A stretch of DNA of 64,000 nucleotides from Natrarchaeobaculum aegyptiacum (GTDB taxonomy: Archaea; Halobacteriota; Halobacteria; Halobacteriales; Natrialbaceae): NCBI RefSeq assembly GCF_002156705.1, contig NZ_CP019893.1:868001-932000 (forward strand). Direction: 5' to 3'. Shown piece by piece: positions 1 to 64,000 of this stretch. Position 1 is the stretch's first letter; the number at the start of each line of letters is the position of its first letter. The notes under the pieces were generated by a model that worked only from the letters and a program-made list of their open reading frames with translations, was not told the DNA's origin and did no database searches. Position numbers and translations under genes: made by a program.

Positions 1-690
1 CCGGTTCACGCGATTGCGCAGGACCGCCATCGCGGGCCGGGCCTCGAGCAGTCGTCCAGCCAGTGCGGCCAGTTCCTCGCGTTCGCCCGCCGGATCGGCG
101 CGGTACTCGGCGCGCTCGCTGACGAGCAGGCCCGCCCGGTCGCGCAGCACCTCGAGTGCGCGGATCGAGAGCCACGCTGCGCCGTGGGTGTCGTCAGCGG
201 TGATCGACCGAACCGTGGGTGCGACGCGCTCGTAGGCCGTCCAGAGCGCGGGCACCGTCTCGCGGTCGGCCCACGCCTCGTGATCGGGGACGTCGGTCGC
301 CACGTCCGCGGGGAATCGACTCGCCAAGATCGCAGTCGGCGAGACCCACTCGAAGGCGTCGTGTTCCTCGCTTACCTCTATCTCGCGGGTGTCGACGTCA
401 ACGAGGTACGGGTGGACGACCCACGAGCGCTCGAGATCGGGGTCGTCGAGCTCGACGGGCCGACCGGACCGGACGACGTCGGCTGGGCTGACCTCGAGGC
501 CGGTTTCCTCGCGGATCTCGACGAGTAGCTGGTCGTCGGGCTGGCCCTCGGCGAAGCCGGAGACGCCGCCCCACTGGCCGCGGTAGGTGCCGACGGCGTC
601 GCTCCGGCGGAGCAAGAGGACCTCCCCACGATATCGGAGGAAGGCCGTGACGACGTGATCCGAGTCGCTCGCGTCCGATCGATCGGTCAT
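1..690 (-). CDS. NUDIX domain / eIF-2B-like fusion protein (partial)
   Basis: The reading frame is open from the ATG at 688-690 down to the left window edge, so the C-terminus is missing; 230 codons are present. Residues about 12-110 form a Nudix hydrolase domain with a recognisable Nudix box at about 45-67, including REETGL at 60-65. From about residue 120 the sequence looks like the helical N-terminal part of the eIF-2B alpha/beta/delta family. This family includes translation factor subunits and sugar-phosphate isomerases such as ribose-1,5-bisphosphate isomerase. The NUDIX plus eIF-2B fusion is known from haloarchaea. The substrate is unknown; a nucleotide-linked sugar-phosphate route is only an inference. 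It is divergent from trkH. Confidence 0.78.
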   Translation of the reverse strand, partial: MTDRSDASDSDHVVTAFLRYRGEVLLLRRSDAVGTYRGQWGGVSGFAEGQPDDQLLVEIREETGLEVSPADVVRSGRPVELDDPDLERSWVVHPYLVDVDTREIEVSEEHDAFEWVSPTAILASRFPADVATDVPDHEAWADRETVPALWTAYERVAPTVRSITADDTHGAAWLSIRALEVLRDRAGLLVSERAEYRADPAGEREELAALAGRLLEARPAMAVLRNRVNR

Positions 691-1004
691 GGAGTGAGCA
701 ACGTCGAGGGGTGAGGAATCGCTTTCGGGACCCACTCGCCGGCGATTGCGAACGGCCATCGTGACCGGGACGGTCGGTACCCACACCCGGGCGAGTGGGT
801 GACCGATACGTGCCCGCCGTCTCACAGACGAGTCAACGAGTGACCGGCAGGAACACAGGCGAGGCCGAGACTGGAGAACCGGCCGTAGGATTCCACCGGG
901 AGCGACGAGTGAACGGCGGTCGGACCGGATCGTGCCGGGGCCATCGCTCTGACTCGAGGCTGCAGGTAACAACACTGAGTACGATTCGTATCGCAGACAG
1001 GACA

Positions 1005-2516
1005 ATGAGGATTCGCGTCGAGTGGCGCCGCAGTCTGAATCTCACCGGGTCGGTGCTGAAGTGGCTGGCGCTCCCGCTGTGTTTTCCGCTCGTGTTGGCG
1101 GCCTACTACCGGGAGCCGGTCACTCCCTTTCTGGTGGCAATCCTCGTGACGCTGGTCGTCGGTGTGGCGTTCGAACGGCTCGAGAGCGAGGGGCAGCTGG
1201 GGCCGCGTGAGGCGTTTCTCATGGTCGCACTGACCTGGTTTCTGGTTGCGCTCGTCGGGGCGATTCCGTTCGTCGTCGCCGGCCAGGGGACGATCTCCCA
1301 CCCGGTCAACGCTCTGTTCGAGTCGATGAGTGGGCTCACGACGACGGGGGCGACTGTGCTCCGGGATTTCGACGCCCACGCCCGGTCGATCATGATGTGG
1401 CGTCAGCTCATCCAGTGGCTCGGCGGGCTCGGCATCCTCATCCTCGCGACGGCGATCCTCTCCCAGCTGTCGGTCGGTGGCGCACAGCTCATGGAGAGTG
1501 AGACCCAGTACCAGAACGTCAACCGGCTCACGCCTCACATCGAGGATACCGCACGCCTGATCTTGCGGCTGTACGCCGGACTGACGGCCGTCGCCATCGC
1601 CGTCCTCTACGGGCTCCATCTGCTCGGCCTCGCACCGAACATGACGCTGTTCAACGCGGTCGCACACGCGTTCACCAGCGTCGCGACAGCCGGCTTTTCC
1701 CCCGAACCGCTGAGCCTCGAGGCGTTCGAACCGATCGTCCAGTGGGCGGTCATGCCGTTTATGATCCTCGGTTCGACCAGCTTCGTTCTCATGTACTTCG
1801 TCCTGCAGGGCAACGTCTCCCGGCTGCGCGAGAGCGAAGAATTACACTTCTACCTCGGAAGCATCGTCGTCTTCGCCGCACTGGTGTTTACGGTGCTGAC
1901 GGTGACGGAGAACCCGACCGGGAACGGCATTCACGACACCGTTCGCCAGTCGCTGTTCAATGTGATTTCGATCGTCACCACCACGGGGTACGCTAACGCC
2001 GACTTCAACCAGTGGTCGCCGTTCGCCAAGCATCTCCTGTTCATGTGCATGTTCCTCGGCGGGATGGCCGGGTCGACGACCTGTTCGATCAAGTCCCTCC
2101 GGTGGCTCGTCGTACTGAAGGCGTTCCGACGCGACCTGTTCACCGCGGCTCACCCCGAAGCGGTCCGGCCGATCCGTCTGAGCGGTCGCGCCGTCGACGA
2201 GGGAACGATCCGGGACGTCTACTCATACACGCTCGTCGCCGTCGTCGGCGTATTCCTCGTGACCGTCCTGATCGTCATCGACGGTGCCCGAACTGGCCTC
2301 TCCCTCGTGGGCGACTTCGGCGAGTTCGAAGCCCTCGGCGCGGCCGCCTCGACGTTCCTCAACATCGGCCCGGCGTTTGGACCCGCCGGCCCCTACGGCA
2401 CTTACGACGTCTTCCCGACGACGACCAAGGCCGCGATGATCGTCGTGATGTGGGTCGGCCGTATCGAGATCATCCCCGTCCTCGTCCTGCTCACACCGTC
2501 GTTCTGGCGGTCCTGA
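1005..2516 (+). CDS. trkH: TrkH-type potassium uptake membrane protein
   Basis: 503-residue polytopic membrane protein of the TrkH/KtrB superfamily, the pore subunit of low-affinity K+ uptake systems driven by ion gradients. The repeated selectivity-filter loops are visible: TTTGA near residue 113, TTTGYANADF in the middle, GGMAGSTTCS after it, and the Gly-rich NIGPAFGPAGPYGTY near the C-terminus. I chose the ATG at 1005 because the upstream in-frame extension (from 795) is low-complexity and not hydrophobic, while the protein is colinear with the family from MRIRVEWRRSL. No TrkA/KTN regulatory subunit lies beside it. Haloarchaea accumulate molar K+, so several such transporters per genome are normal. 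Confidence 0.93.
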   Translation: MRIRVEWRRSLNLTGSVLKWLALPLCFPLVLAAYYREPVTPFLVAILVTLVVGVAFERLESEGQLGPREAFLMVALTWFLVALVGAIPFVVAGQGTISHPVNALFESMSGLTTTGATVLRDFDAHARSIMMWRQLIQWLGGLGILILATAILSQLSVGGAQLMESETQYQNVNRLTPHIEDTARLILRLYAGLTAVAIAVLYGLHLLGLAPNMTLFNAVAHAFTSVATAGFSPEPLSLEAFEPIVQWAVMPFMILGSTSFVLMYFVLQGNVSRLRESEELHFYLGSIVVFAALVFTVLTVTENPTGNGIHDTVRQSLFNVISIVTTTGYANADFNQWSPFAKHLLFMCMFLGGMAGSTTCSIKSLRWLVVLKAFRRDLFTAAHPEAVRPIRLSGRAVDEGTIRDVYSYTLVAVVGVFLVTVLIVIDGARTGLSLVGDFGEFEALGAAASTFLNIGPAFGPAGPYGTYDVFPTTTKAAMIVVMWVGRIEIIPVLVLLTPSFWRS

Positions 2517-2650
2517 GTGATCTGGTCGGACCGGTTCGAGCCGATACTACCTCGAGCGCCGGCCGCCCCCACCCGAATTGGTACTCGAGTCCGTGTGAAT
2601 AATTATCAGAAGGCGTATGTATCGCTGTGCGGAGACCTCGAGTAGATCCG

Positions 2651-2914
2651 ATGGCATCCCGACGGCGGACGACCTCCGACGACGTCGACGCCCAGCCCGA
2701 ACCGATCAACTGGCGCCAGTCCGGTGCTGCCGTGACTCTCTACGACGAGCGGAACCCCGACGCCTGGGTCCGAATGGAGTTTCAGGCCGGTGTCCCCCCA
2801 GAACATCGGCTGTTCATGATCTGTCCCGACTGCGGGGCTGTATTCGCCCAGCGGTCGACGCCCGGAACCGGATCGGCCTGTGGCGACTGTGGAGCGACGT
2901 TCGAGCACGAGTGA
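2651..2914 (+). CDS. Small zinc-ribbon protein, function unknown
   Basis: 87 residues from the ATG at 2651 (an upstream in-frame ATG at 2627 is possible). The C-terminal third carries two CxxC knuckles, CPDC at 58-61 and CGDC at 77-80, arranged as a zinc beta-ribbon. The N-terminal 20 residues are polar and probably disordered. Such short single-ribbon proteins are abundant in haloarchaea and generally uncharacterised. It stands alone between trkH and a tiny membrane protein. I do not recognise a specific family. Confidence 0.7.
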   Translation: MASRRRTTSDDVDAQPEPINWRQSGAAVTLYDERNPDAWVRMEFQAGVPPEHRLFMICPDCGAVFAQRSTPGTGSACGDCGATFEHE

Positions 2915-2997
2915 TCCACGACACGCCGACCCCACGGACAGCGATTCGCGACACGCGAGTGTCGCTATGATCTCGTGAACCGTCGGGTAGAGACGAT

Positions 2998-3099
2998 TCA
3001 GGGGTCCGTCCGATCGGTTTTCACGCGGTAGGCGAGGTAAATCACGCCGAGAATGATCACGGGATAGACCAGTGCAGCGAGATACCACCCGAGTCCCAT
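2998..3099 (-). CDS. Tiny single-pass membrane protein (33 aa)
   Basis: A 33-residue frame starting at the ATG at 3097-3099 encodes one transmembrane helix (about residues 3-25, WYLAALVYPVIILGVIYLAY) followed by a charged tail RVKTDRTDP. In-frame extension upstream to 3246 is possible but lacks hydrophobic or family-like character, so the short form is preferred. This is a plausible small haloarchaeal membrane protein of unknown role. Confidence is limited by its size. Confidence 0.45.
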   Translation of the reverse strand: MGLGWYLAALVYPVIILGVIYLAYRVKTDRTDP

Positions 3100-3283
3100 A
3101 TCGGTGCTCGCGTACGACCAGTACTGGTCGTTTCGATCGTTCCCATCCAGTGAGTATCCACGACGACATCGAGCCACCAGCGGAGCCGAGATCGAGCAGT
3201 CCTCGAGACGCGGTTCGAACGAAGATGACACTCCTGCGAGCGACAACGACAGCTAGTTAGGACCCGGTGGCGACCCCTCGCAC

Positions 3284-4855
3284 ATGGACGGAGCGCTGAT
3301 CATCCTCGACGGCTGGGGCCTCGGAAACGGCGGCCGGGACGCCGTTGCCGCCGCCGACACGCCAAACTTCGACCGGCTCGCTGCGGCCGGCGCGTACGGC
3401 ACGCTCGAGGTCGCGGGCAGACGCGTCGGTCTGCCGGAGGGACAGATGGGCAACAGCGAGGTCGGCCACCTCAACATCGGGGCCGGCCGGGTCGTCTACC
3501 AGGAGTATACTCGTATTTCGGATTCGATCGCCGACGGCTCGTTCCGCGAGAACGACGCGGTCAACGCGGCGTTCGACAACGCCCTGGAAAACACCGTCGG
3601 ACAGGAGTCCGACGAGCCCTCGCTCGGTGACGCTCGCGAGAACGACGGACGCGTCCACTTCGTCGGCCTCGTCAGCGACGGCGGCGTCCACGCCGACCAG
3701 GAGCACCTCCACGCGCTGATCGAACTCGCTGCCGACCGCGGCGTCGAGACGGTCACCCACGCGATCACGGACGGTCGGGACACCTCGCCCACCGGCGGGC
3801 GGGAGTACCTCGCGACGCTCGAGGACGTCGTCGACGAGCACGGCACGGGCCACGTCGCAACCGTCACGGGCCGGTACTACGCGATGGACCGCGACCAGAA
3901 CTGGGAGCGGACGAAGCGAGCCTACGACGCCATCGTAAATCGTGAGGCCGACCACGAGGCCGACTCCGCGCTCGAGGCCGTCGAGGACTCCTACGATCGG
4001 GACGTGACCGACGAGTTCGTCGAGCCAACGCGTATTTCTGGCCAGCCTGCACTCGCAGACGGCGACTCGGTCGTCTGGTTCAACTTCCGCTCGGATCGCG
4101 CCCGTCAACTCACGCGGCTGCTGGCAGACATTCGCCCCGAGGACTGGGCCGACGAGTTCGAAACTGATCCCCCGGACGCGGAGGTCGTGATGATGACCCA
4201 GTACGACAAGACGTTCGACCTGCCGGTGGCCTACCCGCCGAGCCAGCCCGAAAACGTCCTCGGCGAGGTGCTGGCCGACGCCGGGAAGACCCAACTGCGG
4301 ATCGCCGAATCCGAGAAGTATGCCCACGTCACCTACTTCCTGAACGGCGGCCGCGAGGTCGAGTTCGACGGCGAGATTCGCGAGATCGTCGAGAGCCCGG
4401 ACGTGCCAACGTACGACGAACAGCCGGCAATGAGCGCTCCCGAAGTGACCGACACCGCCATCGCAATCACCCAATCGGAACACCCGGATACCCTCGTGCT
4501 CAACTACGCCAACCCAGACATGGTGGGCCACACCGGCGACTACGACGCCGCCATCGAAGCCGTCGAGGCCGTCGACGAACAGCTCGGTCGCCTCGTCGAG
4601 ACTCTCGAGTCCCACGGCGCCCACGTTTTGATCACCGCCGATCACGGCAACGCAGACGACATGGGCACCGAAGACGACCCTCACACCGCCCACACGTACA
4701 ACGACGTGCCCCTGATCTACCTCGACGGCGAGGGCGGCGACGGAGGTCGCACCGTCCGCGAGGACGGGACGCTCGCCGACATCGCACCCACATTGCTCGA
4801 GCTGATCGGCGTCGACCAGCCCGCCGAGATGACCGGGGAATCGCTGCTCGAGTAG
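3284..4855 (+). CDS. gpmI: 2,3-bisphosphoglycerate-independent phosphoglycerate mutase
   Basis: 523 residues, the usual length of the cofactor-independent enzyme that interconverts 3- and 2-phosphoglycerate in glycolysis and gluconeogenesis. The phospho-acceptor serine is Ser58 in GNSEVGHLNIGAG. Metal and substrate motifs are in place: D10 in ILDGWG, DGRDTSPTGG, YDKTFDLPVAYPP, IAESEKYAHVTYF, NYANPDMVGHTGD and TADHGNAD, as in the alkaline phosphatase superfamily fold. It sits alone, but the Entner-Doudoroff genes elsewhere in the window feed this step. A 478-codon open frame on the opposite strand (3257-4693) is a shadow. Confidence 0.97.
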   Translation: MDGALIILDGWGLGNGGRDAVAAADTPNFDRLAAAGAYGTLEVAGRRVGLPEGQMGNSEVGHLNIGAGRVVYQEYTRISDSIADGSFRENDAVNAAFDNALENTVGQESDEPSLGDARENDGRVHFVGLVSDGGVHADQEHLHALIELAADRGVETVTHAITDGRDTSPTGGREYLATLEDVVDEHGTGHVATVTGRYYAMDRDQNWERTKRAYDAIVNREADHEADSALEAVEDSYDRDVTDEFVEPTRISGQPALADGDSVVWFNFRSDRARQLTRLLADIRPEDWADEFETDPPDAEVVMMTQYDKTFDLPVAYPPSQPENVLGEVLADAGKTQLRIAESEKYAHVTYFLNGGREVEFDGEIREIVESPDVPTYDEQPAMSAPEVTDTAIAITQSEHPDTLVLNYANPDMVGHTGDYDAAIEAVEAVDEQLGRLVETLESHGAHVLITADHGNADDMGTEDDPHTAHTYNDVPLIYLDGEGGDGGRTVREDGTLADIAPTLLELIGVDQPAEMTGESLLE

Positions 4856-4878
4856 CGACTGCCCTGCAAACGCGGGAC

Positions 4879-5541
4879 TTACAACGAGACCTCGAGCGTC
4901 TGCTCGCGACTCGAGAGACCAGTGACTGTCAGCACGAGGTCGTTCGGTCCAGTCCGCTCGACGTCGATGCGTCCCGTAAACGAGGTCTCCAGTCCCGTAA
5001 TCATGCTGTCGACGTCGGTCTCGAGGTCGGCGCTGGTGTCGATGGCACAGACGCCGATTCCGTCTCCGCGGCGCAGCTCCGTCAGGAAATTCGTGTTCAG
5101 GAACCGGTAGACAGAACGGGTGTCGTCGACGGCTGCCGTGATCGTCGAACAGAGGAAGATACCCGACCGAAAGCGCGGGTGGACCTGCTGGGAGGCAGCG
5201 ACCAGGTTCGAAAACTGCATTCCGAGCGTCGTCAGGTCCCCGATGTCGTCGACCGTTTCGATCTCGTCACCGCGTGCAGGTCCATTCGAGGCGAGTACGA
5301 GCGTCCGAGCGCCGGCCTCCCGTCTGACTGCATCGATGTTCCGCTGGACCGTCATGCCGTCGCTATTGGTCGCGAGAACGACGCTGCGTTCGCCGTCGTC
5401 TGCTGCGACGAGTCGATTGAAAACGCCACGAAGCGCATCCGCATCAGCTCCCGTTAGCAGGATCGATTCGCCGCTGTCGATGTCGTCGATCGGCAGGTCC
5501 GCAACCGCAAACCTGTCGGCGCCTGTCGCGTTCTTACTCAT
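4879..5541 (-). CDS. RecA/KaiC-like DUF7504-type haloarchaeal protein
   Basis: 220-residue protein resembling the haloarchaeal DUF7504 group, which has a degenerate RecA/KaiC-like fold. A loop like a Walker A motif (SILLTGADADALRGVF, about 27-42) lacks the GxxxxGK[ST] consensus, so ATP binding is doubtful. The start overlaps the stop of the upstream receiver/GAF gene by 4 bp (ATGA at 5538-5541), so the two are co-transcribed and probably translationally coupled. Such proteins often accompany sensor or receiver genes. A role as a downstream partner in signal transduction is inference. Confidence 0.72.
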   Translation of the reverse strand: MSKNATGADRFAVADLPIDDIDSGESILLTGADADALRGVFNRLVAADDGERSVVLATNSDGMTVQRNIDAVRREAGARTLVLASNGPARGDEIETVDDIGDLTTLGMQFSNLVAASQQVHPRFRSGIFLCSTITAAVDDTRSVYRFLNTNFLTELRRGDGIGVCAIDTSADLETDVDSMITGLETSFTGRIDVERTGPNDLVLTVTGLSSREQTLEVSL

Positions 5542-6440
5542 TGGCTTGCCCCCTCGACGGTCGCTCGTCCAGCATCGCGGAGTCGCTGGCGAAGCTCCAG
5601 AATCTCCATTACCGTGTCGGCGTACTGTTGTAAGGTCTCACGCTCTGGCTCGGTGTACTGGCGAGGTTCGTGATCGAGAACACAGACCTGCCCGATGACC
5701 TGACCGTTCGGCGCAGTCATGTTCGCGCCCGCGTACGAGACGATGCCGAGATTCTGAAGCTGGTCGTTCTCGGAAAACCGAGAGTCGGCAGTGATATCTT
5801 CGACGACCATCACGTCCTCCTGAAGCATACTGTGGGTGCAGATGGTATCTTCACGGGTCAGGGACTCCCAGTCGGCACCGGTACAGGCGAGGAAGTTCTC
5901 CTCCTCGGCTTCGATGAGGCCGACGAACGAGACCGCGACGTCGAAATGATCGGCAATCAGATCGGTCAGCCGGCCGAAACTGTCCTCGATCGGGAGTTCG
6001 TCGACCTCGTAGCCAGCGAGTGTCTCGAGTCGCTCGTCCTCGTCCGAAGGACGAAGGAAGCTCACCTGGGCGCTGTGCTCGATCACGTCGTTCACGACGA
6101 ACTCGAGACGCTCGGCCGCGTCGGGAAGCCCCCGGTTCAGGTACTCGACGATCGATTCCTCGGCCGACGTCGTGTCGATCTCTCCCGGTGGAACATCCGT
6201 AAAGAGGACGCAGGGTGTCTGGGGAGCGTGCGCGCGAATCGTCCGAACGACGTCCATCCCGGTTCCGTCGGGAAGGTCGTAGCCCGTGACGACACAGACG
6301 ACTGCTTCGTTCTCGAGGATCGACGCGACGTCGTCAGTCGACGTGGCCTCTATGGCCCGTAACTCGTCACTGGCATCGATGGTCTCGACGACGGAGTCGA
6401 CGCGACCTTCCGAGTCCACACAAAGAACTGTTCGTGTCAC
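5538..6440 (-). CDS. Response-regulator receiver / GAF domain protein
   Basis: 300 residues. Residues 1-115 form a receiver-like domain and about 145-290 form a GAF domain (FLACTGADWESLTREDTICTH onward, with DITADSRF and SYAGANMT typical of the GAF family). The acidic pocket is altered: VLCVDSEG replaces the usual VDDD, and where the phosphorylated Asp is expected (VVTGYDLPDGTG) there is Gly. It therefore looks like a pseudo-receiver that would not be phosphorylated in the standard way. It overlaps the DUF7504-like gene by 4 bp. Possibly a sensor integrating a small ligand or redox signal; the ligand is unknown. Confidence 0.85.
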   Translation of the reverse strand: MTRTVLCVDSEGRVDSVVETIDASDELRAIEATSTDDVASILENEAVVCVVTGYDLPDGTGMDVVRTIRAHAPQTPCVLFTDVPPGEIDTTSAEESIVEYLNRGLPDAAERLEFVVNDVIEHSAQVSFLRPSDEDERLETLAGYEVDELPIEDSFGRLTDLIADHFDVAVSFVGLIEAEEENFLACTGADWESLTREDTICTHSMLQEDVMVVEDITADSRFSENDQLQNLGIVSYAGANMTAPNGQVIGQVCVLDHEPRQYTEPERETLQQYADTVMEILELRQRLRDAGRATVEGASQ

Positions 6441-6541
6441 CCGTCACCGTTTCGAGAACTGTAGGATATAAAGCGGGGCCAACAGTGCTGGGTTCCGTTG
6501 GCGGTGGCGTTGTCGACCGGATGGAAAAGAGAGGTAGAATT

Positions 6542-6718
6542 ATGAGCATTGCGCCGGAATCACCGCCAATGAGTCAACAGAATACGGTTCAGGCCGGTGA
6601 ACGAAAAGAAGAGGTCAAGCGAGCGATGTACATCCTGATCGTGTGGACGCTCGCGGTAGTTACCGCAGGAATCTTCATGGTCCTCCTTGCCGATCCGTTC
6701 GCGGCGATCTTCTCGTAA
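6542..6718 (+). CDS. Small single-pass membrane protein
   Basis: 58 residues from the ATG at 6542, which has a GAGGT-like ribosome binding site 5-6 nt upstream; an internal ATG at 6569 would give 49 residues (MSQQNTV...). A hydrophilic N-terminus with EERK-rich residues precedes one transmembrane helix (MYILIVWTLAVVTAGIFMVL) and a short exit. Orientation and function are unknown. It is divergent from the receiver/GAF gene. Confidence 0.55.
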   Translation: MSIAPESPPMSQQNTVQAGERKEEVKRAMYILIVWTLAVVTAGIFMVLLADPFAAIFS

Positions 6719-6794
6719 CTGACGTAACTGGCTGTGAGTCTTTGCTCTGTTCGGCTCGTTTCGTTCGTTTCGTTTCAGTGCAGCCACGAAGCAC

Positions 6795-7049
6795 TCACGC
6801 GTAGTGTGCCTCGAGATAGTCGACGATCGCGTCACTCACGTACATCGCCTCCTCGCGACCCGAATCGACGAGGTAGGGAATCTGGGCCTCCCCGCCGACT
6901 TGCTCGAGTATCGCGTTCGTCCGTTCGTTGCACACCTCGTCGTCGGGCGTCCGCGGGTTGTGAACCACGTACGAGAGCCCGAGTTCGGTCAGTTTTTCGC
7001 GAACCGATTCGGAGTGCGGACAGCCTTCGGCCTGGTAGAGTTCGAGCAT
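6795..7049 (-). CDS. Glutaredoxin-family protein
   Basis: 84-residue thioredoxin-fold protein starting MLELYQAEGCPHS. The active-site motif is CPHS (Cys10, Ser13), a monothiol form. IPYLVD supplies the cis-proline, and YVSDAIVDYLEAHYA is the C-terminal helix typical of haloarchaeal glutaredoxin-like proteins. The likely role is thiol/disulfide exchange or Fe-S handling. Haloarchaea use gamma-glutamylcysteine rather than glutathione, so the physiological reductant is uncertain. Confidence 0.88.
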   Translation of the reverse strand: MLELYQAEGCPHSESVREKLTELGLSYVVHNPRTPDDEVCNERTNAILEQVGGEAQIPYLVDSGREEAMYVSDAIVDYLEAHYA

Positions 7050-7128
7050 CGATCTGACTTGGCCAGTCCGAGGGATACGTGTTGAGCGCGCACTGGAACA
7101 GCATCAGGATGGCGTCGACGCCGGCCGC

Positions 7129-7956
7129 TCAGGGTAACTCGTAGCGCTCACCGTCGACGGCGAGTGGGTCCTCGAACGCTTCCTCGACTGGATAGTAGTG
7201 AGCGACGTGAACGAGCCGCGTCCGGTCCGCGTTCAGGTCCTCGGCCAGCGAGAGGGCTCCTTCGCGGGTCATGTGTTTGGTTCCGAACGTCCGCGGGACG
7301 CCGTCGTCGTCCTCGTGCCGACCACCGATCGGGTGATATTCACAGAGGTGCGCCGGGACGATGCCGTCGGCCAGCAGGAGGTCCGGGTCGGCGAGAACCT
7401 CACGCGAACGTTCAGGAACCGCGTAACTCGTATCACCCGAGATCGACAGTTTCGAACCCGTTTCTGGATCTTCGATGGCGACGCCGTAACACAGCAACGG
7501 CGGGTGTTCGACCGGGACCAGCGTCACGTCGAACCCGCAGATCCGGACCGGCTCGAGCGGCGGCGTCGGACGGACGTCGATCACGTTGAGGTAGTAGTAG
7601 TCCTCGACGATCGACTGGGCGACGCTGCGGCCGGTCTCGGGGTCGACCTCGTTCGCCGCGTAGACGTCGATGGAGTCGAACACGCGAAAGACGTTCCCAA
7701 GGCCGTCGAAGTGATCGAAGTGGACGTGCGTGACGACGGCCGCGTCGGGGAGCGGGACCTCCTCGCGCAGGAACTGGTGGCGAAAGTCCGGACTGAAGTC
7801 GATCAGCAGCGACTCGCCGCGGCGCTCGTTCTCGACGTGGATCGAAAACCGCGTGCGCTCGAGGCCCTCCTCACGGGCCCGTTCGCAGGTGTCACAGTCA
7901 CAGCCGACCGTCGGCGTCCCCGTCGTGTCGCCCGTCCCGAGGAGGGTCACGCGCAC
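7129..7956 (-). CDS. PhnP/PqqB-like metallo-beta-lactamase-fold hydrolase
   Basis: 275 residues with a GTG start at 7954-7956. The metal motif HxHxDH is THVHFDHFDG at about 76-86. An N-terminal Cys cluster (Cys19, Cys21, Cys24 in GCDCDTC) matches the structural zinc site of PhnP-type cyclic phosphodiesterases. The C-terminal region has GTKHMTREGAL and HVAHYYPVEEA with further conserved histidines. A phosphodiesterase activity is likely from the family, but no phosphonate genes lie nearby, so the substrate is unknown. Confidence 0.85.
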   Translation of the reverse strand: MRVTLLGTGDTTGTPTVGCDCDTCERAREEGLERTRFSIHVENERRGESLLIDFSPDFRHQFLREEVPLPDAAVVTHVHFDHFDGLGNVFRVFDSIDVYAANEVDPETGRSVAQSIVEDYYYLNVIDVRPTPPLEPVRICGFDVTLVPVEHPPLLCYGVAIEDPETGSKLSISGDTSYAVPERSREVLADPDLLLADGIVPAHLCEYHPIGGRHEDDDGVPRTFGTKHMTREGALSLAEDLNADRTRLVHVAHYYPVEEAFEDPLAVDGERYELP

Positions 7957-8272
7957 CGATCGTCACCTCCGCGACGGTCGAAACCGTTGGCTCCGTCGAC
8001 GTCACCAGCCCGGTTCGTTCCGGCGACTGCAGCCGACCGCGTACTCGGAGCGCCGTCCATCACTCGGTCCCTTCATTCGCACCCATCAGTTAAGGGTGTT
8101 CCCCGTCAGTGCGGACGGTTTTGCCGGTGTCGCCGAGCGTCAGCGTCACCGAGCCACGTGATCGAAGACCGTGACCGGCGCTGCGACCACGCGATAAGTC
8201 AAACCCGAGTTTGAGTCACGCGAGGAATTAGGTACGCGTAGCCCGAACCGACTGTCAACCGACCGACTCGCC
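7957..8272. other. Intergenic region with a dyad but no gene
   Basis: No convincing coding frame. The only clear structure is the near-palindrome at 8197-8216, described separately, about 60 bp upstream of the winged-helix gene. Confidence 0.5.
8197..8216. promoter_or_regulatory. Near-palindromic operator candidate
   Basis: Two arms AGTCAAAC and GTTTGAGT flank a CCGA centre with 7 of 8 positions complementary. The site lies about 56-75 bp before the start of the winged-helix regulator at 8273. Autoregulation through this dyad is an inference from its position. Confidence 0.4.
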
Positions 8273-8734
8273 ATGTCCGGACTCCTCCCGACGACCACAG
8301 ACGCGACGACCGACCGCTCGGGATCGCCCGCACTGCTGTGTCTCGAAGACGACCGCACCGACGAGATTCTCGATGCCCTCTCGTCTGACACCGCTCGAGC
8401 GATCTTTCGGGCACTGAACGAGCGACCGCGCTCGGCCGCCGCCCTCGCAGACCACCTCGAGATGTCGATCCAGCGTGTCAGCTACCACCTCGACACTCTC
8501 ACCGAGATCGGCCTCATCGAGGTTGCAGACACCTGCTATTCGGAGAAGGGCCGTGAGATGGACGTCTACGCCGTCGCCGAGGAACCGCTCGTGATATTTC
8601 TCGGCAGCGAGAACGACCAGCCCGGACTGCGGATCGCGCTCAAGAACCTCGCAGTCGCGGTCGGCCCCGTCTCGATCCTGATCGCGATCTGGGAGACGCT
8701 CGCCCGATTCGTCGGTTCCGACGGGGCTGCCTGA
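8273..8734 (+). CDS. ArsR-like winged-helix regulator with C-terminal membrane anchor
   Basis: 153 residues. About 22-105 form an ArsR-type winged helix: LSSDTARAIFRALNERPRS, AALADHLEMSIQRVSYHLDTL and GLIEVADTCYSEKGREMDVYAV. The last ~35 residues are a hydrophobic segment (LAVAVGPVSILIAIWETLARFV), suggesting membrane tethering, a layout known among haloarchaeal regulators. No metal-binding cysteine motif of classic ArsR sensors is evident. The following gene encodes a polytopic membrane protein in the same orientation 89 bp downstream, a possible target. Confidence 0.8.
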   Translation: MSGLLPTTTDATTDRSGSPALLCLEDDRTDEILDALSSDTARAIFRALNERPRSAAALADHLEMSIQRVSYHLDTLTEIGLIEVADTCYSEKGREMDVYAVAEEPLVIFLGSENDQPGLRIALKNLAVAVGPVSILIAIWETLARFVGSDGAA

Positions 8735-8823
8735 TCGTCAACAAGCGTCCGCCGATCGGTTCTCAATCCCGGCGAACGTATCGCCACGCTTATGGATTCG
8801 GACGGCGGCCTCTCGAGTCACAC

Positions 8824-9642
8824 GTGAGCGTCGACCGGGTTCGAACGCGCGAAGACACTGATGGCTGTGCCTGTCTCGAGTGTCGTGGCGTTCGATCGGT
8901 CGCGACGCGGCGGGGGCTCGGCGACGTCCTCCTGTGGTCGATCGGGTTGCTCCGCACCCGGCCGTCGATCGTCGTCGTCTTCCTCGGGCTGGCGGCGCTG
9001 CAACTGGTCGGGACGATTGGATCGGTCTGGGTCGGGTTCGCTGTCGCCATCGTCTCCTTCGTTGGATCGCTGTTCGCGCTCTGTTACGTGGCCACACTCG
9101 CCGGCGGCGAACTCCTCGGCGAACGCTATCCCGTCGGAACCGCGATTCGGTACGCTCTCAGGCGGTTGCCCGCAGCGGCGACGATCCAGATTGGGGTGCT
9201 GTTCTCCATGATGCTGGCCATCTTCGTCATCTTCCTGGGCTCGATCACGGTCGTCCTCTCGGGAGATCTCCGCGTGCTCGTGGCCGGTGCGGTCGTCCTG
9301 CTCGTCCTCCTGATCGTCTTCGTCGTCGTCGCAACCAAATTCGTCCTCGCGACCACCGCTGCCGTCGTCGGCGGCTACGGGCCGCTCAGATCGCTCCGGG
9401 TGAGCTGGCGGCTCGTCTCCTTCCGTCGCCGGACGACCATCCTGCTCGTGGGCCTGCTCGTCGTGCTCCCGGCAAGTTACGGCATCGCCGAACTGGCGAC
9501 CGTCACCGACCCCTACCCCGTGATCGGCAACGACGCCGTCCGGTTCGGCGTCCAGGCCGCCAGCACCGTCACAACGTTCCTCTCCTCTGCGGTCACCATC
9601 GCCGTCTTCACCCACGTCTACGTGCAAGGCGTCCTCGAGTGA
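8824..9642 (+). CDS. Polytopic membrane protein, function unknown
   Basis: 272 residues with a GTG start. After a polar ~35-residue N-terminus there are about six hydrophobic helices, including long runs at about 45-90, 120-150 and 155-185. It resembles haloarchaeal membrane proteins of the DUF7847/glycerophosphodiester-associated type (repeated GYGPLRSLRVSWRLV and a C-terminal helix with TVTTFLSSAVTIAVFTHVYVQG). No catalytic motif is visible. Probably the partner of the membrane-tethered regulator upstream; the function is not known. Confidence 0.7.
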   Translation: MSVDRVRTREDTDGCACLECRGVRSVATRRGLGDVLLWSIGLLRTRPSIVVVFLGLAALQLVGTIGSVWVGFAVAIVSFVGSLFALCYVATLAGGELLGERYPVGTAIRYALRRLPAAATIQIGVLFSMMLAIFVIFLGSITVVLSGDLRVLVAGAVVLLVLLIVFVVVATKFVLATTAAVVGGYGPLRSLRVSWRLVSFRRRTTILLVGLLVVLPASYGIAELATVTDPYPVIGNDAVRFGVQAASTVTTFLSSAVTIAVFTHVYVQGVLE

Positions 9643-9957
9643 GGGCGACGCTCGAGTTCTGGCTCGGTCCGAGACTGTGGTGATCGCTCAGTACAGTCGA
9701 GATAACGATCAACTTAATGGTGTGGGTTGGGGTGGAATATCCGGCCCGCCGTCGGCGGTGGGTTGTCCCTGCGCTGTCGGATTCACTCCCGCCCTGTTCG
9801 CTCCTCGGTTCCGACAGTGCGTCGGAACACTCGTCACTCACGGGAAGAGCGGGATTCTCTCCTCGTAGGAAGATAGGCCCTGATCGTTCGCCGTCTCTCA
9901 CCAACAGAGACAGGCTGTCACTCCCGAATCTGGGATCGACACCGAAAGGTCTCCGAC
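9643..9957. other. Gene-free stretch with one perfect hairpin
   Basis: No coding frame with family-like sequence. At 9808-9828 there is a perfect 8-bp stem (GTTCCGAC / GTCGGAAC) around a 5-nt loop. The stretch ends at the decayed regulator at 9958. Confidence 0.45.
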
Positions 9958-10220
9958 CTACGGCCAGCTCGCTGGAAGCTCGCTCTGGTGGTCGACGAGC
10001 AACTCGACAAGTGGCGCGATCTCGTCGAAGCGCGGCCCACACGTAATTGTCTTCGAATCGGGGTTCCACTCGATGAAGCCCGCCTCGTCGAGCTTCGGGA
10101 GGTGAGCATGGTGTAACCTCACCAGGACCCCCTCACGTCGCTCGTCACTGGTGACGGCCCCTGAAGTGATTCAGCACGACTCGAGCGAGCAGAGAACAGT
10201 TCGAACGACGGCGTTGGTCC
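9958..10220 (-). pseudogene. Decayed DUF7344-like regulator
   Basis: A C-terminal fragment of a haloarchaeal winged-helix protein reads cleanly from about 10170 down to a stop at 9958-9960: TSDERREGVLVRLHHAHLP followed by KLDEAGFIEWNPDSK and a hydrophobic end. An in-frame TGA lies at 10171-10173, and there is no ATG in the fragment. Just upstream, in another frame, the N-terminal part of the same family can be read (RDQRRRSNCSLLARVVLNHF, about 10150-10215). Roughly 30 residues expected between the two parts are gone. The gene therefore looks frameshifted and internally deleted. An intact relative sits at 63576. Confidence 0.7.
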
Positions 10221-10227
10221 CTAACGG

Positions 10228-11688
10228 TCAGTGGTCGTGATCGTGGCCGTGACTGTGATCGTGATCGTGGTCGTGATCGTGGCCGTGCCCACCGTCGGTC
10301 GCACCACCGAGGTCGCCACCGGCAACCAGCGCGTCGTGATCGCCCTCCATCATGTCCATGTTCTTGAGGGTGTCGCGCTCTTCGAACTCCTTGACGGCGT
10401 TGACGAGGTCGTCCTGGGTCAGCGACGTTCTGTCCTCGGTCAGGGCCTCGAGGACGGCTTCTCGAAGGACCATCCGGAGGTCGCTGCCGGTGAGACCGTC
10501 GGTGATCTCGGCGATGAACTGTGGATCGAACTCCTCGATGTCCATCTGGCGGGTGATGACCCGGAGGATGTCCGCCCGCATGTCGTAGTCGGGTTTCGGG
10601 AAGTTGACGATCTCGTCGAAGCGCCGCCAGGCGGCGGCGTCCAGTTGATCGGGGTGGTTGGTCGCCCCGATGAGGAGCACGTCGTCTTCGATCAGCGAGA
10701 TGTTGTCGATGCTCTTGAGCAGTGTGTTGACCGCACGTTTCAGGGCCGCGTGTTCGTCGCTCCGGCGCGTCTTGGCGACGAAGTCGAACTCGTCGATAAA
10801 GAGGATACACGGCGAGAGCCGTTTGGCCACCTCGAACGTCTTGTCGACGTTCTTGGCCGTCTCACCGAGGTACTGTGAGGTGATCATCGAGAGTTTGACC
10901 TCGACGAACGGGAGGTCCATGTCCTGGGCCAGCGCCTGCGCCGTCGAGGTCTTGCCCGTCCCCGGCGGCCCGACGAACAGCAGTTTCCCAATCTCGCGCA
11001 GGCCGATCTGGGAGAGGTAGTCTCTGTGTTCGATCGCTTTCGCGATCTTGTCCAGTTCGTTCTCCTGATCGGCCGTGAGCACGAGGTCCTCGAGAGACAT
11101 GTCGACTTCCTCGGGCGCGCGCACGTCAACGAGGTCGAGCATCTCCTCGTCTTCCTCGTCGTCGAAATACTGCTCGAGGAGGGCGTCGATCCAGACGCGG
11201 TCGGCACGGATCGGCCGATTCCGCTCGCGCGCGTCGTCGTGACTGACGTCGACGTCGAACTCCTCGTGGTCGGCGAAGTGTTTCGCCAGCGTCGGGTTCT
11301 CGAGCAGTCGGTCGTCGTCGGCGCGGTCGGCGAACCAGCGCTCGGCCATCCCGCGTTCGGCGAGCGTGATGGTCCCGGAGAACTCGTCGCGCTCGGTGAA
11401 CATCAGGTCGGAGATGGCCGCCCACGGTTCCGGAACGCCAGTCGCCTCGCGGGCGGTCTGCTCGGTGACCGAGAGCGGTCGGCTGATCCCGGCCGGTCGG
11501 GCTCGCCCACCGGCGGTCCCACCATCTGCACCTGCGTCGTCGTCGTCACCGGCCTCGTCGTCGACTCCACCAGTCCAGTACACGCGTCGGTATGCCGGCG
11601 GCAGATCGTTCTCGTCTAACGTCCTGTCCTCGGAGTACACGCTCGCCGTGAGCACGAACTCGACGACCTCGAGCGCCGCATCACTCAT
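10228..11688 (-). CDS. AAA-family ATPase with His/Asp-rich C-terminal tail
   Basis: 486 residues from the ATG at 11686-11688. An N-terminal region of ~200 residues contains an acidic linker (about 44-60). The AAA core follows, with Walker [10 protein letters not shown] at 240-248, Walker B CILFIDEFDF at about 294-303, and a sensor region GATNHPDQLDAAAWRRFDEIV. The last ~19 residues alternate His with Asp or Gly (10 His), a likely divalent-metal-binding tail. The fold is that of single-domain proteasome/FtsH-like AAA proteins common in haloarchaea. No protease or partner gene lies beside it. A TATA-like GTTAAG about 30 bp upstream suggests a very short leader. Confidence 0.85.
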   Translation of the reverse strand: MSDAALEVVEFVLTASVYSEDRTLDENDLPPAYRRVYWTGGVDDEAGDDDDAGADGGTAGGRARPAGISRPLSVTEQTAREATGVPEPWAAISDLMFTERDEFSGTITLAERGMAERWFADRADDDRLLENPTLAKHFADHEEFDVDVSHDDARERNRPIRADRVWIDALLEQYFDDEEDEEMLDLVDVRAPEEVDMSLEDLVLTADQENELDKIAKAIEHRDYLSQIGLREIGKLLFVGPPGTGKTSTAQALAQDMDLPFVEVKLSMITSQYLGETAKNVDKTFEVAKRLSPCILFIDEFDFVAKTRRSDEHAALKRAVNTLLKSIDNISLIEDDVLLIGATNHPDQLDAAAWRRFDEIVNFPKPDYDMRADILRVITRQMDIEEFDPQFIAEITDGLTGSDLRMVLREAVLEALTEDRTSLTQDDLVNAVKEFEERDTLKNMDMMEGDHDALVAGGDLGGATDGGHGHDHDHDHDHSHGHDHDH

Positions 11689-12296
11689 TCGATCGACGTA
11701 CTCACCACACACCCTTAACGGCGTCGTCACGCGCAACGTGTGTGAATCGATCACGTGCGACTCCGGCGGAGCTGTTCGCCACTGGACAGTCGGGGTCCGT
11801 GTGGTGATCTTGAGGAATGAGGCGTCGGCGACCAGCCGGATCACGGTTGGCGATGGGAGAATACTCTCGGTGACGTGGACGATCGGCCACGAACGCTGGT
11901 GGGGGAGTGACGAATTCGAATACAGGGACCTCGGCAGGCATTCCGGCGACCACATGTCCACATTTATCCGAAATACGACTATGCTTGCCCCAGTAGTAAG
12001 CCTTATTGTGTGACGTACAGTAACACGAAGTAGCGAGGTGGTGAACACGAATCAGAAACACGATATCGATCCAGCATCCGACTAATCGTGGTCTACACCC
12101 ACTGTGGCTGTGAGCCTGTGTCCATACCCGACTGAGACCGTCACCCCTGTGGCTCAGGATTTTCTGCCGACGTTTTCACGCGACCTGTGTTGTCAGTTGT
12201 CACCGTCGCTGCGTGCCGACGAGCAGTCGATTCTACCACCGATCACGACGTCCCGGCGGCGCAACGATTTTCGTCCATCGGCTCACACCTGTGAGC
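11689..12296. other. 608-bp gene-free region between divergent genes
   Basis: Separates the AAA ATPase (minus) from the UspA gene (plus). I see promoter-like AT-rich pieces near 11712-11718 and around 11958-12010, but no frame with conserved-looking protein sequence and no RNA gene I can recognise. Long open frames here read into the neighbouring genes and look spurious. Confidence 0.4.
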
Positions 12297-12665
12297 ATGA
12301 ACGTCCTAGTTGGGCTCGGTGGCACCGACGAAGCGGTCAAGACGCTTCGACAGACGATCGATCGAACCCAGGAAGTCGGAGACGACCTGACCGTCGCCGT
12401 CGTCGAACGACCCGAGGCCAAACGTTCCCAGGAAGAGATGTACGAGGAAGCCGACGAGTTACTCGAAGACGCCGGTGTCGAGGCCGAACTCGTCCGGCTC
12501 GAGGGCGATCCCGGCAGTTCCCTCGTCGACTACGCCGAGCAAGGCGAGTTCGACCAGCTGGTGATCGGCGGCGGCACCCTGAGCCCGATGGGGAAGATCC
12601 AGCTCGGGCCGCTGACCGAGTTCGTCCTGCTGAACGCCCCGACGACCGTCAAACTGGTGCGATAA
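12297..12665 (+). CDS. UspA-domain universal stress protein (short form)
   Basis: 122 residues starting MNVLVGLGGTDEAVKTL at 12297; an in-frame GTG lies two codons upstream. It has the alpha/beta Usp fold with DYAEQGEFDQLVIGGGTLSPMG in place of the usual GTRG loop, and ends LLNAPTTVKLVR. The canonical ATP-binding G-x2-G-x9-G[ST] is only partly kept. The acetyltransferase gene starts 2 bp after its stop, so the two form an operon. Confidence 0.85.
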   Translation: MNVLVGLGGTDEAVKTLRQTIDRTQEVGDDLTVAVVERPEAKRSQEEMYEEADELLEDAGVEAELVRLEGDPGSSLVDYAEQGEFDQLVIGGGTLSPMGKIQLGPLTEFVLLNAPTTVKLVR

Positions 12666-12667
12666 CG

Positions 12668-13240
12668 ATGACGGGACCGCGAACGTATCCCGACGAAGGA
12701 GCGGGGCCGTTCCCGTCACCGCCGACGGCATCGGAGGACCGGGACGGTCGCACGATCGAGATCGAACCGATCACGGACCTCGCCGACGAGGGCCTCGAGG
12801 ACGTCGTCGAGATGTACGTCGAGTTCAACCCCGAAGACCGCGCACAGGGGATCCCGCCGACCGGCGAGAGCCGCATCCGAAACTGGCTCGAGGCGATCGC
12901 CGACGCCAGTGTCAACGTCGTCGCCCGACACGACGGCGACGTCGTCGGTCACGCTATGCTCGTCCCGGACACGGACGACCCGTCGTCGATCGATGACCGT
13001 GGCGACATCGAGTGGGAACTGGCGATCTTCGTCCTGCAGGCCTATCAGCGCGCCGGCATCGGCACCCTGCTACTCGAGGGGCTGCTCGGTCACGCCGCCG
13101 AGATCGGTATCGAACGCGTCTGGCTGACCGTCGAACGCTGGAACAATCCGGCGATCGCCCTCTACGAGCGCGTCGGCTTCGAGGCCACCGGCACCGAGAG
13201 TTTCGAACAGGAGATGGCGATTCGACTCGAGTCGGCCTGA
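12668..13240 (+). CDS. GNAT-family N-acetyltransferase
   Basis: 190 residues. A disordered ~35-residue N-terminus leads into a GNAT domain: VEMYVEFNPEDRAQGIPP, VVARHDGDVVGHAMLVPD, then WELAIFVLQAYQRAGIGTLL, in which QRAGIGTLL is the acetyl-CoA-binding Q/R-x-x-G-x-G/A motif. NPAIALYERVGFEATG is the classic C-terminal signature. The ATG at 12668 follows the uspA stop by 2 bp. The substrate is unknown. Confidence 0.9.
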   Translation: MTGPRTYPDEGAGPFPSPPTASEDRDGRTIEIEPITDLADEGLEDVVEMYVEFNPEDRAQGIPPTGESRIRNWLEAIADASVNVVARHDGDVVGHAMLVPDTDDPSSIDDRGDIEWELAIFVLQAYQRAGIGTLLLEGLLGHAAEIGIERVWLTVERWNNPAIALYERVGFEATGTESFEQEMAIRLESA

Positions 13241-13268
13241 CCGTCGTCCGTTTTCCGTCGAGTCGAGA

Positions 13269-13727
13269 CTAGACGGAAAGCACCGGCTGGCTCGCGTACG
13301 CGAGCACGTACTCGGCAGCCTGCTCCAGAACGTCCGGCGAGGCGTCGGTCGTCGACTCCCGCGGGAGGACGATGAAGTCGGCGTCGACGAGATCGGCGGT
13401 GTCGAGGACGACGTTCCCCGGGTGGCGCGTCTTGATCGACGGCGAAAAGCCGTCGTCGACGGAGGAGACGAGCGGCACGTCCTCGGCTGCCGCAATCTCG
13501 CGGACGCCCGCGAAGAACTCGCGGGTGTCGGTCGCCACGTCGTCCTCCTCGAGCGTCCCCGCGTTCATCCCCTGGATCACGCCCCTGCCGAGGACGAAGA
13601 GGGCGTGAACCGACGCGTCGTAGCGGTCTGCGACCGCGACGGCGTACTCGAGGGCGGTGACGGACTCGTCGGTGCCGTCGACCGGCGCGAGGACGGTATC
13701 GACGGAAAACGGCGCGCTGTCGTCCAT
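13269..13727 (-). CDS. UspA-domain universal stress protein
   Basis: 152 residues from the ATG at 13725-13727. The Usp fold begins VDTVLAPVDGTDESVTALEYA. The loop corresponding to the ATP-binding glycine motif reads FIVLPRESTTDASPDVL, so the canonical GxxG is absent and this is probably a non-ATP-binding type. It is convergent with the acetyltransferase gene and divergent from another Usp gene, making three Usp genes within 2 kb. Confidence 0.85.
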   Translation of the reverse strand: MDDSAPFSVDTVLAPVDGTDESVTALEYAVAVADRYDASVHALFVLGRGVIQGMNAGTLEEDDVATDTREFFAGVREIAAAEDVPLVSSVDDGFSPSIKTRHPGNVVLDTADLVDADFIVLPRESTTDASPDVLEQAAEYVLAYASQPVLSV

Positions 13728-13811
13728 ACTCGTCAGTGTATCGTGTGGCGCTAAAAAGGTGCTCCTCGATGGAGACGTCGTCGAGTGGAGAGACGTGCCC
13801 GACCGCGGGTG

Positions 13812-13817
13812 TTTAAG
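13812..13817 (+). promoter_or_regulatory. TATA-like element for leaderless uspA
   Basis: TTTAAG lies 25-30 bp before the ATG at 13842, the spacing expected when transcription starts at the initiation codon. Confidence 0.5.
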
Positions 13818-13841
13818 CCGCCGCGGGCGAAACCACCGCGT

Positions 13842-14294
13842 ATGTTCGACACGGTCGTGGTCGCTACCGACGGCTCTGAAAGCGTCAAACGGGCCGTCGA
13901 CGTCGCGCTCGACCTCGCTGGCCGGTTCGACGCCGAGGTCCACGCGCTGTCGGTCGTCGACGAGAGCGAGGTCGACGCCTCACCCGAACAGCTCCAGGAC
14001 GAGCTCCGAACCGCCCTCGAGACGACCGCCGACGCCGCACTCGCGACCGTCGAGGAACGCACCGGCCAGGAGGTCGTCACGGCCGTCCGCGAAGGTCGCC
14101 CAGCCGTCGAAATCTGTGAGTACGTCCGGGAGGTCGACGCCGATCTGGTCGCGACCGGTACCCGCGGCCGTCACGGCGAGAACCGCTTGCTACTGGGCAG
14201 CGTCGCCGAACGCGTCGTTCGCACGTCGCCAGTGCCCGTCCTGACCGTTCGCCAGCTCGAGGGTGCCAGTGGTGGTACCGGGAACGGCGACTGA
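13842..14294 (+). CDS. ATP-binding-type UspA universal stress protein
   Basis: 150 residues starting MFDTVVVATDGSESVKRAVD. It keeps the ATP-binding signature GTRGRHGENRLLLGSVAERV and ends with VRTSPVPVLTVR, unlike its two neighbours. The TTTAAG element about 30 bp upstream and the absence of a Shine-Dalgarno sequence support the 13842 start. Likely a stress or energy-status binding protein; the partner is unknown. Confidence 0.92.
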   Translation: MFDTVVVATDGSESVKRAVDVALDLAGRFDAEVHALSVVDESEVDASPEQLQDELRTALETTADAALATVEERTGQEVVTAVREGRPAVEICEYVREVDADLVATGTRGRHGENRLLLGSVAERVVRTSPVPVLTVRQLEGASGGTGNGD

Positions 14295-14420
14295 CGGCCG
14301 GGCCAGCAGCGACGTGTTTCGAGCGGAAGCAGGTCGAGCCACCAGTATACACGGCGAACACTGGATGCCGACTGGCCAGAGACCGGGGGGTACTTCCCTC
14401 GTGGTCGCTCACGACGGTGT

Positions 14421-15692
14421 ATGGACGACGAACTCATCGACAGCGGTGATCTCCCGCTGGCCCGCAAGTCGGTGCTGCCCGGCACCGGCTTCTTCCTGCC
14501 GGATTCACTGGACGAAAACCGCGACGACGAACTGGCGGCTGCCGCACTCGAGAGTGCCGACGTCGCCGTGATCGCCGACACGGACGCCGACGGTCTCGCC
14601 TGTGTCGCCCTGATCCGCGAGGCCTACGACGACGTGCAAGTGGTTCCCGAGCCAGACGACGAGGATGACGAGGACGGCGAGGAAATCGAGAGCGACGACG
14701 AGGCAGACCTCGAGGTTCCACCCGTCGAGGGCGAGGATCCGCTCGAGGAGCCCGAGCCGACGCCGCACTCGGTCGCCTTGCTGCCGGCCAGCCCCCACGA
14801 CGTCGAGGACGCGCTGGCTCGCGTCGCCGAGTTCGGCGAGGACGGCGTCGATCTCTTCGTCTGCGACCTCGCGCCCGACCGGTACGAGTACGTCGCAGAG
14901 GAACTCGAGGCCGCACTCGAGACCGCCTCGTCGGTCGCGTGGTACGACCACCACCAGTGGGGCGACGACGTCGCGGCGGCAGTCCGCGAGGCCGGCGTCG
15001 ACCTCGTCGTCGGCGACTCGGAGGAGGAGTGCTCGGCGGACGTGGTCTACCGCTCGCTCGAGTACGACTTCTCGCCGATGTACGAGGAACTGGCGACGGT
15101 CACGCGCGATCACGACCTCTGGCTCCGGGAGGACCCCCGGAGCGACGACCTGGCAGATTACGCCTACTGGACCGATCCGGCGGAGTACGTCGAGGTGGTC
15201 CGCGAGTACGGCGTCGACCTCCCCGTGTGGGTCCAGGAGTTTATCGAGGAGCGACGCATCGAGAAGCAGGCGCTTATCGAGCAGGCGATCACCCGCGCGG
15301 AGTTCCACGAGGTCGGCCAGTACACGGTCGGCGTGACATACGGCCGCTGTTCCCAGAACGAGGTCGCCGAGGCGATGCGCGAACAGGGCGCGGACGCGTC
15401 GGTGATCGTCAAACCCGCCGGTTCGGCCTCCATCCGGGGCACTGACGAGTTCGATAGCTGCCACCTGGTCGCAGGGAAGGTCAACGGCGGCGGCCACCCG
15501 AAAGCTGCGGGCTGCAAGCCGGACATCTACGACGACATGCTCGACTACGCGAACCACTGGGTGACTCGAGGTGCAGTGACCAGGCGCGTTATCCTCCGGG
15601 CCTTCGAGGAGGTCGTCGAGGCCGAACAGGCTGAGGCGGGCGAGGAGGACGTCGAAGACGACGCGGAACCGCTCGAGTCCGACGCCGAGTAA
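14421..15692 (+). CDS. DHH-family phosphoesterase (archaeal RecJ/PAP-phosphatase-like)
   Basis: 423 residues. The DHH domain has motif I VIADTDADGLA at about 50-60 and motif III WYDHHQW at about 175, with further acidic motifs between. The C-terminal DHHA1 domain carries GGGHPKAAGC. Between motifs I and II is a strongly acidic insertion (about 77-115, rich in Asp/Glu/Pro). Haloarchaeal members of this group act as single-strand exonucleases or nanoRNA/phosphoesterases, so a nucleic-acid or oligonucleotide substrate is likely. The acidic C-terminal tail is typical of halophilic proteins. Confidence 0.87.
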   Translation: MDDELIDSGDLPLARKSVLPGTGFFLPDSLDENRDDELAAAALESADVAVIADTDADGLACVALIREAYDDVQVVPEPDDEDDEDGEEIESDDEADLEVPPVEGEDPLEEPEPTPHSVALLPASPHDVEDALARVAEFGEDGVDLFVCDLAPDRYEYVAEELEAALETASSVAWYDHHQWGDDVAAAVREAGVDLVVGDSEEECSADVVYRSLEYDFSPMYEELATVTRDHDLWLREDPRSDDLADYAYWTDPAEYVEVVREYGVDLPVWVQEFIEERRIEKQALIEQAITRAEFHEVGQYTVGVTYGRCSQNEVAEAMREQGADASVIVKPAGSASIRGTDEFDSCHLVAGKVNGGGHPKAAGCKPDIYDDMLDYANHWVTRGAVTRRVILRAFEEVVEAEQAEAGEEDVEDDAEPLESDAE

Positions 15693-15705
15693 CGGACAGC
15701 GAGAT

Positions 15706-16407
15706 TCAGTCCTGCGAGAGCACGTACCGCATGACCAGTTGCAGCACGTGGACGAAGACGCCAGCGACGGCGATGTAGACGCCGATCGTCTGGAGGGCGA
15801 TCGAGGCGTCGCGGCGGTCTCTGACTTCCCAGATTTCGTAGCCCAGCCGCAGGAGGAAGCCGAGGAAGATCAGGACGAAGCCCACGCTCAACAGCACCGG
15901 GAAGACGAACGAGCCGACGGCGATGACGACGATCCCACCCAGGAACGCAGCGTTGGCGAACGAGCCCCAGTGCTCGAAGGTGATCGAGCGCGCGTAGACG
16001 TACCCCGAGATGAGCGCCGTCCCGATGGCGGTGACGATCAGGGCCAGTCCGAGGATCGGCAGGTGCGTCTCCGGCGGGGCGAACGAGAGCACGCCGGCCC
16101 CGAAGATCGCGAACGCACAGACGAGGATCACCGTCCCGACGAACGCGACGCCCATATCGCCACCCTTGACCCCGCGTTCGGCGATCAACTCGCCGACGAA
16201 GATGGCCGCACCGTAGACCAGCACACCGAGGATTGGCGCGGTACCGAACAGGTAGTCGTTGACCGTCGCCAGCGGCGTCGCCACGAAGACGTACATCAGG
16301 GCGACGGTCACCGCCATCAGCCCGCTCGCACCGCCGATCACCTGCACTTCACGACTCGAGAGACCGAACCCGCGTCCGGTCTCGTGGGCCGTCTCGAACG
16401 AACTCAT
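15706..16407 (-). CDS. Bax inhibitor-1 / YccA-like membrane protein
   Basis: 233 residues with seven predicted transmembrane helices spread from about 25 to 230. The pattern, with charged inter-helix loops (ELIAERGVKGGD, YEIWEVRDRRDA), fits the haloarchaeal BI-1/YccA-like group, whose members form pH-sensitive calcium leak channels in other organisms. It is convergent with the DHH gene (14 bp between stops). The family assignment is by general architecture, so moderately sure. Confidence 0.65.
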   Translation of the reverse strand: MSSFETAHETGRGFGLSSREVQVIGGASGLMAVTVALMYVFVATPLATVNDYLFGTAPILGVLVYGAAIFVGELIAERGVKGGDMGVAFVGTVILVCAFAIFGAGVLSFAPPETHLPILGLALIVTAIGTALISGYVYARSITFEHWGSFANAAFLGGIVVIAVGSFVFPVLLSVGFVLIFLGFLLRLGYEIWEVRDRRDASIALQTIGVYIAVAGVFVHVLQLVMRYVLSQD

Positions 16408-16545
16408 ACCCCAGTCTTTCGCCGGCCGGCTGGAAAAGCGTTCCTCGACGGCTCGAGGGCTGCGGTTTCACTACTGTGCCTCGGACTCGAGGCCCAACTG
16501 GGCCCCAACAGCTTTCGGCTCGCGCTCGAGACGACCTGACGAGCG

Positions 16546-17922
16546 ATGGCGTTGCTGGACGAGCTATCGGGCTACGAGTTCGAGGACCTGATGGAGGACG
16601 TGTTCCGGCGGCTGGGGTACCAGAACGTCCGCCAGTCGGGAAAGAGCGCAGACGAGGGCCGGGACATCCTGATGGAGGAGGTGGTCGACGGCGAGCCGCG
16701 GGCGGTCGTCGTCGAGTGCAAACACACCGACACGGTGAGCCGACCCGTCGTGCAGAAACTCCACTCGGCGGTCGCAACGTACGACTTCGACGGCCCCAAA
16801 CGTGGGATGGTCGTCACGACGGGCCGGTTCACCGATCCCGCACGCGAGTACGCCGAGAGCCTGGGGACGCGAACCGAGGGCGGAATCGAACTCCTCGACG
16901 GGACCGACCTTCGCGAGATCGGCGAGGCCATCGGGATGGACCTCTACAACGGCCGGATCGAAATCCTCTGTGCAGAGGCCCTCGAGCCCACCCACCCTAC
17001 CGAGGGCCGAACTGCACCCCTCCTCGAGACCGTCGGCGAGGTCGACAACCTCGAGCCCGACGCAATTTCGGACCCCGAGACCGCACTGGCACTCGAGCCG
17101 ACAGTGACCGTCAGCGCACGGACCAGCGCGACGTTCGAGACGAGCGTCGGCGTGATCCACACGCTCGACGAGCGGAACGACCTCGTCGTCCACGCCGACC
17201 GCGACGGCCCGCGAGTCGCGAGTAGGGCGCTCCAGCGACTCGTGGCCAGCCCATCCGCTTCCCGGGTGGACCTCGAGTCGGCCGATCTCGAGGCGGAGTT
17301 CGACGCGCTCGAGCGGGAACGCTTCGACCGCACCGAGACCGAGTACCGCGAGTGGGCCGTCGACAAGCTGCGGGCGATCCACACCACGACGGTCCACTAC
17401 ACCGGGAAGAACAACGTCGACTACGAGAGGACCTGCACCCCGAACAGGTCGGACGTCCTCGTCCAGGCGATCGATCCCGTCTACGTCCCGCACGTCCGGT
17501 CGACCCTCCCGCTCGGCGAGTACGAGTACGCCTACGACTACTACGCCGCCGGCCCGTCGCGGGCGACGACCCGGAACGACCTGCAGGCTTGCGTCCACTG
17601 CGACGCCGCAGGCGGCGACCGGACCTACACCTACTGCGCCAACTGTGGCAGCATCAACTGCGACAGCCACGTCCGCACCGAGCGACTCGAGGGCGAGCCC
17701 GTCTGTACCGGCTGTGCAGTCACCGAACGGTTCGCGCTCAAGACGAAGTACTTCTACGACGAACAGAATCTCGAGGCGTTCCGCGCCGAGTACCACGAGA
17801 TGGCGATCCACGAGAAAGCGATGGAGAACCGGGCGCTGGCGATCGGGGCCGGCGTCGTGCTCGTACTCGTGGCCGTGCTCTTTGTACTGATACTGCTCGG
17901 TGGCGTGCTTGCGGTCCTGTGA
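16546..17922 (+). CDS. Membrane-anchored Mrr-type PD-(D/E)xK nuclease with zinc ribbon
   Basis: 458 residues. Residues 1-140 are an Mrr/restriction-endonuclease-type domain: FEDLMEDVFRRLGYQN, then GRDI (Asp40) and VVVECKH (Glu57, Lys59) forming the PD-(D/E)xK core, then a Gln in VVQKLHSAV. A middle region of ~200 residues has no motif I recognise. About 345-395 holds a Cys-rich zinc-binding module (CVHC, CANC, CDSH, CTGC). The end is a hydrophobic helix (about 428-456). The combination suggests a nuclease-like domain tethered at the membrane. No methyltransferase is adjacent, so a classic restriction-modification role is not supported. Confidence 0.85.
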   Translation: MALLDELSGYEFEDLMEDVFRRLGYQNVRQSGKSADEGRDILMEEVVDGEPRAVVVECKHTDTVSRPVVQKLHSAVATYDFDGPKRGMVVTTGRFTDPAREYAESLGTRTEGGIELLDGTDLREIGEAIGMDLYNGRIEILCAEALEPTHPTEGRTAPLLETVGEVDNLEPDAISDPETALALEPTVTVSARTSATFETSVGVIHTLDERNDLVVHADRDGPRVASRALQRLVASPSASRVDLESADLEAEFDALERERFDRTETEYREWAVDKLRAIHTTTVHYTGKNNVDYERTCTPNRSDVLVQAIDPVYVPHVRSTLPLGEYEYAYDYYAAGPSRATTRNDLQACVHCDAAGGDRTYTYCANCGSINCDSHVRTERLEGEPVCTGCAVTERFALKTKYFYDEQNLEAFRAEYHEMAIHEKAMENRALAIGAGVVLVLVAVLFVLILLGGVLAVL

Positions 17923-17937
17923 GGATCGTGCAGGGAC

Positions 17938-18273
17938 CTACTGAAAGGACCTGATGACGAGGAACAATCCGATCAGCACGTAGCACAGGTACACTCCGAG
18001 TGCGAGCGCCCAGAGACGAACCACGGCTCGAGCCCACCGGTACGGTTCGGGGACGAACTCCTGTGCTCCCAATAGCACCAGTAGAACCCCCACGACTGAA
18101 ACGAGGATCCCGGCAGCCCCAGTGTCGGTCTGAATCGTGACCAGCGTGTACAGCAAGAAACCGCCACCAGCGTAACACAGTCGCACTGCCGTCGCTCTAG
18201 ATACCAGGGGACCGACAGCGTACGCACGGAGCGACGATAGTATCGATGCGTACTGTCCACCAGCTGACGACAT
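17938..18273 (-). CDS. Small polytopic membrane protein, unknown
   Basis: 111 residues from the ATG at 18271-18273. Four hydrophobic segments are visible, including AAGILVSVVGVLLVLLGAQEF and WALALGVYLCYVLIGLFLVI. No known motif. It is convergent with the Mrr-like gene, its stop lying 15 bp from that gene's stop, so the two are unlikely to be co-transcribed. Confidence 0.6.
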   Translation of the reverse strand: MSSAGGQYASILSSLRAYAVGPLVSRATAVRLCYAGGGFLLYTLVTIQTDTGAAGILVSVVGVLLVLLGAQEFVPEPYRWARAVVRLWALALGVYLCYVLIGLFLVIRSFQ

Positions 18274-18344
18274 ACGTCCAGTTAGTGTGTACGGTCGGTT
18301 AATTGTTCGGTATACCGTCACATAGATGTACTGGGGGAGCACCC

Positions 18345-18415
18345 GTGAACGCTGTATCCCCTCCCTGCTCGCGCCTTCGGCGCTCGCTGAGGAAGGGGCA
18401 TAGCGCCTATTTTCG
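18345..18415. repeat. Imperfect palindromic intergenic sequence
   Basis: Contains GCGCC-TTC-GGCGC at 18369-18381 inside a longer imperfect inverted repeat (CCCCTCC near 18359 against GAAGGGG near 18390). It resembles degenerate haloarchaeal palindromic elements; no gene overlaps it. Confidence 0.35.
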
Positions 18416-18427
18416 GGTAATGGATAC

Positions 18428-18997
18428 TCACGCGACCTGCGTCGCGAACGACCGCGCGAACCGCTCGACGTCCTCCCAATCGGTGTACTCGTAATCCCTC
18501 GAGGTGTCGGTGTCCTTCCCCGCCCTGCCGGCGATGAAGCGCATCAGGAGCCGTTTGAGGCGACTGTACTGGCTGTACGCCAGCGCCCCGGGAATCGTGG
18601 CCGTTTCGTCAGGGTTCCAGTCGGTACTCTCGAGAAACTCTTCGAGTACCTCCCGGGCCGGCGCTCGATCCTCGGGGTCGTCGTAGGCGGCCGTCAGGCT
18701 CACTGAGAAGAACGCCGAGGGGACCGCCTCGAGCGCGCTCCGGTTGGCCCGGACGAACCGCGTCGCCGATCGCTGGTGGGAGCCCGCGTGAACGGACGCG
18801 CCGAGGATCACGCCGTCGAATTCGCCGACGTCGAGCGAGGGCAACGGTTCCGAGACGTCCGCGAGCGTCACGTGAGCCCCGGCAGACGAGAGAACGTCCG
18901 CCATCCGGCGTGCGATCCGTTCGGTCTGGCCCTCGCTCGAGGCGTAACAGACGAGGAGGTTCGGTGTGGTGTCGGTATCGGTCTCGAGCGTCGACAT
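18428..18997 (-). CDS. Flavodoxin-domain protein (HemG-like)
   Basis: 189 residues. The FMN phosphate loop is visible near the N-terminus as CYASSEGQTERIA (about 17-29), followed by FDGVILGASVHAGSHQRSA and FFSVSLTAAYDDPE. This arrangement matches the flavodoxin domain of menaquinone-dependent protoporphyrinogen oxidase HemG, so a short-chain electron-transfer or heme-pathway role is possible. No other heme gene is nearby. The function is an inference from family resemblance. Confidence 0.85.
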   Translation of the reverse strand: MSTLETDTDTTPNLLVCYASSEGQTERIARRMADVLSSAGAHVTLADVSEPLPSLDVGEFDGVILGASVHAGSHQRSATRFVRANRSALEAVPSAFFSVSLTAAYDDPEDRAPAREVLEEFLESTDWNPDETATIPGALAYSQYSRLKRLLMRFIAGRAGKDTDTSRDYEYTDWEDVERFARSFATQVA

Positions 18998-19120
18998 ACT
19001 GCACGGACGCCGTCCAGACCTATGAAACAGTGGTGTCGGCGGTGCTGGCGTCGCTCGCGACCGGCAGGGGGGCAGGGCCTCGAGCGCATGGGACGGGCGT
19101 GACCGCGAGCGCTCGCCGCG

Positions 19121-19720
19121 TCACCCGGACCGGTCGGCGAGCCACGCCTCGATGTCGTCTGCCAGCGCGCCCCGACGGTGGATTTCACCGGACGCGACCT
19201 CGACGACGGTGCTCTCGGTGCCGGGCGTCTCGCCCCCGTCGAGGACGACCGCTGCGTCCCGGACCGTCTCGCTCACGTCCCCGACCTGGCGGGCACTCGG
19301 CTCGCCGCTGACGTTCGCGCTCGTGGCCGTGATCGGCCGCGCCGCGCGCTCGAGTAACTCGATCGCCGGTTCCCAGTCGGGGACCCGAACACCCACCCGG
19401 TTGCGCCCCGCGGTGAGTACGTCGGGGATCGACTCCTGGCGCTCACAGAGCAGCGTCACCGGCCCCGGAAGAAATTCGTCGGCGAAGGCCCGCTCGCGCT
19501 CGCTGGCCCGGACGTAACCCGCCTCGAGTGCTCGTTCGAACCGCGGAACGGCGAAGGAGACGGGCTTCGATCGGTCCCGTCTCTTGACCGCGAAGACGCG
19601 CTCGACGGCATCGGAGTCGAGTGCGTCCGCACCCAGCCCGTAGACGGTTTCAGTGGGGTAGACCACCAGTCCTCCCGCACGGATCGCGTCGGCGGCCCGC
19701 TCGAGTGCGTCGTCGTCCAT
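19121..19720 (-). CDS. sua5: L-threonylcarbamoyladenylate synthase (Sua5/YciO/YrdC family)
   Basis: 199 residues starting at the ATG at 19718-19720. YrdC-domain motifs are clear: VVYPTETVYGLGADA, VFAVKRRDRSKPVSF, LPGPVTLL, VGVRVPDW and the ITATSANVSGE signature. It catalyses formation of threonylcarbamoyl-AMP from Thr, bicarbonate and ATP, the first step of t6A37 tRNA modification. The length corresponds to the YrdC domain alone, without the C-terminal Sua5 extension. Upstream in-frame sequence to 19885 has no family resemblance. Confidence 0.93.
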   Translation of the reverse strand: MDDDALERAADAIRAGGLVVYPTETVYGLGADALDSDAVERVFAVKRRDRSKPVSFAVPRFERALEAGYVRASERERAFADEFLPGPVTLLCERQESIPDVLTAGRNRVGVRVPDWEPAIELLERAARPITATSANVSGEPSARQVGDVSETVRDAAVVLDGGETPGTESTVVEVASGEIHRRGALADDIEAWLADRSG

Positions 19721-19782
19721 ACGCGTTGGTCGCGCCGTGACGAGCAAAAACGTACCGTCACGGCTCGAACTCGAAGCGACCT

Positions 19783-20145
19783 CTAGCTTGCGGCCATCTC
19801 GCGGCAGGTCTCGGCGCACTTCGGGAGGATCTCCGCACAGGCCTGACAGTGGTCGTGGTCGTGCTGGGCGCACTCCTCGGCACACTCCTCACAGAGGTCC
19901 GCACAGAGGTCCGCGAGTTCGCGATGATAGCCCGATTCGCGGGCCATCCACCGGGCGTGCAACGCCGCGACGTCGGCGACGTCCCGACAGAGCCGAATAC
20001 AGCGAGCCATCTCCTCGCCTTCGTCGACGCAGGCGTCTGCACACCACTCACAGACCTGTACCGCCTCGAGGCAGTTGTCCATACAGTCGTCCATCAGGTC
20101 GTCTGCGTGCTCGAGCTCTTGGAGCGCCATCGCTCGAGTCGCCAT
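19783..20145 (-). CDS. Cys-rich four-helix copper-binding protein
   Basis: 120 residues from the ATG at 20143-20145 (20130 is possible). It contains 15 cysteines in helix-spaced pairs (DDCMDNC, QVCEWCADAC, RCIRLC, DLCADLCEEC, HCQAC, KCAETC) and a HDHDHC stretch, matching the four-helix-bundle copper storage/binding family (Csp-like). Cu(I) buffering is the known role of the family; there is no export signal here, so cytosolic storage is inferred. It is not next to a copper ATPase in this window. Confidence 0.85.
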   Translation of the reverse strand: MATRAMALQELEHADDLMDDCMDNCLEAVQVCEWCADACVDEGEEMARCIRLCRDVADVAALHARWMARESGYHRELADLCADLCEECAEECAQHDHDHCQACAEILPKCAETCREMAAS

Positions 20146-20235
20146 CGAACGTGGCAATCAAGCTACGGTGGGCGCGTGCAAGCGGAACGGCCATCCGACG
20201 ACTCGTCAGACCCGTCGGCTGTCGTTCGACGACAG

Positions 20236-21435
20236 TTACCACCGATCGTCCGTACCGTCGGCGTCGGCGGCCCGCGATTCACGGTCCGGACTTGCCGCCC
20301 AGCCGCTCGAGTCGTCGGCCACGTCACCGTCTCGCTCGCGAGGGAGCAACTCGGGGTCGTCGACCGGTTCGGCGCGCAGGCGCTCGAGGTCGGTCGGTTC
20401 CGGGTCGTCGCCTCGCGGATCGTCGTCCCGGGTGGCGACCGGCGAATCGCGATCGGCGCCCTCGTCTCGGTCCGCGACGCCGGGAATCTCGACGCGCTGG
20501 AGTGCCGACCGGACGACGTCGGCCGGATCGACGCCCTCGACGGTCGCCTCGGTCGTCGCCACGAGCCGGTGGGTCATCGTCGGCCCGGCGAGGCGTTTGA
20601 CGTCGATCGGGGCGACGTACTCGCGGCCGTCGATCACCGCGGCAGCGCGAGCAGCCTCGAAGACCCGCTGGACGCCGCGCGGGGAGACGCCGACCTCGAG
20701 GCGGTCGTCTTCGCGGGTCGCCCGCGCGAGGTCGACGATGTACTCCCGGATCGGCTCGGAGACGGTGACACTCTCCGTGACGCCCTGGAGCACCTGGACC
20801 GTCTCCGGCGTGACGATCGGGTCGACACTCGGCGCGAGGGTGCGCCGGTTCGCCCGGCGCTCGAGCAGCCCGAGTTCGCCATCGCGGTCCGGGTAGCCCA
20901 GTGAGGTCTTCACACTGAATCGATCCCGCTGGGCCTCCGGCAAACGGAAGGTTCCCTCCTGTTCGATCGGGTTCTGGGTAGCGATGACGACGAACGGCTC
21001 CGGCAAGTCGTAGGTCGTCCCGTCGACGCTGACCTGGCGTTCCTCCATGGCCTCGAGCAGCGCGGCCTGGGTCTTCGGCGGCGCGCGATTGATCTCGTCG
21101 GCCAGCACCACGTTCGTGAACACCGGCCCTTCGGCGAACCGGAACTCGCCGTCGTGTTCGTCGTAGACCATCGACCCCGTCACGTCCGAGGGGAGGAGGT
21201 CGGGCGTAAACTGAATGCGCGTGAACTCGAGGCCCATCGCTTCTGCGAGGGCTCGCGCGGTAACCGTCTTGCCCGTCCCTGGGACATCCTCGAGGAGAAC
21301 GTGGCCGCGAGCGAGAATAGCGGCGAGAATCGGGTAGAGAACGTCGTGATCGACGACGACGGCCTCGTCGACCCGGGAAACGACGTGGTCGACGGCCTCG
21401 GCGGCTTCGTCGGGCGACACGCGTGAATCGGTCAT
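20236..21435 (-). CDS. moxR: MoxR-family AAA+ ATPase
   Basis: 399 residues from the ATG at 21433-21435. AAA_3 motifs are complete: Walker A EDVPGTGKTVTARALA (about 48-63), Walker B VVLADEINRAPPKTQAALLE, sensor I VIATQNPIEQEGTF, and an arginine-finger region LPEAQRDRFSV. The last ~80 residues are an acidic, Asp/Arg-rich disordered tail. MoxR ATPases usually act as chaperones with DUF58/VWA partners, but none is adjacent: the divergent neighbour is an acyl-CoA dehydrogenase. Confidence 0.94.
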   Translation of the reverse strand: MTDSRVSPDEAAEAVDHVVSRVDEAVVVDHDVLYPILAAILARGHVLLEDVPGTGKTVTARALAEAMGLEFTRIQFTPDLLPSDVTGSMVYDEHDGEFRFAEGPVFTNVVLADEINRAPPKTQAALLEAMEERQVSVDGTTYDLPEPFVVIATQNPIEQEGTFRLPEAQRDRFSVKTSLGYPDRDGELGLLERRANRRTLAPSVDPIVTPETVQVLQGVTESVTVSEPIREYIVDLARATREDDRLEVGVSPRGVQRVFEAARAAAVIDGREYVAPIDVKRLAGPTMTHRLVATTEATVEGVDPADVVRSALQRVEIPGVADRDEGADRDSPVATRDDDPRGDDPEPTDLERLRAEPVDDPELLPRERDGDVADDSSGWAASPDRESRAADADGTDDRW

Positions 21436-21561
21436 ACCCGACAGTCGAGCTACACGACCAAGTAGACTTGGCTCCGGTTCACGACGCGGGGGAGGGCCGC
21501 GACCCTCCCGCGAACTGCTGTGCGCCGCGGAAACTATTGTCACGGGGGGCGAACGTCGAGT

Positions 21562-22707
21562 ATGGAACTCACCGACGAACAGGCCGCCATTCGGGACGTC
21601 GTCCAGGACTTCGCGACCGAGGAGATCCGGCCCACCGCACTCGAGGCCGACCGCACGGCGTCGTTTCCCGAAGACGTCTGGGACGGCCTCGCCGACCTCG
21701 AGTTGACCGCGCTGACGGTCCCCGAGGAGTACGGCGGGTTCGACGCCGATCCGGTCACGGCGGCGGTCGTCTACGAGGAAGTGGCGAGAGGGATGCTCGC
21801 GGTCGCGACGGCGCTGTCGGTCCACGGCCTCGCGACCTCCTGCATCGCGACCTTCGGGAGCGACGACCTGCAAGAGCGCTGGCTTCCAGACATGGCCGCG
21901 GGCCGCCCCGTCGGCGCGTTCGCCCTCTCGGAACCCCACGCGGGGTCGAATCCGGCGGCACTGTCGACGGTCGCCCGACGCGACGGAGACGAATACGTGA
22001 TCGACGGCGAGAAACAATGGATCACCAACGGCCAGCGCGCGGGCGTCTACGTCCTCTTCGCCCGGACCGACCCAGACGATCCCGGTTCGATCACCCAGTT
22101 TCTCGTCCCGGGTGACGTCGACGGCCTCTCCGTCGGCGAACCCGAGGACAAACTCGGCCTCCGGGCCAGCGACACGACCAGTCTCACCTTCGACGGCGTT
22201 CGAATTCCCACCGAAAACCGACTGACAGAGGAGGGAAAAGGGCTCTCGGCGGCGCTCTCCGTGCTTACTGGTGGTCGGATCGCCATCGCCGCCCAGTCCG
22301 TCGGGCTGGCCCAGTCCGCGCTCGAGGACGCCATCGATTACAGCCAGGAACGCGAGCAGTTCGGCGGCCCGATCGGCGACATTCAGGCGGTGCGTCACAG
22401 ACTCGCCGAGATGGCCACCCGGACACGGGCCGCGCGGTTGCTCACCCGCGATGCGGCCCGCAAGCGGGGTGACGCGGAGACAGCGGCCGGCGGGGCCGCC
22501 CTCGAGGCCAGCATGGCGAAATACTTCGCGAGCGAGACGGCGATGTTCGTCACGAACGAGGCCGTCCAGCTCCACGGCGGCGCTGGTTACGTCACCGAGA
22601 CCGACGTCGAACGGCTCTACCGGGACGCCAAGATCACCGAAATCTACGAGGGAACCACGGAGATCCAGAAGACCGTCATCGCCCGGGAACTGCTCGACGG
22701 CGACTGA
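21562..22707 (+). CDS. Acyl-CoA dehydrogenase
   Basis: 381 residues from the ATG at 21562, with an ACTATTG TATA-like element about 26-30 bp upstream. FAD- and substrate-binding signatures are present: FALSEPHAGSNPAAL, YVIDGEKQWITNG, the central GGRIAIAAQSVGLAQSALEDA, and YRDAKITEIYEGTTEIQK, whose Glu is the expected catalytic base of short/medium-chain enzymes. It catalyses alpha,beta-dehydrogenation of acyl-CoA in fatty-acid or branched-chain amino-acid breakdown. No beta-oxidation partners adjoin it. Confidence 0.95.
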   Translation: MELTDEQAAIRDVVQDFATEEIRPTALEADRTASFPEDVWDGLADLELTALTVPEEYGGFDADPVTAAVVYEEVARGMLAVATALSVHGLATSCIATFGSDDLQERWLPDMAAGRPVGAFALSEPHAGSNPAALSTVARRDGDEYVIDGEKQWITNGQRAGVYVLFARTDPDDPGSITQFLVPGDVDGLSVGEPEDKLGLRASDTTSLTFDGVRIPTENRLTEEGKGLSAALSVLTGGRIAIAAQSVGLAQSALEDAIDYSQEREQFGGPIGDIQAVRHRLAEMATRTRAARLLTRDAARKRGDAETAAGGAALEASMAKYFASETAMFVTNEAVQLHGGAGYVTETDVERLYRDAKITEIYEGTTEIQKTVIARELLDGD

Positions 22708-22788
22708 CGTTCTGCCGATTCCCTCGAGTCGAGGTCGCCACTCACCGGGACCGACACCGATATTCCGCGTCCAGACGTTTCACTCCGT

Positions 22789-23343
22789 ATGCACGAACGC
22801 GACGCCGACGCGTACGAGGCCGTCGTCTACGACCTCGACGGCACGCTCGTCGACCTCGTCGTCGACTGGGACGCCGTCGCCGCCGACGTCCTCGAGGTCT
22901 ACACCGCCGCAAACGTCGAACCACCGAGTAGCAACCTGTGGGACCTCCTCGAGGACGCACAGTCCGTCGGCCTTCAGCCGGAGGTCGAGTCCACGATCGC
23001 GAGCCACGAACGCGACGGCGCAGCGGTCGCCCCGCGGCTCCCACACGCCGACGAACTCCTCGAGCACTCGGTCCCCGTCGGCGTCTGTTCGCTCAACTGC
23101 GAGGCCGCCTGCCGGATCGCCCTCGAGGAACACGACCTCGCGTCGGCCGTCGACGCCGTCGTCGGCCGGGACACCGTCTCGCGGTGGAAACCCCACCCCG
23201 AGCCGCTCGTGGAGACGGTCACGCGACTCGAGGCCTCGCCACCCGCGGCGCTGTTCGTGGGTGATTCGGCTCGAGACGAAGTGACGGCGGAGCGCGCGGG
23301 GACGGACTTCGAGTACGTCGGCGAGGGACCGTCCGGCGTCTGA
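22789..23343 (+). CDS. HAD-superfamily hydrolase
   Basis: 184 residues. HAD motif I is VVYDLDGTLVDLV (about 14-26), motif II is in VGVCSLNC, motif III is the Lys in SRWKPHPEP, and motif IV is LFVGDSARDEVTAERA. The cap between motifs I and II is small and helical. This is the phosphoglycolate-phosphatase-like branch; the substrate is unknown. It lies 81 bp after the acyl-CoA dehydrogenase on the same strand. Confidence 0.92.
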   Translation: MHERDADAYEAVVYDLDGTLVDLVVDWDAVAADVLEVYTAANVEPPSSNLWDLLEDAQSVGLQPEVESTIASHERDGAAVAPRLPHADELLEHSVPVGVCSLNCEAACRIALEEHDLASAVDAVVGRDTVSRWKPHPEPLVETVTRLEASPPAALFVGDSARDEVTAERAGTDFEYVGEGPSGV

Positions 23344-23370
23344 GCGTCTTCGGGACCGAAAACCGGACCG

Positions 23371-23631
23371 CTACTCCTGCGTTCGCTTCGCGTACGCGAA
23401 CACGATCAGCGCCGTCACGAACCAGATCGGCGCACCGACCCGGATCGCGAATTCGGCTCGAGCGCCCCAGGTTGCGAGCTCGAAGCTGATCGAGAGGAGG
23501 GCGACGAGCGGGGCCCCGACGAGGATCGTTACGACGAAGGTCGTCTGCATGACCCAGCCGTAGTCGACGCCGTCGGGATCGGTCGTTTCGACGGGTTCGG
23601 GCACGCTAGAGACTCGCGAGGCGGTCCTCAT
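23371..23631 (-). CDS. Small two-helix membrane protein (DUF5822-like)
   Basis: 86 residues from the ATG at 23629-23631. A ~27-residue polar N-terminus (PVETTDPDGVDYGWVMQ) precedes two transmembrane helices: TTFVVTILVGAPLVALLSIS, and a second around IWFVTALIVFAYAKR. It matches my recollection of the haloarchaeal DUF5822 group. Function unknown. It is convergent with the HAD gene. Confidence 0.7.
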   Translation of the reverse strand: MRTASRVSSVPEPVETTDPDGVDYGWVMQTTFVVTILVGAPLVALLSISFELATWGARAEFAIRVGAPIWFVTALIVFAYAKRTQE

Positions 23632-24002
23632 AAGTTTCGCGGGTCTCCTGTGAGCCGTGTTCTGCAGAACGTTGAGAGTATCTGGATCGGATGAGATTAC
23701 CACGAAATCCCCTCCCGAGCATCGCGGGAGGGGATTCCCGATCAACGCCGCCAGCCCTTTCAGTCCCACCCACGTAGCTTGACCGATCAGCCGACACGGG
23801 TGGGACTGAAAGGGGCTGCCGTGCTCGCTGAGCGAGGCGACGCAAGCACCGCAGTGAAACGAGGAGCGCAGCGAGCCGCAGCCAGCGAGCACGGCAGGGG
23901 CTTTCGTAGTGGTCTTGGTCGATTTGATGAGATCTACACGGTCGACAAAGAGACTAGCGGACAACCACGTGAGGTTTAGTATCACGGCACGAACGACCCC
24001 CC
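23632..24002. other. Gene-free interval rich in inverted repeats
   Basis: No protein or RNA gene recognised in this 371-bp interval. Its central ~190 bp are three successive inverted repeats, listed separately. Confidence 0.5.
23706..23897. repeat. Composite palindromic intergenic element
   Basis: Three inverted repeats lie end to end. First, 23706-23736: a perfect 12-bp stem (AATCCCCTCCCG) with a 7-nt loop. Second, 23752-23817: arms AGCCCTTTCAGTCCCACCC and its complement with one extra G, around a 26-nt loop. Third, 23815-23829 with 23883-23897: a perfect 15-bp pair (CTGCCGTGCTCGCTG) around 53 nt. This resembles a MITE-like or IS-end-derived haloarchaeal element, but no transposase and no target-site duplication are visible. 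Confidence 0.6.
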
Positions 24003-24815
24003 ATGACCACCGTCCGGGACATCAAAGCGAAGACGGGGGAGGAACCGATCACGGTACTGACCGCCTACGACGCACCGACCGCCGCGATCTGCGACGCGGC
24101 TGGCATCGACGCCATTCTCGTCGGGGACAGCCTCGGGAACACCTCACTCGGCTACGAGAACACCCTGCCAGTCAGCGTCGACGACATGGCTCACCACGTC
24201 GAGGCCGTCGCTCGAGGTGCCGACGACCCGCTGGTCATCGCGGACATGCCCTTCCTCTCGATCGGCGTCGACGAACGCGAGAGCATCGCGAACGCGGGTC
24301 GAATGGTCAAAGAAGCCGGCGCGGAGGCCGTCAAACTCGAGTGTGGCCCCCACACGGTCGACCTCACCGAGCGGCTGGTCCAGCTTGGCATCCCGGTGAT
24401 GGCCCACCTCGGGTTGACTCCCCAGCACGTCAACCAGTACGGCGGCTATCCCCGGCAGGGAACCGATCAGGAGGCCGCCGAGCGCATCCTCGAGCTGGCG
24501 CGGTCCCACGAGGAGGCGGGGGCGTTCTCGCTGGTACTCGAGCACGTCCCCGCGAATCTGGCCGCCGACGTGACTGCAGCGCTCGAGACGCCGACGATCG
24601 GCATCGGCGCTGGCCCGGACTGTGACGGCCAGGTGCTGGTCGTCGACGACGTGATCGGGCTGAGCGAGTGGTCGCCGTCGTTCGCCGAGCAGTTCGGCTC
24701 GGTTCGCGAGGAGATGACCGGCGCGATCGAAGACTACGTCGAGGCGGTCGAATCCGGTACGTTCCCCGCCGACGAGCACAGTCACGAAGAAGACGACCTC
24801 GAGGAACTGTACTGA
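24003..24815 (+). CDS. panB: 3-methyl-2-oxobutanoate hydroxymethyltransferase
   Basis: 270 residues starting MTTVRDIKAKTGEEPITVL. Family motifs: LTAYDAPTAAICDAAGIDAI, LVGDSLGNTSLGYENTLPV, the metal and substrate residues in that region, GAEAVKLECG, IPVMAHLGLTPQHVNQYGGY, and IGIGAGPDCDGQVLVVDDV. It transfers a hydroxymethyl group from methylene-tetrahydropterin to 2-ketoisovalerate to make ketopantoate for coenzyme A. The length matches the family, plus a short acidic tail. No other pantoate gene is adjacent. Confidence 0.96.
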   Translation: MTTVRDIKAKTGEEPITVLTAYDAPTAAICDAAGIDAILVGDSLGNTSLGYENTLPVSVDDMAHHVEAVARGADDPLVIADMPFLSIGVDERESIANAGRMVKEAGAEAVKLECGPHTVDLTERLVQLGIPVMAHLGLTPQHVNQYGGYPRQGTDQEAAERILELARSHEEAGAFSLVLEHVPANLAADVTAALETPTIGIGAGPDCDGQVLVVDDVIGLSEWSPSFAEQFGSVREEMTGAIEDYVEAVESGTFPADEHSHEEDDLEELY

Positions 24816-24869
24816 CCGGCTGCTCTCGGTCGACCCAGAACGACCGGTTTCCCAGCCCGATCCGCTGAT

Positions 24870-24887
24870 CGTCACCGCGCGGTGACG
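24870..24887. promoter_or_regulatory. 18-bp perfect palindrome
   Basis: CGTCACCGC followed directly by its reverse complement, with no spacer, 55 bp after panB and about 65-85 bp before the TATA element of the next gene. It could be a dimeric regulator site or a 3'-end structure. Confidence 0.45.
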
Positions 24888-24953
24888 TTCTGGTCAACCA
24901 ATATAATTGCCATATAACCACGCTAGTAGAGTATTATATATTTACCGACAGTG

Positions 24954-24961
24954 TTTATATA
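24954..24961 (+). promoter_or_regulatory. TATA box
   Basis: TTTATATA in an AT-rich stretch (about 24897-24965), 40 bp before the ATG at 25001. Predicted transcription start near 24984 gives a leader of about 17 nt. Confidence 0.6.
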
Positions 24962-25000
24962 CCACGACCACGGAGTTCGCAGTAACACCCGAGAACCACC

Positions 25001-25213
25001 ATGTCCACTGCACCGAGCGATCCCCGGTCCGCATCGCACCCTGCCGAGCACCCCGACGAGCCGGACGCCGCGACGATTCAACACGTCACCGTCGACCGGG
25101 ACGGCGTCGCCGTCTGCACGATGTTCCCGGCCAACTGTGACGACGCCGACGTGACCACCGAGTGGCTCACTGCCAGTTCGGACGCCTACTGCTCGCTCGA
25201 GGACGCCCGGTAG
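25001..25213 (+). CDS. Small acidic haloarchaeal protein (DUF7511-like)
   Basis: 70 residues. After a Pro/Asp-rich N-terminus the C-terminal half reads VTVDRDGVAVCTMFPANCDD, then TTEWLTASSDAYCSLEDAR, which resembles the small haloarchaeal DUF7511 group. No motif of known function. It has its own strong TATA box. Confidence 0.68.
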   Translation: MSTAPSDPRSASHPAEHPDEPDAATIQHVTVDRDGVAVCTMFPANCDDADVTTEWLTASSDAYCSLEDAR

Positions 25214-25247
25214 GCCCCGTCGGCACGGTCTCTGCTTCTCACACCGG

Positions 25248-26036
25248 TCACTGCGCCGCAGACAGCTCCGAGAAAAACGTCGTGAGCGCCTCGTTGAACG
25301 CCGCCGGGCGCTCGAGCATCGGCCGATGGGCCGCGCCCTCGATCTCGACCGCTCGTGCGTCCGGAATCTCCTCAGCGAGGTACTCGTGGAACCACGGCGG
25401 CGTCAGTCGATCCTGATCGCCGTACAGCAGGAGCGTCGGGACGTCGACGCCCTCGAGGTCGTCGCGGACGTCGAACCGGTGGCAGGTCAGAAAGTCCCGG
25501 CGGGTGACGACCTGCCCGGTGTCGAGCATCGTCTCGAGCGAGCGCTCCCGGATATCCGGGTTCGAGTCGGGATCTGCGAAGAGTCGCCCGGGGCCGTGGA
25601 GGAACTCGACTGCGCGCTCGAAATCCGAGGCGAGCCACTCGAGGAGGTCCTCGAGGACGCCCATCCGCGCGCCGGTTCCCGTGAGGACGATCGCCTCGGG
25701 CTGGAACGACCGCTCGAGGGCGACGTGGAGAGCGACAGCGCCGCCGAGGGAGGCACCGACGAGGACGGTCGCGTCCGTCTCCTCGGCGACGGCGATGACG
25801 TCGTCTGCGTAGGCCGAGAGCGCCTGGTACCCGGGATCGGCGTCGACGTCCGCTGAGTCACCGTGCCCGCTCAGGTCGAGTGCCACCATGGGTGCGCGAT
25901 CGGTGAGTTCCCGCTGGGCGCGCCACATCTCACGAGCGCCGCCGCTCCCGTGAACGTAGCACGCGGTGGGTCCCACACCGCCGCGGTCGACGTGCTCGTA
26001 TGCCGTGCGTCGCCCGTGGTGGGAGACCGTTTCCAT
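25248..26036 (-). CDS. Alpha/beta-fold hydrolase
   Basis: 262 residues from the ATG at 26034-26036. The oxyanion region is YVHGSGGAREMWRAQ (about 29-43), the nucleophile elbow is LVGASLGGAVALHVAL (Ser in GASLGG), the acid is in LLLYGDQDRLTPP, and the catalytic His is in IEGAAHRPMLERPAAFNEAL. A complete catalytic triad is therefore present. Substrate unknown; haloarchaeal homologues are annotated as esterases or hydrolases. Confidence 0.92.
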   Translation of the reverse strand: METVSHHGRRTAYEHVDRGGVGPTACYVHGSGGAREMWRAQRELTDRAPMVALDLSGHGDSADVDADPGYQALSAYADDVIAVAEETDATVLVGASLGGAVALHVALERSFQPEAIVLTGTGARMGVLEDLLEWLASDFERAVEFLHGPGRLFADPDSNPDIRERSLETMLDTGQVVTRRDFLTCHRFDVRDDLEGVDVPTLLLYGDQDRLTPPWFHEYLAEEIPDARAVEIEGAAHRPMLERPAAFNEALTTFFSELSAAQ

Positions 26037-26261
26037 ACTGCACACACGAGCGGCGACACCATAAATCCGGACACAGCGCTCGACGAATCGACGGGACTCC
26101 GGTACCGAAGACCGCCAGGTGCCGAAGACCGTGTCAGCCTGACGGAGGCCGCCGACGAAAACCGCCGATTCGACGGCGGGGGATCATCCGGCAGCGACTG
26201 TGAACTGCGAACAGCGTTTTCTCCCCGACCCCAGTGCCGTCACTCGATCTGTCGGGAAAAG

Positions 26262-26270
26262 ATTTTTATA
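26262..26270 (+). promoter_or_regulatory. TATA box of the DUF7127-like/cdc48 operon
   Basis: ATTTTTATA lies 32-40 bp upstream of the ATG at 26302, placing transcription start near 26293. Confidence 0.65.
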
Positions 26271-26301
26271 GTAGCACGACTTACCTTGGGTTAGTTGAAA
26301 C

Positions 26302-26544
26302 ATGACCCTCGACCAAATCATCAGCGACGACGATGCGGCGGTACGCCAGTACCAGTACCACGATGGGAACGTGCTGGCCGTCGACTTCGGGCCTGCAGTG
26401 GACGGGTCGGTCGACGTCGTAGCGGACACCGTGATCGTCGTCATCGGAGACGAGCAGTACGAACTGGACCTGGACGGGGCAGGTGATGCACACACGTTTA
26501 TCAAAAACGGCGTGCTCACTATCGAGACGGAGGCCGAAGTATGA
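26302..26544 (+). CDS. DUF7127-like small protein preceding cdc48
   Basis: 80 residues, starting [19 protein letters not shown], with beta-strand-rich sequence ([42 protein letters not shown]) resembling an Hsp20-like alpha-crystallin half-domain. Its stop overlaps the cdc48 start by 4 bp (ATGA at 26541-26544), so translation is coupled. The haloarchaeal pairing suggests an adaptor or co-chaperone for CDC48; that role is inference. Confidence 0.78.
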
Positions 26545-28808
26545 AACTCACCGTCAAACCCCTCAAACAGAAGGACGCTGGCCGCGGACTGGCGGCGATC
26601 GACCGCGTCTCGATGCGGGAACTCGACCTCGAGAACGGCGACTACATCGTCATCTCGGGCAAGGGTGACGGGCAGACGGTCGCCCGCGTCTGGCCCGGCT
26701 ATCCCGAAGACGAAGGTCGAGGGATCGTCCGGATCGACGGCCGACTCCGTCAGGAGGCGAACGTCGGAATCGACGACAGCGTGACCGTCGAACAGGCCGA
26801 CGTCAAGCCGGCGAAGTCGGTCACCGTCGCGCTTCCGCAGAACCTCCGCATTCGGGGCGACATCGGTCCGCTCGTCCGGGACAAGCTCTCCGGCCAGGCC
26901 GTCACGGAGGGGCAGACGGTGCCCTTCTCGCTGTCCTTTGGCCCGATGGCCAGTTCGGGACAGTCGGTCCCGCTGAAGATCGCGGGCACCCAGCCCAGCG
27001 GCACGGTCGTCATCACCGACTCGACGAGCATCGACATCTCCGAGACGCCGGCCGAACAGGTCAGCGCCGGCGGTCCCGGCACCGCCGCCGAAGGCGTCCC
27101 GAACGTCACCTACGAGGACATCGGCGGCCTGGACGACGAACTCGACCAGGTCCGGGAGATGATCGAACTGCCGATGCGCCACCCCGAGCTGTTCAAACAG
27201 CTCGGCATCGAGCCGCCCAAGGGCGTCCTCCTCCACGGCCCGCCGGGGACCGGGAAGACCCTCATGGCCAAGGCCGTCGCCAACGAGATCGACGCCCACT
27301 TCGAGACGATCTCCGGCCCGGAGATCATGTCGAAGTATTACGGCGAGTCTGAAGAACAGCTCCGTGAAGTGTTCGAGGAGGCCGAAGAGAACGCCCCCGC
27401 GATCATCTTCATCGACGAACTCGACTCCATCGCCGCCAAGCGAGAGGAAGCCGGTGGCGACGTCGAACGCCGCGTCGTCGCTCAGCTGCTCAGCCTGATG
27501 GACGGTCTAGAGGAGCGCGGCCGGGTCACTGTCATCGCCGCGACCAATCGCGTCGACGACATCGACCCCGCGCTCCGTCGCGGTGGCCGCTTCGACCGCG
27601 AGATCGAGATCGGCGTCCCGGACAAGGACGGTCGCCGGGAGATCCTGCAGGTCCACACCCGCGGGATGCCACTCGAGGAGTCGATCGACCTGGATCGCTA
27701 CGCCGAGAACACCCACGGCTTCGTCGGCGCCGACCTCGAGAGCCTCGCCCGCGAGGGTGCGATGAACGCCCTGCGTCGGATCCGTCCGGACCTCGATCTG
27801 GAGGCCGACGAGATCGACGCCGAGGTGCTCGAGTCGCTGCAGGTCACCGAAGGCGACATCAAGGAGGCGCTCAAGGGGATCCAGCCCTCGGCGATGCGCG
27901 AGGTGTTCGTCGAGGTGCCGGACGTCACGTGGAACGACGTCGGCGGCCTCGCAGACACCAAAGAACGCCTGCGCGAGACGATCCAGTGGCCACTGGACTA
28001 CCCCGAGGTGTTCGAACAGATGGACATGGAGGCCGCCAAGGGCGTCCTCATGTACGGCCCACCGGGCACCGGGAAGACGCTGCTCGCCAAGGCCGTGGCG
28101 AACGAGGCCCAGTCGAACTTCATCTCGATCAAGGGCCCCGAACTGCTGAACAAGTACGTCGGCGAGTCCGAGAAAGGGGTCCGGGAGGTCTTCGAGAAGG
28201 CACGGTCGAACGCCCCGACCGTGATCTTCTTCGACGAGATCGACTCGATCGCCACCGAGCGCGGGCAGGGCGCGACCGACTCCGGCGTCGGCGAGCGCGT
28301 CGTCAGCCAGCTGCTCACTGAGCTGGACGGCCTCGAAGAACTCGAGGACGTCGTCGTGATCGCCACCACGAACCGTCCGGACCTGATCGATCCGGCACTG
28401 CTACGGCCCGGGCGGCTGGATCGCCACGTCCACGTGCCCGTCCCCGACGAGGACGGTCGCAAGCGGATCTTCGAGGTCCACACCCGGAACAAGCCGCTCG
28501 CAGACGCGGTCGACCTCGAGTGGCTCGCCGCCGAGACGGAGGGGTACGTCGGTGCCGACATCGAGGCCGTCTGCCGCGAGGCCTCGATGGAAGCCAGTCG
28601 CGAGTTCATCACCTCCGTCGATCCCGAGGAGATGCCCGACACCCTCGATAACGTCCGTATCAGCACGGATCACTTCGAGCACGCCCTCGAGGAGGTCAAC
28701 CCGAGCGTGACCCCGGAGACCAAAGAGCGCTACGAGGAGATCGAAGAGCAATTCGACAGCGCCGAGCCAGCCCAGGAGCAGGACCAGCTGGGACGCACGT
28801 TCCAGTAG
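26541..28808 (+). CDS. cdc48: CDC48/VCP-type AAA+ ATPase
   Basis: 755 residues: an N-terminal double-psi barrel substrate/cofactor domain (1-180), then two AAA modules. D1 has Walker [10 protein letters not shown] near residue 233 and Walker [17 protein letters not shown]2 has Walker [10 protein letters not shown] near 505, Walker [16 protein letters not shown], and arginine-finger and sensor motifs. The C-terminal tail is short and acidic. Acts as a hexameric unfoldase working with the archaeal proteasome. Co-transcribed with and overlapping the small DUF7127-like gene. Confidence 0.98.
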
Positions 28809-28937
28809 CGCCGTCGTCGTCTCCAGTGGTCGGCCACCCGAGTCGATATCGTCACCCGACGACCGATGACTCGAGCCACGGTCGCCGACGGCAGACGACC
28901 GATACCATTTTTGACCGAACGGCCCTGACGTGACTGC

Positions 28938-31781
28938 GTGGACGTACGCGGAATCGTCGCCGACGAGGTTACAGTCCGAACCGTCTCCACCAGCTACGGC
29001 GAGACCGACCTCGCCGAGGTGCCGGTGCGACTCGTCGCGACCGACGACGCAGCCGCCGGGACCGGGCCGCTCGCAGATGGCGGAACGGAGAGCGACGCCA
29101 GCGCTCCAGGCGACAGGGGGGCCGATACCCGCGCGGCCGGAGCCGATGGCCCAATCGGCGACGAACCACTCGAGGACGCACACGAACTGACGACGATTAC
29201 CTGCTGGAACAAGTGGGTCGAGTCGGCCGAGTTGCTCGAGCCCGGGATGGAACTGCTCGTTACGAACGTCGAGGAAGACGAGTACCAGGGGGAGACCCAG
29301 TACACGACGACGGGCGACTCCTACGTCGTCGTCGAGCCGAGTTTCCTCGTGAACGTGACGGCGATCCGCAACTGGGTGGAGTGTCCCCGGCTCTACTACC
29401 TGAACAAGCTCTCCGGGGTGCCGCTGAACTACCCCGTCGTCAAGGGGACCATCGTCCACGAGGTCTTCGGCGACCTGCTCCGGGGTCGGGACCTCGAGGA
29501 GTCGATCGACGCCCGCGTCGAGGAACGGGGCCTCCAGCTTGGCCTGCTCGGGGAGACACCCGAGGCCGTCGCCGAGGACGTCCGGGAGAACGCCGCGGCG
29601 ATCGAGGGCTGGCTCGAGCAAGGTCGGCTGACCGAAGACGATAGCTGGCGGTCAGAACAGTTGCTCATCAGCGAGACGTTCGGCATCCGCGGTCGGGCCG
29701 ACGCCATCCGCCGGGGCGCACCGGTCGAACTCAAGACCGGCAAGAACCTGCGGAAGGAACCCCGGTTCAAGGACAAGGTGCAGGCCGCCTGCTACGCCCT
29801 CTTGCTCGAGGAACACGGCGACGAGGTCGACACCGGGACGCTACTCTATACGAAGAACTCGGCGCTGGACCGCAACGAAGAGACCGGCGACCTGACGCCA
29901 GCGAAGGACTTCTCGATGGGCGCTGGACTGTTGAAGTTCGTCGTCCGGCTTCGCAACGAGATCGCCGCGATGGAGGTCAAAGGCGACGTCCCGACCGGCT
30001 ACGAAGGCGACGCCAAGTGCGAATACTGCTTCGAGCAGGACACCTGCATGGTCGTCTCCGGTCGGCTCGATCAGGAGTCGAAGGCGGGCCAGATCGGGCA
30101 GGCACTCCCCGACGAGGAACTCGAGTACTTCGACCGACTCTACCGCGCCATCGAGGAGGAACGGCGGGAGGTCCACCGCGAATACGCCAAACTCTGGCAG
30201 CAAGACGCCCAGGAACGAGCCGACGACGACCGCGCGCTGATCGACCTCGAGTTCGTCGAGAAACGGCCGCTCGAGGAGGGACGGTGGGAACTCCGGGCGA
30301 AGCGGACGGCTGGCGGGGCCTCCAAGTTGCGCGAAGGGGACCTCGTGCTCGCGAGCGATGGCCACCCGGTTCGAGGTAACGCGGAACTGGCGATGATCGA
30401 ACGACTCGACGACGAAGTCGTGCTGACGGCCGACGAGCCGGTCGAGGTGTGTCGGCTGGACGTCTATCCCTCCGAACTGACCACCGACAGGCTGCTCGTG
30501 GCGATGCACGATTTCCTGCTGAAAGGCGACGGGCGGCGCAAAGACGTGCTGTTCGGCCGCGAGGAACCCTCGTTTTCGCTCCCAGAGGAGACGTTCATCG
30601 GCAACAACGCGGCCCAGAACGAAGCAGTGAGGAAGGCCGTCGGTGCCGATGACTTCGCGCTGATCCACGGCCCGCCCGGCACCGGGAAGACCTACACCAT
30701 CGCTCGCGCCATCCGCGCGATGGTCGAGCGCGGCGATCGCGTCCTCCTCTCGGCGTTCACTAATCGCGCGGTCGACAACGCTCTCGAGGCGCTGCTCGAG
30801 CAACTCGAAGAACACGGTGAGGGCGTTGCGCCGGAGGCGCAACGCGAAGACGGTGAAACCGTCGAGGTCGTCCGCGTCGGCAGCGAGAGCGGCGTCCGCG
30901 AGGACATGCTGCCCTACCGCCTCGAGCGGGCGGGCGACCCAGAAGATCGGCTCGCGGAACTCGAGAACGCGCAGGTCGTCGCGGCGACGACGGCGACCTG
31001 TGGCTCTCGCGAACTGAAAGAACAGTACTTCGACGTCGCGCTGGTCGACGAGGCCGCCCAGTTGACCGAACCCGGTACGTTCGCGGCGGCCACCCTCGCC
31101 GACCGGTTCGTCCTCGTGGGCGACCACGAGCAGTTGCCGCCGGTCGTCCGCGCCGAGAACGACCTCACCGAGTCGCTGTTCGAACGGCTCGTCGAAACAC
31201 ATCCCGACGCCGGCGTCATGCTCGACCGCCAGTACCGGATGAACCAGCGCATTCAGTACTTCGCCTCCCAGGAGTTTTACGACGGGAAGCTCCGCCCTGC
31301 GGAGCCCGAGGTCGCCGCACGGACACTCGACGACCTCGTGGGCGTCTCCCGGGACGCGCTCCCCCCGACTCTCAGAGACCCCGTGACCTTCGTCGACGTC
31401 GAGGGCGACGGCAGCCGCTACACCGACGCAGCCGAGGCCGAGCGCATCGCCGAGTTACTCGAGACCTACGCCGACGCCGGCCTCCGCTACGAACAGATGG
31501 GCGTCATCGCGCCGTTTCGCGCACAGGTGTCGACCATCGCGAGCCGCGTCCCCGACGCCGTCGCCGTCGACACCGTCGACCGGTTTCAGGGCTCGAGTCA
31601 GGAACTGATCGTCGTCTCGTTTACGGCAACCGGCTCGCTCGAGGGGCCGATCTTCGAGGACTACCGGCGGATCAACGTTGCACTCACCCGGCCCAAGCGT
31701 GCGCTGGTGCTCGTCGGCGACTCGCGAGCGCTCGAGTCCGATCCGGTCTACGCGCGGATGCTCGAGTGGGCCGATCGCTAG
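28938..31781 (+). CDS. Dna2-like nuclease-helicase
   Basis: 947 residues with a GTG start. An N-terminal OB-like region is interrupted by a low-complexity acidic stretch (about 38-75). A Cas4/RecB-type nuclease domain follows, with its first cysteine in NWVECPRLYYLNK (about residue 147), catalytic PVELKTGK and the closing CEYCFEQDTC (about 360), the four cysteines of a 4Fe-4S cluster. The superfamily 1 helicase has Walker [12 protein letters not shown] (about 575), DEAAQL (about 703), DRQYRMN, and VDRFQGSS. Likely processes 5' flaps or broken ends in replication and repair. Two DNA hairpins fall inside the coding sequence at 30823-30863. Confidence 0.93.
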   Translation: MDVRGIVADEVTVRTVSTSYGETDLAEVPVRLVATDDAAAGTGPLADGGTESDASAPGDRGADTRAAGADGPIGDEPLEDAHELTTITCWNKWVESAELLEPGMELLVTNVEEDEYQGETQYTTTGDSYVVVEPSFLVNVTAIRNWVECPRLYYLNKLSGVPLNYPVVKGTIVHEVFGDLLRGRDLEESIDARVEERGLQLGLLGETPEAVAEDVRENAAAIEGWLEQGRLTEDDSWRSEQLLISETFGIRGRADAIRRGAPVELKTGKNLRKEPRFKDKVQAACYALLLEEHGDEVDTGTLLYTKNSALDRNEETGDLTPAKDFSMGAGLLKFVVRLRNEIAAMEVKGDVPTGYEGDAKCEYCFEQDTCMVVSGRLDQESKAGQIGQALPDEELEYFDRLYRAIEEERREVHREYAKLWQQDAQERADDDRALIDLEFVEKRPLEEGRWELRAKRTAGGASKLREGDLVLASDGHPVRGNAELAMIERLDDEVVLTADEPVEVCRLDVYPSELTTDRLLVAMHDFLLKGDGRRKDVLFGREEPSFSLPEETFIGNNAAQNEAVRKAVGADDFALIHGPPGTGKTYTIARAIRAMVERGDRVLLSAFTNRAVDNALEALLEQLEEHGEGVAPEAQREDGETVEVVRVGSESGVREDMLPYRLERAGDPEDRLAELENAQVVAATTATCGSRELKEQYFDVALVDEAAQLTEPGTFAAATLADRFVLVGDHEQLPPVVRAENDLTESLFERLVETHPDAGVMLDRQYRMNQRIQYFASQEFYDGKLRPAEPEVAARTLDDLVGVSRDALPPTLRDPVTFVDVEGDGSRYTDAAEAERIAELLETYADAGLRYEQMGVIAPFRAQVSTIASRVPDAVAVDTVDRFQGSSQELIVVSFTATGSLEGPIFEDYRRINVALTRPKRALVLVGDSRALESDPVYARMLEWADR
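30823..30863. repeat. Two tandem hairpins inside the helicase gene
   Basis: A perfect 9-bp stem (GCGTTGCGC at 30823-30831, complement at 30837-30845) with a 5-nt loop, followed 3 nt later by a 6-bp stem (GACGGT at 30849-30854, complement at 30858-30863) with a GAA loop. Together they encode about 14 residues (GVAPEAQREDGETV) between Walker A and Walker B. Confidence 0.7.
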
Positions 31782-31958
31782 CGTGTGGGGCGGCCGAACC
31801 TGACTCGAGGGGCCAGCACAACCGAGACGCGGTACAGCATTCCGGACGAGGCACGCACCGCGCCACGGTGGTCTGGAAGGCCTGCGATTGCAAGCCACGG
31901 CTTCGGCTCCTGAAACCGTGATCGTCGCTATTTGGAAGGGCGTGCTGTAGCGCCGTCT

Positions 31959-32954
31959 ATGCACGATCGACAGGCCTCGAGCGAGCGACGACGGAGTCTG
32001 GCGGACAGGCTCCGCTACGGGAGCACCGACGGGCGACTCCGAGCGACGTGGCGACTGCTCGCGGCGCTGCTCGTCGGCTTCGTGATCTACATCGGTGGTC
32101 ACCTCTTCGTTCCGGCCGTCGTGGCGGACGCTCTCGGTTCGGTAGACGGGGTCTCTGCGGTCGGTGCCACCGTGGTGATCTTCGTCGGCTTCGTGGTGAC
32201 CATCGCGATCGCCACGGGTGCGTCCCTCCTCGTCGCTTCCCGACTCGACCGGCGTCCACTCACGAGTTACGGGTTCGCGCTCTCGAGGCGGTGGTACGTC
32301 GACTTCGTCGCCGGTGTTCTCATCGGGGTCGTGGCCAGTATCGGGACCGTCAGCTATCAGGCGCTGCGAGGACAGGTTTCCCTGTCGGTCACGGTGACGG
32401 GCGTCGGGGTCGATTCCGCGCTCCTCGGCGGCGTCGTGCTCGTCGCGATGCTGGCGTTCCTCCTGGCCGGAAACGTGTTCGAAGAAGTGCTCTTTCGATC
32501 GATATTCATCACGACGGTTGCCGAGGGTCTTCGATCCCGATCGGTCGGGGCTGGCACGGCTGTGGTCGCTGGCGTCCTCGCGAGCCTGCCGGTGTTCGGC
32601 GTGTTTCACGTTCTCGGCGGGGGAATTGGACTGATCGTCACGAGTGCGATCGGGGGCGTCCTGTTCGCCGTCGCGTACGTGTTGACCGGCCAACTGGGGT
32701 TGCCGATCGGCGTTCACTTCGGTGGCGTCGCGATCGTGAGTATCGGCCAGGAACCGATCTCGGCAGAGCCCGCGTTAACCCTCCCGTCGATTCTCGTCGC
32801 AGAACAGGCGACCACGCCGTCGCTCGCGACCGGCGTCGAGACGTGGACGGTTCGGATGCTGATCGGCGTCGCACTCGTGTGTGCGTGGGTGTACCTCGTT
32901 TACGGCGATCTCTCGGTCACCGACCGACTGTACCGGGAGGATGCTGGCTACTGA
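31959..32954 (+). CDS. CPBP-family intramembrane metalloprotease
   Basis: 331 residues from the ATG at 31959. About eight transmembrane helices; the abortive-infection/CPBP motif 1 is NVFEEVLFRSIF, motif 2 has FGVFHVLGGG, and the third His is in LPIGVHFGGVAI. The set of Glu/Glu/Arg and two His is complete, so an active membrane-embedded protease of the Rce1/CAAX type is likely. Substrates in archaea are unknown. An in-frame extension to 31932 adds nine non-conserved residues. Confidence 0.88.
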   Translation: MHDRQASSERRRSLADRLRYGSTDGRLRATWRLLAALLVGFVIYIGGHLFVPAVVADALGSVDGVSAVGATVVIFVGFVVTIAIATGASLLVASRLDRRPLTSYGFALSRRWYVDFVAGVLIGVVASIGTVSYQALRGQVSLSVTVTGVGVDSALLGGVVLVAMLAFLLAGNVFEEVLFRSIFITTVAEGLRSRSVGAGTAVVAGVLASLPVFGVFHVLGGGIGLIVTSAIGGVLFAVAYVLTGQLGLPIGVHFGGVAIVSIGQEPISAEPALTLPSILVAEQATTPSLATGVETWTVRMLIGVALVCAWVYLVYGDLSVTDRLYREDAGY

Positions 32955-32989
32955 CGTGACCCGGATCAGGGCTATCCCTCCCTCGAGCG

Positions 32990-33018
32990 CACGACTTCAG
33001 CCCTTGAAGTTGTGGGGT
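32990..33018. repeat. Short hairpin before the HTH gene
   Basis: ACTTCA at 32993-32998 and TGAAGT at 33004-33009 form a 6-bp stem around a 5-nt loop, 45 bp before the winged-helix gene. It could be a remnant of an IS200/IS605-type end or the terminator of the CPBP gene; the evidence is thin. Confidence 0.3.
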
Positions 33019-33051
33019 TTACATTTTCTCGATCGAAACGGACCACCACGT

Positions 33052-33393
33052 ATGAGCGAGGAGTGTGACGTCGAGACGATCGGGAGCGTGCTGAACGACG
33101 CCGTCGCCCGATCCATCCTCGTTCACGTTCGATCGGAGGCCATGTCGGCCAGCACACTCGCCGAACGCTGTGACGTCTCGGAGGTGACGATCTACCGCCG
33201 TCTCGAGACGCTTCGCGACCACGACCTCGTCACGGCGACGACCGTTCCCGACCGTGACGGACACCACTACAAGGTGTACCGGGCCAACCTGCACCGTCTC
33301 ACGGTCACGCTGACCGACGACGGGTTCGACCTCAGCGTCGAACGGACGGAGACGCCCGCCGATCGACTCACCCGGTTAATCGAGGAGCTGTGA
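33052..33393 (+). CDS. ArsR/winged-helix transcriptional regulator
   Basis: 113 residues from the ATG at 33052. Winged-helix motifs: VLNDAVARSILVHVRSEAMS, TLAERCDVSEVTIYRRLETL, and the wing VTATTVPDRDGHHYKVYRAN. Its stop overlaps the GTG of the next gene by 4 bp (GTGA), so the two are translationally coupled. This HTH plus three-helix membrane protein pair is recurrent in haloarchaea; the regulator may act on its own operon. Ligand unknown. Confidence 0.88.
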   Translation: MSEECDVETIGSVLNDAVARSILVHVRSEAMSASTLAERCDVSEVTIYRRLETLRDHDLVTATTVPDRDGHHYKVYRANLHRLTVTLTDDGFDLSVERTETPADRLTRLIEEL

Positions 33394-33692
33394 CAATGAT
33401 ACCCCAGATCGACCTCTCGTTCGAACTCATCGTACAGGGAACCCTGTTTAGCATCCTGACCGTCCTCGGGCTCGCGATCGTCGCGATCGCCTTTCAGGGG
33501 TACCGACGGAACCAGAGTCGACCGATGCTGTTTCTGGCCGTGGGGTTCGCCGCCATCATCCTCCCCGAACTCGCGATGACGGTCGTCACGAGAATCGTCG
33601 AGATCTCCCAGTTCTGGACGGTGACCGTCTTCCAGGTGACCAACGTCTTCGCGTTCCTCTGTATCCTGTATGCGATCACGATGGACGCGTGA
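33390..33692 (+). CDS. Small membrane protein (DUF7521-like), HTH partner
   Basis: 100 residues with a GTG start overlapping the upstream stop; an ATG at 33396 is the alternative. Three transmembrane helices (ILTVLGLAIVAIAFQGY, MLFLAVGFAAIILPELAMTVV, FQVTNVFAFLCILYAITM) with polar linkers RRNQSRP and RIVEISQFWT. It matches the haloarchaeal DUF7521 pattern. Probably a membrane signal partner of the regulator; unproven. Confidence 0.78.
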   Translation: MTMIPQIDLSFELIVQGTLFSILTVLGLAIVAIAFQGYRRNQSRPMLFLAVGFAAIILPELAMTVVTRIVEISQFWTVTVFQVTNVFAFLCILYAITMDA

Positions 33693-33706
33693 GAGACTTC
33701 GTCCGA

Positions 33707-34432
33707 TCACCGACGCTCCGCAGCGATCTCCCGCGTTCGCTCTCTGATGATCGACCGAACGCGACCGGGATTCGGAACGTTGTGGAACTCGAGGTAGCCG
33801 AGGCTGGCGTTCGTCCCGCCGGTGAGCACGGCGACCGTCCCCACGCCGAAGGTGCGCTGGACGCGGTTCTGATCCAGTTCGTGACCGCGAACCTGCGTGA
33901 ACGGAACGTCTCGAGAGCGCCGGCGGAACCACAGGGTAAACTCGTAGCGGATCGCGTCGTCGGTGACGAGGTACTGCGTCCGCGTCAGGATGTATATCCG
34001 AACGAGAAACCGCGCGACGACGATCGCGACGACGAAGACGACGACCCAGCCGAGGATCGACGACAGCTCGGGATCCTCGAGGCCGAGGACGTTCTGAAAG
34101 AGCGCGACGGCGATCGTCCCGCCGATCAGGACGGTCAGCCCGATCCAGACGAGCGCGGGCCTGATCGTCGGACGGGTCCGGTATCGAACCTGTTCACCGG
34201 TAGCGTCCTCCGAAGAGTCGTCGACGACCGACGACTCGTCGTAGCTCGTCGTCGAGTCGGTGGCCGGTGTCTCCGCGGGTTCGCGTGCATCCGTCGTCTC
34301 TGGGGTCGTGCCGCCGTCGGCCACGGGATCGTGGTCCGAGTCGTCGGTGGTCCCGGAACTGCCGTGGGCCGGATTCTCGGTCGCTGTCGATGCGCCTGCT
34401 TCGTCCGTGGATCGTGATCGATGTCGTGTCAT
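33707..34432 (-). CDS. Bacterial PH-domain (bPH2/DUF304) membrane protein
   Basis: 241 residues from the ATG at 34430-34432. The first ~75 residues are a Ser/Thr/Asp/Glu-rich disordered region. Two transmembrane helices follow (ALVWIGLTVLIGGTIAVALF and ILGWVVVFVVAIVVARFLV), then a PH-like beta-domain: ILTRTQYLVTDDAIRYE, RSRDVPFTQVRGHELDQNRV, VGTVAVLTGG and LEFHNVPNPG. The start overlaps the stop of the upstream YIP1-like gene by 4 bp. The family is thought to have structural or secretion-linked roles; here unknown. Confidence 0.88.
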   Translation of the reverse strand: MTRHRSRSTDEAGASTATENPAHGSSGTTDDSDHDPVADGGTTPETTDAREPAETPATDSTTSYDESSVVDDSSEDATGEQVRYRTRPTIRPALVWIGLTVLIGGTIAVALFQNVLGLEDPELSSILGWVVVFVVAIVVARFLVRIYILTRTQYLVTDDAIRYEFTLWFRRRSRDVPFTQVRGHELDQNRVQRTFGVGTVAVLTGGTNASLGYLEFHNVPNPGRVRSIIRERTREIAAERR

Positions 34433-35259
34433 AGCAGGATGGGGATCGCGAGACCGACGATTGTGCCGTCGAGGAAGAGGGCCGTGACGATCGAGCCGAG
34501 GACGAACAGGACGGGTGAGGCGACGACGAACCCGACCGCGAGCAGGCCCGCGAAGCGACTCGAGTGGTGATTGTGGCGAGCACCGAGGTACAGCGAGTAG
34601 AGGTAGTACAGCCCCGCGACGAACAGTCCAGCGAGCGCGACGATTCCCGATCCCGTGATGCCGGTCAGGTCGACCGGCCCGGGCCGGCCGCCGGGGAGTT
34701 CGAGGTTCGTGCCCGTCGCGTCGATGACGGCGTAAATGAACTCCGCCTGGACCCAGATGAGCCACTGGTCGGCGACGACGATCGCCGGCGACGTCGAGAG
34801 GTACCAGGTGAAACTGAAGATCGCCGCGAGGTAGATGCCGGTCGAGTAAACGACCGTGTGGATCGACTGGAGGACGCCACTCGAGTTGCGAGTGAGCCAG
34901 ACGGCGACGTGAAAGGTGAGGAAAGTGAGTGCCGAGGCGGCAAAGAGAAACGTGCAGTTCTGGACCAGTGCGAGGAGGAACTGCCAGCTCGAGAGGGGGT
35001 CGGTCCCCAGGGAGGTGGCAACGCCCTCGACGAACGCTGGGGGGTCGCCGACCTCTCCCGTCGCACCGAACCCCGCGTACGTGAGCGGGACCGCGTACAG
35101 GAAGAGGTTGAACAGGTAAAAGAGGATCAGTCGAACGGCCTGATACGCGCGTTTTCGACGTGTCTGGCCGTAGACCTCCACGTTCGCGGAGACGACGTCC
35201 GACGGGTCGAAGATGGCACTGTACCCGTACCGGGCGAACCGGAACGACGATCCCGCCAT
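34429..35259 (-). CDS. YIP1-like polytopic membrane protein
   Basis: 276 residues from the ATG at 35257-35259; an in-frame ATG/GTG further out at 35313 adds a short non-hydrophobic segment. Five or six transmembrane helices, with the pattern RRKRAYQAVRLILFYLFNLF and YYLYSLYLGARHNHHSSRF, resembling YIP1-domain proteins of haloarchaea. Overlaps the PH-domain gene by 4 bp (ATGA), forming a two-gene operon. A membrane-organising role is suggested by family only. Confidence 0.7.
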   Translation of the reverse strand: MAGSSFRFARYGYSAIFDPSDVVSANVEVYGQTRRKRAYQAVRLILFYLFNLFLYAVPLTYAGFGATGEVGDPPAFVEGVATSLGTDPLSSWQFLLALVQNCTFLFAASALTFLTFHVAVWLTRNSSGVLQSIHTVVYSTGIYLAAIFSFTWYLSTSPAIVVADQWLIWVQAEFIYAVIDATGTNLELPGGRPGPVDLTGITGSGIVALAGLFVAGLYYLYSLYLGARHNHHSSRFAGLLAVGFVVASPVLFVLGSIVTALFLDGTIVGLAIPILL

Positions 35260-35772
35260 CGTATCGGATGGATAGTAAGTATCGAAAGTAAACGTATCGG
35301 CCGGCGCAACCAAACTCGCTCATCAGAGAGTCTGGCGGTCGATTCCCCGAGTGCCGGGTACAGACCCGATAGCAACAACCCGATATGTTTTCCCGCAATC
35401 AACCATCCAGAGTGACAGAATCCACCCGGAGAGGCCGTCCACCGGTGGGACGTCGGGAGGCGAACAGTGCTCCGGACAGGAGCAGCCGTGGGCGTCGACG
35501 GACTGTGGCTCGAGCTCGCCGGGCAGCGGATCGTTACGGCGCGAAGGGGCGCTCACGGCTAGTAGTTCGTCACGCGAGTCGGGGGCAGACAGTTGACGGG
35601 TCCCGGGTCGGAAGACGGCGTCCTCCCGACCAGTTCGAGGGACAGGATTCGAAGTATCGACCGCGGCAACGGACCTCGTTCTGGATCGCGACTCGTCAGC
35701 AACCGTCTGATGCGATCTACGTGTAAATCGATAGGCCGATGGGGCGCGCGCGAGCACCGAGAATCGAACCGA
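35260..35772. other. 513-bp region without a recognisable gene
   Basis: Lies between the divergent YIP1-like and PAP2 genes. AT-rich promoter-like sequence occurs at about 35268-35295 (toward the minus-strand operon). Short frames on both strands contain Cys- or Ser-rich composition but no domain-like sequence and no plausible start context. I see nothing else here. Confidence 0.4.
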
Positions 35773-36621
35773 ATGCGCCTCGAGGACCAGAGTGCGGTCG
35801 TCCGCGACGCCGTCTCACCCGAACTCGCCGACGCGATTCTCCTCGTGACCGCCCTCGGCGGGACGACTGTCCCCATGGCATTGCTCGGGACGCTGTTCTG
35901 GCTGGCGAGTGCTCACCGGCGACGGGTCGCCCTCGCGATCGGGTACGCGATCGCTGGTCTCCCCCTGTTGCTCGCGGTCAAGGCGATCCTCGCGCTCCCG
36001 AGACCGCCCGAGGAGGCCCTGCTGGTCCCGCTCGAGGTCGAGGGCTACGGCTTTCCGAGCGGGCACGCCTTCGCGGCGGTCGTCGTCTACGGCGGCCTCG
36101 TCGTCGCGTTCGACAGGATCCGCGACTGGCGAGCGCTGGCTGCCGTCGCGGTGGTCGTCGGCCTCGTCTCACTTTCACGCGTCGCACTCGGCGTCCACTA
36201 TCTGGGTGACGTCGTCGTCGGGATCGCACTCGGCATCGTCGTCCTCGCGAGCGTCGTCCGCCTCACGCGCGCCGATCCGACGCGCATCTTCCTGCTCGCA
36301 CTCGTCGTCTCGATCCCGGCGGTCGCACTCACCGGCGGGAGCGACGACGCACTGCTCGGACTGGGTGGTGCGATCGGTGGCCTGCTCGCGGGCAGGAGCG
36401 TCGATCAGCTCCCAGCACTGCGCTCGCCGCTCGAGGGCGTCGTCCTCGTCGGCGTCGCTGGCAGCGTTACAGTCGCAATTCGCGCACTCGAGTCAGTCGT
36501 CGGAAGCGCTCGACCGGGGCTGGTCGCCCTCTACGCGGTTCTCGTCGCGTGGATCTTCCTCGCCCCGGCTGTCGTCGCTCGAGGACTCGATGCCGTCCCG
36601 GAGCGCTGGCTGGCCGGCTGA
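35773..36621 (+). CDS. PAP2-superfamily membrane phosphatase
   Basis: 282 residues from the ATG at 35773. The PAP2 signature is present: KAILALPRPPEEALL (motif 1, K-x6-RP), FPSGHAFAAVVVYGG (motif 2, PSGH) and SRVALGVHYLGDVVVG (motif 3, SR-x5-H-x3-D). About eight transmembrane helices, the last four beyond the catalytic core. Likely dephosphorylates a lipid phosphate or undecaprenyl/dolichyl pyrophosphate on the outer face. Substrate not determined. Confidence 0.93.
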   Translation: MRLEDQSAVVRDAVSPELADAILLVTALGGTTVPMALLGTLFWLASAHRRRVALAIGYAIAGLPLLLAVKAILALPRPPEEALLVPLEVEGYGFPSGHAFAAVVVYGGLVVAFDRIRDWRALAAVAVVVGLVSLSRVALGVHYLGDVVVGIALGIVVLASVVRLTRADPTRIFLLALVVSIPAVALTGGSDDALLGLGGAIGGLLAGRSVDQLPALRSPLEGVVLVGVAGSVTVAIRALESVVGSARPGLVALYAVLVAWIFLAPAVVARGLDAVPERWLAG

Positions 36622-36632
36622 CGGGCAACCGG

Positions 36633-37031
36633 TCAGGTCGTCGCACCGACGACCTCCTGCTCTACGTACCCAAGACACCACTCGAGGTCGGCCATCGTCG
36701 TCTGGTCGCCGTCCCGATCGATCGAGAGCAACACGCCGCACTTTCTGTCTGCCGGATCCGGGCACGAGACGATCCAGGCGTCTTCGAACACCCGGACGAC
36801 GGCGGTGAGGTCGCCAGCCGCGACGGTCTGCTGTGCCCGCCGATGACCGAGCTGAGCTACGATCGTTCGATCGACGAGATCGCGGAGGGCGTCTGTCGAG
36901 TATCGCCGCCTGACGTCCGGGCGGAGTTTGGATTCCGATTCGGTCGGCCCGTACCGGATCACCGCACGCAAATCGTCGCCGATCCGGTCTGTAAGCACGT
37001 TCCAGATCGCCTCTGGCGTTCCCCCTGACAT
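36633..37031 (-). CDS. Haloarchaeal conserved hypothetical (DUF7522-like)
   Basis: 132 residues from the ATG at 37029-37031 (37058 is possible). The pattern WNVLTDRIGDDLRAVIRYGP, a central helix with RDLVDRTIVAQLGHRR, and a C-terminal sheet AWIVSCPDPADRKCGVLLSI resembles the haloarchaeal DUF7522 group. Function unknown. It is convergent with the PAP2 gene. Confidence 0.68.
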   Translation of the reverse strand: MSGGTPEAIWNVLTDRIGDDLRAVIRYGPTESESKLRPDVRRRYSTDALRDLVDRTIVAQLGHRRAQQTVAAGDLTAVVRVFEDAWIVSCPDPADRKCGVLLSIDRDGDQTTMADLEWCLGYVEQEVVGATT

Positions 37032-37167
37032 TATGTATCCCTTACCAGCCATGGTCATCGGTATAAGATATAGCTATTGGCTTCCGCCCAGAGTCGTCAG
37101 GACACCGTCACGTTTCGAGAACGTCGCGATGGTCGGGAGAAACGGAAGCGAGTCGGCCTGTCGATCG

Positions 37168-38142
37168 TCACGCGTCCTCGTCGACCGCCGCCCAGAGCGG
37201 ATAGAGGTCGTCGACGACGGGTTCGGTGATCGATTCGGAGCCGAGGCGGAGTTCCGGTTCTCCCGCCTCGACAGTCCCGATCGCCGCCGCCTCGAGTCCG
37301 GCGGCCTCGAGATCGGCGAGTGCGTCGTCGACCTCGTCGTCGGGGACCGTCGCGAGGAGCGCGCCGGAGCCAAAGATGCAGAGCGGGTCGACGCCCGCGG
37401 CGTCACAGAGCGTCTCGGTCTCGGCTCTGATCGGGACAGCGTCGCGGTCGACCACGAGGCGTCCCCCAGAGGCGACAGCAAGCTCGAGCAGACCGGCAGC
37501 GACGCCACCTTCCGTCGGGTCGTGCATGGCCGTCGCGTACTCCCGGAGGACGTGAGCGTCCGGGACGACGCTCACCTCCTCGAGGAATCGCTCGGCCCGT
37601 CGACAGGTGGGGTCGTCGACGCCGAGGTCGTCCCCGAAGTCGGCCGCGAGGATCGCCGTTCCCTCGACGCCCGCCGCTTTCGTCAGGACGATTCGATCCC
37701 CTGTCCCGGCACCCCCGGTCGGGACGAACCGGTCGGTGGTGCCCATCGCCGTCAGACAGACCAGCGGGCGCTCGAGCGCGTCGACGTACTCGGAGTGGCC
37801 GCCGACGACGCTGACGCCGATCTCGCGGGCAGCGTCGTCGATATCGCCGGTAATCGTCTCGAGGGACGACTCCTCGTCGGGGAGCATCACGACGACCGTC
37901 AGCCACCGGGGGTCGGCCCCCGAGGCGGCCACGTCGTTACAGGCGACGTGGACCCCGAGGGTGCCGACGGCCGAGGCCGACAGCGAGATCGGGTCGGTGC
38001 TTACCACGAGGGTTCCGTCGGGCGGATCGATAGCGGCTGCGTCCTCACCGTAGGCCGGTCCCTGCACGACCGCGTCGTCCGGCGCACCAGTCCGGTCGAA
38101 GACGTGCTCGAGCAGGTCGTCGGGCGCGACCTTGCCTGGCAT
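37168..38142 (-). CDS. AIR synthase-related (HypE/ThiL-like) protein
   Basis: 324 residues. PurM-fold motifs: GEDAAAIDPPDGTLVVSTDP, HVACNDVAASGADPRWL (the NDxAASGA motif), ISVVGGHSEYVD-like VVGGHSEYVDALERPLV, and MHDPTEGGVAAGLLELA, then LCIFGSGALLATV. Closest in style to HypE, the carbamoyl dehydratase of hydrogenase maturation. No hydrogenase genes are in the window and the HypE C-terminal Cys is absent (the end is LYPLWAAVDEDA), so it is probably a HypE-like ATP-dependent enzyme of other function. Confidence 0.85.
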   Translation of the reverse strand: MPGKVAPDDLLEHVFDRTGAPDDAVVQGPAYGEDAAAIDPPDGTLVVSTDPISLSASAVGTLGVHVACNDVAASGADPRWLTVVVMLPDEESSLETITGDIDDAAREIGVSVVGGHSEYVDALERPLVCLTAMGTTDRFVPTGGAGTGDRIVLTKAAGVEGTAILAADFGDDLGVDDPTCRRAERFLEEVSVVPDAHVLREYATAMHDPTEGGVAAGLLELAVASGGRLVVDRDAVPIRAETETLCDAAGVDPLCIFGSGALLATVPDDEVDDALADLEAAGLEAAAIGTVEAGEPELRLGSESITEPVVDDLYPLWAAVDEDA

Positions 38143-38205
38143 ACTGAGTACTGGGAGGATCGGCCGTTTGTAGCTGTCGGGATCGGTGGATCCACCGGTT
38201 TCCGG

Positions 38206-39210
38206 TCAGTCGTTCGCCGGGGCCAGCGCGTCCATCGTCTCGCGCACGTCGTCTTCGGTCGCCCCGCGCGGGAAACTCACCATCACGGCGTCTAGCCCGT
38301 CGACGGCCTCGTAGCGCTCGAGGCTCTCGCGAGCCGTCTCGAGGTCGCCTGCCGCACAGAGCTGATCGAGCAGGTCGTCACCCAGCAAGTCGAGGGCGCG
38401 CTCGCGGTCGCCCTCCTGCCAGGCGTCGTAGATGGCTTCGGCCTCGTCGTAGCCCTGTCGGACGAGCGCATCGCGGTAGAAGGTACCCATCCCGCCGACG
38501 TAGAAGGCGACGTGCTGGCGGGCGAGTTCGCGGGCCCGTTCTTCGTCCTCGAGCACACAGCAGTTGACACCGATCGAGACGGTTACGTCATCGGGGTCAC
38601 GGTCGCCCAGTTCCGCACCGCGTTCGACGTCTGCGAGGCGGTCCCGGACGCCGTCGGGAGTGAGCATGATGCCGTGCCAGCCGTCGGCGAATCGGCCCGC
38701 GAGTTCGACGGCCTTGGGCCCCATCCCGGTCACCTCGACCGGTGGTGCCGGCTCGGGTGAGTCACAGCGCAGGCGAAAGCCCGACAGCGAGAAGTCCTCG
38801 CCGTCGTACTCGAGTTCCTCGCCGGAGAGCACTTTACGGACGATTTCGACGGTTTCCCGCGTTCGCCGCAGCGGGTTGCCGTACTCGACGCCGTGCCAGT
38901 TCTCGATCACGATGGGGCCGCTCGGTCCGATACCGAGCCGGAACCGGCCGTCGGAGACCTCCTGCAGCGTCGCGGCGGTCTGCCCGAGCAGCGCAGGTGT
39001 CCTCGAGTAGGTGTTGACGATACTGGGCCCGAGGTCGATCTCTTCGGTGCGTTCGGCGATAGCCGTCAGCACGGTCACGGCGTCTCGCCCCCACGTCTCG
39101 GGGAGCCAGACGCAGTCGTATCCGCCACGTTCGGCTGTCTGGGCGTAGTCGACGATCGCGTCGACCGTCGGCTGTGCGGCGACCGGCAGGTGAACCTCTC
39201 TGTCAGTCAT
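38206..39210 (-). CDS. F420-dependent LLM-class oxidoreductase
   Basis: 334 residues from the ATG at 39208-39210. Luciferase-like TIM-barrel sequence: YAQTAERGGYDCVWLPETWG, GPSIVNTYSRTPALLGQTAA, RFRLGIGPSGPIVIENWHG, and EVTGMGPKAVELAGRFADGW. It belongs with the haloarchaeal F420-dependent oxidoreductases (TIGR04024-like). Hydride transfer from F420H2 to an unknown substrate is the inferred chemistry. It follows the HypE-like gene on the same strand, 64 bp apart. Confidence 0.92.
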   Translation of the reverse strand: MTDREVHLPVAAQPTVDAIVDYAQTAERGGYDCVWLPETWGRDAVTVLTAIAERTEEIDLGPSIVNTYSRTPALLGQTAATLQEVSDGRFRLGIGPSGPIVIENWHGVEYGNPLRRTRETVEIVRKVLSGEELEYDGEDFSLSGFRLRCDSPEPAPPVEVTGMGPKAVELAGRFADGWHGIMLTPDGVRDRLADVERGAELGDRDPDDVTVSIGVNCCVLEDEERARELARQHVAFYVGGMGTFYRDALVRQGYDEAEAIYDAWQEGDRERALDLLGDDLLDQLCAAGDLETARESLERYEAVDGLDAVMVSFPRGATEDDVRETMDALAPAND

Positions 39211-39561
39211 CACCACTCACAGACGGCCCCCTGCCCTTTGGGTGTATGGGAACGGCGCGCCCACTGCGAGTCGTTCACAGTGGACTCCAAGGTCTGGTAT
39301 CGAACGGACCCCAGCGAATTTCGGGTCCGACGGATACGGTCGAAGAAATGGAGTCCCCCGGTCGTAGCGGGTGTTCGCACCGAGTTGGGAAGTCGACCCG
39401 CCGGCCGGTACAGGGACGTCGGTTCGGTGCCGATCAGAGGGCGTCGTCTCCATTGTCAGCACAACCAGCCAGCGAGACAACGATTCCAGTGCCTGCGGCC
39501 GATAGGCCGCCGCGTCGCGTTCGTGGTCGTCTAGACATCTGCAACCGGTGGTCGTCCCTGC

Positions 39562-39657
39562 TGTAAAATAATACCTTGCATTCTTTAGACTATTTCACTA
39601 TATTTATGAAAATTTATATATTTTAGCCGAATTATTCGCACTTAACGAGGACTCATC
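39562..39657. other. AT-rich island in GC-rich DNA
   Basis: Nearly 100 bp with runs such as TAAAATAATA, CTATATTTATGAAAATTTAT and ATATTTTAG, in surroundings that are about two-thirds GC. No start codon with a domain-like frame follows it closely on either strand. Could be a promoter cluster, a helically unstable site, or a remnant of transferred DNA. Confidence 0.5.
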
Positions 39658-39927
39658 CGGAACATCACGGCCGCTGATGGTCGAATACAACCGATAGACG
39701 GGTACTTGCAATTCACCCAGATTTCATCGCGTAGAACGGTCACCAGCGTCGAACGACGGCCGTCCCGTCGCCTGCGAAAGCGACCGTCAGACGGGCGGCT
39801 GACAGACGACCGACTGCCCGGGACGGAGAGATCAGGTGCCGGAGCAGCGAAAGGGACTGTGTGATTCTATGCACGATCGTGGATACCACACCAACTCGAG
39901 AACTGGTTTGACAGCACAAACACGGGG

Positions 39928-39935
39928 ATTTTTAT
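39928..39935 (+). promoter_or_regulatory. TATA box of purF
   Basis: ATTTTTAT sits 25-32 bp before the ATG at 39960, the spacing of a leaderless haloarchaeal promoter. This favours the longer PurF start over the ATG at 39999. Confidence 0.6.
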
Positions 39936-39959
39936 CGACCCGGTGCCCTACAGACTCCC

Positions 39960-41471
39960 ATGACTGATGGGCGGGGCGAGACTCCCCGGCGAACAGGAAT
40001 GACCGAGAAGTGCGGCGTCGTCGGCGTCTCACTTGCCGGTCGAGACGCGGCACGACCGTTGTACTACGCGCTGTACGCACTCCAGCACCGCGGTCAGGAG
40101 TCCGCGGGGATCGTCACCCACGACGGGTTCCAGCAACACAGCCACGTCGACATGGGCCTCGTCGGCGAGGTCTTCGACGAGAGCGACCTCGACGTGCTCA
40201 ACGGCTCGGCCGGCATCGGCCACGTCCGCTACCCGACCGCCGGGTCGGTCGACTCGAGCTGTGCACAGCCGTTTTCCGTCTCCTTCAAGAGCGGTTCGCT
40301 CGGGCTCAGCCACAACGGCAACCTCGTCAACGCCGACGAGATCCGCGACGACCTCGCTGCCGTCGGCCACGCCTTCACCAGCGACGGCGACACCGAGGTC
40401 ATCGCCCACGATCTCGCGCGAAACCTGCTCAAAGAGGACCTCGTCCGCGCGGTCAAACACACGATGGAGCGTATCCACGGCTCCTACGCGCTGACGATCA
40501 GCCACGACGAGACCGTCCTCGGCGTCCGCGACCCGCTCGGGAACCGCCCGCTCTGTATCGGGAAACTCGAGGATGGCTACATCCTCGCCTCCGAGTCGGC
40601 GGCGATCGACACGCTCGATGGGGAACTCGTCCGCGACGTGAAGCCGGGCGAACTGATCGTCCTGCACGAAGACGGCGGCGGGTTCGACTCCTACCAGTTG
40701 ATCGAGCGTGACAATACGGCTCATTGCTTCTTCGAGCACGTCTACTTCGCCCGCCCGGACAGCGTCATCGACGAGACGCTGGTCTACGAGGCCCGGCGGA
40801 ACCTCGGACGCAAGCTCTGGGAGGAAAGCGGCGTCGAGACCGACGTCGTGATGCCCGTCCCGGACTCCGGTCGTGCGTTCGCCTCCGGCTACGCTGACGC
40901 CGCGAGCGAGACGACCGCCGACGGCGAGATCCGCCCCGACGACGAAGATGGCGTCGAGTTCGCCGAGGGCCTGATGAAAAATCGCTACGTCGGGCGGACG
41001 TTCATCATGCCCACGCAGGACGAACGTGAACGCGCCGTCCGTCTCAAACTGAACCCGATCAAATCGACTATCGAGGGCAGAACGGTCACCGTCATCGACG
41101 ACTCGATCGTCCGTGGGACCACCTCGACGCAACTCGTCCAGTTGCTCAAAGACTGCGGGGCCGAGGAGGTCCACGTCCGCATCGGCGCGCCAGCGATCGT
41201 CGCCCCGTGTTACATGGGGATCGACATGGCCACCCGCGAGGAACTGATCGCCTCCGACAGGACGACCGACGAGATTCGCGACGAAATTCAGGCCGACAGC
41301 CTCGCGTACCTCTCGACCGACGCCGTCGCCGAGGTGCTGGGCAAGGAACGCATCGACCTCTGTCTCGGCTGTGTCACCGGCGAGTACCCCTACGAGATCG
41401 AGGGCGAGACGACCGACCGCGACGTCACCCGCCCCGAGATCGACGAAACGCCGCTACACGCCGACGACTGA
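39960..41471 (+). CDS. purF: Amidophosphoribosyltransferase
   Basis: 503 residues; first committed step of purine synthesis (PRPP plus Gln to phosphoribosylamine). The N-terminal nucleophile glutaminase starts at CGVVGVS, so a 17-residue propeptide (or 4 residues from the ATG at 39999) must be removed to expose Cys18. The 39960 start fits the TATA box. Motifs: LQHRGQESAGI, VRYPTAGS, SHNGNLVN, and PRPP loop VTVIDDSIVRGTTS. Cysteines in THE contexts AHCFFEHVYF, APCYMGID and CLGC match the four ligands of the 4Fe-4S type of Bacillus. Confidence 0.97.
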   Translation: MTDGRGETPRRTGMTEKCGVVGVSLAGRDAARPLYYALYALQHRGQESAGIVTHDGFQQHSHVDMGLVGEVFDESDLDVLNGSAGIGHVRYPTAGSVDSSCAQPFSVSFKSGSLGLSHNGNLVNADEIRDDLAAVGHAFTSDGDTEVIAHDLARNLLKEDLVRAVKHTMERIHGSYALTISHDETVLGVRDPLGNRPLCIGKLEDGYILASESAAIDTLDGELVRDVKPGELIVLHEDGGGFDSYQLIERDNTAHCFFEHVYFARPDSVIDETLVYEARRNLGRKLWEESGVETDVVMPVPDSGRAFASGYADAASETTADGEIRPDDEDGVEFAEGLMKNRYVGRTFIMPTQDERERAVRLKLNPIKSTIEGRTVTVIDDSIVRGTTSTQLVQLLKDCGAEEVHVRIGAPAIVAPCYMGIDMATREELIASDRTTDEIRDEIQADSLAYLSTDAVAEVLGKERIDLCLGCVTGEYPYEIEGETTDRDVTRPEIDETPLHADD

Positions 41472-41515
41472 CGAACGTTTGTGATGCGGCTTCGACTCCG
41501 GCGCGACCTCGACTG

Positions 41516-41563
41516 CGTGGCGGCAACGCCGCCACGGTATCGGTGGTCGGTACAGCCGACCAC
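41516..41563. repeat. Two tandem perfect hairpins downstream of purF
   Basis: Stem 1: CGTGGCGGC at 41516-41524 pairs with 41528-41536 (9 bp, AAC loop). Stem 2: GTGGTCGG at 41543-41550 pairs with 41556-41563 (8 bp, 5-nt loop). They start 45 bp after the purF stop. No U-tract follows, so a classical terminator is not implied. Confidence 0.7.
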
Positions 41564-41698
41564 ACGATCGATGAAACACACCCCTGACGCCATTCCGAAC
41601 GCGAAGCGTCCTCCACATCGGTCGTCGACCCGCTTTCGTTCCGGCGAACCTGGTTCCACCACGGACGCTTCGAGTTGCTCTCGAGCGGTCGCTGGTAG

Positions 41699-42268
41699 TC
41701 AGTAGCCGACGTGCAACAGCACGTAGACGACGATCCCGAGTGAAAACGAGATCAGCCACAGGCTCGCCGCGTAGCGGCCGAAACGAGCGTGATTCGTTCG
41801 AGGTAGCTCCTCGATCGGGTAGGCCATCGCGAGCACGAGCGCGTAGTAGACCAGCGGCACGCAAACCACGGCCAGGAAGATGTGAATCGCGAGCACCGGC
41901 AGGTAGACGAACCGGTACACCGCGTCGGGTCCCGGGAACGGGTCCGGCCCACCCGTCGAGATCAACCGGAACAGGTAGAGCACGAGGAAGGCCGCGAAGA
42001 GCAGGAACGACGTCACCATCAGGATGCGGTGCCGGTCGACGTTCCCTCGGCGAATCGCCCGCCAGCCCAGCGCGATGGTGACGATCGCCGCCGCACTGAT
42101 CACCACGTTCACGTGCGGGATCGCATCGAGCAGCCACCCCGGCGCGTCTGGCACCAGCGACGGTGGGATCTGCCCGCCCGCTGCCGCGAAGACGATCGCG
42201 AGCGAGACGACACTCAAAATGGCAGTCACCGGCCGCACGCGCTCTCGAGGGACGACCTGCAGGTCCAT
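41699..42268 (-). CDS. DUF420-family membrane protein
   Basis: 189 residues with five transmembrane helices. Typical DUF420 sequence: WLLDAIPHVNVVISAAAIVT, IRRGNVDRHRILMVTSFLLF, VYLPVLAIHIFLAVVCVPLV and HARFGRYAASLWLISFSLGI, with conserved His residues in the helices. DUF420 proteins are often found with cytochrome oxidase biogenesis (CtaM-like), so a heme-related role is possible. No oxidase genes are here. It is convergent with purF. Confidence 0.88.
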   Translation of the reverse strand: MDLQVVPRERVRPVTAILSVVSLAIVFAAAGGQIPPSLVPDAPGWLLDAIPHVNVVISAAAIVTIALGWRAIRRGNVDRHRILMVTSFLLFAAFLVLYLFRLISTGGPDPFPGPDAVYRFVYLPVLAIHIFLAVVCVPLVYYALVLAMAYPIEELPRTNHARFGRYAASLWLISFSLGIVVYVLLHVGY

Positions 42269-42570
42269 GCCCGGACGTTCGAGCGTGGCAGGAAAGGCGT
42301 TACTGTCTCGGGTGTCGGTAGCGATGGGGCTCGAGTGGTCGTCCGGATGCGGTGATCACGACGGTGATGACGACGTCCCGTACTTGCAGAGTCAGTCGCT
42401 CATCGGCGGACCCCTCCGGGACAGCACCCAGAGACAGTCCTGCTGGTAGGTGGTGTAGTTCTGTCAGAAGTTATGCGTGGGTGATGTCCACGAAGGGAGA
42501 TCACCTGCATCGTGTCGCTCGGCGGTTACACCGCCTCGCGTCTCGCGGCGCGTGGCGCCGCGTGTGCGAT
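42269..42570. other. Gene-free region 3' of tRNA-Leu
   Basis: No protein gene seen. The right part (42481-42562) is hairpin-rich on the 3' side of the minus-strand tRNA. Confidence 0.45.
42521..42562. repeat. Tandem perfect hairpins in the tRNA-Leu 3' trailer
   Basis: CGCGGCGC at 42544-42551 pairs with 42555-42562 (8 bp, 3-nt loop); GGCGGT at 42521-42526 pairs with 42530-42535 (6 bp, 3-nt loop). The first lies 9 nt beyond the tRNA 3' end on the transcribed strand. Confidence 0.65.
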
Positions 42571-42654
<84 letters not shown>

Positions 42655-42790
42655 TCGCTGTTTCTTTTCCGCACTCTCTCGTACCCACCGGTGTTACTAA
42701 AGCCCTTTCTTTTGAGTCGGTGCCTGCGGCGGGGTCACACGGAACCGCTGGGAGCGGTGGCTTGAAATGCGACAGTTGCCAAAAGCTACC

Positions 42791-43330
42791 ATGGCAAAGT
42801 ACTCGACGGGTTCGTCCACTGGCGGCGGTGGAACGAACTGCGAACTCTGTGGTGCCGAGAGCGACTCCCTCCGGGTCGCAACCGTCGCCGGTGCCGAACT
42901 CGAGGTCTGCCCGAGCTGTGCCCCCCACGACGACAGTTCCCGGTCGGGCGGTGGCTCCGGTGGCCGGGGGTCGAGCGGCGGCACGCGAGACGGCGGTGAC
43001 CCGGTCGACGAGGAACAGCGCCGGAAGAAGAAAGCTGCCCAGAACGTCGCGAAGGCCAATCCCGTCTGGGATGGCGACTCCGAACACTGGGAGCGCGAGG
43101 GGACCAACTACGACGACGACCCGTTGCCGTACCTCGTTTCGGGCTACGACGAGGTCGTCGTCGAGGCACGCCGGGAAGCCGGACTCCAGCGCGAGGAACT
43201 CGCGGCCGAACTCGGCTGTCGCGAGCAGGACCTGCTGGCGGTCGAACAGGGACGGGCGACCCAGGCCGGTGTCGGCGGCGGTCTCATCGACGCCCTCGAG
43301 GAGTTTCTGGACGTCGAACTCGCCGAGTAA
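42791..43330 (+). CDS. Multiprotein bridging factor aMBF1-like protein
   Basis: 179 residues from the ATG at 42791. An N-terminal zinc ribbon (Cys17, Cys20, Cys40, Cys43), a Gly/Ser/Arg-rich linker (about 50-75), and a C-terminal Cro/C1-type HTH: YDEVVVEARREAGLQREELA then AELGCREQDLLAVEQGRAT. This is the archaeal TIGR00270/aMBF1 architecture, thought to couple translation or transcription factors to the ribosome or TBP. Divergent from the tRNA gene. Confidence 0.93.
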   Translation: MAKYSTGSSTGGGGTNCELCGAESDSLRVATVAGAELEVCPSCAPHDDSSRSGGGSGGRGSSGGTRDGGDPVDEEQRRKKKAAQNVAKANPVWDGDSEHWEREGTNYDDDPLPYLVSGYDEVVVEARREAGLQREELAAELGCREQDLLAVEQGRATQAGVGGGLIDALEEFLDVELAE

Positions 43331-43372
43331 TCACCGGGCCGTCCCGGTCAGTCGGACCGGTCGGCGAGCAGA

Positions 43373-43380
43373 CTTTTACT
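43373..43380 (+). promoter_or_regulatory. TATA-like element for the alanyl-tRNA editing gene
   Basis: CTTTTACT, 23-30 bp before the ATG at 43403, consistent with leaderless initiation. Confidence 0.5.
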
Positions 43381-43402
43381 GCCAGGCGTCGGAGAACGAC
43401 CG

Positions 43403-44701
43403 ATGAGCGGGCAACGCGCAGCAGCGGAACCGTACACCACGCGGTTTCAGACAGCGGTGACGTCGATCGACGGCCGACGCGTCTGGCTCGAGCGCAGCTA
43501 CTTTTACGCCGAGAGCGGGGGACAGCCGGCTGACCGGGGCCAGATCGACGACGTCAGGGTCGAAGACGTCAGGGTCGAGGACGGCGAACCGGTCCACTAC
43601 CTCGCCGAGGAGCCGTCGTTCAAAGTGGGCCACCGCGTGCTGTGTTCGATCGACTGGGAGTACCGGATGTACTGCATGCGCGCCCACACGGCGAGTCACG
43701 TCCTCTACGGCGCGGGACGACGCCTGTTCGACGAACTCTCGTACGCCGGCTTCGACATCGGCGACGAGAAGGTCCGCGTCGACCTCGAGACGCAGACCGA
43801 GGTCGACGACGAGACGCTGATCGAGCTGGAAGAGGCGGTCAACCGCGTCGTCTGGGAGTCACGACCGGTCTCGTGGGACGACCACCCTGTCGCCGAGGTT
43901 CGCGAGCGCGAGGACGTCGCGTTCAACGAAGCGACCGAGGAGGGGGCGTTCGCGAAGGGACGAGTCAGACTGGTCACGATCGGCGGCCCCGAGGCCAGCG
44001 GCAACGGCGGGAGCGACGGGCCGACGTCGAACGGGAGTCGACTCGCCGGCGGCGCGACCGTCACAGTTGCCGGCAAAGATAACCGAAACGGAAACCACTG
44101 GGACGTCGCCGCCTGCGGCGGCACCCACGTCCGGAACACGCGGGAAATCGGCCCCGTGACCGTTCTCGAGCGCTCGAATCCCGGCGAGGGAGTCACGCGG
44201 GTCGAGTTCGCCGTCGGCCCACCCGGGATCGAGCGCCGAAGCGTCGAGAAGCGAGCCGTCTTCGATGCGAAGCGCCTCCTCGGGACAGGTATTTCGGACG
44301 TTCCCGGCGCGCTCGAGCGGCTGTCCGACGACCGGGACGCACTCTCCGAGCAGCTTCGCTCCCGCGAACGCGACCTCGTAGCCGCCCGGCTCGAGGGAGA
44401 GAAGACGGTCGAGCGAGAGGACGAGCAGTGGCTGGTCGCGACGGTTGGGGATCTCCCTGCCGACGTTACGAAAGACGTCGTCGACGACCGACTTACAGAC
44501 ACTGATGCGGCCGTCGTCGTCGCACTCGGTGGCGGCGATTCGACGTACGCAGTCGTGGGGTCGACCGGCTCGCGATCGGCGACGGCTGTCGTCGACGAAC
44601 TCACCGAAACCTTCGGCGGTGGCGGCGGCGGTGACGACCGTCTCGCTCAGGGAGGCGGATTCGGGGTCCCGCCAGCCGAGATGCGGCGCTCGCTCGAGTA
44701 G
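43403..44701 (+). CDS. Alanyl-tRNA editing protein (AlaX-L-like, with DHHA1)
   Basis: 432 residues. The AlaX/ThrRS second-additional domain has the zinc motif RAHTASH (HxxxH) and CGGTHVRNT (Cys and His). A Gly/Ser/Asn-rich insertion (about 194-215) precedes the second motif. The C-terminal third is a coiled-coil plus DHHA1 domain (VVVALGGGDSTYAVVGSTG, Gly-rich GGGGGGDDRLAQGGGF). It hydrolyses Ser- or Gly-tRNA(Ala) in trans, protecting translation. The synthetase catalytic domain is absent, so it is not AlaRS. Confidence 0.9.
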   Translation: MSGQRAAAEPYTTRFQTAVTSIDGRRVWLERSYFYAESGGQPADRGQIDDVRVEDVRVEDGEPVHYLAEEPSFKVGHRVLCSIDWEYRMYCMRAHTASHVLYGAGRRLFDELSYAGFDIGDEKVRVDLETQTEVDDETLIELEEAVNRVVWESRPVSWDDHPVAEVREREDVAFNEATEEGAFAKGRVRLVTIGGPEASGNGGSDGPTSNGSRLAGGATVTVAGKDNRNGNHWDVAACGGTHVRNTREIGPVTVLERSNPGEGVTRVEFAVGPPGIERRSVEKRAVFDAKRLLGTGISDVPGALERLSDDRDALSEQLRSRERDLVAARLEGEKTVEREDEQWLVATVGDLPADVTKDVVDDRLTDTDAAVVVALGGGDSTYAVVGSTGSRSATAVVDELTETFGGGGGGDDRLAQGGGFGVPPAEMRRSLE

Positions 44702-44831
44702 GTAGTCGATCGCTGCCGAGAGTGGAAACAGCAGGCATGACCTCGACAGCGAGTGGACGTGGGCAGTAGAGATAACTATCGGTTTCTCTACCGGCAGATG
44801 CCACCGGAGTCTCCAACGCGAGTCGAACAGT

Positions 44832-44855
44832 CACTCGGTCGTGAGTAACGTTATT
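44832..44855 (+). promoter_or_regulatory. TrmB-like site and promoter of kdgA
   Basis: CACT, 7 nt, then GAGTA (44832-44847) matches the published Halobacterium TrmB motif TACT-N7/8-GAGTA with one mismatch. A TATA-like ACGTTATT follows at 44848-44855, about 32-39 bp before the ATG at 44887. A similar block precedes gdh. Confidence 0.5.
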
Positions 44856-44886
44856 CCCGTCGAGTCGCGAAGGGAGTCGTAAGACG

Positions 44887-45552
44887 ATGACAGAGCGCCG
44901 GTCAGTTCGAGACCAGATTGCCGAGTGCGGTCTGGTCGCAGTGATCAGAGGAGTCGACGAGGCAGACGCCGTGTCAGCCACACGAGCACTGGTTGACGCG
45001 GGCGTGACGGCACTGGAAGTCACCGCAGACGGACGTCACACGGCCGAGACGGTCGCGACGCTGGATCGAGAATTCGCAGACGAGGACGTCCTCGTCGGGG
45101 CGGGAACTGTCCTCGACGCCGAGACAGCCCAGGCGGTAATCGACGCGGGCGCCTCGTTCGTCATCTCACCGCACCTCGAGCCGTCGGTCGTTCGGACCTG
45201 TAACCGCCACGGCGTGCTCCCCGTGCCAGGCGTGATGACCCCTACGGAGGCGGTGCGCGCCCTCGAAGAGGGGGCCCGCGTCCTCAAGGTGTTCCCCGCG
45301 AGCACGCTCGGGCCGGACCACCTCTCTGCGCTCCAGGGGCCTCTCGGCGACGTCGACCTCGTCCCGACCGGCGGCGTCTCGAGCGAGAACGTCGAGGCGT
45401 TCTTCGATGCCGGTGCGATGGCGGTCGGCGCGGGTGGCTCGCTGGTCGACAGCGAGGCGATCGCCGACGGTGATTTCGACCGCGTTCGCGAGCACGCCGA
45501 GACGATGGTCGAAGCCGTGGCGGCGGCCCGCCACGGCGGGAACGAATCGTAA
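44887..45552 (+). CDS. kdgA: 2-keto-3-deoxy-6-phosphogluconate (KDPG) aldolase
   Basis: 221 residues of bacterial class I KDPG/KHG aldolase. The Schiff-base lysine is Lys134 in RVLKVFPAST, the catalytic Glu is Glu44 in TALEVTADG, and the substrate loops LVGAGTVLDAE, VPGVMTPTEAV and LVPTGGVSSENVEAF are intact. It splits KDPG to pyruvate and glyceraldehyde-3-phosphate, the last step of the haloarchaeal semi-phosphorylative Entner-Doudoroff route. Followed by gdh and gad on the same strand, each with its own promoter. Confidence 0.96.
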   Translation: MTERRSVRDQIAECGLVAVIRGVDEADAVSATRALVDAGVTALEVTADGRHTAETVATLDREFADEDVLVGAGTVLDAETAQAVIDAGASFVISPHLEPSVVRTCNRHGVLPVPGVMTPTEAVRALEEGARVLKVFPASTLGPDHLSALQGPLGDVDLVPTGGVSSENVEAFFDAGAMAVGAGGSLVDSEAIADGDFDRVREHAETMVEAVAAARHGGNES

Positions 45553-45615
45553 CTGGGTCGCCGGGGACGCACGTACCAGCCCCACAGTCAGTCGGATTCC
45601 GTGACCTTCACAATT

Positions 45616-45640
45616 TACTACGATTGAGGTAACGTTTTAT
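45616..45640 (+). promoter_or_regulatory. TrmB-like site and promoter of gdh
   Basis: TACT at 45616-45619, then 7 nt, then AGGTA (45627-45631, GAGTA-like), then CGTTTTAT TATA element at 45633-45640, 24-31 bp before the ATG at 45664. TAACGTT(TT)ATTCCCG is shared almost exactly with the kdgA promoter. Confidence 0.5.
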
Positions 45641-45663
45641 TCCCGGCAGTCGTCGTGGCGTGT

Positions 45664-46731
45664 ATGGACGTGATCACTGTCGAGCCGGGCGCCGGCGAGC
45701 CCACCCGACTCGAGCGGCCGAGACCCGAGCCAGGATCGGGGGAGGCGCTCGTCCGGACCCTGCGCGTGGGCGTCGACGGGACCGACCGAGAGGTGATCGC
45801 CGGTCACCACGGCGAGCCGCCCGAGGGAGCCGATCGGCTGGTGCTGGGTCACGAGGCTGTCGGCGTCGTCGAGAAGCCGGGAGGGACCGACTTCGCGGTC
45901 GGTGACGTGGTCGTTCCGACGGTCCGCCGGCCGCCGAACGGGTCGAACGCGTACTTCGAACGCGGTGAACCGGACATGGCACCGGAGGGGGAGTACGTCG
46001 AGCGCGGCATCGCCGGCGCTGACGGCTTCATGGCCGAGTACGTCACCAGTCCCGCCGAAGACCTCGTCCCGATCCCCGAGGACCTCGCTCACCTGGGCTT
46101 TCTCGTCGAGCCGGTGAGCATCACCGAGAAGGCTCTCGAGTACGCCCTCGCCAGCCGCGAGCCCTTCGAGTGGGACCTCGAGTCGGCGCTCGTGCTCGGC
46201 AACGGCTCGCTCGGCTTGCTAACACTCGCGATCCTCACTGACGTACTCGAGGTCGAGCGGGCGTACTGTCTCGGCCGGCGGGACCGGCCCGATCCGACGA
46301 TCGACTTCGTCGAGGACCTCGGTGCAACCTACGTCGACTCCCGCGAGACGCCGGTGCCGGAGATTCCCGACGTCCACGAACCCGTCGACCTCGTCTACGA
46401 GGCGACGGGCTACGCCAGACACGCCTTCGAGACGATCGAGGCGCTCGCACCGAACGGCGTCGGCGCGCTCGTCGGCGTCCCCGGAGACTGGGAGTTCGAG
46501 ATCGACGGCGGGCGACTCCACCGCGAATTCGTACTTCACAACAAGGCACTCGTCGGCACTGTAAACTCCAATCGGGACCACTTCGAGGCCGCCGTCGACA
46601 CGCTCGGGGACCTTCCCGACTGGGTGTTCGAAGACCTCGTGACCGGCGTTTACGGGCTCGAGGAGTACGAGAAGGCCTTCGACGAACGTGACGACGTGAT
46701 CAAGACCGCCGTCGAGTTCGATTCGCTGTAG
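45664..46731 (+). CDS. gdh: Glucose 1-dehydrogenase
   Basis: 355 residues from the ATG at 45664, zinc-dependent medium-chain dehydrogenase. The catalytic zinc ligands match those of Haloferax mediterranei glucose dehydrogenase in position: Asp38 (VGVDGTD), His63 and Glu64 (GHEAVGVV). The structural-zinc lobe is reduced. The nucleotide-binding Rossmann motif is VLGNGSLGLLTLAI. It oxidises glucose to gluconolactone with NAD(P)+. First step of the pathway whose later steps are encoded by gad and kdgA next to it. Confidence 0.95.
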   Translation: MDVITVEPGAGEPTRLERPRPEPGSGEALVRTLRVGVDGTDREVIAGHHGEPPEGADRLVLGHEAVGVVEKPGGTDFAVGDVVVPTVRRPPNGSNAYFERGEPDMAPEGEYVERGIAGADGFMAEYVTSPAEDLVPIPEDLAHLGFLVEPVSITEKALEYALASREPFEWDLESALVLGNGSLGLLTLAILTDVLEVERAYCLGRRDRPDPTIDFVEDLGATYVDSRETPVPEIPDVHEPVDLVYEATGYARHAFETIEALAPNGVGALVGVPGDWEFEIDGGRLHREFVLHNKALVGTVNSNRDHFEAAVDTLGDLPDWVFEDLVTGVYGLEEYEKAFDERDDVIKTAVEFDSL

Positions 46732-46800
46732 TCGAGTCGTCTGCGAGACGAGCAGTTTCGCCGTTCGCTCGAGAACGTCTAGAGCGACCGGACGATGAAA

Positions 46801-46831
46801 ACAATTACTATCTTTGGTGTGAATATTTAAA
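46801..46831 (+). promoter_or_regulatory. Putative promoter/operator of gad
   Basis: ACAATTACTA at 46801-46810 matches ACAATTTACTA before gdh (45610-45620), including the TACT half-site; the second half is weak. An AT-rich ATATTTAAA follows at 46823-46831, too close to the ATG at 46835 to be its TATA box if transcription is leaderless; the AACAATTAC stretch about 30 bp upstream may serve. Confidence 0.4.
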
Positions 46832-46834
46832 CAC

Positions 46835-48073
46835 ATGGGAGTCGATTACTCACAGCTTCGCGACCCGAACGCGGAGTATACGATGCGGGAGCTTTCCGCG
46901 GAGACGATGAACGTCACCCGCGAGCGCGGCGGTGGGCGAGACGTCGAGATCACGGACGTCCAGACGACCATGGTCGACGGCAACTTCCCGTGGACGCTCG
47001 TGCGCGTCTACACCGACGCCGGAATCGTGGGGACCGGCGAGGCCTACTGGGGTGCCGGCGCGCCCGAACTCATCGAACGAATGGCCCCGTTCCTGCGTGG
47101 GGAGAACCCGCTCGACATCGATCGCCTGACCGAACACCTCGTCCAGAAGATGTCCGGCGAAGGCTCGATCGGCGGCGTCACCGTCACCGCCATCTCGGGC
47201 ATCGAGGTCGCCCTCCACGACCTCGCGGGCAAGATCCTCGAGGTGCCGGCCTACCAGCTGCTGGGCGGCAAATACCGCGACGAGGTCCGGGTCTACTGTG
47301 ACTGCCACACCGAGGAGGAAGCCGAACCGATCGCCTGCGCCGACGAGGCCGAACGCGTCGTCGAGGAGCTCGGCTACGACGCGCTGAAGTTCGACCTCGA
47401 CGTCCCCTCGGGTCACGAGAAGGATCGCGCGAACCGTCACCTCCGGAACGCCGAAATCGAGCACAAAGCGAGCATCGTCGAGGCCGTCACCCAGCGGGTC
47501 GGATCGCGCGCCGACGTCGCCTTCGACTGCCACTGGACGTTCTCCGGTGGCTCTGCGAAACGCCTCGCAAAGCGCCTCGAGGAGTACGACGTCTGGTGGC
47601 TCGAGGATCCCGTCCCGCCGGAGAACCACGACGTCCAGCGGTCGGTCACCCAGTCGACGACGACGCCTGTCGCCGCGGGTGAGAACGTCTACCGCAAACA
47701 CGGCCAGCGTCGCCTGCTCGAGGAGCAAGCGGTCGACATCGTCGCCCCGGACATGCCGAAAGTCGGCGGGATGCGCGAGACCCGAAAGATCGCGGACCTC
47801 GCGGACACCTACTACGTTCCCGTGGCGATGCACAACGTCTCCTCGCCGGTCGCGACGATGGCGAGCGCCCACGTCGGCGCAGCGATCCCGAACGTACTGG
47901 CCGTCGAGTACCACAGCTACGAACTCGGCTGGTGGGCAGACCTGGTCGAGGAAGACGTCATCGAGGACGGCTACATCGAGATCCCCGAAGAGCCGGGGCT
48001 GGGTGTCACCCTCGACATGGACGCCGTCGCTGAGCACATGATCGACGGCGAAGAACTATTCGACGAGGCCTGA
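46835..48073 (+). CDS. gad: D-gluconate dehydratase (enolase superfamily)
   Basis: 412 residues. Enolase-superfamily, mandelate-racemase branch: GEAYWGAGAPELIERM, TAISGIEVALHDLAGK, ALKFDLDVPSG (catalytic Lys), FDCHWTFSGG and WWLEDPVPPENHD (metal ligands), PVAAGENVYRKH, and MHNVSSPVATMASAHV. The N-terminus DYSQLRDPNAEYTMRELSAE is characteristic of haloarchaeal gluconate dehydratases and supports the 46835 start. Converts gluconate to 2-keto-3-deoxygluconate. KDG kinase is not in the window. Confidence 0.95.
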   Translation: MGVDYSQLRDPNAEYTMRELSAETMNVTRERGGGRDVEITDVQTTMVDGNFPWTLVRVYTDAGIVGTGEAYWGAGAPELIERMAPFLRGENPLDIDRLTEHLVQKMSGEGSIGGVTVTAISGIEVALHDLAGKILEVPAYQLLGGKYRDEVRVYCDCHTEEEAEPIACADEAERVVEELGYDALKFDLDVPSGHEKDRANRHLRNAEIEHKASIVEAVTQRVGSRADVAFDCHWTFSGGSAKRLAKRLEEYDVWWLEDPVPPENHDVQRSVTQSTTTPVAAGENVYRKHGQRRLLEEQAVDIVAPDMPKVGGMRETRKIADLADTYYVPVAMHNVSSPVATMASAHVGAAIPNVLAVEYHSYELGWWADLVEEDVIEDGYIEIPEEPGLGVTLDMDAVAEHMIDGEELFDEA

Positions 48074-48091
48074 CGGTGGACCAGACGGCAG

Positions 48092-49993
48092 TCAGGGTTC
48101 CGGCGGATCACCGCGCCTGAACAGCGTCTCGACGTTGTCCGGATCGAAATCCTCGGGCGTGACCTCACCATCTGCATCCAGCGCCCGCGCGAGGTAGGTG
48201 ACGCTGTTGATCAATCCGAGGTGAGAGAACGCCTGCGGAAAATTCCCCAGTAACGTGCCGTCTTCGGGATCGATCTTCTCCGAGTAGAGCCCGAGCGGGC
48301 TGGCGCACTCGAGGACGTTCTCGAAGTACTCGCGGGCGCGCTCGAGCTGGTTCGAGAGGACGAGCGCGTCGACGAGCCAGAACGAACAGAGCCCGAAGGC
48401 CTCCTCCTCGTCGCGCCGGATGTCGGAGTCGACGAACCGGACGACCAGTCCGTCCTCGGTCGTGAGCCGATCACAGACGGTGTCGATGGTCGACTGGACG
48501 CGCTCGTCCTCGGGCGGCAGGAACTCGTAGATCGGTATCAGGAGTGCGGTGGCGTCGATCGCCTCGTCGCTCTCGAAGTGCTGGACGAAACTGCCTGCAG
48601 AGTCGCTGTAGCCGCGTTCTTCGATCGCCTCGCGAATCGCCTCGCGCCCCTCGCGCCACCGGTCGAGTGGCGCGTCGAAGCCGTTCTCGGTCGCGAGCGC
48701 GAGTCCCCGATCGAGCGCGACCCAGCACAGCAACTTCGAGTGCAGGAAGTGCCGACGCTCGTCGCGAAACTCCCAGATGCCGGCGTCTTTCTTCTCCCAG
48801 TTATCACAGACGAAGTCGACGAGTTCGCAGATGGCACTCCACTCGTCGTCGGTGATCGTCGTCTCCTCGTCGAACTGGACCGTCTCGTACAGCGCCTGAA
48901 CGATCGTCCCGTAGGCGTCGATCTGGAACTGTGGCGCGGCACCGTTTCCGATTCGGACTGGCCCCGTGTCCCGGTACCCCGAGAGGTGCTCGAGTTCGAT
49001 CTCCTCGACGTCGGTCTCGCCGTGGAGACCGTACAGCGGCTGGATCTCGTCGGGGCCGCGGCGGGCGAGTTCCGAGAACCACTCGAAGTAGTGTCTGGCC
49101 TCCTCCCGGTGACCCGTGTCGTGGAGCGCCTGCACGGTGAACTTCGCGTCACGAATCCAGTTGTAGCGGTAGTCCCACGTGCGCGGGTCGCCGATCTTCT
49201 CGGGAACGGAGGTCGTCGCCGCCGCCGGAATCGCCCCCGTCTCGTGGTGGATCAGGAGTTTCAACACCAGTTCCGACCGGACGACGTGTTCGTGCCAGTG
49301 CTCGGGCATCGACGCAGGCGAGCCGTCCCGTCCACCCAGCCACTCCCGCCAGTAGTGCTTCGTCGCCTCGAGTGCCTCGTCGCGGTCGACCGACGCGAGC
49401 GGTTCCCGGCCGCCGTACTGGACGCCGATCCAGCAGCCCTCGTCGGCCTCGAGGGTCACCGTGCCGTCGACTCGCCCCTCGTCTGCGACCACCTCGAGGT
49501 CCACGTCGTCGTCTGCGTACAGCCCGAGTCGTTCGGTGTCGCCACAGGCCAGCACGCCGTCGTTCATCCGGTCGAACGAGGGATCGACTCTGGCGTAGTC
49601 GAACCGTGGTGCGAACTCCACACCGAAGTCGACCCGACCGCGTTCGCACTCGAGTCGACGGTAGAGTGCCTGCTGGAAGCGCTCGTCGCCGTGTCCGGGA
49701 GCTTCGTGTTCCCGGATCGGCATGAAATCGAGCACCCTTGCCTGTCCGTCGTCGGTTTCGAAGGTCGTCTCGAGGACGTTCGTCCGGTCGAGGTAGCGGT
49801 GACTCGACTCGAAGTCGGCCACCGGCGAGACGGCGAAGTGACCGCCGCGGTCGGCGTCGAGCAGCCGTGCGAACACACTCGCGTCCTCGAGATGCGGGAA
49901 ACAACACCAGTCGATCGAGCCGTTTCGACCGACGAGCGCGCACCGGTCGTCGTTCCCGACGACACCGTACTCGGAAATCGGTAGATACTCCAT
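48092..49993 (-). CDS. Glycoside hydrolase family 15 (glucoamylase/trehalase-like)
   Basis: 633 residues, N-terminal beta-sandwich (1-~210: YLPISEYGVVGNDDRCALVG, WCCFPHLEDASVFARLLDAD) plus (alpha/alpha)6 barrel. GH15 barrel motifs: DPRTWDYRYNWIRDAKFTVQ, LYGLHGETDVEE, HLSGYRDTGPVRIGN, and IWEFRDERRHFLHSKLLCW, which contains the expected general-acid glutamate. No signal peptide, so cytosolic. Likely hydrolyses alpha-glucosidic bonds (trehalose or maltodextrin) and releases glucose for the adjacent gdh-gad-kdgA genes, with which it is convergent. Confidence 0.92.
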   Translation of the reverse strand: MEYLPISEYGVVGNDDRCALVGRNGSIDWCCFPHLEDASVFARLLDADRGGHFAVSPVADFESSHRYLDRTNVLETTFETDDGQARVLDFMPIREHEAPGHGDERFQQALYRRLECERGRVDFGVEFAPRFDYARVDPSFDRMNDGVLACGDTERLGLYADDDVDLEVVADEGRVDGTVTLEADEGCWIGVQYGGREPLASVDRDEALEATKHYWREWLGGRDGSPASMPEHWHEHVVRSELVLKLLIHHETGAIPAAATTSVPEKIGDPRTWDYRYNWIRDAKFTVQALHDTGHREEARHYFEWFSELARRGPDEIQPLYGLHGETDVEEIELEHLSGYRDTGPVRIGNGAAPQFQIDAYGTIVQALYETVQFDEETTITDDEWSAICELVDFVCDNWEKKDAGIWEFRDERRHFLHSKLLCWVALDRGLALATENGFDAPLDRWREGREAIREAIEERGYSDSAGSFVQHFESDEAIDATALLIPIYEFLPPEDERVQSTIDTVCDRLTTEDGLVVRFVDSDIRRDEEEAFGLCSFWLVDALVLSNQLERAREYFENVLECASPLGLYSEKIDPEDGTLLGNFPQAFSHLGLINSVTYLARALDADGEVTPEDFDPDNVETLFRRGDPPEP

Positions 49994-50177
49994 ACGCCCG
50001 ACGTGTCTACGTTGCGCTCGCGTACGTAAACGCGGGCCAGCACACGCCGGGGACAGTCGTGGGGGTCCGGGATCGGCCCTCGTTCAGCATCCGTCGATCG
50101 GCTCCACCCACACCGGCCAACGACCGTCGACTCGTGCCGGTGGAAGGTTTACGTCCCTCCTCGAGGTGGAATCCCCC

Positions 50178-51296
50178 GTGACGTCGAATCGGTCCACGCT
50201 GTCTCGCAGACGATTGCTTCGCCTGACCGCCGTCGCCGGCATCACCGGAGCCACCGCGACGACGGGCTTCGCTGCCCGCGGCGACCGCGTCGTCGCCCAG
50301 GAGTACACCGACGTCTACGAGGAGACGATCGACGACGTCGTCCTCGTCACCCCGGTGACGGCCACGGATCCAGCCGAGGACGGCGATCCCGGGACGCCGG
50401 ATCCCCCCGACCCTGAGGAGGAGGTCCCCGCTGGCCTCGGTTCCGGCTTCGTCGTCGACGACGTCGTCGTGACGAACGACCACGTGGTCGGGGACGCAGA
50501 CGCAGTCGAACTCCAGTTCACCGACGAGCAGTGGCGAACCGGAGAGGTCCTCGGCACCGACGACCACAGCGACCTCGCCGTCCTCGAGGTCGACGACGTG
50601 CCCGACAGCGTCGAGGGCCTCTCGCTCGCCGACGACGATCCCGAGGTCGGACAGGAGGTACTCGCACTCGGTAACCCACTCGGCCTGGACGCCTCCGTCA
50701 GTCAGGGAATCGTCAGCGGCGTCGATCGGTCGCTGCCGAGCCCGACCGGCTTCGCCATCCCCGCCGCCATCCAGACCGACGCCGCCGTCGACCCCGGTAA
50801 CAGCGGCGGACCGCTCGTCACCCTCGACGGCGACGTCGTCGGCGTCGTCTTCGCCGGGGCCGGACGGACCGTCGGCTTCGCTATCCCCGCCCAGCTCGTC
50901 TCGCGCGTCGTCCCCGAACTCCGCGACGAGGGCGAGTACGCCCACCCCTACCTCGGCGTCGGCACCGAACCGGTCGGTCCGCTGGCCGCTCAGGTCAACG
51001 ACCTCGAGGACGCCCGTGGCGTGCAGGTCGTCGAAACCGACCCCGACGGCCCCGCAGCGGACGTCCTCGAGACCGCAGACGAGGTCGCCCTGGTCGACGG
51101 ACGCCCGATCCCCATCGGCGGCGACGTCCTCGTCGCCATCGACGACGAAGCGGTCCCCACACAGGAACGGCTCACGACGTACCTCGCACTCGAGACGAGC
51201 CCCGGCGACGAGGTCGACCTCGAGGTGATCCGCGACGACGAGCGCGAGACCGTCGACGTGACGCTCGACGAGCGGCCGGACGTCGACGTGCCCTGA
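50178..51296 (+). CDS. Tat-exported HtrA/DegP-type serine protease
   Basis: 372 residues from the GTG at 50178, preceded by GAGGTGG about 9 nt upstream; a GTG at 50166 would overlap that ribosome binding site. A twin-arginine signal (SRRRLLRLTAVAGITG, 9-24) indicates export folded. An acidic Pro-rich linker (62-83) leads to the trypsin-like domain with triad His102 (TNDHVVGD), Asp132 (DDHSDLAVL), Ser209 (GNSGGPL). A PDZ domain ends the protein. Degrades or refolds damaged exported proteins. Tandem hairpins follow its stop. Confidence 0.93.
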   Translation: MTSNRSTLSRRRLLRLTAVAGITGATATTGFAARGDRVVAQEYTDVYEETIDDVVLVTPVTATDPAEDGDPGTPDPPDPEEEVPAGLGSGFVVDDVVVTNDHVVGDADAVELQFTDEQWRTGEVLGTDDHSDLAVLEVDDVPDSVEGLSLADDDPEVGQEVLALGNPLGLDASVSQGIVSGVDRSLPSPTGFAIPAAIQTDAAVDPGNSGGPLVTLDGDVVGVVFAGAGRTVGFAIPAQLVSRVVPELRDEGEYAHPYLGVGTEPVGPLAAQVNDLEDARGVQVVETDPDGPAADVLETADEVALVDGRPIPIGGDVLVAIDDEAVPTQERLTTYLALETSPGDEVDLEVIRDDERETVDVTLDERPDVDVP

Positions 51297-51318
51297 TGCG
51301 GTTCGCTGTACGTCAGTT

Positions 51319-51372
51319 CCGGCGCAACCGCGACCCAGGCGGCGGTTGCGCCGGGACATTTGGCGAATGTCC
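51319..51372. repeat. Two tandem perfect hairpins downstream of htrA
   Basis: CCGGCGCAACCGC at 51319-51331 pairs perfectly with 51342-51354 (13 bp, 10-nt loop). Immediately after, GGACATT at 51354-51360 pairs with 51366-51372 (7 bp, 5-nt loop). The first begins 22 bp after the htrA stop. Confidence 0.75.
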
Positions 51373-51414
51373 TGTGATGTGGTGTCGAATCACGCTCATC
51401 CGACGTCACGCACT

Positions 51415-51522
51415 CACCACACCACACCACACCACACCACACCACACCACACCACACCACACCACACCACACCACACCACACCACACCACACCACACCAC
51501 ACCACACCACACCACACCACAC
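51415..51522. repeat. Pentanucleotide microsatellite (ACCAC)n
   Basis: A perfect 5-bp tandem repeat of 108 bp, about 21.6 copies, without a single interruption. All six frames are open through it. It lies 118 bp after htrA and about 210 bp before a small zinc-protein gene. Confidence 0.97.
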
Positions 51523-51733
51523 AGGTGCTCGCGAGAGTCTGGAGACCGACGCCAGCGTCTCGAGTTTCTCACTTGCGGCACCGATTCTCGACGTCGGCTT
51601 CACTTTCACTCCGCTTGGCCGGGGTATAAGCCCGTTCCACCATCAGGGTCCAGTAGGGGTGTACAGTCGGACTCCTCGAGTGTCTCAACTCCGCCGGAAT
51701 ACCCTGTTCACCCGTTTCGAACGCAGACTGACC

Positions 51734-51883
51734 ATGGTCGCTCAAAACCCACGACTCGGTGCGTGCCCTCGATGCGGTAGTGAGATCCATCGCGGGCACA
51801 CGCTGATCGAGTACGAGGCAACGGACGGGCCGTCCGTCTGGGCATCGTGTCCCGACTGTCGCGACGTCGTCAGTCCCGAGTAA
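51734..51883 (+). CDS. Small zinc-binding protein (DUF7837-like)
   Basis: 49 residues from the ATG at 51734. Two CPxC knuckles, ACPRCG at 10-14 and SCPDCR near the C-terminus, with the linker HTLIEYEATDGPSVWA, match the small haloarchaeal DUF7837 pattern. It lies 6 bp before another zinc ribbon gene, so the two are likely co-transcribed. Function unknown. A longer in-frame form through the pentanucleotide repeat is unlikely. Confidence 0.72.
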   Translation: MVAQNPRLGACPRCGSEIHRGHTLIEYEATDGPSVWASCPDCRDVVSPE

Positions 51884-51889
51884 TTCGCT

Positions 51890-52036
51890 ATGTTCCGAGA
51901 ATTGAAGCGCGTCTTCGTCTACTCTGGCTCGACAGAAGTGCTGGTCGAGTGCCGCCAGTGCGGGTCGAAACTCGAGCACGACGCCGGGTCGTGTCCACAC
52001 TGTGGGAGTTCGGAACTCGCCCGCTACGAACTGTGA
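51890..52036 (+). CDS. Small zinc ribbon protein (DUF7129-like)
   Basis: 48 residues: MFRELKRVFVYSGSTEVLVE, then CRQCG and CPHCG knuckles and a SSELARYEL end. This rubrerythrin/zinc-ribbon-like pattern is common in haloarchaea. The ATG at 51890 is 6 bp after the preceding zinc-protein gene. Function unknown; possibly a redox or adaptor ribbon. Confidence 0.75.
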   Translation: MFRELKRVFVYSGSTEVLVECRQCGSKLEHDAGSCPHCGSSELARYEL

Positions 52037-52124
52037 CGACTTCCATCTCGCAACGACTACACACTCGTCGTGGGTGACGTTAGCCGCACTCGAGCCCGGC
52101 GGCTCCCTCGAGGAGCTGTCGCCA

Positions 52125-52373
52125 CTACTCGTCGATTCCCTCGACGTCGTCGACGTCCTCGGGGATGTCCTCGAGTTCCTCGTCCGTCGCTTCGGCGTCT
52201 TCCAGCTCCTCGATCTCCTCGGCGTCTTCTCGGGGCGCGTTCTGGGTCCCGAGGTCGCTGTCGCCCTCTGAGACCTCGTCACGGTCGCGGTCGATCCGCT
52301 CGAGTTCCTCGCCGATCTCTGCTTCTCGTTCCGCCTCGACCTCGTTCGCGCGGTCGGCGTCGTCTTCGGCCAT
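52125..52373 (-). CDS. Highly acidic small protein, unknown
   Basis: 82 residues, over 45 percent Asp/Glu, with a predicted charged helix (ANEVEAEREAEIGEELERID) and an Asp/Glu-rich disordered tail. No motif. It is convergent with the small zinc ribbon pair and divergent from secE. Similar acidic proteins exist in haloarchaea, but composition alone limits confidence. Confidence 0.55.
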   Translation of the reverse strand: MAEDDADRANEVEAEREAEIGEELERIDRDRDEVSEGDSDLGTQNAPREDAEEIEELEDAEATDEELEDIPEDVDDVEGIDE

Positions 52374-52555
52374 GATACTCGCGGTTCGCGGCCTGCAGGT
52401 TTGTCCGTCGGGCCGTCGCCTGCAACGTCGGCCGAGGGGATTGCGAGAGCGGCGGGTCGTCGAGGCTGAAGACGCTACGGGAACCTGTCGCTCGAGCGAA
52501 CGTGCCGGCGGACACGAAAGACAGATAAAAGGCCGCGGAGTGTGAACGGATAGAT

Positions 52556-52747
52556 ATGGACGTTCCGTACGACCTCACCTCGTACGTTCGGGTGTTGAAG
52601 ATGGCGACGACACCCACGACAGAGGAGTTCCTTCAGGTGTCGAAGATCGCCGGTGCTGGGATCCTGCTCGTCGGGTTCCTCGGCTTCATCATCGGCAGCG
52701 TCATGCTGCTGTTGACCGGCGGCGCAGCCCCCGGTGGTGGCTTCTGA
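52556..52747 (+). CDS. secE: Protein translocase subunit SecE (Sec61 gamma)
   Basis: 63 residues with an amphipathic N-terminal helix ([20 protein letters not shown]) and one transmembrane helix ([18 protein letters not shown]), the canonical archaeal SecE/Sec61-gamma layout. The stop overlaps the spt5 ATG (TGATG at 52745-52749), the conserved archaeal secE-spt5 pair. Clamps the SecY channel in the membrane. Confidence 0.95.
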
Positions 52748-53184
52748 TGGGCATCTACGCGGTCAAGACCACGGCGAGCCAGGAGCAGACCGTCGCCGAC
52801 ATGATCATCAACCGCGAAGAGCCCGAAGTCCACGCCGCACTCGCGCCAGATTCGTTGACTTCCTACGTGATGGTCGAAGCCGACGACCACAACGTGATCG
52901 AGCGCGTGCTCGAGGACATTCCCCACGCCCGGAGTATCGTCCCCGGCGAGTCGGACATCTCGGAGGTCGAGCACTTCCTCTCGCCGAAACCCGACGTCGA
53001 GGGAATCGCCGAGGGCGACATCGTCGAACTCATCGCCGGCCCGTTCAAAGGCGAGAAAGCACAGGTCCAGCGAATCGACGAAGGCAAAGATCAGGTCACC
53101 GTCGAACTGTACGAGGCGACGGTTCCGATTCCGGTCACGGTGCGGGGCGACCAGATTCGCGTGCTCGACAGTGATGAGCGCTAA
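52747..53184 (+). CDS. spt5: Transcription elongation factor Spt5 (NusG homologue)
   Basis: 145 residues: NGN domain (1-~85, [19 protein letters not shown] to [17 protein letters not shown]) and a KOW domain (about 90-145, [20 protein letters not shown]). With Spt4 it binds the RNA polymerase clamp and promotes processivity. The TAA stop lies in the loop of a perfect 9-bp hairpin (53173-53194), and the last 22 codons plus stop are part of the 194-bp repeat duplicated downstream. Confidence 0.97.
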
Positions 53185-53309
53185 GGCGCTCATCAAGCAG
53201 TCAGCGCGGTGCAACCGCGCTGAATATAGCGACGAACGATAGTTCGTCGAACCATGCGAACGGGCGCGTTGCGCCCGTGAGCATCCGACGAGCGGTAGCG
53301 AGTCGGTTC
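53116..53309. repeat. 194-bp direct repeat, copy 1 (includes spt5 3' end)
   Basis: Identical, by reading, to 53414-53607, offset 298 bp. It covers the last 22 codons and stop of spt5 and four perfect hairpins plus one partial one. The flanking bases differ on both sides (53115/53413 and 53310/53608), defining the limits. Confidence 0.95.
53173..53306 (+). repeat. Hairpin array starting at the spt5 stop codon
   Basis: Serial perfect stems: 53173-53194 (9 bp, TAAG loop containing the stop codon); 53201-53223 (10 bp, GCA loop); 53230-53249 (8 bp, GATA loop); 53260-53278 (8 bp, GTT loop). A weaker 5-bp stem lies at 53285-53306 (CCGAC/GTCGG). Spacing between stems is 6-10 nt. Repeated identically in copy 2 at +298. 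Not a known terminator layout. Confidence 0.85.
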
Positions 53310-53413
53310 ACTCGGTGTGAGCGACGTGAGCACCGAGAACGTTTTGTACTAAATTTTGCAAGGAGCGGTGAGCGAACGACGTGAGCGAACCCGACGCAGT
53401 AAAATTTAGGAGC
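53310..53413. repeat. Spacer with terminal inverted repeats between the two copies
   Basis: Contains CTCGGTG/CACCGAG (53311-53337), the 10-bp direct repeat GTGAGCGAAC (53368-53377 and 53381-53390), and a 9-bp inverted pair CTAAATTTT at 53349-53357 with AAAATTTAG at 53401-53409. Copy 2 follows directly. The AT-rich arms stand out from the GC-rich surroundings. Confidence 0.7.
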
Positions 53414-53607
53414 GCGACGGTTCCGATTCCGGTCACGGTGCGGGGCGACCAGATTCGCGTGCTCGACAGTGATGAGCGCTAAGGCGCTCATCAAGCAGTC
53501 AGCGCGGTGCAACCGCGCTGAATATAGCGACGAACGATAGTTCGTCGAACCATGCGAACGGGCGCGTTGCGCCCGTGAGCATCCGACGAGCGGTAGCGAG
53601 TCGGTTC
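53414..53607. repeat. 194-bp direct repeat, copy 2
   Basis: Same sequence as 53116-53309, including an untranslated duplicate of the spt5 C-terminal codons ([20 protein letters not shown]) and the hairpin array. No start codon or ribosome binding site makes the fragment a gene; it is a 3' remnant. Confidence 0.95.
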
Positions 53608-53681
53608 TTGCTGACTGGTTCCGTCACCACTGGCACGGTCGCTGTTTTCGCGCCGGCCCGACTCGTCCGTGGACGGAGACG

Positions 53682-55016
53682 TTACGTCCCGCCGTGGCTC
53701 GGGGCGGCCACCTCACCACCGATTTCCGTATGGTCGGCAGCGACGAACTCGACAGTGACCGTCATCGGCTCGTCGACGTGGCGGTCGGCCGCTGCGACGA
53801 GTCGCTCGACGAGCGCCGGATCGGGACCCTGTTCGGGGCCAGAGAGGACGATCACGAGCTGGTCGAGCGAGCGAATGGGATAATCGTCACCGAGTTCGAC
53901 CGACACCGCCGTCGTCTCGACGCCGTCGAACGCCGGATCCGCGAGCACTGCGTCGACGTCGGTTTCGACGTCCGACTCGAGCTGTGCGGCCTCGAGTTCG
54001 ACGAGCGTCGCACCGACGAGTGGGACCAGCAGCGCGACCATCAACAGGCCGGTAAGCGTCGCCATCGCGATGGTCTGTTTCCGGGCCGTCGTGACGGCAA
54101 ACAGGTTCGCTGGCCGGTATTCGGCCGCCCAGAGGGTAACCAGCGCAGCGAAGTTGATCGAGAGCGTGTTGACGAGGACGAGGACCATCGCTCCGACGGC
54201 AGCACCGTAGATCCCCCAGCTGACGGCGATCCCGACGGCCGCGGCCGGGGGGATGAGTGCCGCGGCGATCATCACGCCGACGATCGCCTCGGAGAGTTCC
54301 CGCGTGAGACTCAGGACGCCCGCGACGCCAGCGCCGAGGGCGATCAGGAGCGCGAGCAGGTTCGGTGCGACGCGTTCTTCGAGTTCGGCGACGGCGACGA
54401 TGTCGATCCCGGCAGGCTCGAGGCCCACCAGCCGAGTGATACTCGCGAGACAGATTGCACCGAGGATCGCGATCGTGATGCCGCTGATCTGGTAGACGAG
54501 TCCGGTCGACTGGAGGGCTGGATCGTCGACGACGGTCCCGACGCTCGTAGCCAGCGCCGGGCCGATCAGCGGGGCGATGACCATCGAGCCGACGACGACC
54601 GCCGGGGAGTCGAGCAAGAGTCCCGCGGTCGCGACGATCGCGCTGACGAGCGTCATCGTCGCGTAGACGGGAAACGTCGGCGTCAGCCCCGCCGCTTTCG
54701 CCTGCAGTTCCTGTCTCGAGATTCGGTCACCGCCGATGGCGCCTCGAGCCGATCTCGACCGGGGGTAGTCGGTCTGTTCGGAGACGATCGCCTCGGCGTC
54801 GATGACGACGGCGCTGGCGTCGGTCCCGATGCCAACCTCGCGTAAGCGATCGAGAACGCGTTCGACCGCGTCACTCGGGAGTGGGAACCTGACGGCAGCG
54901 GCGTACTCCTCGTCGCTGACCGACTCGCTGACGACGTACCGGATCTCTTCCTCCTCGAGGACCTCGAAGACGGACTCTTCGCTGCCAGCCGGGATCAGGA
55001 CCTCGACGTACCGCAC
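53682..55016 (-). CDS. TIGR00341/DUF389 membrane protein
   Basis: 444 residues from the GTG at 55014-55016 (VRYVEVLIPAGSEESVFEVL). An N-terminal ferredoxin-like domain (1-~85) precedes a membrane domain with about seven helices carrying GSMVIAPLIGPALATSVG and GVMIAAALIPPAAAVGIAVS, the family signature. A soluble C-terminal domain follows. Function of DUF389 is unknown, suggested to be transport or sensing. The stretch 55017-55079 upstream in frame does not look coding. Confidence 0.9.
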   Translation of the reverse strand: MRYVEVLIPAGSEESVFEVLEEEEIRYVVSESVSDEEYAAAVRFPLPSDAVERVLDRLREVGIGTDASAVVIDAEAIVSEQTDYPRSRSARGAIGGDRISRQELQAKAAGLTPTFPVYATMTLVSAIVATAGLLLDSPAVVVGSMVIAPLIGPALATSVGTVVDDPALQSTGLVYQISGITIAILGAICLASITRLVGLEPAGIDIVAVAELEERVAPNLLALLIALGAGVAGVLSLTRELSEAIVGVMIAAALIPPAAAVGIAVSWGIYGAAVGAMVLVLVNTLSINFAALVTLWAAEYRPANLFAVTTARKQTIAMATLTGLLMVALLVPLVGATLVELEAAQLESDVETDVDAVLADPAFDGVETTAVSVELGDDYPIRSLDQLVIVLSGPEQGPDPALVERLVAAADRHVDEPMTVTVEFVAADHTEIGGEVAAPSHGGT

Positions 55017-55150
55017 GTCGAACGCGTACGTCGAGCGGGTACAAACCAGTTGGTTCGGGTGGCGATGACACTCTCGCACGTCGAACAGTCGATGCGACGC
55101 GGGTCGTCGCCTGCAGACGATCTGGCCGGCCCCGAGGAGTCGGGTGACAG

Positions 55151-55438
55151 TTACCGCTTCAGTTCGGTTGCGATCCGTTCCATGTCAGCCTCGGATTCGA
55201 TCTCCTCGAGCAGTTCCTCGCGCTGGCGGACGTCTTCTGCGTCGGCGTCGTAGGCGCGGACGTACTCGGCGCGGCTGTGTTCGGTGAACGCGTGTCGGAT
55301 CGCGAGGTAGCCGTCGGGGACGACGGTGCCACAGACTTTACACTCTCGTCGCTCGTGCTCGGTCGCCTGATGAACGACGAGGTCCTCGACGTCGCCGAAG
55401 ACCGAGCCGCAATCGTCGATGCCACATTCCCAGGCCAT
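55151..55438 (-). CDS. Zinc-finger-like protein (DUF7565-like)
   Basis: 95 residues from the ATG at 55436-55438. N-terminal C2H2-like finger WECGIDDCGSVFGDVEDLVVHQATEH reads Cys-x4-Cys with two His; a second unit has CKVCGTVVPDGYLAIRHAFTEH. The C-terminal half is a charged helix. Known haloarchaeal pattern (DUF7565-like); possibly nucleic-acid binding. Confidence 0.75.
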   Translation of the reverse strand: MAWECGIDDCGSVFGDVEDLVVHQATEHERRECKVCGTVVPDGYLAIRHAFTEHSRAEYVRAYDADAEDVRQREELLEEIESEADMERIATELKR

Positions 55439-55642
55439 TCGTCGACACATCGACGGGGAGACGTAATGGGTTTTTCGTCGGCGCGACGACGGACGTTCAT
55501 ATTAGGCGTCTCGAGTTCGAATAGACTGTGACCGCGGGAGCCGTCCGGAGTCGAAATCGCCCGCGACACGCTCGAGACCGGCACGCACGCCACTGGCGAA
55601 CGAATCAGAACCACTAACTCACCGCTCACGAAACGTGTTCTC

Positions 55643-56407
55643 GTGAGCGACGGCGAAGCGACGCGAGTCGACTGCCACGTGAAGGTGCTGAACGAACGAG
55701 TCGTCGAGCGAGCGCGCCGGGCCGGGCTCGACGTGCTCGTCTACGCACCCCACTTCACGCGACTCCCCGAAATCCGCCAGCAGGCCGCAGAATACTCGAG
55801 CGACGACCTCCTCGTGGTTCCCGCACGCGAAGTGTTCACCGGGACCTGGAAGCACCGCAAGCACGTCCTCGCGATCGGACTTTCCGAACCTGTGCCCGAT
55901 TTCATCCCGCTCGAGGCGGCGATGGCCGAGTTCGAACGGCAGGACGCGACCGTACTCGCCCCGCATCCGGAGTTCGCCAACGTGAGTCTCGCCGCCGAAG
56001 ACATCGCGACCTACCGCGAGGCCATCGACGCGGTCGAGATTTTCAACCCGAAGCACTTCCCGTGGCACAATCGCCGTGCCCGCGATATCGCTGACCACCT
56101 CGAGATCGCGCCGTTTACCTCCTCCTACGCCCACCTTCCGGACTCCGTCGGCGTCGCCTGCACGGCGTTCGACGCCACCATCGAGAGCGAAGCGGATCTC
56201 TGTCGAGCGTTCGCGGAGGATACGGCCCGGCGGATCGTCTACGACAACGGGGCGACCCGACTGCGGACGACCGCAGGCGAACTCGCCCACCTCGTCTACG
56301 AGAACACCTGGGAGAAGATCGACCGCTTTTTCCTGCAAGGACTCGAGCCGACGCACCCCCGTCACATCGCCTACGACGGCCGGTTCGAGGACGTGGCGCT
56401 GTACTGA
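55643..56407 (+). CDS. PHP-domain metal-dependent phosphoesterase
   Basis: 254 residues with a GTG start. PHP motifs: VDCHVKVL at the N-terminus, LVYAPHFTRLPEI, VVPAREVFTGTWKHRKHVLAI, VLAPHPEFANVSLA, and SSYAHLPDSVGVACTAF. The first motif reads DCHVK where a canonical HxH is expected, so one metal ligand is altered; another substrate-binding variation is possible. PHP proteins hydrolyse phosphomonoesters or cyclic nucleotides. Substrate unknown. Confidence 0.88.
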   Translation: MSDGEATRVDCHVKVLNERVVERARRAGLDVLVYAPHFTRLPEIRQQAAEYSSDDLLVVPAREVFTGTWKHRKHVLAIGLSEPVPDFIPLEAAMAEFERQDATVLAPHPEFANVSLAAEDIATYREAIDAVEIFNPKHFPWHNRRARDIADHLEIAPFTSSYAHLPDSVGVACTAFDATIESEADLCRAFAEDTARRIVYDNGATRLRTTAGELAHLVYENTWEKIDRFFLQGLEPTHPRHIAYDGRFEDVALY

Positions 56408-56483
56408 GCGTCGCCGTACTGTCGGTTCATAGTACTGGGACTCGCTGTCCCGAAGCCGTCGTGCCATCCTGAGTGTCTCGAGT

Positions 56484-56525
56484 ACCGATCACCGACCACC
56501 GGTCACCGATTACCGATCATCGACG
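56484..56525. repeat. Degenerate 7-bp tandem repeat over a stop codon
   Basis: Six units of about ACCGATC in a row, diverged at one or two positions. The tract covers the stop codon (56510-56512) of the Mut7-C gene and its last four codons, VDDR. Confidence 0.6.
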
Positions 56526-56968
56526 TGCTCGAGCGTCTCGGCGACCCGGTCCCAGTGGCTTCCCTTCCAGAAGTACTGACTGCAGTCCTGACAGCACCAG
56601 ACGGACGTCTCGGCGGGGGCTGGAGCGTACTCGGGCGTCGACTCGTCGGGTGGAACGCGCTCGAGCCGGCCGTTACAGCGCCCGCAGCGGTCGGGCTCGT
56701 CGGCGAGCGTCAGGTCGACCCCCGCGGCACCGAGTTCTGCGAGCTGATCCTCCACGTCGTGAGACTCGAGCAAGAGTGCGTCCTCACCACGACTCGCGAG
56801 CTGGACGTCTCGTGTGAGAAGCGTCCGTTCGTCCGCGCGAGCGCGCTCGAGCAGGGCGTCGTCGGCCTCGAGCCCCACGTCGCCAGCGTAGACGGTGTCG
56901 TGGTTGCACATTCGCAGGTAGGCGACGAGGCCGCCGCACATGACGTCGAGGAGGAACCGTCGACTCAT
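56510..56968 (-). CDS. Mut7-C RNase-domain protein
   Basis: 152 residues. The PIN-like core reads FLLDVMCGGLVAYLRMCNHD, LTLADEP, and DERTLLTRDVQLASRG, with acidic residues expected at the active site. The C-terminal zinc ribbon is CGRCNGRLERV and CCQDCSQYFWKGSHW. This is the stand-alone prokaryotic Mut7-C family, predicted RNase or toxin-like nuclease. It lies 26 bp downstream of polX on the same strand. Confidence 0.9.
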   Translation of the reverse strand: MSRRFLLDVMCGGLVAYLRMCNHDTVYAGDVGLEADDALLERARADERTLLTRDVQLASRGEDALLLESHDVEDQLAELGAAGVDLTLADEPDRCGRCNGRLERVPPDESTPEYAPAPAETSVWCCQDCSQYFWKGSHWDRVAETLEHVDDR

Positions 56969-56993
56969 GTCTCGAAATCCGTGACTCTACCGG

Positions 56994-58745
56994 TCAGTGC
57001 AAGAACGCCTGCAGGTCCTCGAGGTCCCAGCAGTTGATCACGTCTGCGGGCTCGGCCCAGCCGCGGCGGGCGGTGTGGATGCCCCACCGGACGAACTCGA
57101 GCGTGGCAGGCTGGTGGGCGTCGGTGTCGATCGCGATCGTCGCACCCTCCTCGAGGGTCGCCTGGACGGCGCTCCCCCAGAGGTCGAGCCGGCGTGGATC
57201 CGAGTTGACCTCGAGGGCAGTCCCGCTGTCTGCGGCCGCTCGAGCGAGGCGGGTGACGTCGAAGTCGAGGCCGGAACGCTCGTTGAGCAGACGACCGCTC
57301 GGGTGGCCGAGCACGTCGACCGCGGGATTCTCGACTGCCCGGACGAGCCGCTCGGTCGCGGTCTCTGCGTCCTGAGAGAGCGCGCTGTGCGGTGAGGCGA
57401 CGATCACGTCCAGCGCGTCGATCACGTCCGCAGAGAGGCCGATCTCACCCTCGGCGTCGACGTTGGCCTCGACGCCCGCGAGCACCGTGATCTCTCGGTT
57501 GGCGTCGATCTCGCGAATCCGTTCGGCCTGCTCGAGCAGTTCATCCTCCGAGAGCCCGACGCCGCCGACGATCCCCGGTCCTTCGGCGTGGTCGGCGACG
57601 GCGTAGTAGTCGTAACCCAGCGCTTCGGCGGCGTCGACCATCGGCTCGATGGAGGTGTTGCCGTCGGACCACTCGGTGTGGGTGTGGAGGTCGCCCCGAA
57701 CGTCCTCACGGGTGAGCAGATCCGGTAGTTCGCCCGCCTCGGCGGCGTCGATCTCGCCGCGATCCTCGCGCAGTTCGGGTGGGATCCACGGCAGCCCGAG
57801 CGCCTCGTACATCCCCGCTTCCGTCTCGCCGGCGACGCGCTCGCCCACGCGCTGGTCGGATTCGTGGTCCTCGACGTCGGAGACGTCGAACGCGCCGTAC
57901 TCGTTTAGCTTCATCTCGCGGTCGATCGCGTAGTTGCGCAGCCTGACGTTGTGGTCCTTGCTCCCCGTGAAGTACTGCAGTGCAGCGCCGAACTCCCCGG
58001 GGACCACCACGCGGAGGTCGACTCGAATCTCGCCGACCCGGACGCTGGCCTTCGACGGCCCGGACTCGATCTCCGCATCGACGGACTCCCAGTCGACGAA
58101 CGCCTCGACGACGTCCTCGCCGGCCTCGGTCCCAGCGAGCACGTCCACGTCGCCGATCGTCTCCCGCCAGCGCCGGATCGAGCCTGCGACCTCGACCCGC
58201 TCGACTGCGTCGAGGCTCTCGAGAAACGCGAGTACGTCGTCGGCCAGCGGCCGACCTTCACCCAGCAGCTGACGCTGCCCGACCTGCCGGGCGAACTCGA
58301 GGTTCTCGCGGATGTTTTCCTCCGTCTTGGGGCCGAAGCCCTTGACCTCCTGAATCTCCCCGGCCTCGGCCGCCTCCTCGAGATCGTCCAGGGTCTCGAT
58401 CCCGAGTTCGCGGTAGAGTTTCCCCGCCGTCTTGGGGCCGACGCCCTCGATGCGCGTGAGGTCGGCGATGTCGATCGGTAACTCCTCTTTGAGAGCCTCG
58501 AGTTCTTCTATCTCGCCGGTCTCGACGTACTCGACGATCTTTCCGGCGATGGCGTCGCCGACGCCGTCAATCTCCTGTAAGACGTCCTCGTCGCCGGCCT
58601 CGACGCGGTCGGCGATCGGCACCGGGAAGGCACGGACGTTCTCGGCGGCGCGGCGGTAGGCTCGCGGCTTGTACTCGACCTCGTCGGCCTCGAGCAGGTC
58701 GGCGAACTCCTCGAATCGGCCCGCGAGTTCGGCGTTAGTGACCAT
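56994..58745 (-). CDS. polX: DNA polymerase X / PHP family (PolX)
   Basis: 583 residues. HhH motifs in the N-terminal 8-kDa-like region (IDGVGDAIAGKIVEYVETGE, IEGVGPKTAGKLYRELGIE, VKGFGPKTEENIRE), the Pol X catalytic palm with GSIRRWRETIGDVDVLAGTE (Asp pair), and a C-terminal PHP domain (GDLHTHTEWSDGNTSIEPMV) that gives 3'-5' exonuclease or AP endonuclease activity. ATG at 58743-58745 chosen; the GTG at 58748 is one codon further. Base-excision repair. Overlaps the DUF5788 stop by TGATG. Confidence 0.96.
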   Translation of the reverse strand: MVTNAELAGRFEEFADLLEADEVEYKPRAYRRAAENVRAFPVPIADRVEAGDEDVLQEIDGVGDAIAGKIVEYVETGEIEELEALKEELPIDIADLTRIEGVGPKTAGKLYRELGIETLDDLEEAAEAGEIQEVKGFGPKTEENIRENLEFARQVGQRQLLGEGRPLADDVLAFLESLDAVERVEVAGSIRRWRETIGDVDVLAGTEAGEDVVEAFVDWESVDAEIESGPSKASVRVGEIRVDLRVVVPGEFGAALQYFTGSKDHNVRLRNYAIDREMKLNEYGAFDVSDVEDHESDQRVGERVAGETEAGMYEALGLPWIPPELREDRGEIDAAEAGELPDLLTREDVRGDLHTHTEWSDGNTSIEPMVDAAEALGYDYYAVADHAEGPGIVGGVGLSEDELLEQAERIREIDANREITVLAGVEANVDAEGEIGLSADVIDALDVIVASPHSALSQDAETATERLVRAVENPAVDVLGHPSGRLLNERSGLDFDVTRLARAAADSGTALEVNSDPRRLDLWGSAVQATLEEGATIAIDTDAHQPATLEFVRWGIHTARRGWAEPADVINCWDLEDLQAFLH

Positions 58746-59212
58746 CACCGACCCCTCCGTGAACTGCCACCGTCGTCCTTGCCGAGGGCCTTCTGGAGGA
58801 ACGACATCCAGCGCTTGCGATCGGCCGCCTGCTGGGCTTTCTGCTCGCGCTCGAGATCCGTGGGACCGAGGCTCTCGAGGGCGTTCAGCGCCCGATCGAT
58901 GCCGATGACACTCCGGGCGAGCTCCTCGCCTTCTTCCCGGGTGATGTCGCCCTCCTCGATCCGCTGGACGCGCTGGAGGCGTTCCCGGCGCAGGTTCTTC
59001 TTCGCTCGCTCGACGCGCTCGCGTTCGCCCGGCGGCACCGTGTCGCGGCGCTTGATCTCGAAGACGAACGTCCGGAGGTCGATCTCCTCGCCCTGAACCT
59101 CGATCGTCTCCGGGATGTCCGCGCCGACGGTCGCCCCCTCGCGCTCGACGCGCTCGAGCAGCTGTTTGCGCTCGTAGGCTTGCACACTCTCCGTTCGGGT
59201 CCGGCGACTCAA
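58745..59212 (-). CDS. DUF5788-like protein, polX partner
   Basis: 155 residues, strongly charged and helical: YERKQLLERVEREGATVGAD then RRDTVPPGERERVERAKKNL. It matches the haloarchaeal DUF5788 group, usually next to polX. The stop overlaps the polX start. Function unknown; a role in DNA repair is suggested only by the neighbour. Confidence 0.82.
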   Translation of the reverse strand: MSRRTRTESVQAYERKQLLERVEREGATVGADIPETIEVQGEEIDLRTFVFEIKRRDTVPPGERERVERAKKNLRRERLQRVQRIEEGDITREEGEELARSVIGIDRALNALESLGPTDLEREQKAQQAADRKRWMSFLQKALGKDDGGSSRRGR

Positions 59213-59244
59213 AAAGCTATACCGAGCGGCTGGTCGTCGTACAG

Positions 59245-59778
59245 CTACTCCAGTGAGTCTGCGTCGCCGTTTTCACTCGAGTCGTCCGCCCCTCCGCGCT
59301 GGGAGAGTTCCTGATCGATCATCAGGAGGCCGGGGCCGTCGTCTCCGACGTACCTGAGTTTGTCGAGGATACCCTGTGCGGTCGCCTCCTCTTCGACCTG
59401 TTCGGCGACGAACCACTGGAGCATGTTCTCGGTGGCGTTGTCGCTCTCTTTGCGGGCGAGTGCGACCAGATCGTCGATCATCCCGGTGATCTCGACTTCG
59501 TGTTCGTAGGCGGCCTCGAAGGCGTCGGCCGGACTGTCCCACTCCGTCTGTGGGCTGTCGATTGCCTCGAGAGTCACCCGACCGTCACGTTCGATGACGA
59601 ACTCGTAGATGCGCATCGCGTGTTCGCGCTCCTCGTCGGCCTGAGCGCGCATCCACGACGCAAACCCGGGGAGTCCCTCCGCCTCGTAGTAGGCCGCCAT
59701 CGAGAGGTAGAGGTACGACGAGTAGAGTTCGGCGTTGATCTGCTCGTTCAGCGCGTCTTCGATCGGTTCAGAGAGCAT
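59245..59778 (-). CDS. Ferritin
   Basis: 177 residues. Four-helix ferritin with ferroxidase ligands in the expected places: LNEQINAELYSSYLYLSMAA (Glu), WMRAQADEEREHAMRIYEFV (Glu-x2-His), and WFVAEQVEEEATAQGILDKL. Bacterial FtnA-like, plus an acidic tail. Iron storage and oxidation. Single gene, divergent from the rhomboid protease across a 234-bp gap that carries no gene I recognise. Confidence 0.95.
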   Translation of the reverse strand: MLSEPIEDALNEQINAELYSSYLYLSMAAYYEAEGLPGFASWMRAQADEEREHAMRIYEFVIERDGRVTLEAIDSPQTEWDSPADAFEAAYEHEVEITGMIDDLVALARKESDNATENMLQWFVAEQVEEEATAQGILDKLRYVGDDGPGLLMIDQELSQRGGADDSSENGDADSLE

Positions 59779-60012
59779 AGTAGCTAGGCGAACTATTCGG
59801 AGAGCGCATCATCCTTGGGGTGGTCCTGGCCAGACCCCAGCATCCGAATCCGGAGACAGAACCGCTGGACGCTGTCGACGCTGACACCGCTGGCGACACT
59901 GCCGACGACAGCGCCATCGTTCGCCCGCAGAGACTCGAGCCTGCGACCGTAGCCGTGAACGGATCTGGCAGAACCCCAACTCCCTTAGCCATGCCACCCT
60001 TACCCACCTGCA

Positions 60013-60954
60013 ATGGCCACGTGCGACGTCTGTGGAAAAGACGAAAGTATGCCGTACAACTGTCGGCACTGCGGCGGGACCTACTGTGCCGACCACCGGC
60101 TGCCGGAAAACCACGACTGCTCTGCGCTCTACGAGTGGAACGATCCGCAGGGCGTCTTCGACAGCGGCTTCGACGACAGCGTCCAGTCAGGCGGGGGCTC
60201 GAGCGCCTCGAGTCTCACGGACAAACTGCGGATCGACACGGGGCCCGGCGGGCCGCTCGCGTACTTCCGCGGGAACATGACCTACACCATCCTCGCGCTG
60301 ATGTGGCTGACGTTCCTCTTTCAGTGGCTCGCGCTCACGGTCGGTGGCTGGCCGCTCCACGACGCGCTGTTTACCCTCTCGACAGCCCACCCCGAGTACG
60401 TCTGGACGTGGATCACGTCTATCTTCGCTCACAGTCCCATCGGCGTCTTCCACATCGTCGCCAACAGCATCGTGATCTTCTTCTTCGGGCCGCTCGTCGA
60501 GCGCTACGTCGGCTCGCTGAAGTTCGTCCTGCTGTTCATCGTCAGCGGCGTCCTCGCCGGTCTCGGCCAGATCGGCATCTCGATCGCGCAGGGTGAACCC
60601 TCTGCCGTCCTCGGTGCCAGCGGTGCCGCGCTCGCGATTATGGGCGTCATCACCATCCTGAACCCGAACCTGCGGGTCTACCTCTTCTTCATGATCCCGA
60701 TGCCGCTGTGGGTGCTGACCGGTGGATTCGCGCTCATCAGCCTCGGGCTGGTCGCCGGCGGCTCGGCAGGAGCGTTCAACGTCGCCCACGCGGCTCACCT
60801 CGTCGGCCTCGTGGCCGGACTCGCCTACGGCGAGTACATCAAGCGAACCCAGAACCTCCGTGCGCCGAACCAGCTCCAGCTCGGCGGTGGTGGTCCCGGT
60901 GGGCCGGGTGGCCCCGGTGGACCGGGCGGTCCCGGCGGCCGTCGCCGATTCTGA
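60013..60954 (+). CDS. Rhomboid protease with N-terminal AN1-type zinc finger
   Basis: 313 residues. Residues 4-36 form an AN1-like zinc finger (CDVCG, CRHCGG, CADH, HDC). Rhomboid domain: six transmembrane helices with VLGASGAALAIMG (catalytic Ser near 203) and FNVAHAAHLVGLVAG (catalytic His). The C-terminal ~35 residues are a Gly/Pro tail, GGGPGGPGG-rich, ending GRRRF. Intramembrane proteolysis of single-pass substrates. The zinc finger plus rhomboid combination is characteristic of haloarchaeal rhomboids. Confidence 0.95.
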   Translation: MATCDVCGKDESMPYNCRHCGGTYCADHRLPENHDCSALYEWNDPQGVFDSGFDDSVQSGGGSSASSLTDKLRIDTGPGGPLAYFRGNMTYTILALMWLTFLFQWLALTVGGWPLHDALFTLSTAHPEYVWTWITSIFAHSPIGVFHIVANSIVIFFFGPLVERYVGSLKFVLLFIVSGVLAGLGQIGISIAQGEPSAVLGASGAALAIMGVITILNPNLRVYLFFMIPMPLWVLTGGFALISLGLVAGGSAGAFNVAHAAHLVGLVAGLAYGEYIKRTQNLRAPNQLQLGGGGPGGPGGPGGPGGPGGRRRF

Positions 60955-61045
60955 CCCGATTTTCCGATCCCGCTCTGCGTCCGTTTCCGGCCGGCGGAAC
61001 CACGACCCTCATCCAGTCACGTCCACAATTGCTCACAACGCCACC

Positions 61046-61837
61046 ATGACCCAGCCCCGCCCCGACCTCGAGCCCACCCCCGGCCTGAGCCGCGAGGAGA
61101 TGGAGGGCATGCAACGGGACATCGCCGACGCCGCCGTCTTCGAGGACGACTTCGAGTTCGATCCGGCGGTACTCTCGAGCCCGCTCGAGTCGGCCGCAAG
61201 TGGGGCCGATCCGCCGACCGTCGTCGGGGTCGACCAGTCGTTCCTGACGAACGACGCGGGTGAGCAGGACCGGGCGCTCTCGGCCGTCGTCGCCATGCGC
61301 GGCGGCGAGGTAGTCGAACGGGCCCACGCGATCACGTCGCTCGAGATCCCCTACGTGCCGGGCCTGCTCGCGTTTCGGGAGGGACGACCGATTCTGGCGG
61401 CGCTCGAGGAACTGTCGGTCGAGCCCGATCTCCTGCTGTTCGACGGCAGCGGGCGCATCCACTTCCGCGAGGCCGGGATCGCCACCCACGTCGGCGTCGT
61501 CCGCGACGTGCCGAGCATCGGCGTCGCCAAGAGCCTGCTCTGTGGCACCTCGACCGAGGACACGGAGAACCTCCCCGAGGGGAGCCGGGTTCCGATCGAG
61601 GCCGACTCGCGGGTCGAGGTTTCCGACGGGACGCTGCTCGGCTACGCGGTCCAGACCCGCCAGTACGATTCGCCGAACCGTCACATCAACCCGCTGTACG
61701 TCAGCCCCGGCCACCGTGTCGGTCCGGAGACGGCCGCCGACGTGGTGCTCGCGCTGGCGGCCGGCTACAAGCTCCCCGAGCCGGTTCGGCTGGCCGACGC
61801 CTACGCGACGGAGGCCAAACCCGCCCGCGAGGACTGA
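61046..61837 (+). CDS. nfi: Endonuclease V
   Basis: 263 residues from the ATG at 61046. Motifs: VVGVDQSFLTNDA (first catalytic Asp), YVPGLLAFREGRPIL, DLLLFDGSGRIHFREAGIAT (second acidic), VGVAKSLLCG, and YVSPGHRVGPETAADVVLAL. Cleaves DNA one base 3' of deaminated bases such as hypoxanthine. It precedes sufS on the same strand with a 109-bp gap. Confidence 0.94.
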   Translation: MTQPRPDLEPTPGLSREEMEGMQRDIADAAVFEDDFEFDPAVLSSPLESAASGADPPTVVGVDQSFLTNDAGEQDRALSAVVAMRGGEVVERAHAITSLEIPYVPGLLAFREGRPILAALEELSVEPDLLLFDGSGRIHFREAGIATHVGVVRDVPSIGVAKSLLCGTSTEDTENLPEGSRVPIEADSRVEVSDGTLLGYAVQTRQYDSPNRHINPLYVSPGHRVGPETAADVVLALAAGYKLPEPVRLADAYATEAKPARED

Positions 61838-61946
61838 CCGGAACGCGCCCCACGCCCGGCCTGCTGTCACAGAAACCGGCCGGTTCAGCCAGCTCGAGTC
61901 CGTGGAACCGAAGGAGTGTTTTGTCTCCGGTCCCTCTCTGTCGGTA

Positions 61947-63191
61947 ATGAGCCAGCAGGATCTCGAGGCACTCGACGTCGGGGCGATTCGCGAGGAGTTT
62001 CCCATCCTCGAGCGGACCTTCGACGGCGAGCAACTCGTCTACCTCGACAACGCGGCGACGACCCACACTCCGGACCCGGTCGTCGACGCGATGAGCGAGT
62101 ACTACCGCGAGTACAACTCGAACGTCCACCGTGGGATCCACCACCTGAGCCAGGAGGCGTCGATCGCCTACGAGGAGGCCCACGACCGCGTCGCCGAGTT
62201 CATCAACGCCGACGGGCGCGAGGAGGTCGTCTTCACCAAGAACACGACCGAGAGCGAGAACCTGCTCGCGTACTCGTGGGGCCTGAACGAACTCGGCCCC
62301 GGCGACCGGGTGGTCCTCACGGAGATGGAACACCACGCCTCGCTCGTCACCTGGCAACAGATCGGCCAGCGCACGGGTGCAGACGTCGAGTACATCCGGA
62401 TCGACGACACCGGTCGGCTGGACATGGACCACGCCCGCGAACTGATCGACGACGACGCGGCCATCGTCAGCGCGGTCCACGTCTCGAACACCCTCGGCAC
62501 CGTCAACCCCGTCTCCGAACTCACCGACCTCGCCCACGACCACGGCGCACTCTCGTTCATCGACGGCGCACAGGCCGTCCCCAACCGACCCGTCGACGTA
62601 AAAGAAATCGGCGCAGACTTCTACGCCTTCTCCGGCCACAAGATGGCCGGCCCCACCGGCATCGGCGTCCTCTACGGCAAACGCGAGTTGCTCGAGGACC
62701 TCGACCCCTACCTCTACGGCGGCGGCATGATCCGCAAGGTCACCTTCGAAGAGTCGACCTGGGGCGACCTCCCGTGGAAGTTCGAACCCGGAACGCCACC
62801 GATCGCCGAGGCTGTCGGCCTCCACGAAGCCGTCGACTGGCTCGAGGACATCGGCATGGACCGTATCCAGGCCCACGAGGAAGAGATCGCTCGCTACGCC
62901 TACGAACAACTCGAAGCCGAAGGCGACGTCGAAATCTACGGCCCCGAACCCGGTCCCGAGCGAGGCGGCCTCGTCAGCTTCAACCTCGAGGGCGTCCACG
63001 CCCACGACCTGGCCTCGATTATGAACGACCACACGGTCGCCGTACGGGCCGGTGACCACTGCACCCAGCCGCTGCACGACAAACTCGGCGTCCCGGCCTC
63101 TGCTCGAGCGTCGTTTTACGTCTACAACACCCGCGAGGAGGTCGACGCGCTGATTGCGGCGCTCGACGACGCGCGACAGCTGTTCGCCTGA
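61947..63191 (+). CDS. sufS: Cysteine desulfurase SufS
   Basis: 414 residues. PLP-dependent fold: LVYLDNAATTHTPDPVVDAM, EVVFTKNTTESENLLAYSWG, AIVSAVHVSNTLGTVNPVSE, and the PLP lysine in FYAFSGHKMAGPTGIGVLYG. The active-site Cys loop is AVRAGDHCTQPLHDKLGV, the SufS type. Provides persulfide sulfur from cysteine for Fe-S assembly. No other suf gene adjoins it here, unusual as suf genes often cluster. Confidence 0.96.
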   Translation: MSQQDLEALDVGAIREEFPILERTFDGEQLVYLDNAATTHTPDPVVDAMSEYYREYNSNVHRGIHHLSQEASIAYEEAHDRVAEFINADGREEVVFTKNTTESENLLAYSWGLNELGPGDRVVLTEMEHHASLVTWQQIGQRTGADVEYIRIDDTGRLDMDHARELIDDDAAIVSAVHVSNTLGTVNPVSELTDLAHDHGALSFIDGAQAVPNRPVDVKEIGADFYAFSGHKMAGPTGIGVLYGKRELLEDLDPYLYGGGMIRKVTFEESTWGDLPWKFEPGTPPIAEAVGLHEAVDWLEDIGMDRIQAHEEEIARYAYEQLEAEGDVEIYGPEPGPERGGLVSFNLEGVHAHDLASIMNDHTVAVRAGDHCTQPLHDKLGVPASARASFYVYNTREEVDALIAALDDARQLFA

Positions 63192-63575
63192 ACCGGCCCC
63201 AGCCGACGTCCGCCGTGTTCTGCTGCAGCCTCACGCCTGTGACTGCCCGATCGAGCGGTCACCCTGTCCGCAACCGACGTCGCTGCCGCGGGCCGGGTCT
63301 TCGTACGCGACAGCGGGGTGTACCTGACCCGGTGGACGCCCCGACTCGTCGGGGCAGTCGAGCGACTCGCCGCGCGCTGACACCCGTCGAGTTCGAGTCA
63401 CCGCAAGCGGACGTCCTGCACCCGAGTGGGACTCGTGGATCGTGATCGCGAATCGAAACCGCGACGCGGCACCGTTTTCGACAGTCTTCTGCCCCGCCGA
63501 CCGGTAGCTGTCCACTCATCGTGGACAGTGTTACCATTACACACATTTATCACAGGTGACCCTGTATATGTGGGC
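63192..63575. other. Gene-free region with hairpin downstream of sufS
   Basis: A perfect 8-bp stem with 2-nt loop (GCCCCGAC / GTCGGGGC) lies at 63338-63355. A 44-codon open run (about 63244-63378) ends SGVYLTRWTPRLVGAVERLA but has no start codon. A TATA-like element occurs at 63545-63551. Confidence 0.45.
63545..63551 (+). promoter_or_regulatory. TATA-like element of the right-edge regulator
   Basis: ATTTATC, 25-31 bp before the ATG at 63576, consistent with leaderless transcription. Confidence 0.5.
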
Positions 63576-63974
63576 ATGGTTCGCCATCGGAACCGGGAGT
63601 CGAGGGACGTCGTCCGTCGGTGGGATCGCATCTTCGAGGTGCTGGCTACCGAACCACGTCGCCAGCTAGTCCTGTCACTCGCGGCCGCTCCCGAGGACGA
63701 GGCCGTCGGGTTACCCGAGGCTGCCGCGAACCCCCGGCTCGAGCCGGACCCGTCGCGGCTCACGGTGGAGCTACACCATCGACATCTGCCGATCCTGGCC
63801 GACGCCGAGTACGTAGAGTGGCAACGATCGCCGTTTACCGCACGGCGAGGGCCACGATTCGACGAGCTCGAGGCCCTCCTCGAGAGCCTCCACGATAACG
63901 CCGACGAGATTCCGGACCTGCTCGTCGACGGCTGCCAGCTCCTCGAGCGAACGCGCGAGCAACCAGAGTGTTAG
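63576..63974 (+). CDS. DUF7344-like winged-helix regulator
   Basis: 132 residues from the ATG at 63576. The typical haloarchaeal pattern is RWDRIFEVLATEPRRQLVLS, then SRLTVELHHRHLPILADAEY and VEWQRSPFTARRGPRFDELE, a winged-helix domain with an HH-x-HLP core. It shares the layout of the decayed copy at 9958. Probably a transcription regulator; target unknown. Intact, stop at 63972-63974. Confidence 0.78.
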   Translation: MVRHRNRESRDVVRRWDRIFEVLATEPRRQLVLSLAAAPEDEAVGLPEAAANPRLEPDPSRLTVELHHRHLPILADAEYVEWQRSPFTARRGPRFDELEALLESLHDNADEIPDLLVDGCQLLERTREQPEC

Positions 63975-64000
63975 CGGCTGTCGAGCAGATTTCCGGCCAG

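Follow-up and report, generated by a model that had tools for sequence, protein, structure and literature searches.

The closest described systems are the TrmB regulons of two haloarchaea and the TrmBL1/Tgr regulons of Thermococcales. TrmB of Halobacterium salinarum (VNG_1451C) is associated with the motif TACT-N7/8-GAGTA and combines DNA-binding and sugar-binding domains, and its target gapII is also a target of TrmBHar (HAH_1548) in Haloarcula (PMC10817205). In Haloarcula hispanica, a TrmB ChIP peak with the motif is present at gdh (HAH_4332), yet this gene is bound without being differentially expressed and peaks at kdgA and gad are not listed; the authors concluded that the main role of TrmB is activation of gluconeogenesis and that glycolytic enzymes are not under its direct repression (PMC10817205). 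The motif overlaps the BRE in TrmB-repressed genes and generally lies upstream in activated genes (PMC10817205). TrmBL1/Tgr follows the same positional logic, repressing from the core promoter or downstream of it and activating from upstream, and glycolysis is repressed in the absence of sugar.

We analyzed a 64-kb stretch of DNA (the window) which is part of the complete 3.93-Mb genome of Natrarchaeobaculum aegyptiacum and which contains kdgA, gdh and gad; these genes follow one another, belong to the semi-phosphorylative Entner-Doudoroff pathway and each have their own upstream region. The motif spacing (TAC-N10-GTA), the presence of a site at gapII and the domain composition of TrmB are as in Halobacterium salinarum, but sugars do not serve that organism as an energy source, whereas in N. 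aegyptiacum the Entner-Doudoroff genes themselves carry the motif. With Haloarcula hispanica this genome shares gapII as a probable target, the motif in the gdh promoter and the overlap with the BRE that is tied to repression; it differs in that kdgA and gad bear sites as well, the one at gad being retained by most other families. The proposed repression of glycolysis without sugar resembles that in Thermococcales, where both the motif (TGM, TATCAC-N5-GTGATA) and the pathway (a modified Embden-Meyerhof pathway) are different. The finding extends the known TrmB regulon and is not a new kind of system. We consider it likely that kdgA, gdh and gad each carry an operator for TrmB, of which this genome has one intact copy, and that the three genes are repressed without glucose and opened together by glucose.

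Predicted operators in the kdgA, gdh and gad promoters

The predicted TrmB-type operator of kdgA [KDPG/KHG aldolase, 221 amino acids, 44887..45552, plus strand (as are all features of this cluster); Pfam PF01081, E 9e-43; TIGR01182 above the curated cut-off] is TCACTCGGTCGTGAGTAA at positions 44831..44848. It is a nearly full palindrome and contains CACT-N7-GAGTA (44832-44847), one mismatch from TACT-N7-GAGTA, as the sequence-only reading had pointed out. A TATA-like box, GTTATT (44850..44855), was assigned directly 3' of the operator from its sequence and from haloarchaeal promoter spacing. In the promoter of gdh (glucose 1-dehydrogenase, 355 amino acids, 45664..46731; PF16912, E 1.8e-92), the predicted operator TTACTACGATTGAGGTAA occupies positions 45615..45632 and includes the TACT-N7-AGGTA reported earlier (45616-45631). 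The TATA box of gdh, TTTTATT (45635..45641), is identified by its sequence and its leaderless spacing to the ATG at 45664, and the distance between TATA box and ATG is nearly constant among relatives. In both promoters the right half of the site lies over the position of the BRE and is separated from the TATA box by one or two bases. The block that had been noticed as common to the two promoters is indeed present (TAACGTTATTCCCG at kdgA and TAACGTTTTATTCCCG at gdh) and corresponds to the right half-site together with the TATA box.

The gad gene (gluconate dehydratase of the enolase superfamily, 412 amino acids, 46835..48073; PF13378, E 7.6e-64), whose start codon is backed by an N-terminus conserved among relatives, has a different layout. 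The predicted operator TTACTATCTTTGGTGTGA spans positions 46805..46822, and the repeat described for gad, ACAATTACTA, is found at 46801-46810, its gdh counterpart ACAATTTACTA being longer by one base. The earlier statement that all sites lie upstream of the TATA region does not hold here, as the left half TTACTA is located at -30 to -25 from the ATG. In leaderless haloarchaeal genes this is the TATA position. The site extends downstream into a right half which the sequence-only reading had missed and in which GAGTAA has decayed to GTGTGA, ending at -13; the same half drifts likewise in congeners (GTGTAA, ATGTAA, ACGTGA).

Compared with TACT-N7/8-GAGTA, the kdgA site has one mismatch and the gdh and gad sites have two each, while the gad orthologues of many relatives match fully. 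With two mismatches allowed, TACT-N7-GAGTA occurs 92 times in the window versus 57 expected; matches of this looser kind are so common that gdh and gad are unconvincing from one genome alone. The pattern common to all three promoters is TTAC-N10-GTAA, which represents the outer letters of TACT-N7-GAGTA. With at most one mismatch it has five matches in the window versus 2.66 expected, and three of these five are the kdgA, gdh and gad promoters. Judged from sequence conservation in relatives (see below), the gdh and gad sites are beyond chance. The exact motif TACT-N7/8-GAGTA was rejected as a genome-wide criterion, since its 31 matches versus 18 for the reversed control, several of them coding, make it too unspecific, and the stricter palindrome TTACTC-N6-GAGTAA was adopted for the genome-wide scan. 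With one mismatch allowed, this palindrome has only six matches in the entire 3.93-Mb genome, among them the kdgA site; the reversed control gave three matches per strand. Of the other five matches, two are in coding sequence and three in promoters, namely that of gapII, that of a gene for a sugar ABC transporter binding protein and one divergent promoter.

Conservation of the sites in Halobacteriales

All 80 of the named gdh orthologues that were retrieved from Halobacteriales have T[T/A]ACT at one fixed place directly upstream of the BRE and TATA box, and a counterpart of the gdh site is present in 28 Natrialbaceae relatives. The site occurs in three forms. Most families have about TTTACTCG-N3-TAGAATAAATCTTTTG, Natrialbaceae have TTTACTAC-N5-GGGTAAATCTTTTAT, and Halorubrum has TTTACTC-N4-TAAAAGAAATCTTTTGG, with a right half that is now a poor fit to TrmB. 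Several gdh copies without the site apparently lie behind another gene, which is expected for copies that have no promoter of their own. A true exception is formed by the gdh copies of two genera (g47 and g57) of family f4, in which the gdh site was not found.

For gad, promoters were scored with TTACT-N7/8-GAGTAA at starts from -42 to -18. Among genomes not known to lack TrmB, 80 of 89 promoters reached at least 8 of 11 matches (4.7% of shuffled promoters) and 74 of 89 reached at least 9 of 11 (0.46% of shuffled promoters). All of these 74 best sites start between -26 and -30, and the spacing is exactly 7 in 73 of them. An alignment of gad promoters from about 30 relatives shows the full dyad, roughly AAACWATTACT-N7-GAGTAAGTA. 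The gad site is missing in the sampled members of families f14 (0/4) and f4 (0/4, one of them a TrmB-less genome).

The kdgA site is kept in the congeners G017 (TTACTCGGAAGTGAGTTT) and G042 (CAACTCGAATGTGAGTTT). Outside this genus the leader of kdgA is longer, and a right half with a TATA-like box (about GTGAGTAAA-NTTNTTG) is located roughly 90-140 bases upstream in about half of the promoters read. The notion that the kdgA site is absent outside the genus was dropped, as the right half and TATA box are present further upstream in several genera.

Candidate regulators of the sites

The genome encodes one intact TrmB (C1:98634-99695, outside the window) in which both PF01978 and PF11495 are present and which matches the TrmB structure PDB 3qph with an E-value of 2.7e-21. 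Its recognition helix, PQPRVYDTVRSL, is identical in all 24 orthologues read. Elsewhere in the genome (C1:3293867-3293962), only the C-terminal part of a TrmB effector domain remains, with a stop codon, and this short stretch is apparently a decayed TrmB paralogue.

To compare the sites with an independent standard, a matrix was built that draws solely on gapII promoters from outside the genus; ACTC-N6-GAGT is intact in 25 of these 27. Among the about 64,000 positions of the window the kdgA site ranks 2nd with this matrix, and the gad and gdh sites, which score weakly, rank 30th and 102nd. As gapII is a known TrmB target in Halobacterium and Haloarcula, the ranks give independent grounds for regarding the kdgA site as TrmB-like and, more weakly, the gad and gdh sites. 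Two other genes were tried as positive controls and set aside: fbp follows an aldolase-type gene, has no promoter of its own and showed no strong matrix site in the locus read, and ppsA has no clear site in this genome or in relatives.

The distribution of the sites was also compared with that of TrmB. The gad site was found in none of the four gad promoters from genomes without a TrmB orthologue (G011, G038 and G057, which belong to one genus, and G129), and no site was found in the gapII promoter of the TrmB-less G011. The association of the gad site with TrmB (Fisher 2e-4) is indicative only, because the sequences are related, and carries modest weight, because TrmB-less genomes that have gad are few and independent losses likewise. 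TrmB was sought in the sampled Natrialbaceae with a TrmB paralogue as query, which recovers TrmB too, and in 80 genomes with TrmB itself; the latter query covers part of the 89 genomes of the gad set. In the 64 genomes scored for both genes, TrmB and gdh occur together in 44, TrmB without gdh in 6, neither in 14 and gdh without TrmB in none (naive Fisher p 8e-10). In three genomes (G107, G115 and G122) trmB directly adjoins gdh.

The paralogue used in these searches is itself a candidate. It is a second TrmB-family protein of 355 amino acids, 31% identical to the global TrmB, that could read the operator, perhaps as a dedicated repressor; as it was not found in this genome or genus, the sites here would be relics or would have been taken over by TrmB. 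Ten loci that were read have its gene immediately upstream of kdgA-gdh-gad, and 17 of 61 Natrialbaceae genomes encode it with at least 76% identity. Fragments of it adjoin the cluster in G019 and G036, which suggests that it was lost repeatedly. In addition, the halves of the Natrialbaceae gdh and gad sites (TTTACTAC and TTACTAYC) are unlike the TWACTC halves at gapII. However, the gdh site is kept in 13 of 13 Natrialbaceae promoters without the paralogue (the one studied here excluded) as well as in 15 of 15 with it, indicating that the paralogue is unnecessary for maintenance of the site. The gdh element is moreover order-wide, the recognition helix of the paralogue (KRYVYSISEEL) differs from that of TrmB (QPRVYDTVRSL), and the published gdh ChIP used an orthologue of the global TrmB. 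We therefore regard the paralogue as an unlikely reader of these operators.

Two further explanations were weighed against TrmB. GfcR is an activator of glucose and fructose catabolism in Haloferax; it activates the glucose degradation genes of Haloferax volcanii, and deletion of gfcR impairs growth of Har. hispanica on glucose (PMC11519228), so the conserved dyad might be a GfcR site. An activator is not expected to sit on a TATA box as at gad, GfcR leaves the same dyad at the gluconeogenic gapII unexplained, and dyad sites are absent where TrmB is absent, which makes this assignment very unlikely. The likeness between the promoters might also be mostly core promoter (BRE and TATA box of leaderless genes) combined with chance matches to a short degenerate motif, given the frequency of TACT-N7-GAGTA with two mismatches, the coincidence of the gdh right half with the BRE and of the gad left half with the TATA box, and the Halorubrum gdh right half, which reads AAAGAAA instead of GAGTAA. 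Neither the gdh left half, upstream of the BRE, nor the gad right half, downstream of the TATA box, belongs to these elements, yet both are kept across families, and the kdgA site is close to a full palindrome; we consider such a core-promoter origin highly improbable. Binding by TrmB remains the preferred reading of all three sites.

Proposed mode of regulation and additional sites

The suggestion that the three genes form one regulon with a common TrmB-type operator is supported by the order-wide conservation, the rank of kdgA with the gapII matrix, the rarity of the kdgA site and the absence of gad and gapII sites where TrmB is absent. Points against it are the decay of the gad right half in the genus and the deviation of gdh from the gapII-type matrix. 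The earlier, undirected proposal that TrmB activates or represses from these positions can be narrowed, as overlap with the BRE (kdgA, gdh) or TATA box (gad) points to repression without glucose at all three promoters. At gapII the site is located ahead of both BRE and TATA box, and about 58 bases separate its end from the start. With transcription starts assumed from haloarchaeal spacing, the published positional rule (PMC10817205) suggests that the three catabolic genes would be repressed without glucose and gapII activated. Without glucose, TrmB would bind to the three promoters, cover the TATA box of gad and the BRE of the other two, block TFB/TBP and thereby keep glucose breakdown off, while the same protein would activate gapII from its site upstream of the BRE. 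Glucose would release TrmB, and the kdgA, gdh and gad promoters would open together. For this organism we infer TrmB binding, the sign of regulation and the glucose response from these promoter features.

A broader proposal, to which we give an even chance, is that direct repression of the Entner-Doudoroff pathway by TrmB is ancestral in haloarchaea and operates order-wide through operators fused to the BRE or TATA box of gdh, gad and kdgA, that site position alone lets this one protein switch glycolysis and gluconeogenesis in opposite directions, and that Haloarcula is a derived exception. An operator on gdh and gad that is order-wide and absent without TrmB predicts direct repression for most haloarchaea, and the sites give the exact bases to mutate. 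The arrangement would represent an archaeal reciprocal switch between glycolysis and gluconeogenesis, set by the position of one regulator's site relative to BRE and TATA box.

Additional sites were observed outside the cluster. At C1:219707-219724 a TrmB-type site abuts the promoter of the sugar ABC transporter binding protein gene, which is likely a further member of the regulon; the best NCBIfam model of the protein is GlcS, below cut-off. The divergent promoter is flanked by a small membrane protein gene (MMWQDLVFMVGSGLSIVFLAP...) and a gene resembling hexose-1-phosphate uridylyltransferase (weak match), and has a perfect TTACTCAGTAGCGAGTAA (C1:1798453-1798470) that starts at -27 of the former in a gad-like layout. 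The top score of the window with the gapII matrix belongs to TAAGTCAAACCCGAGTTTGAGTCA (8195-8218); a gene for a small HTH-type protein begins about 55 bases downstream of it, at 8273.

Two repeat features were also seen in the window. An array of ACCACACC-type simple repeats (about 51380-51480) directly follows a trypsin-like protease gene ending at 51296. On the minus strand, two open reading frames (52633-53214 and 53201-53512) near an NusG/Spt5-like gene at 52747 have identical first 33 residues, which indicates a local DNA duplication.
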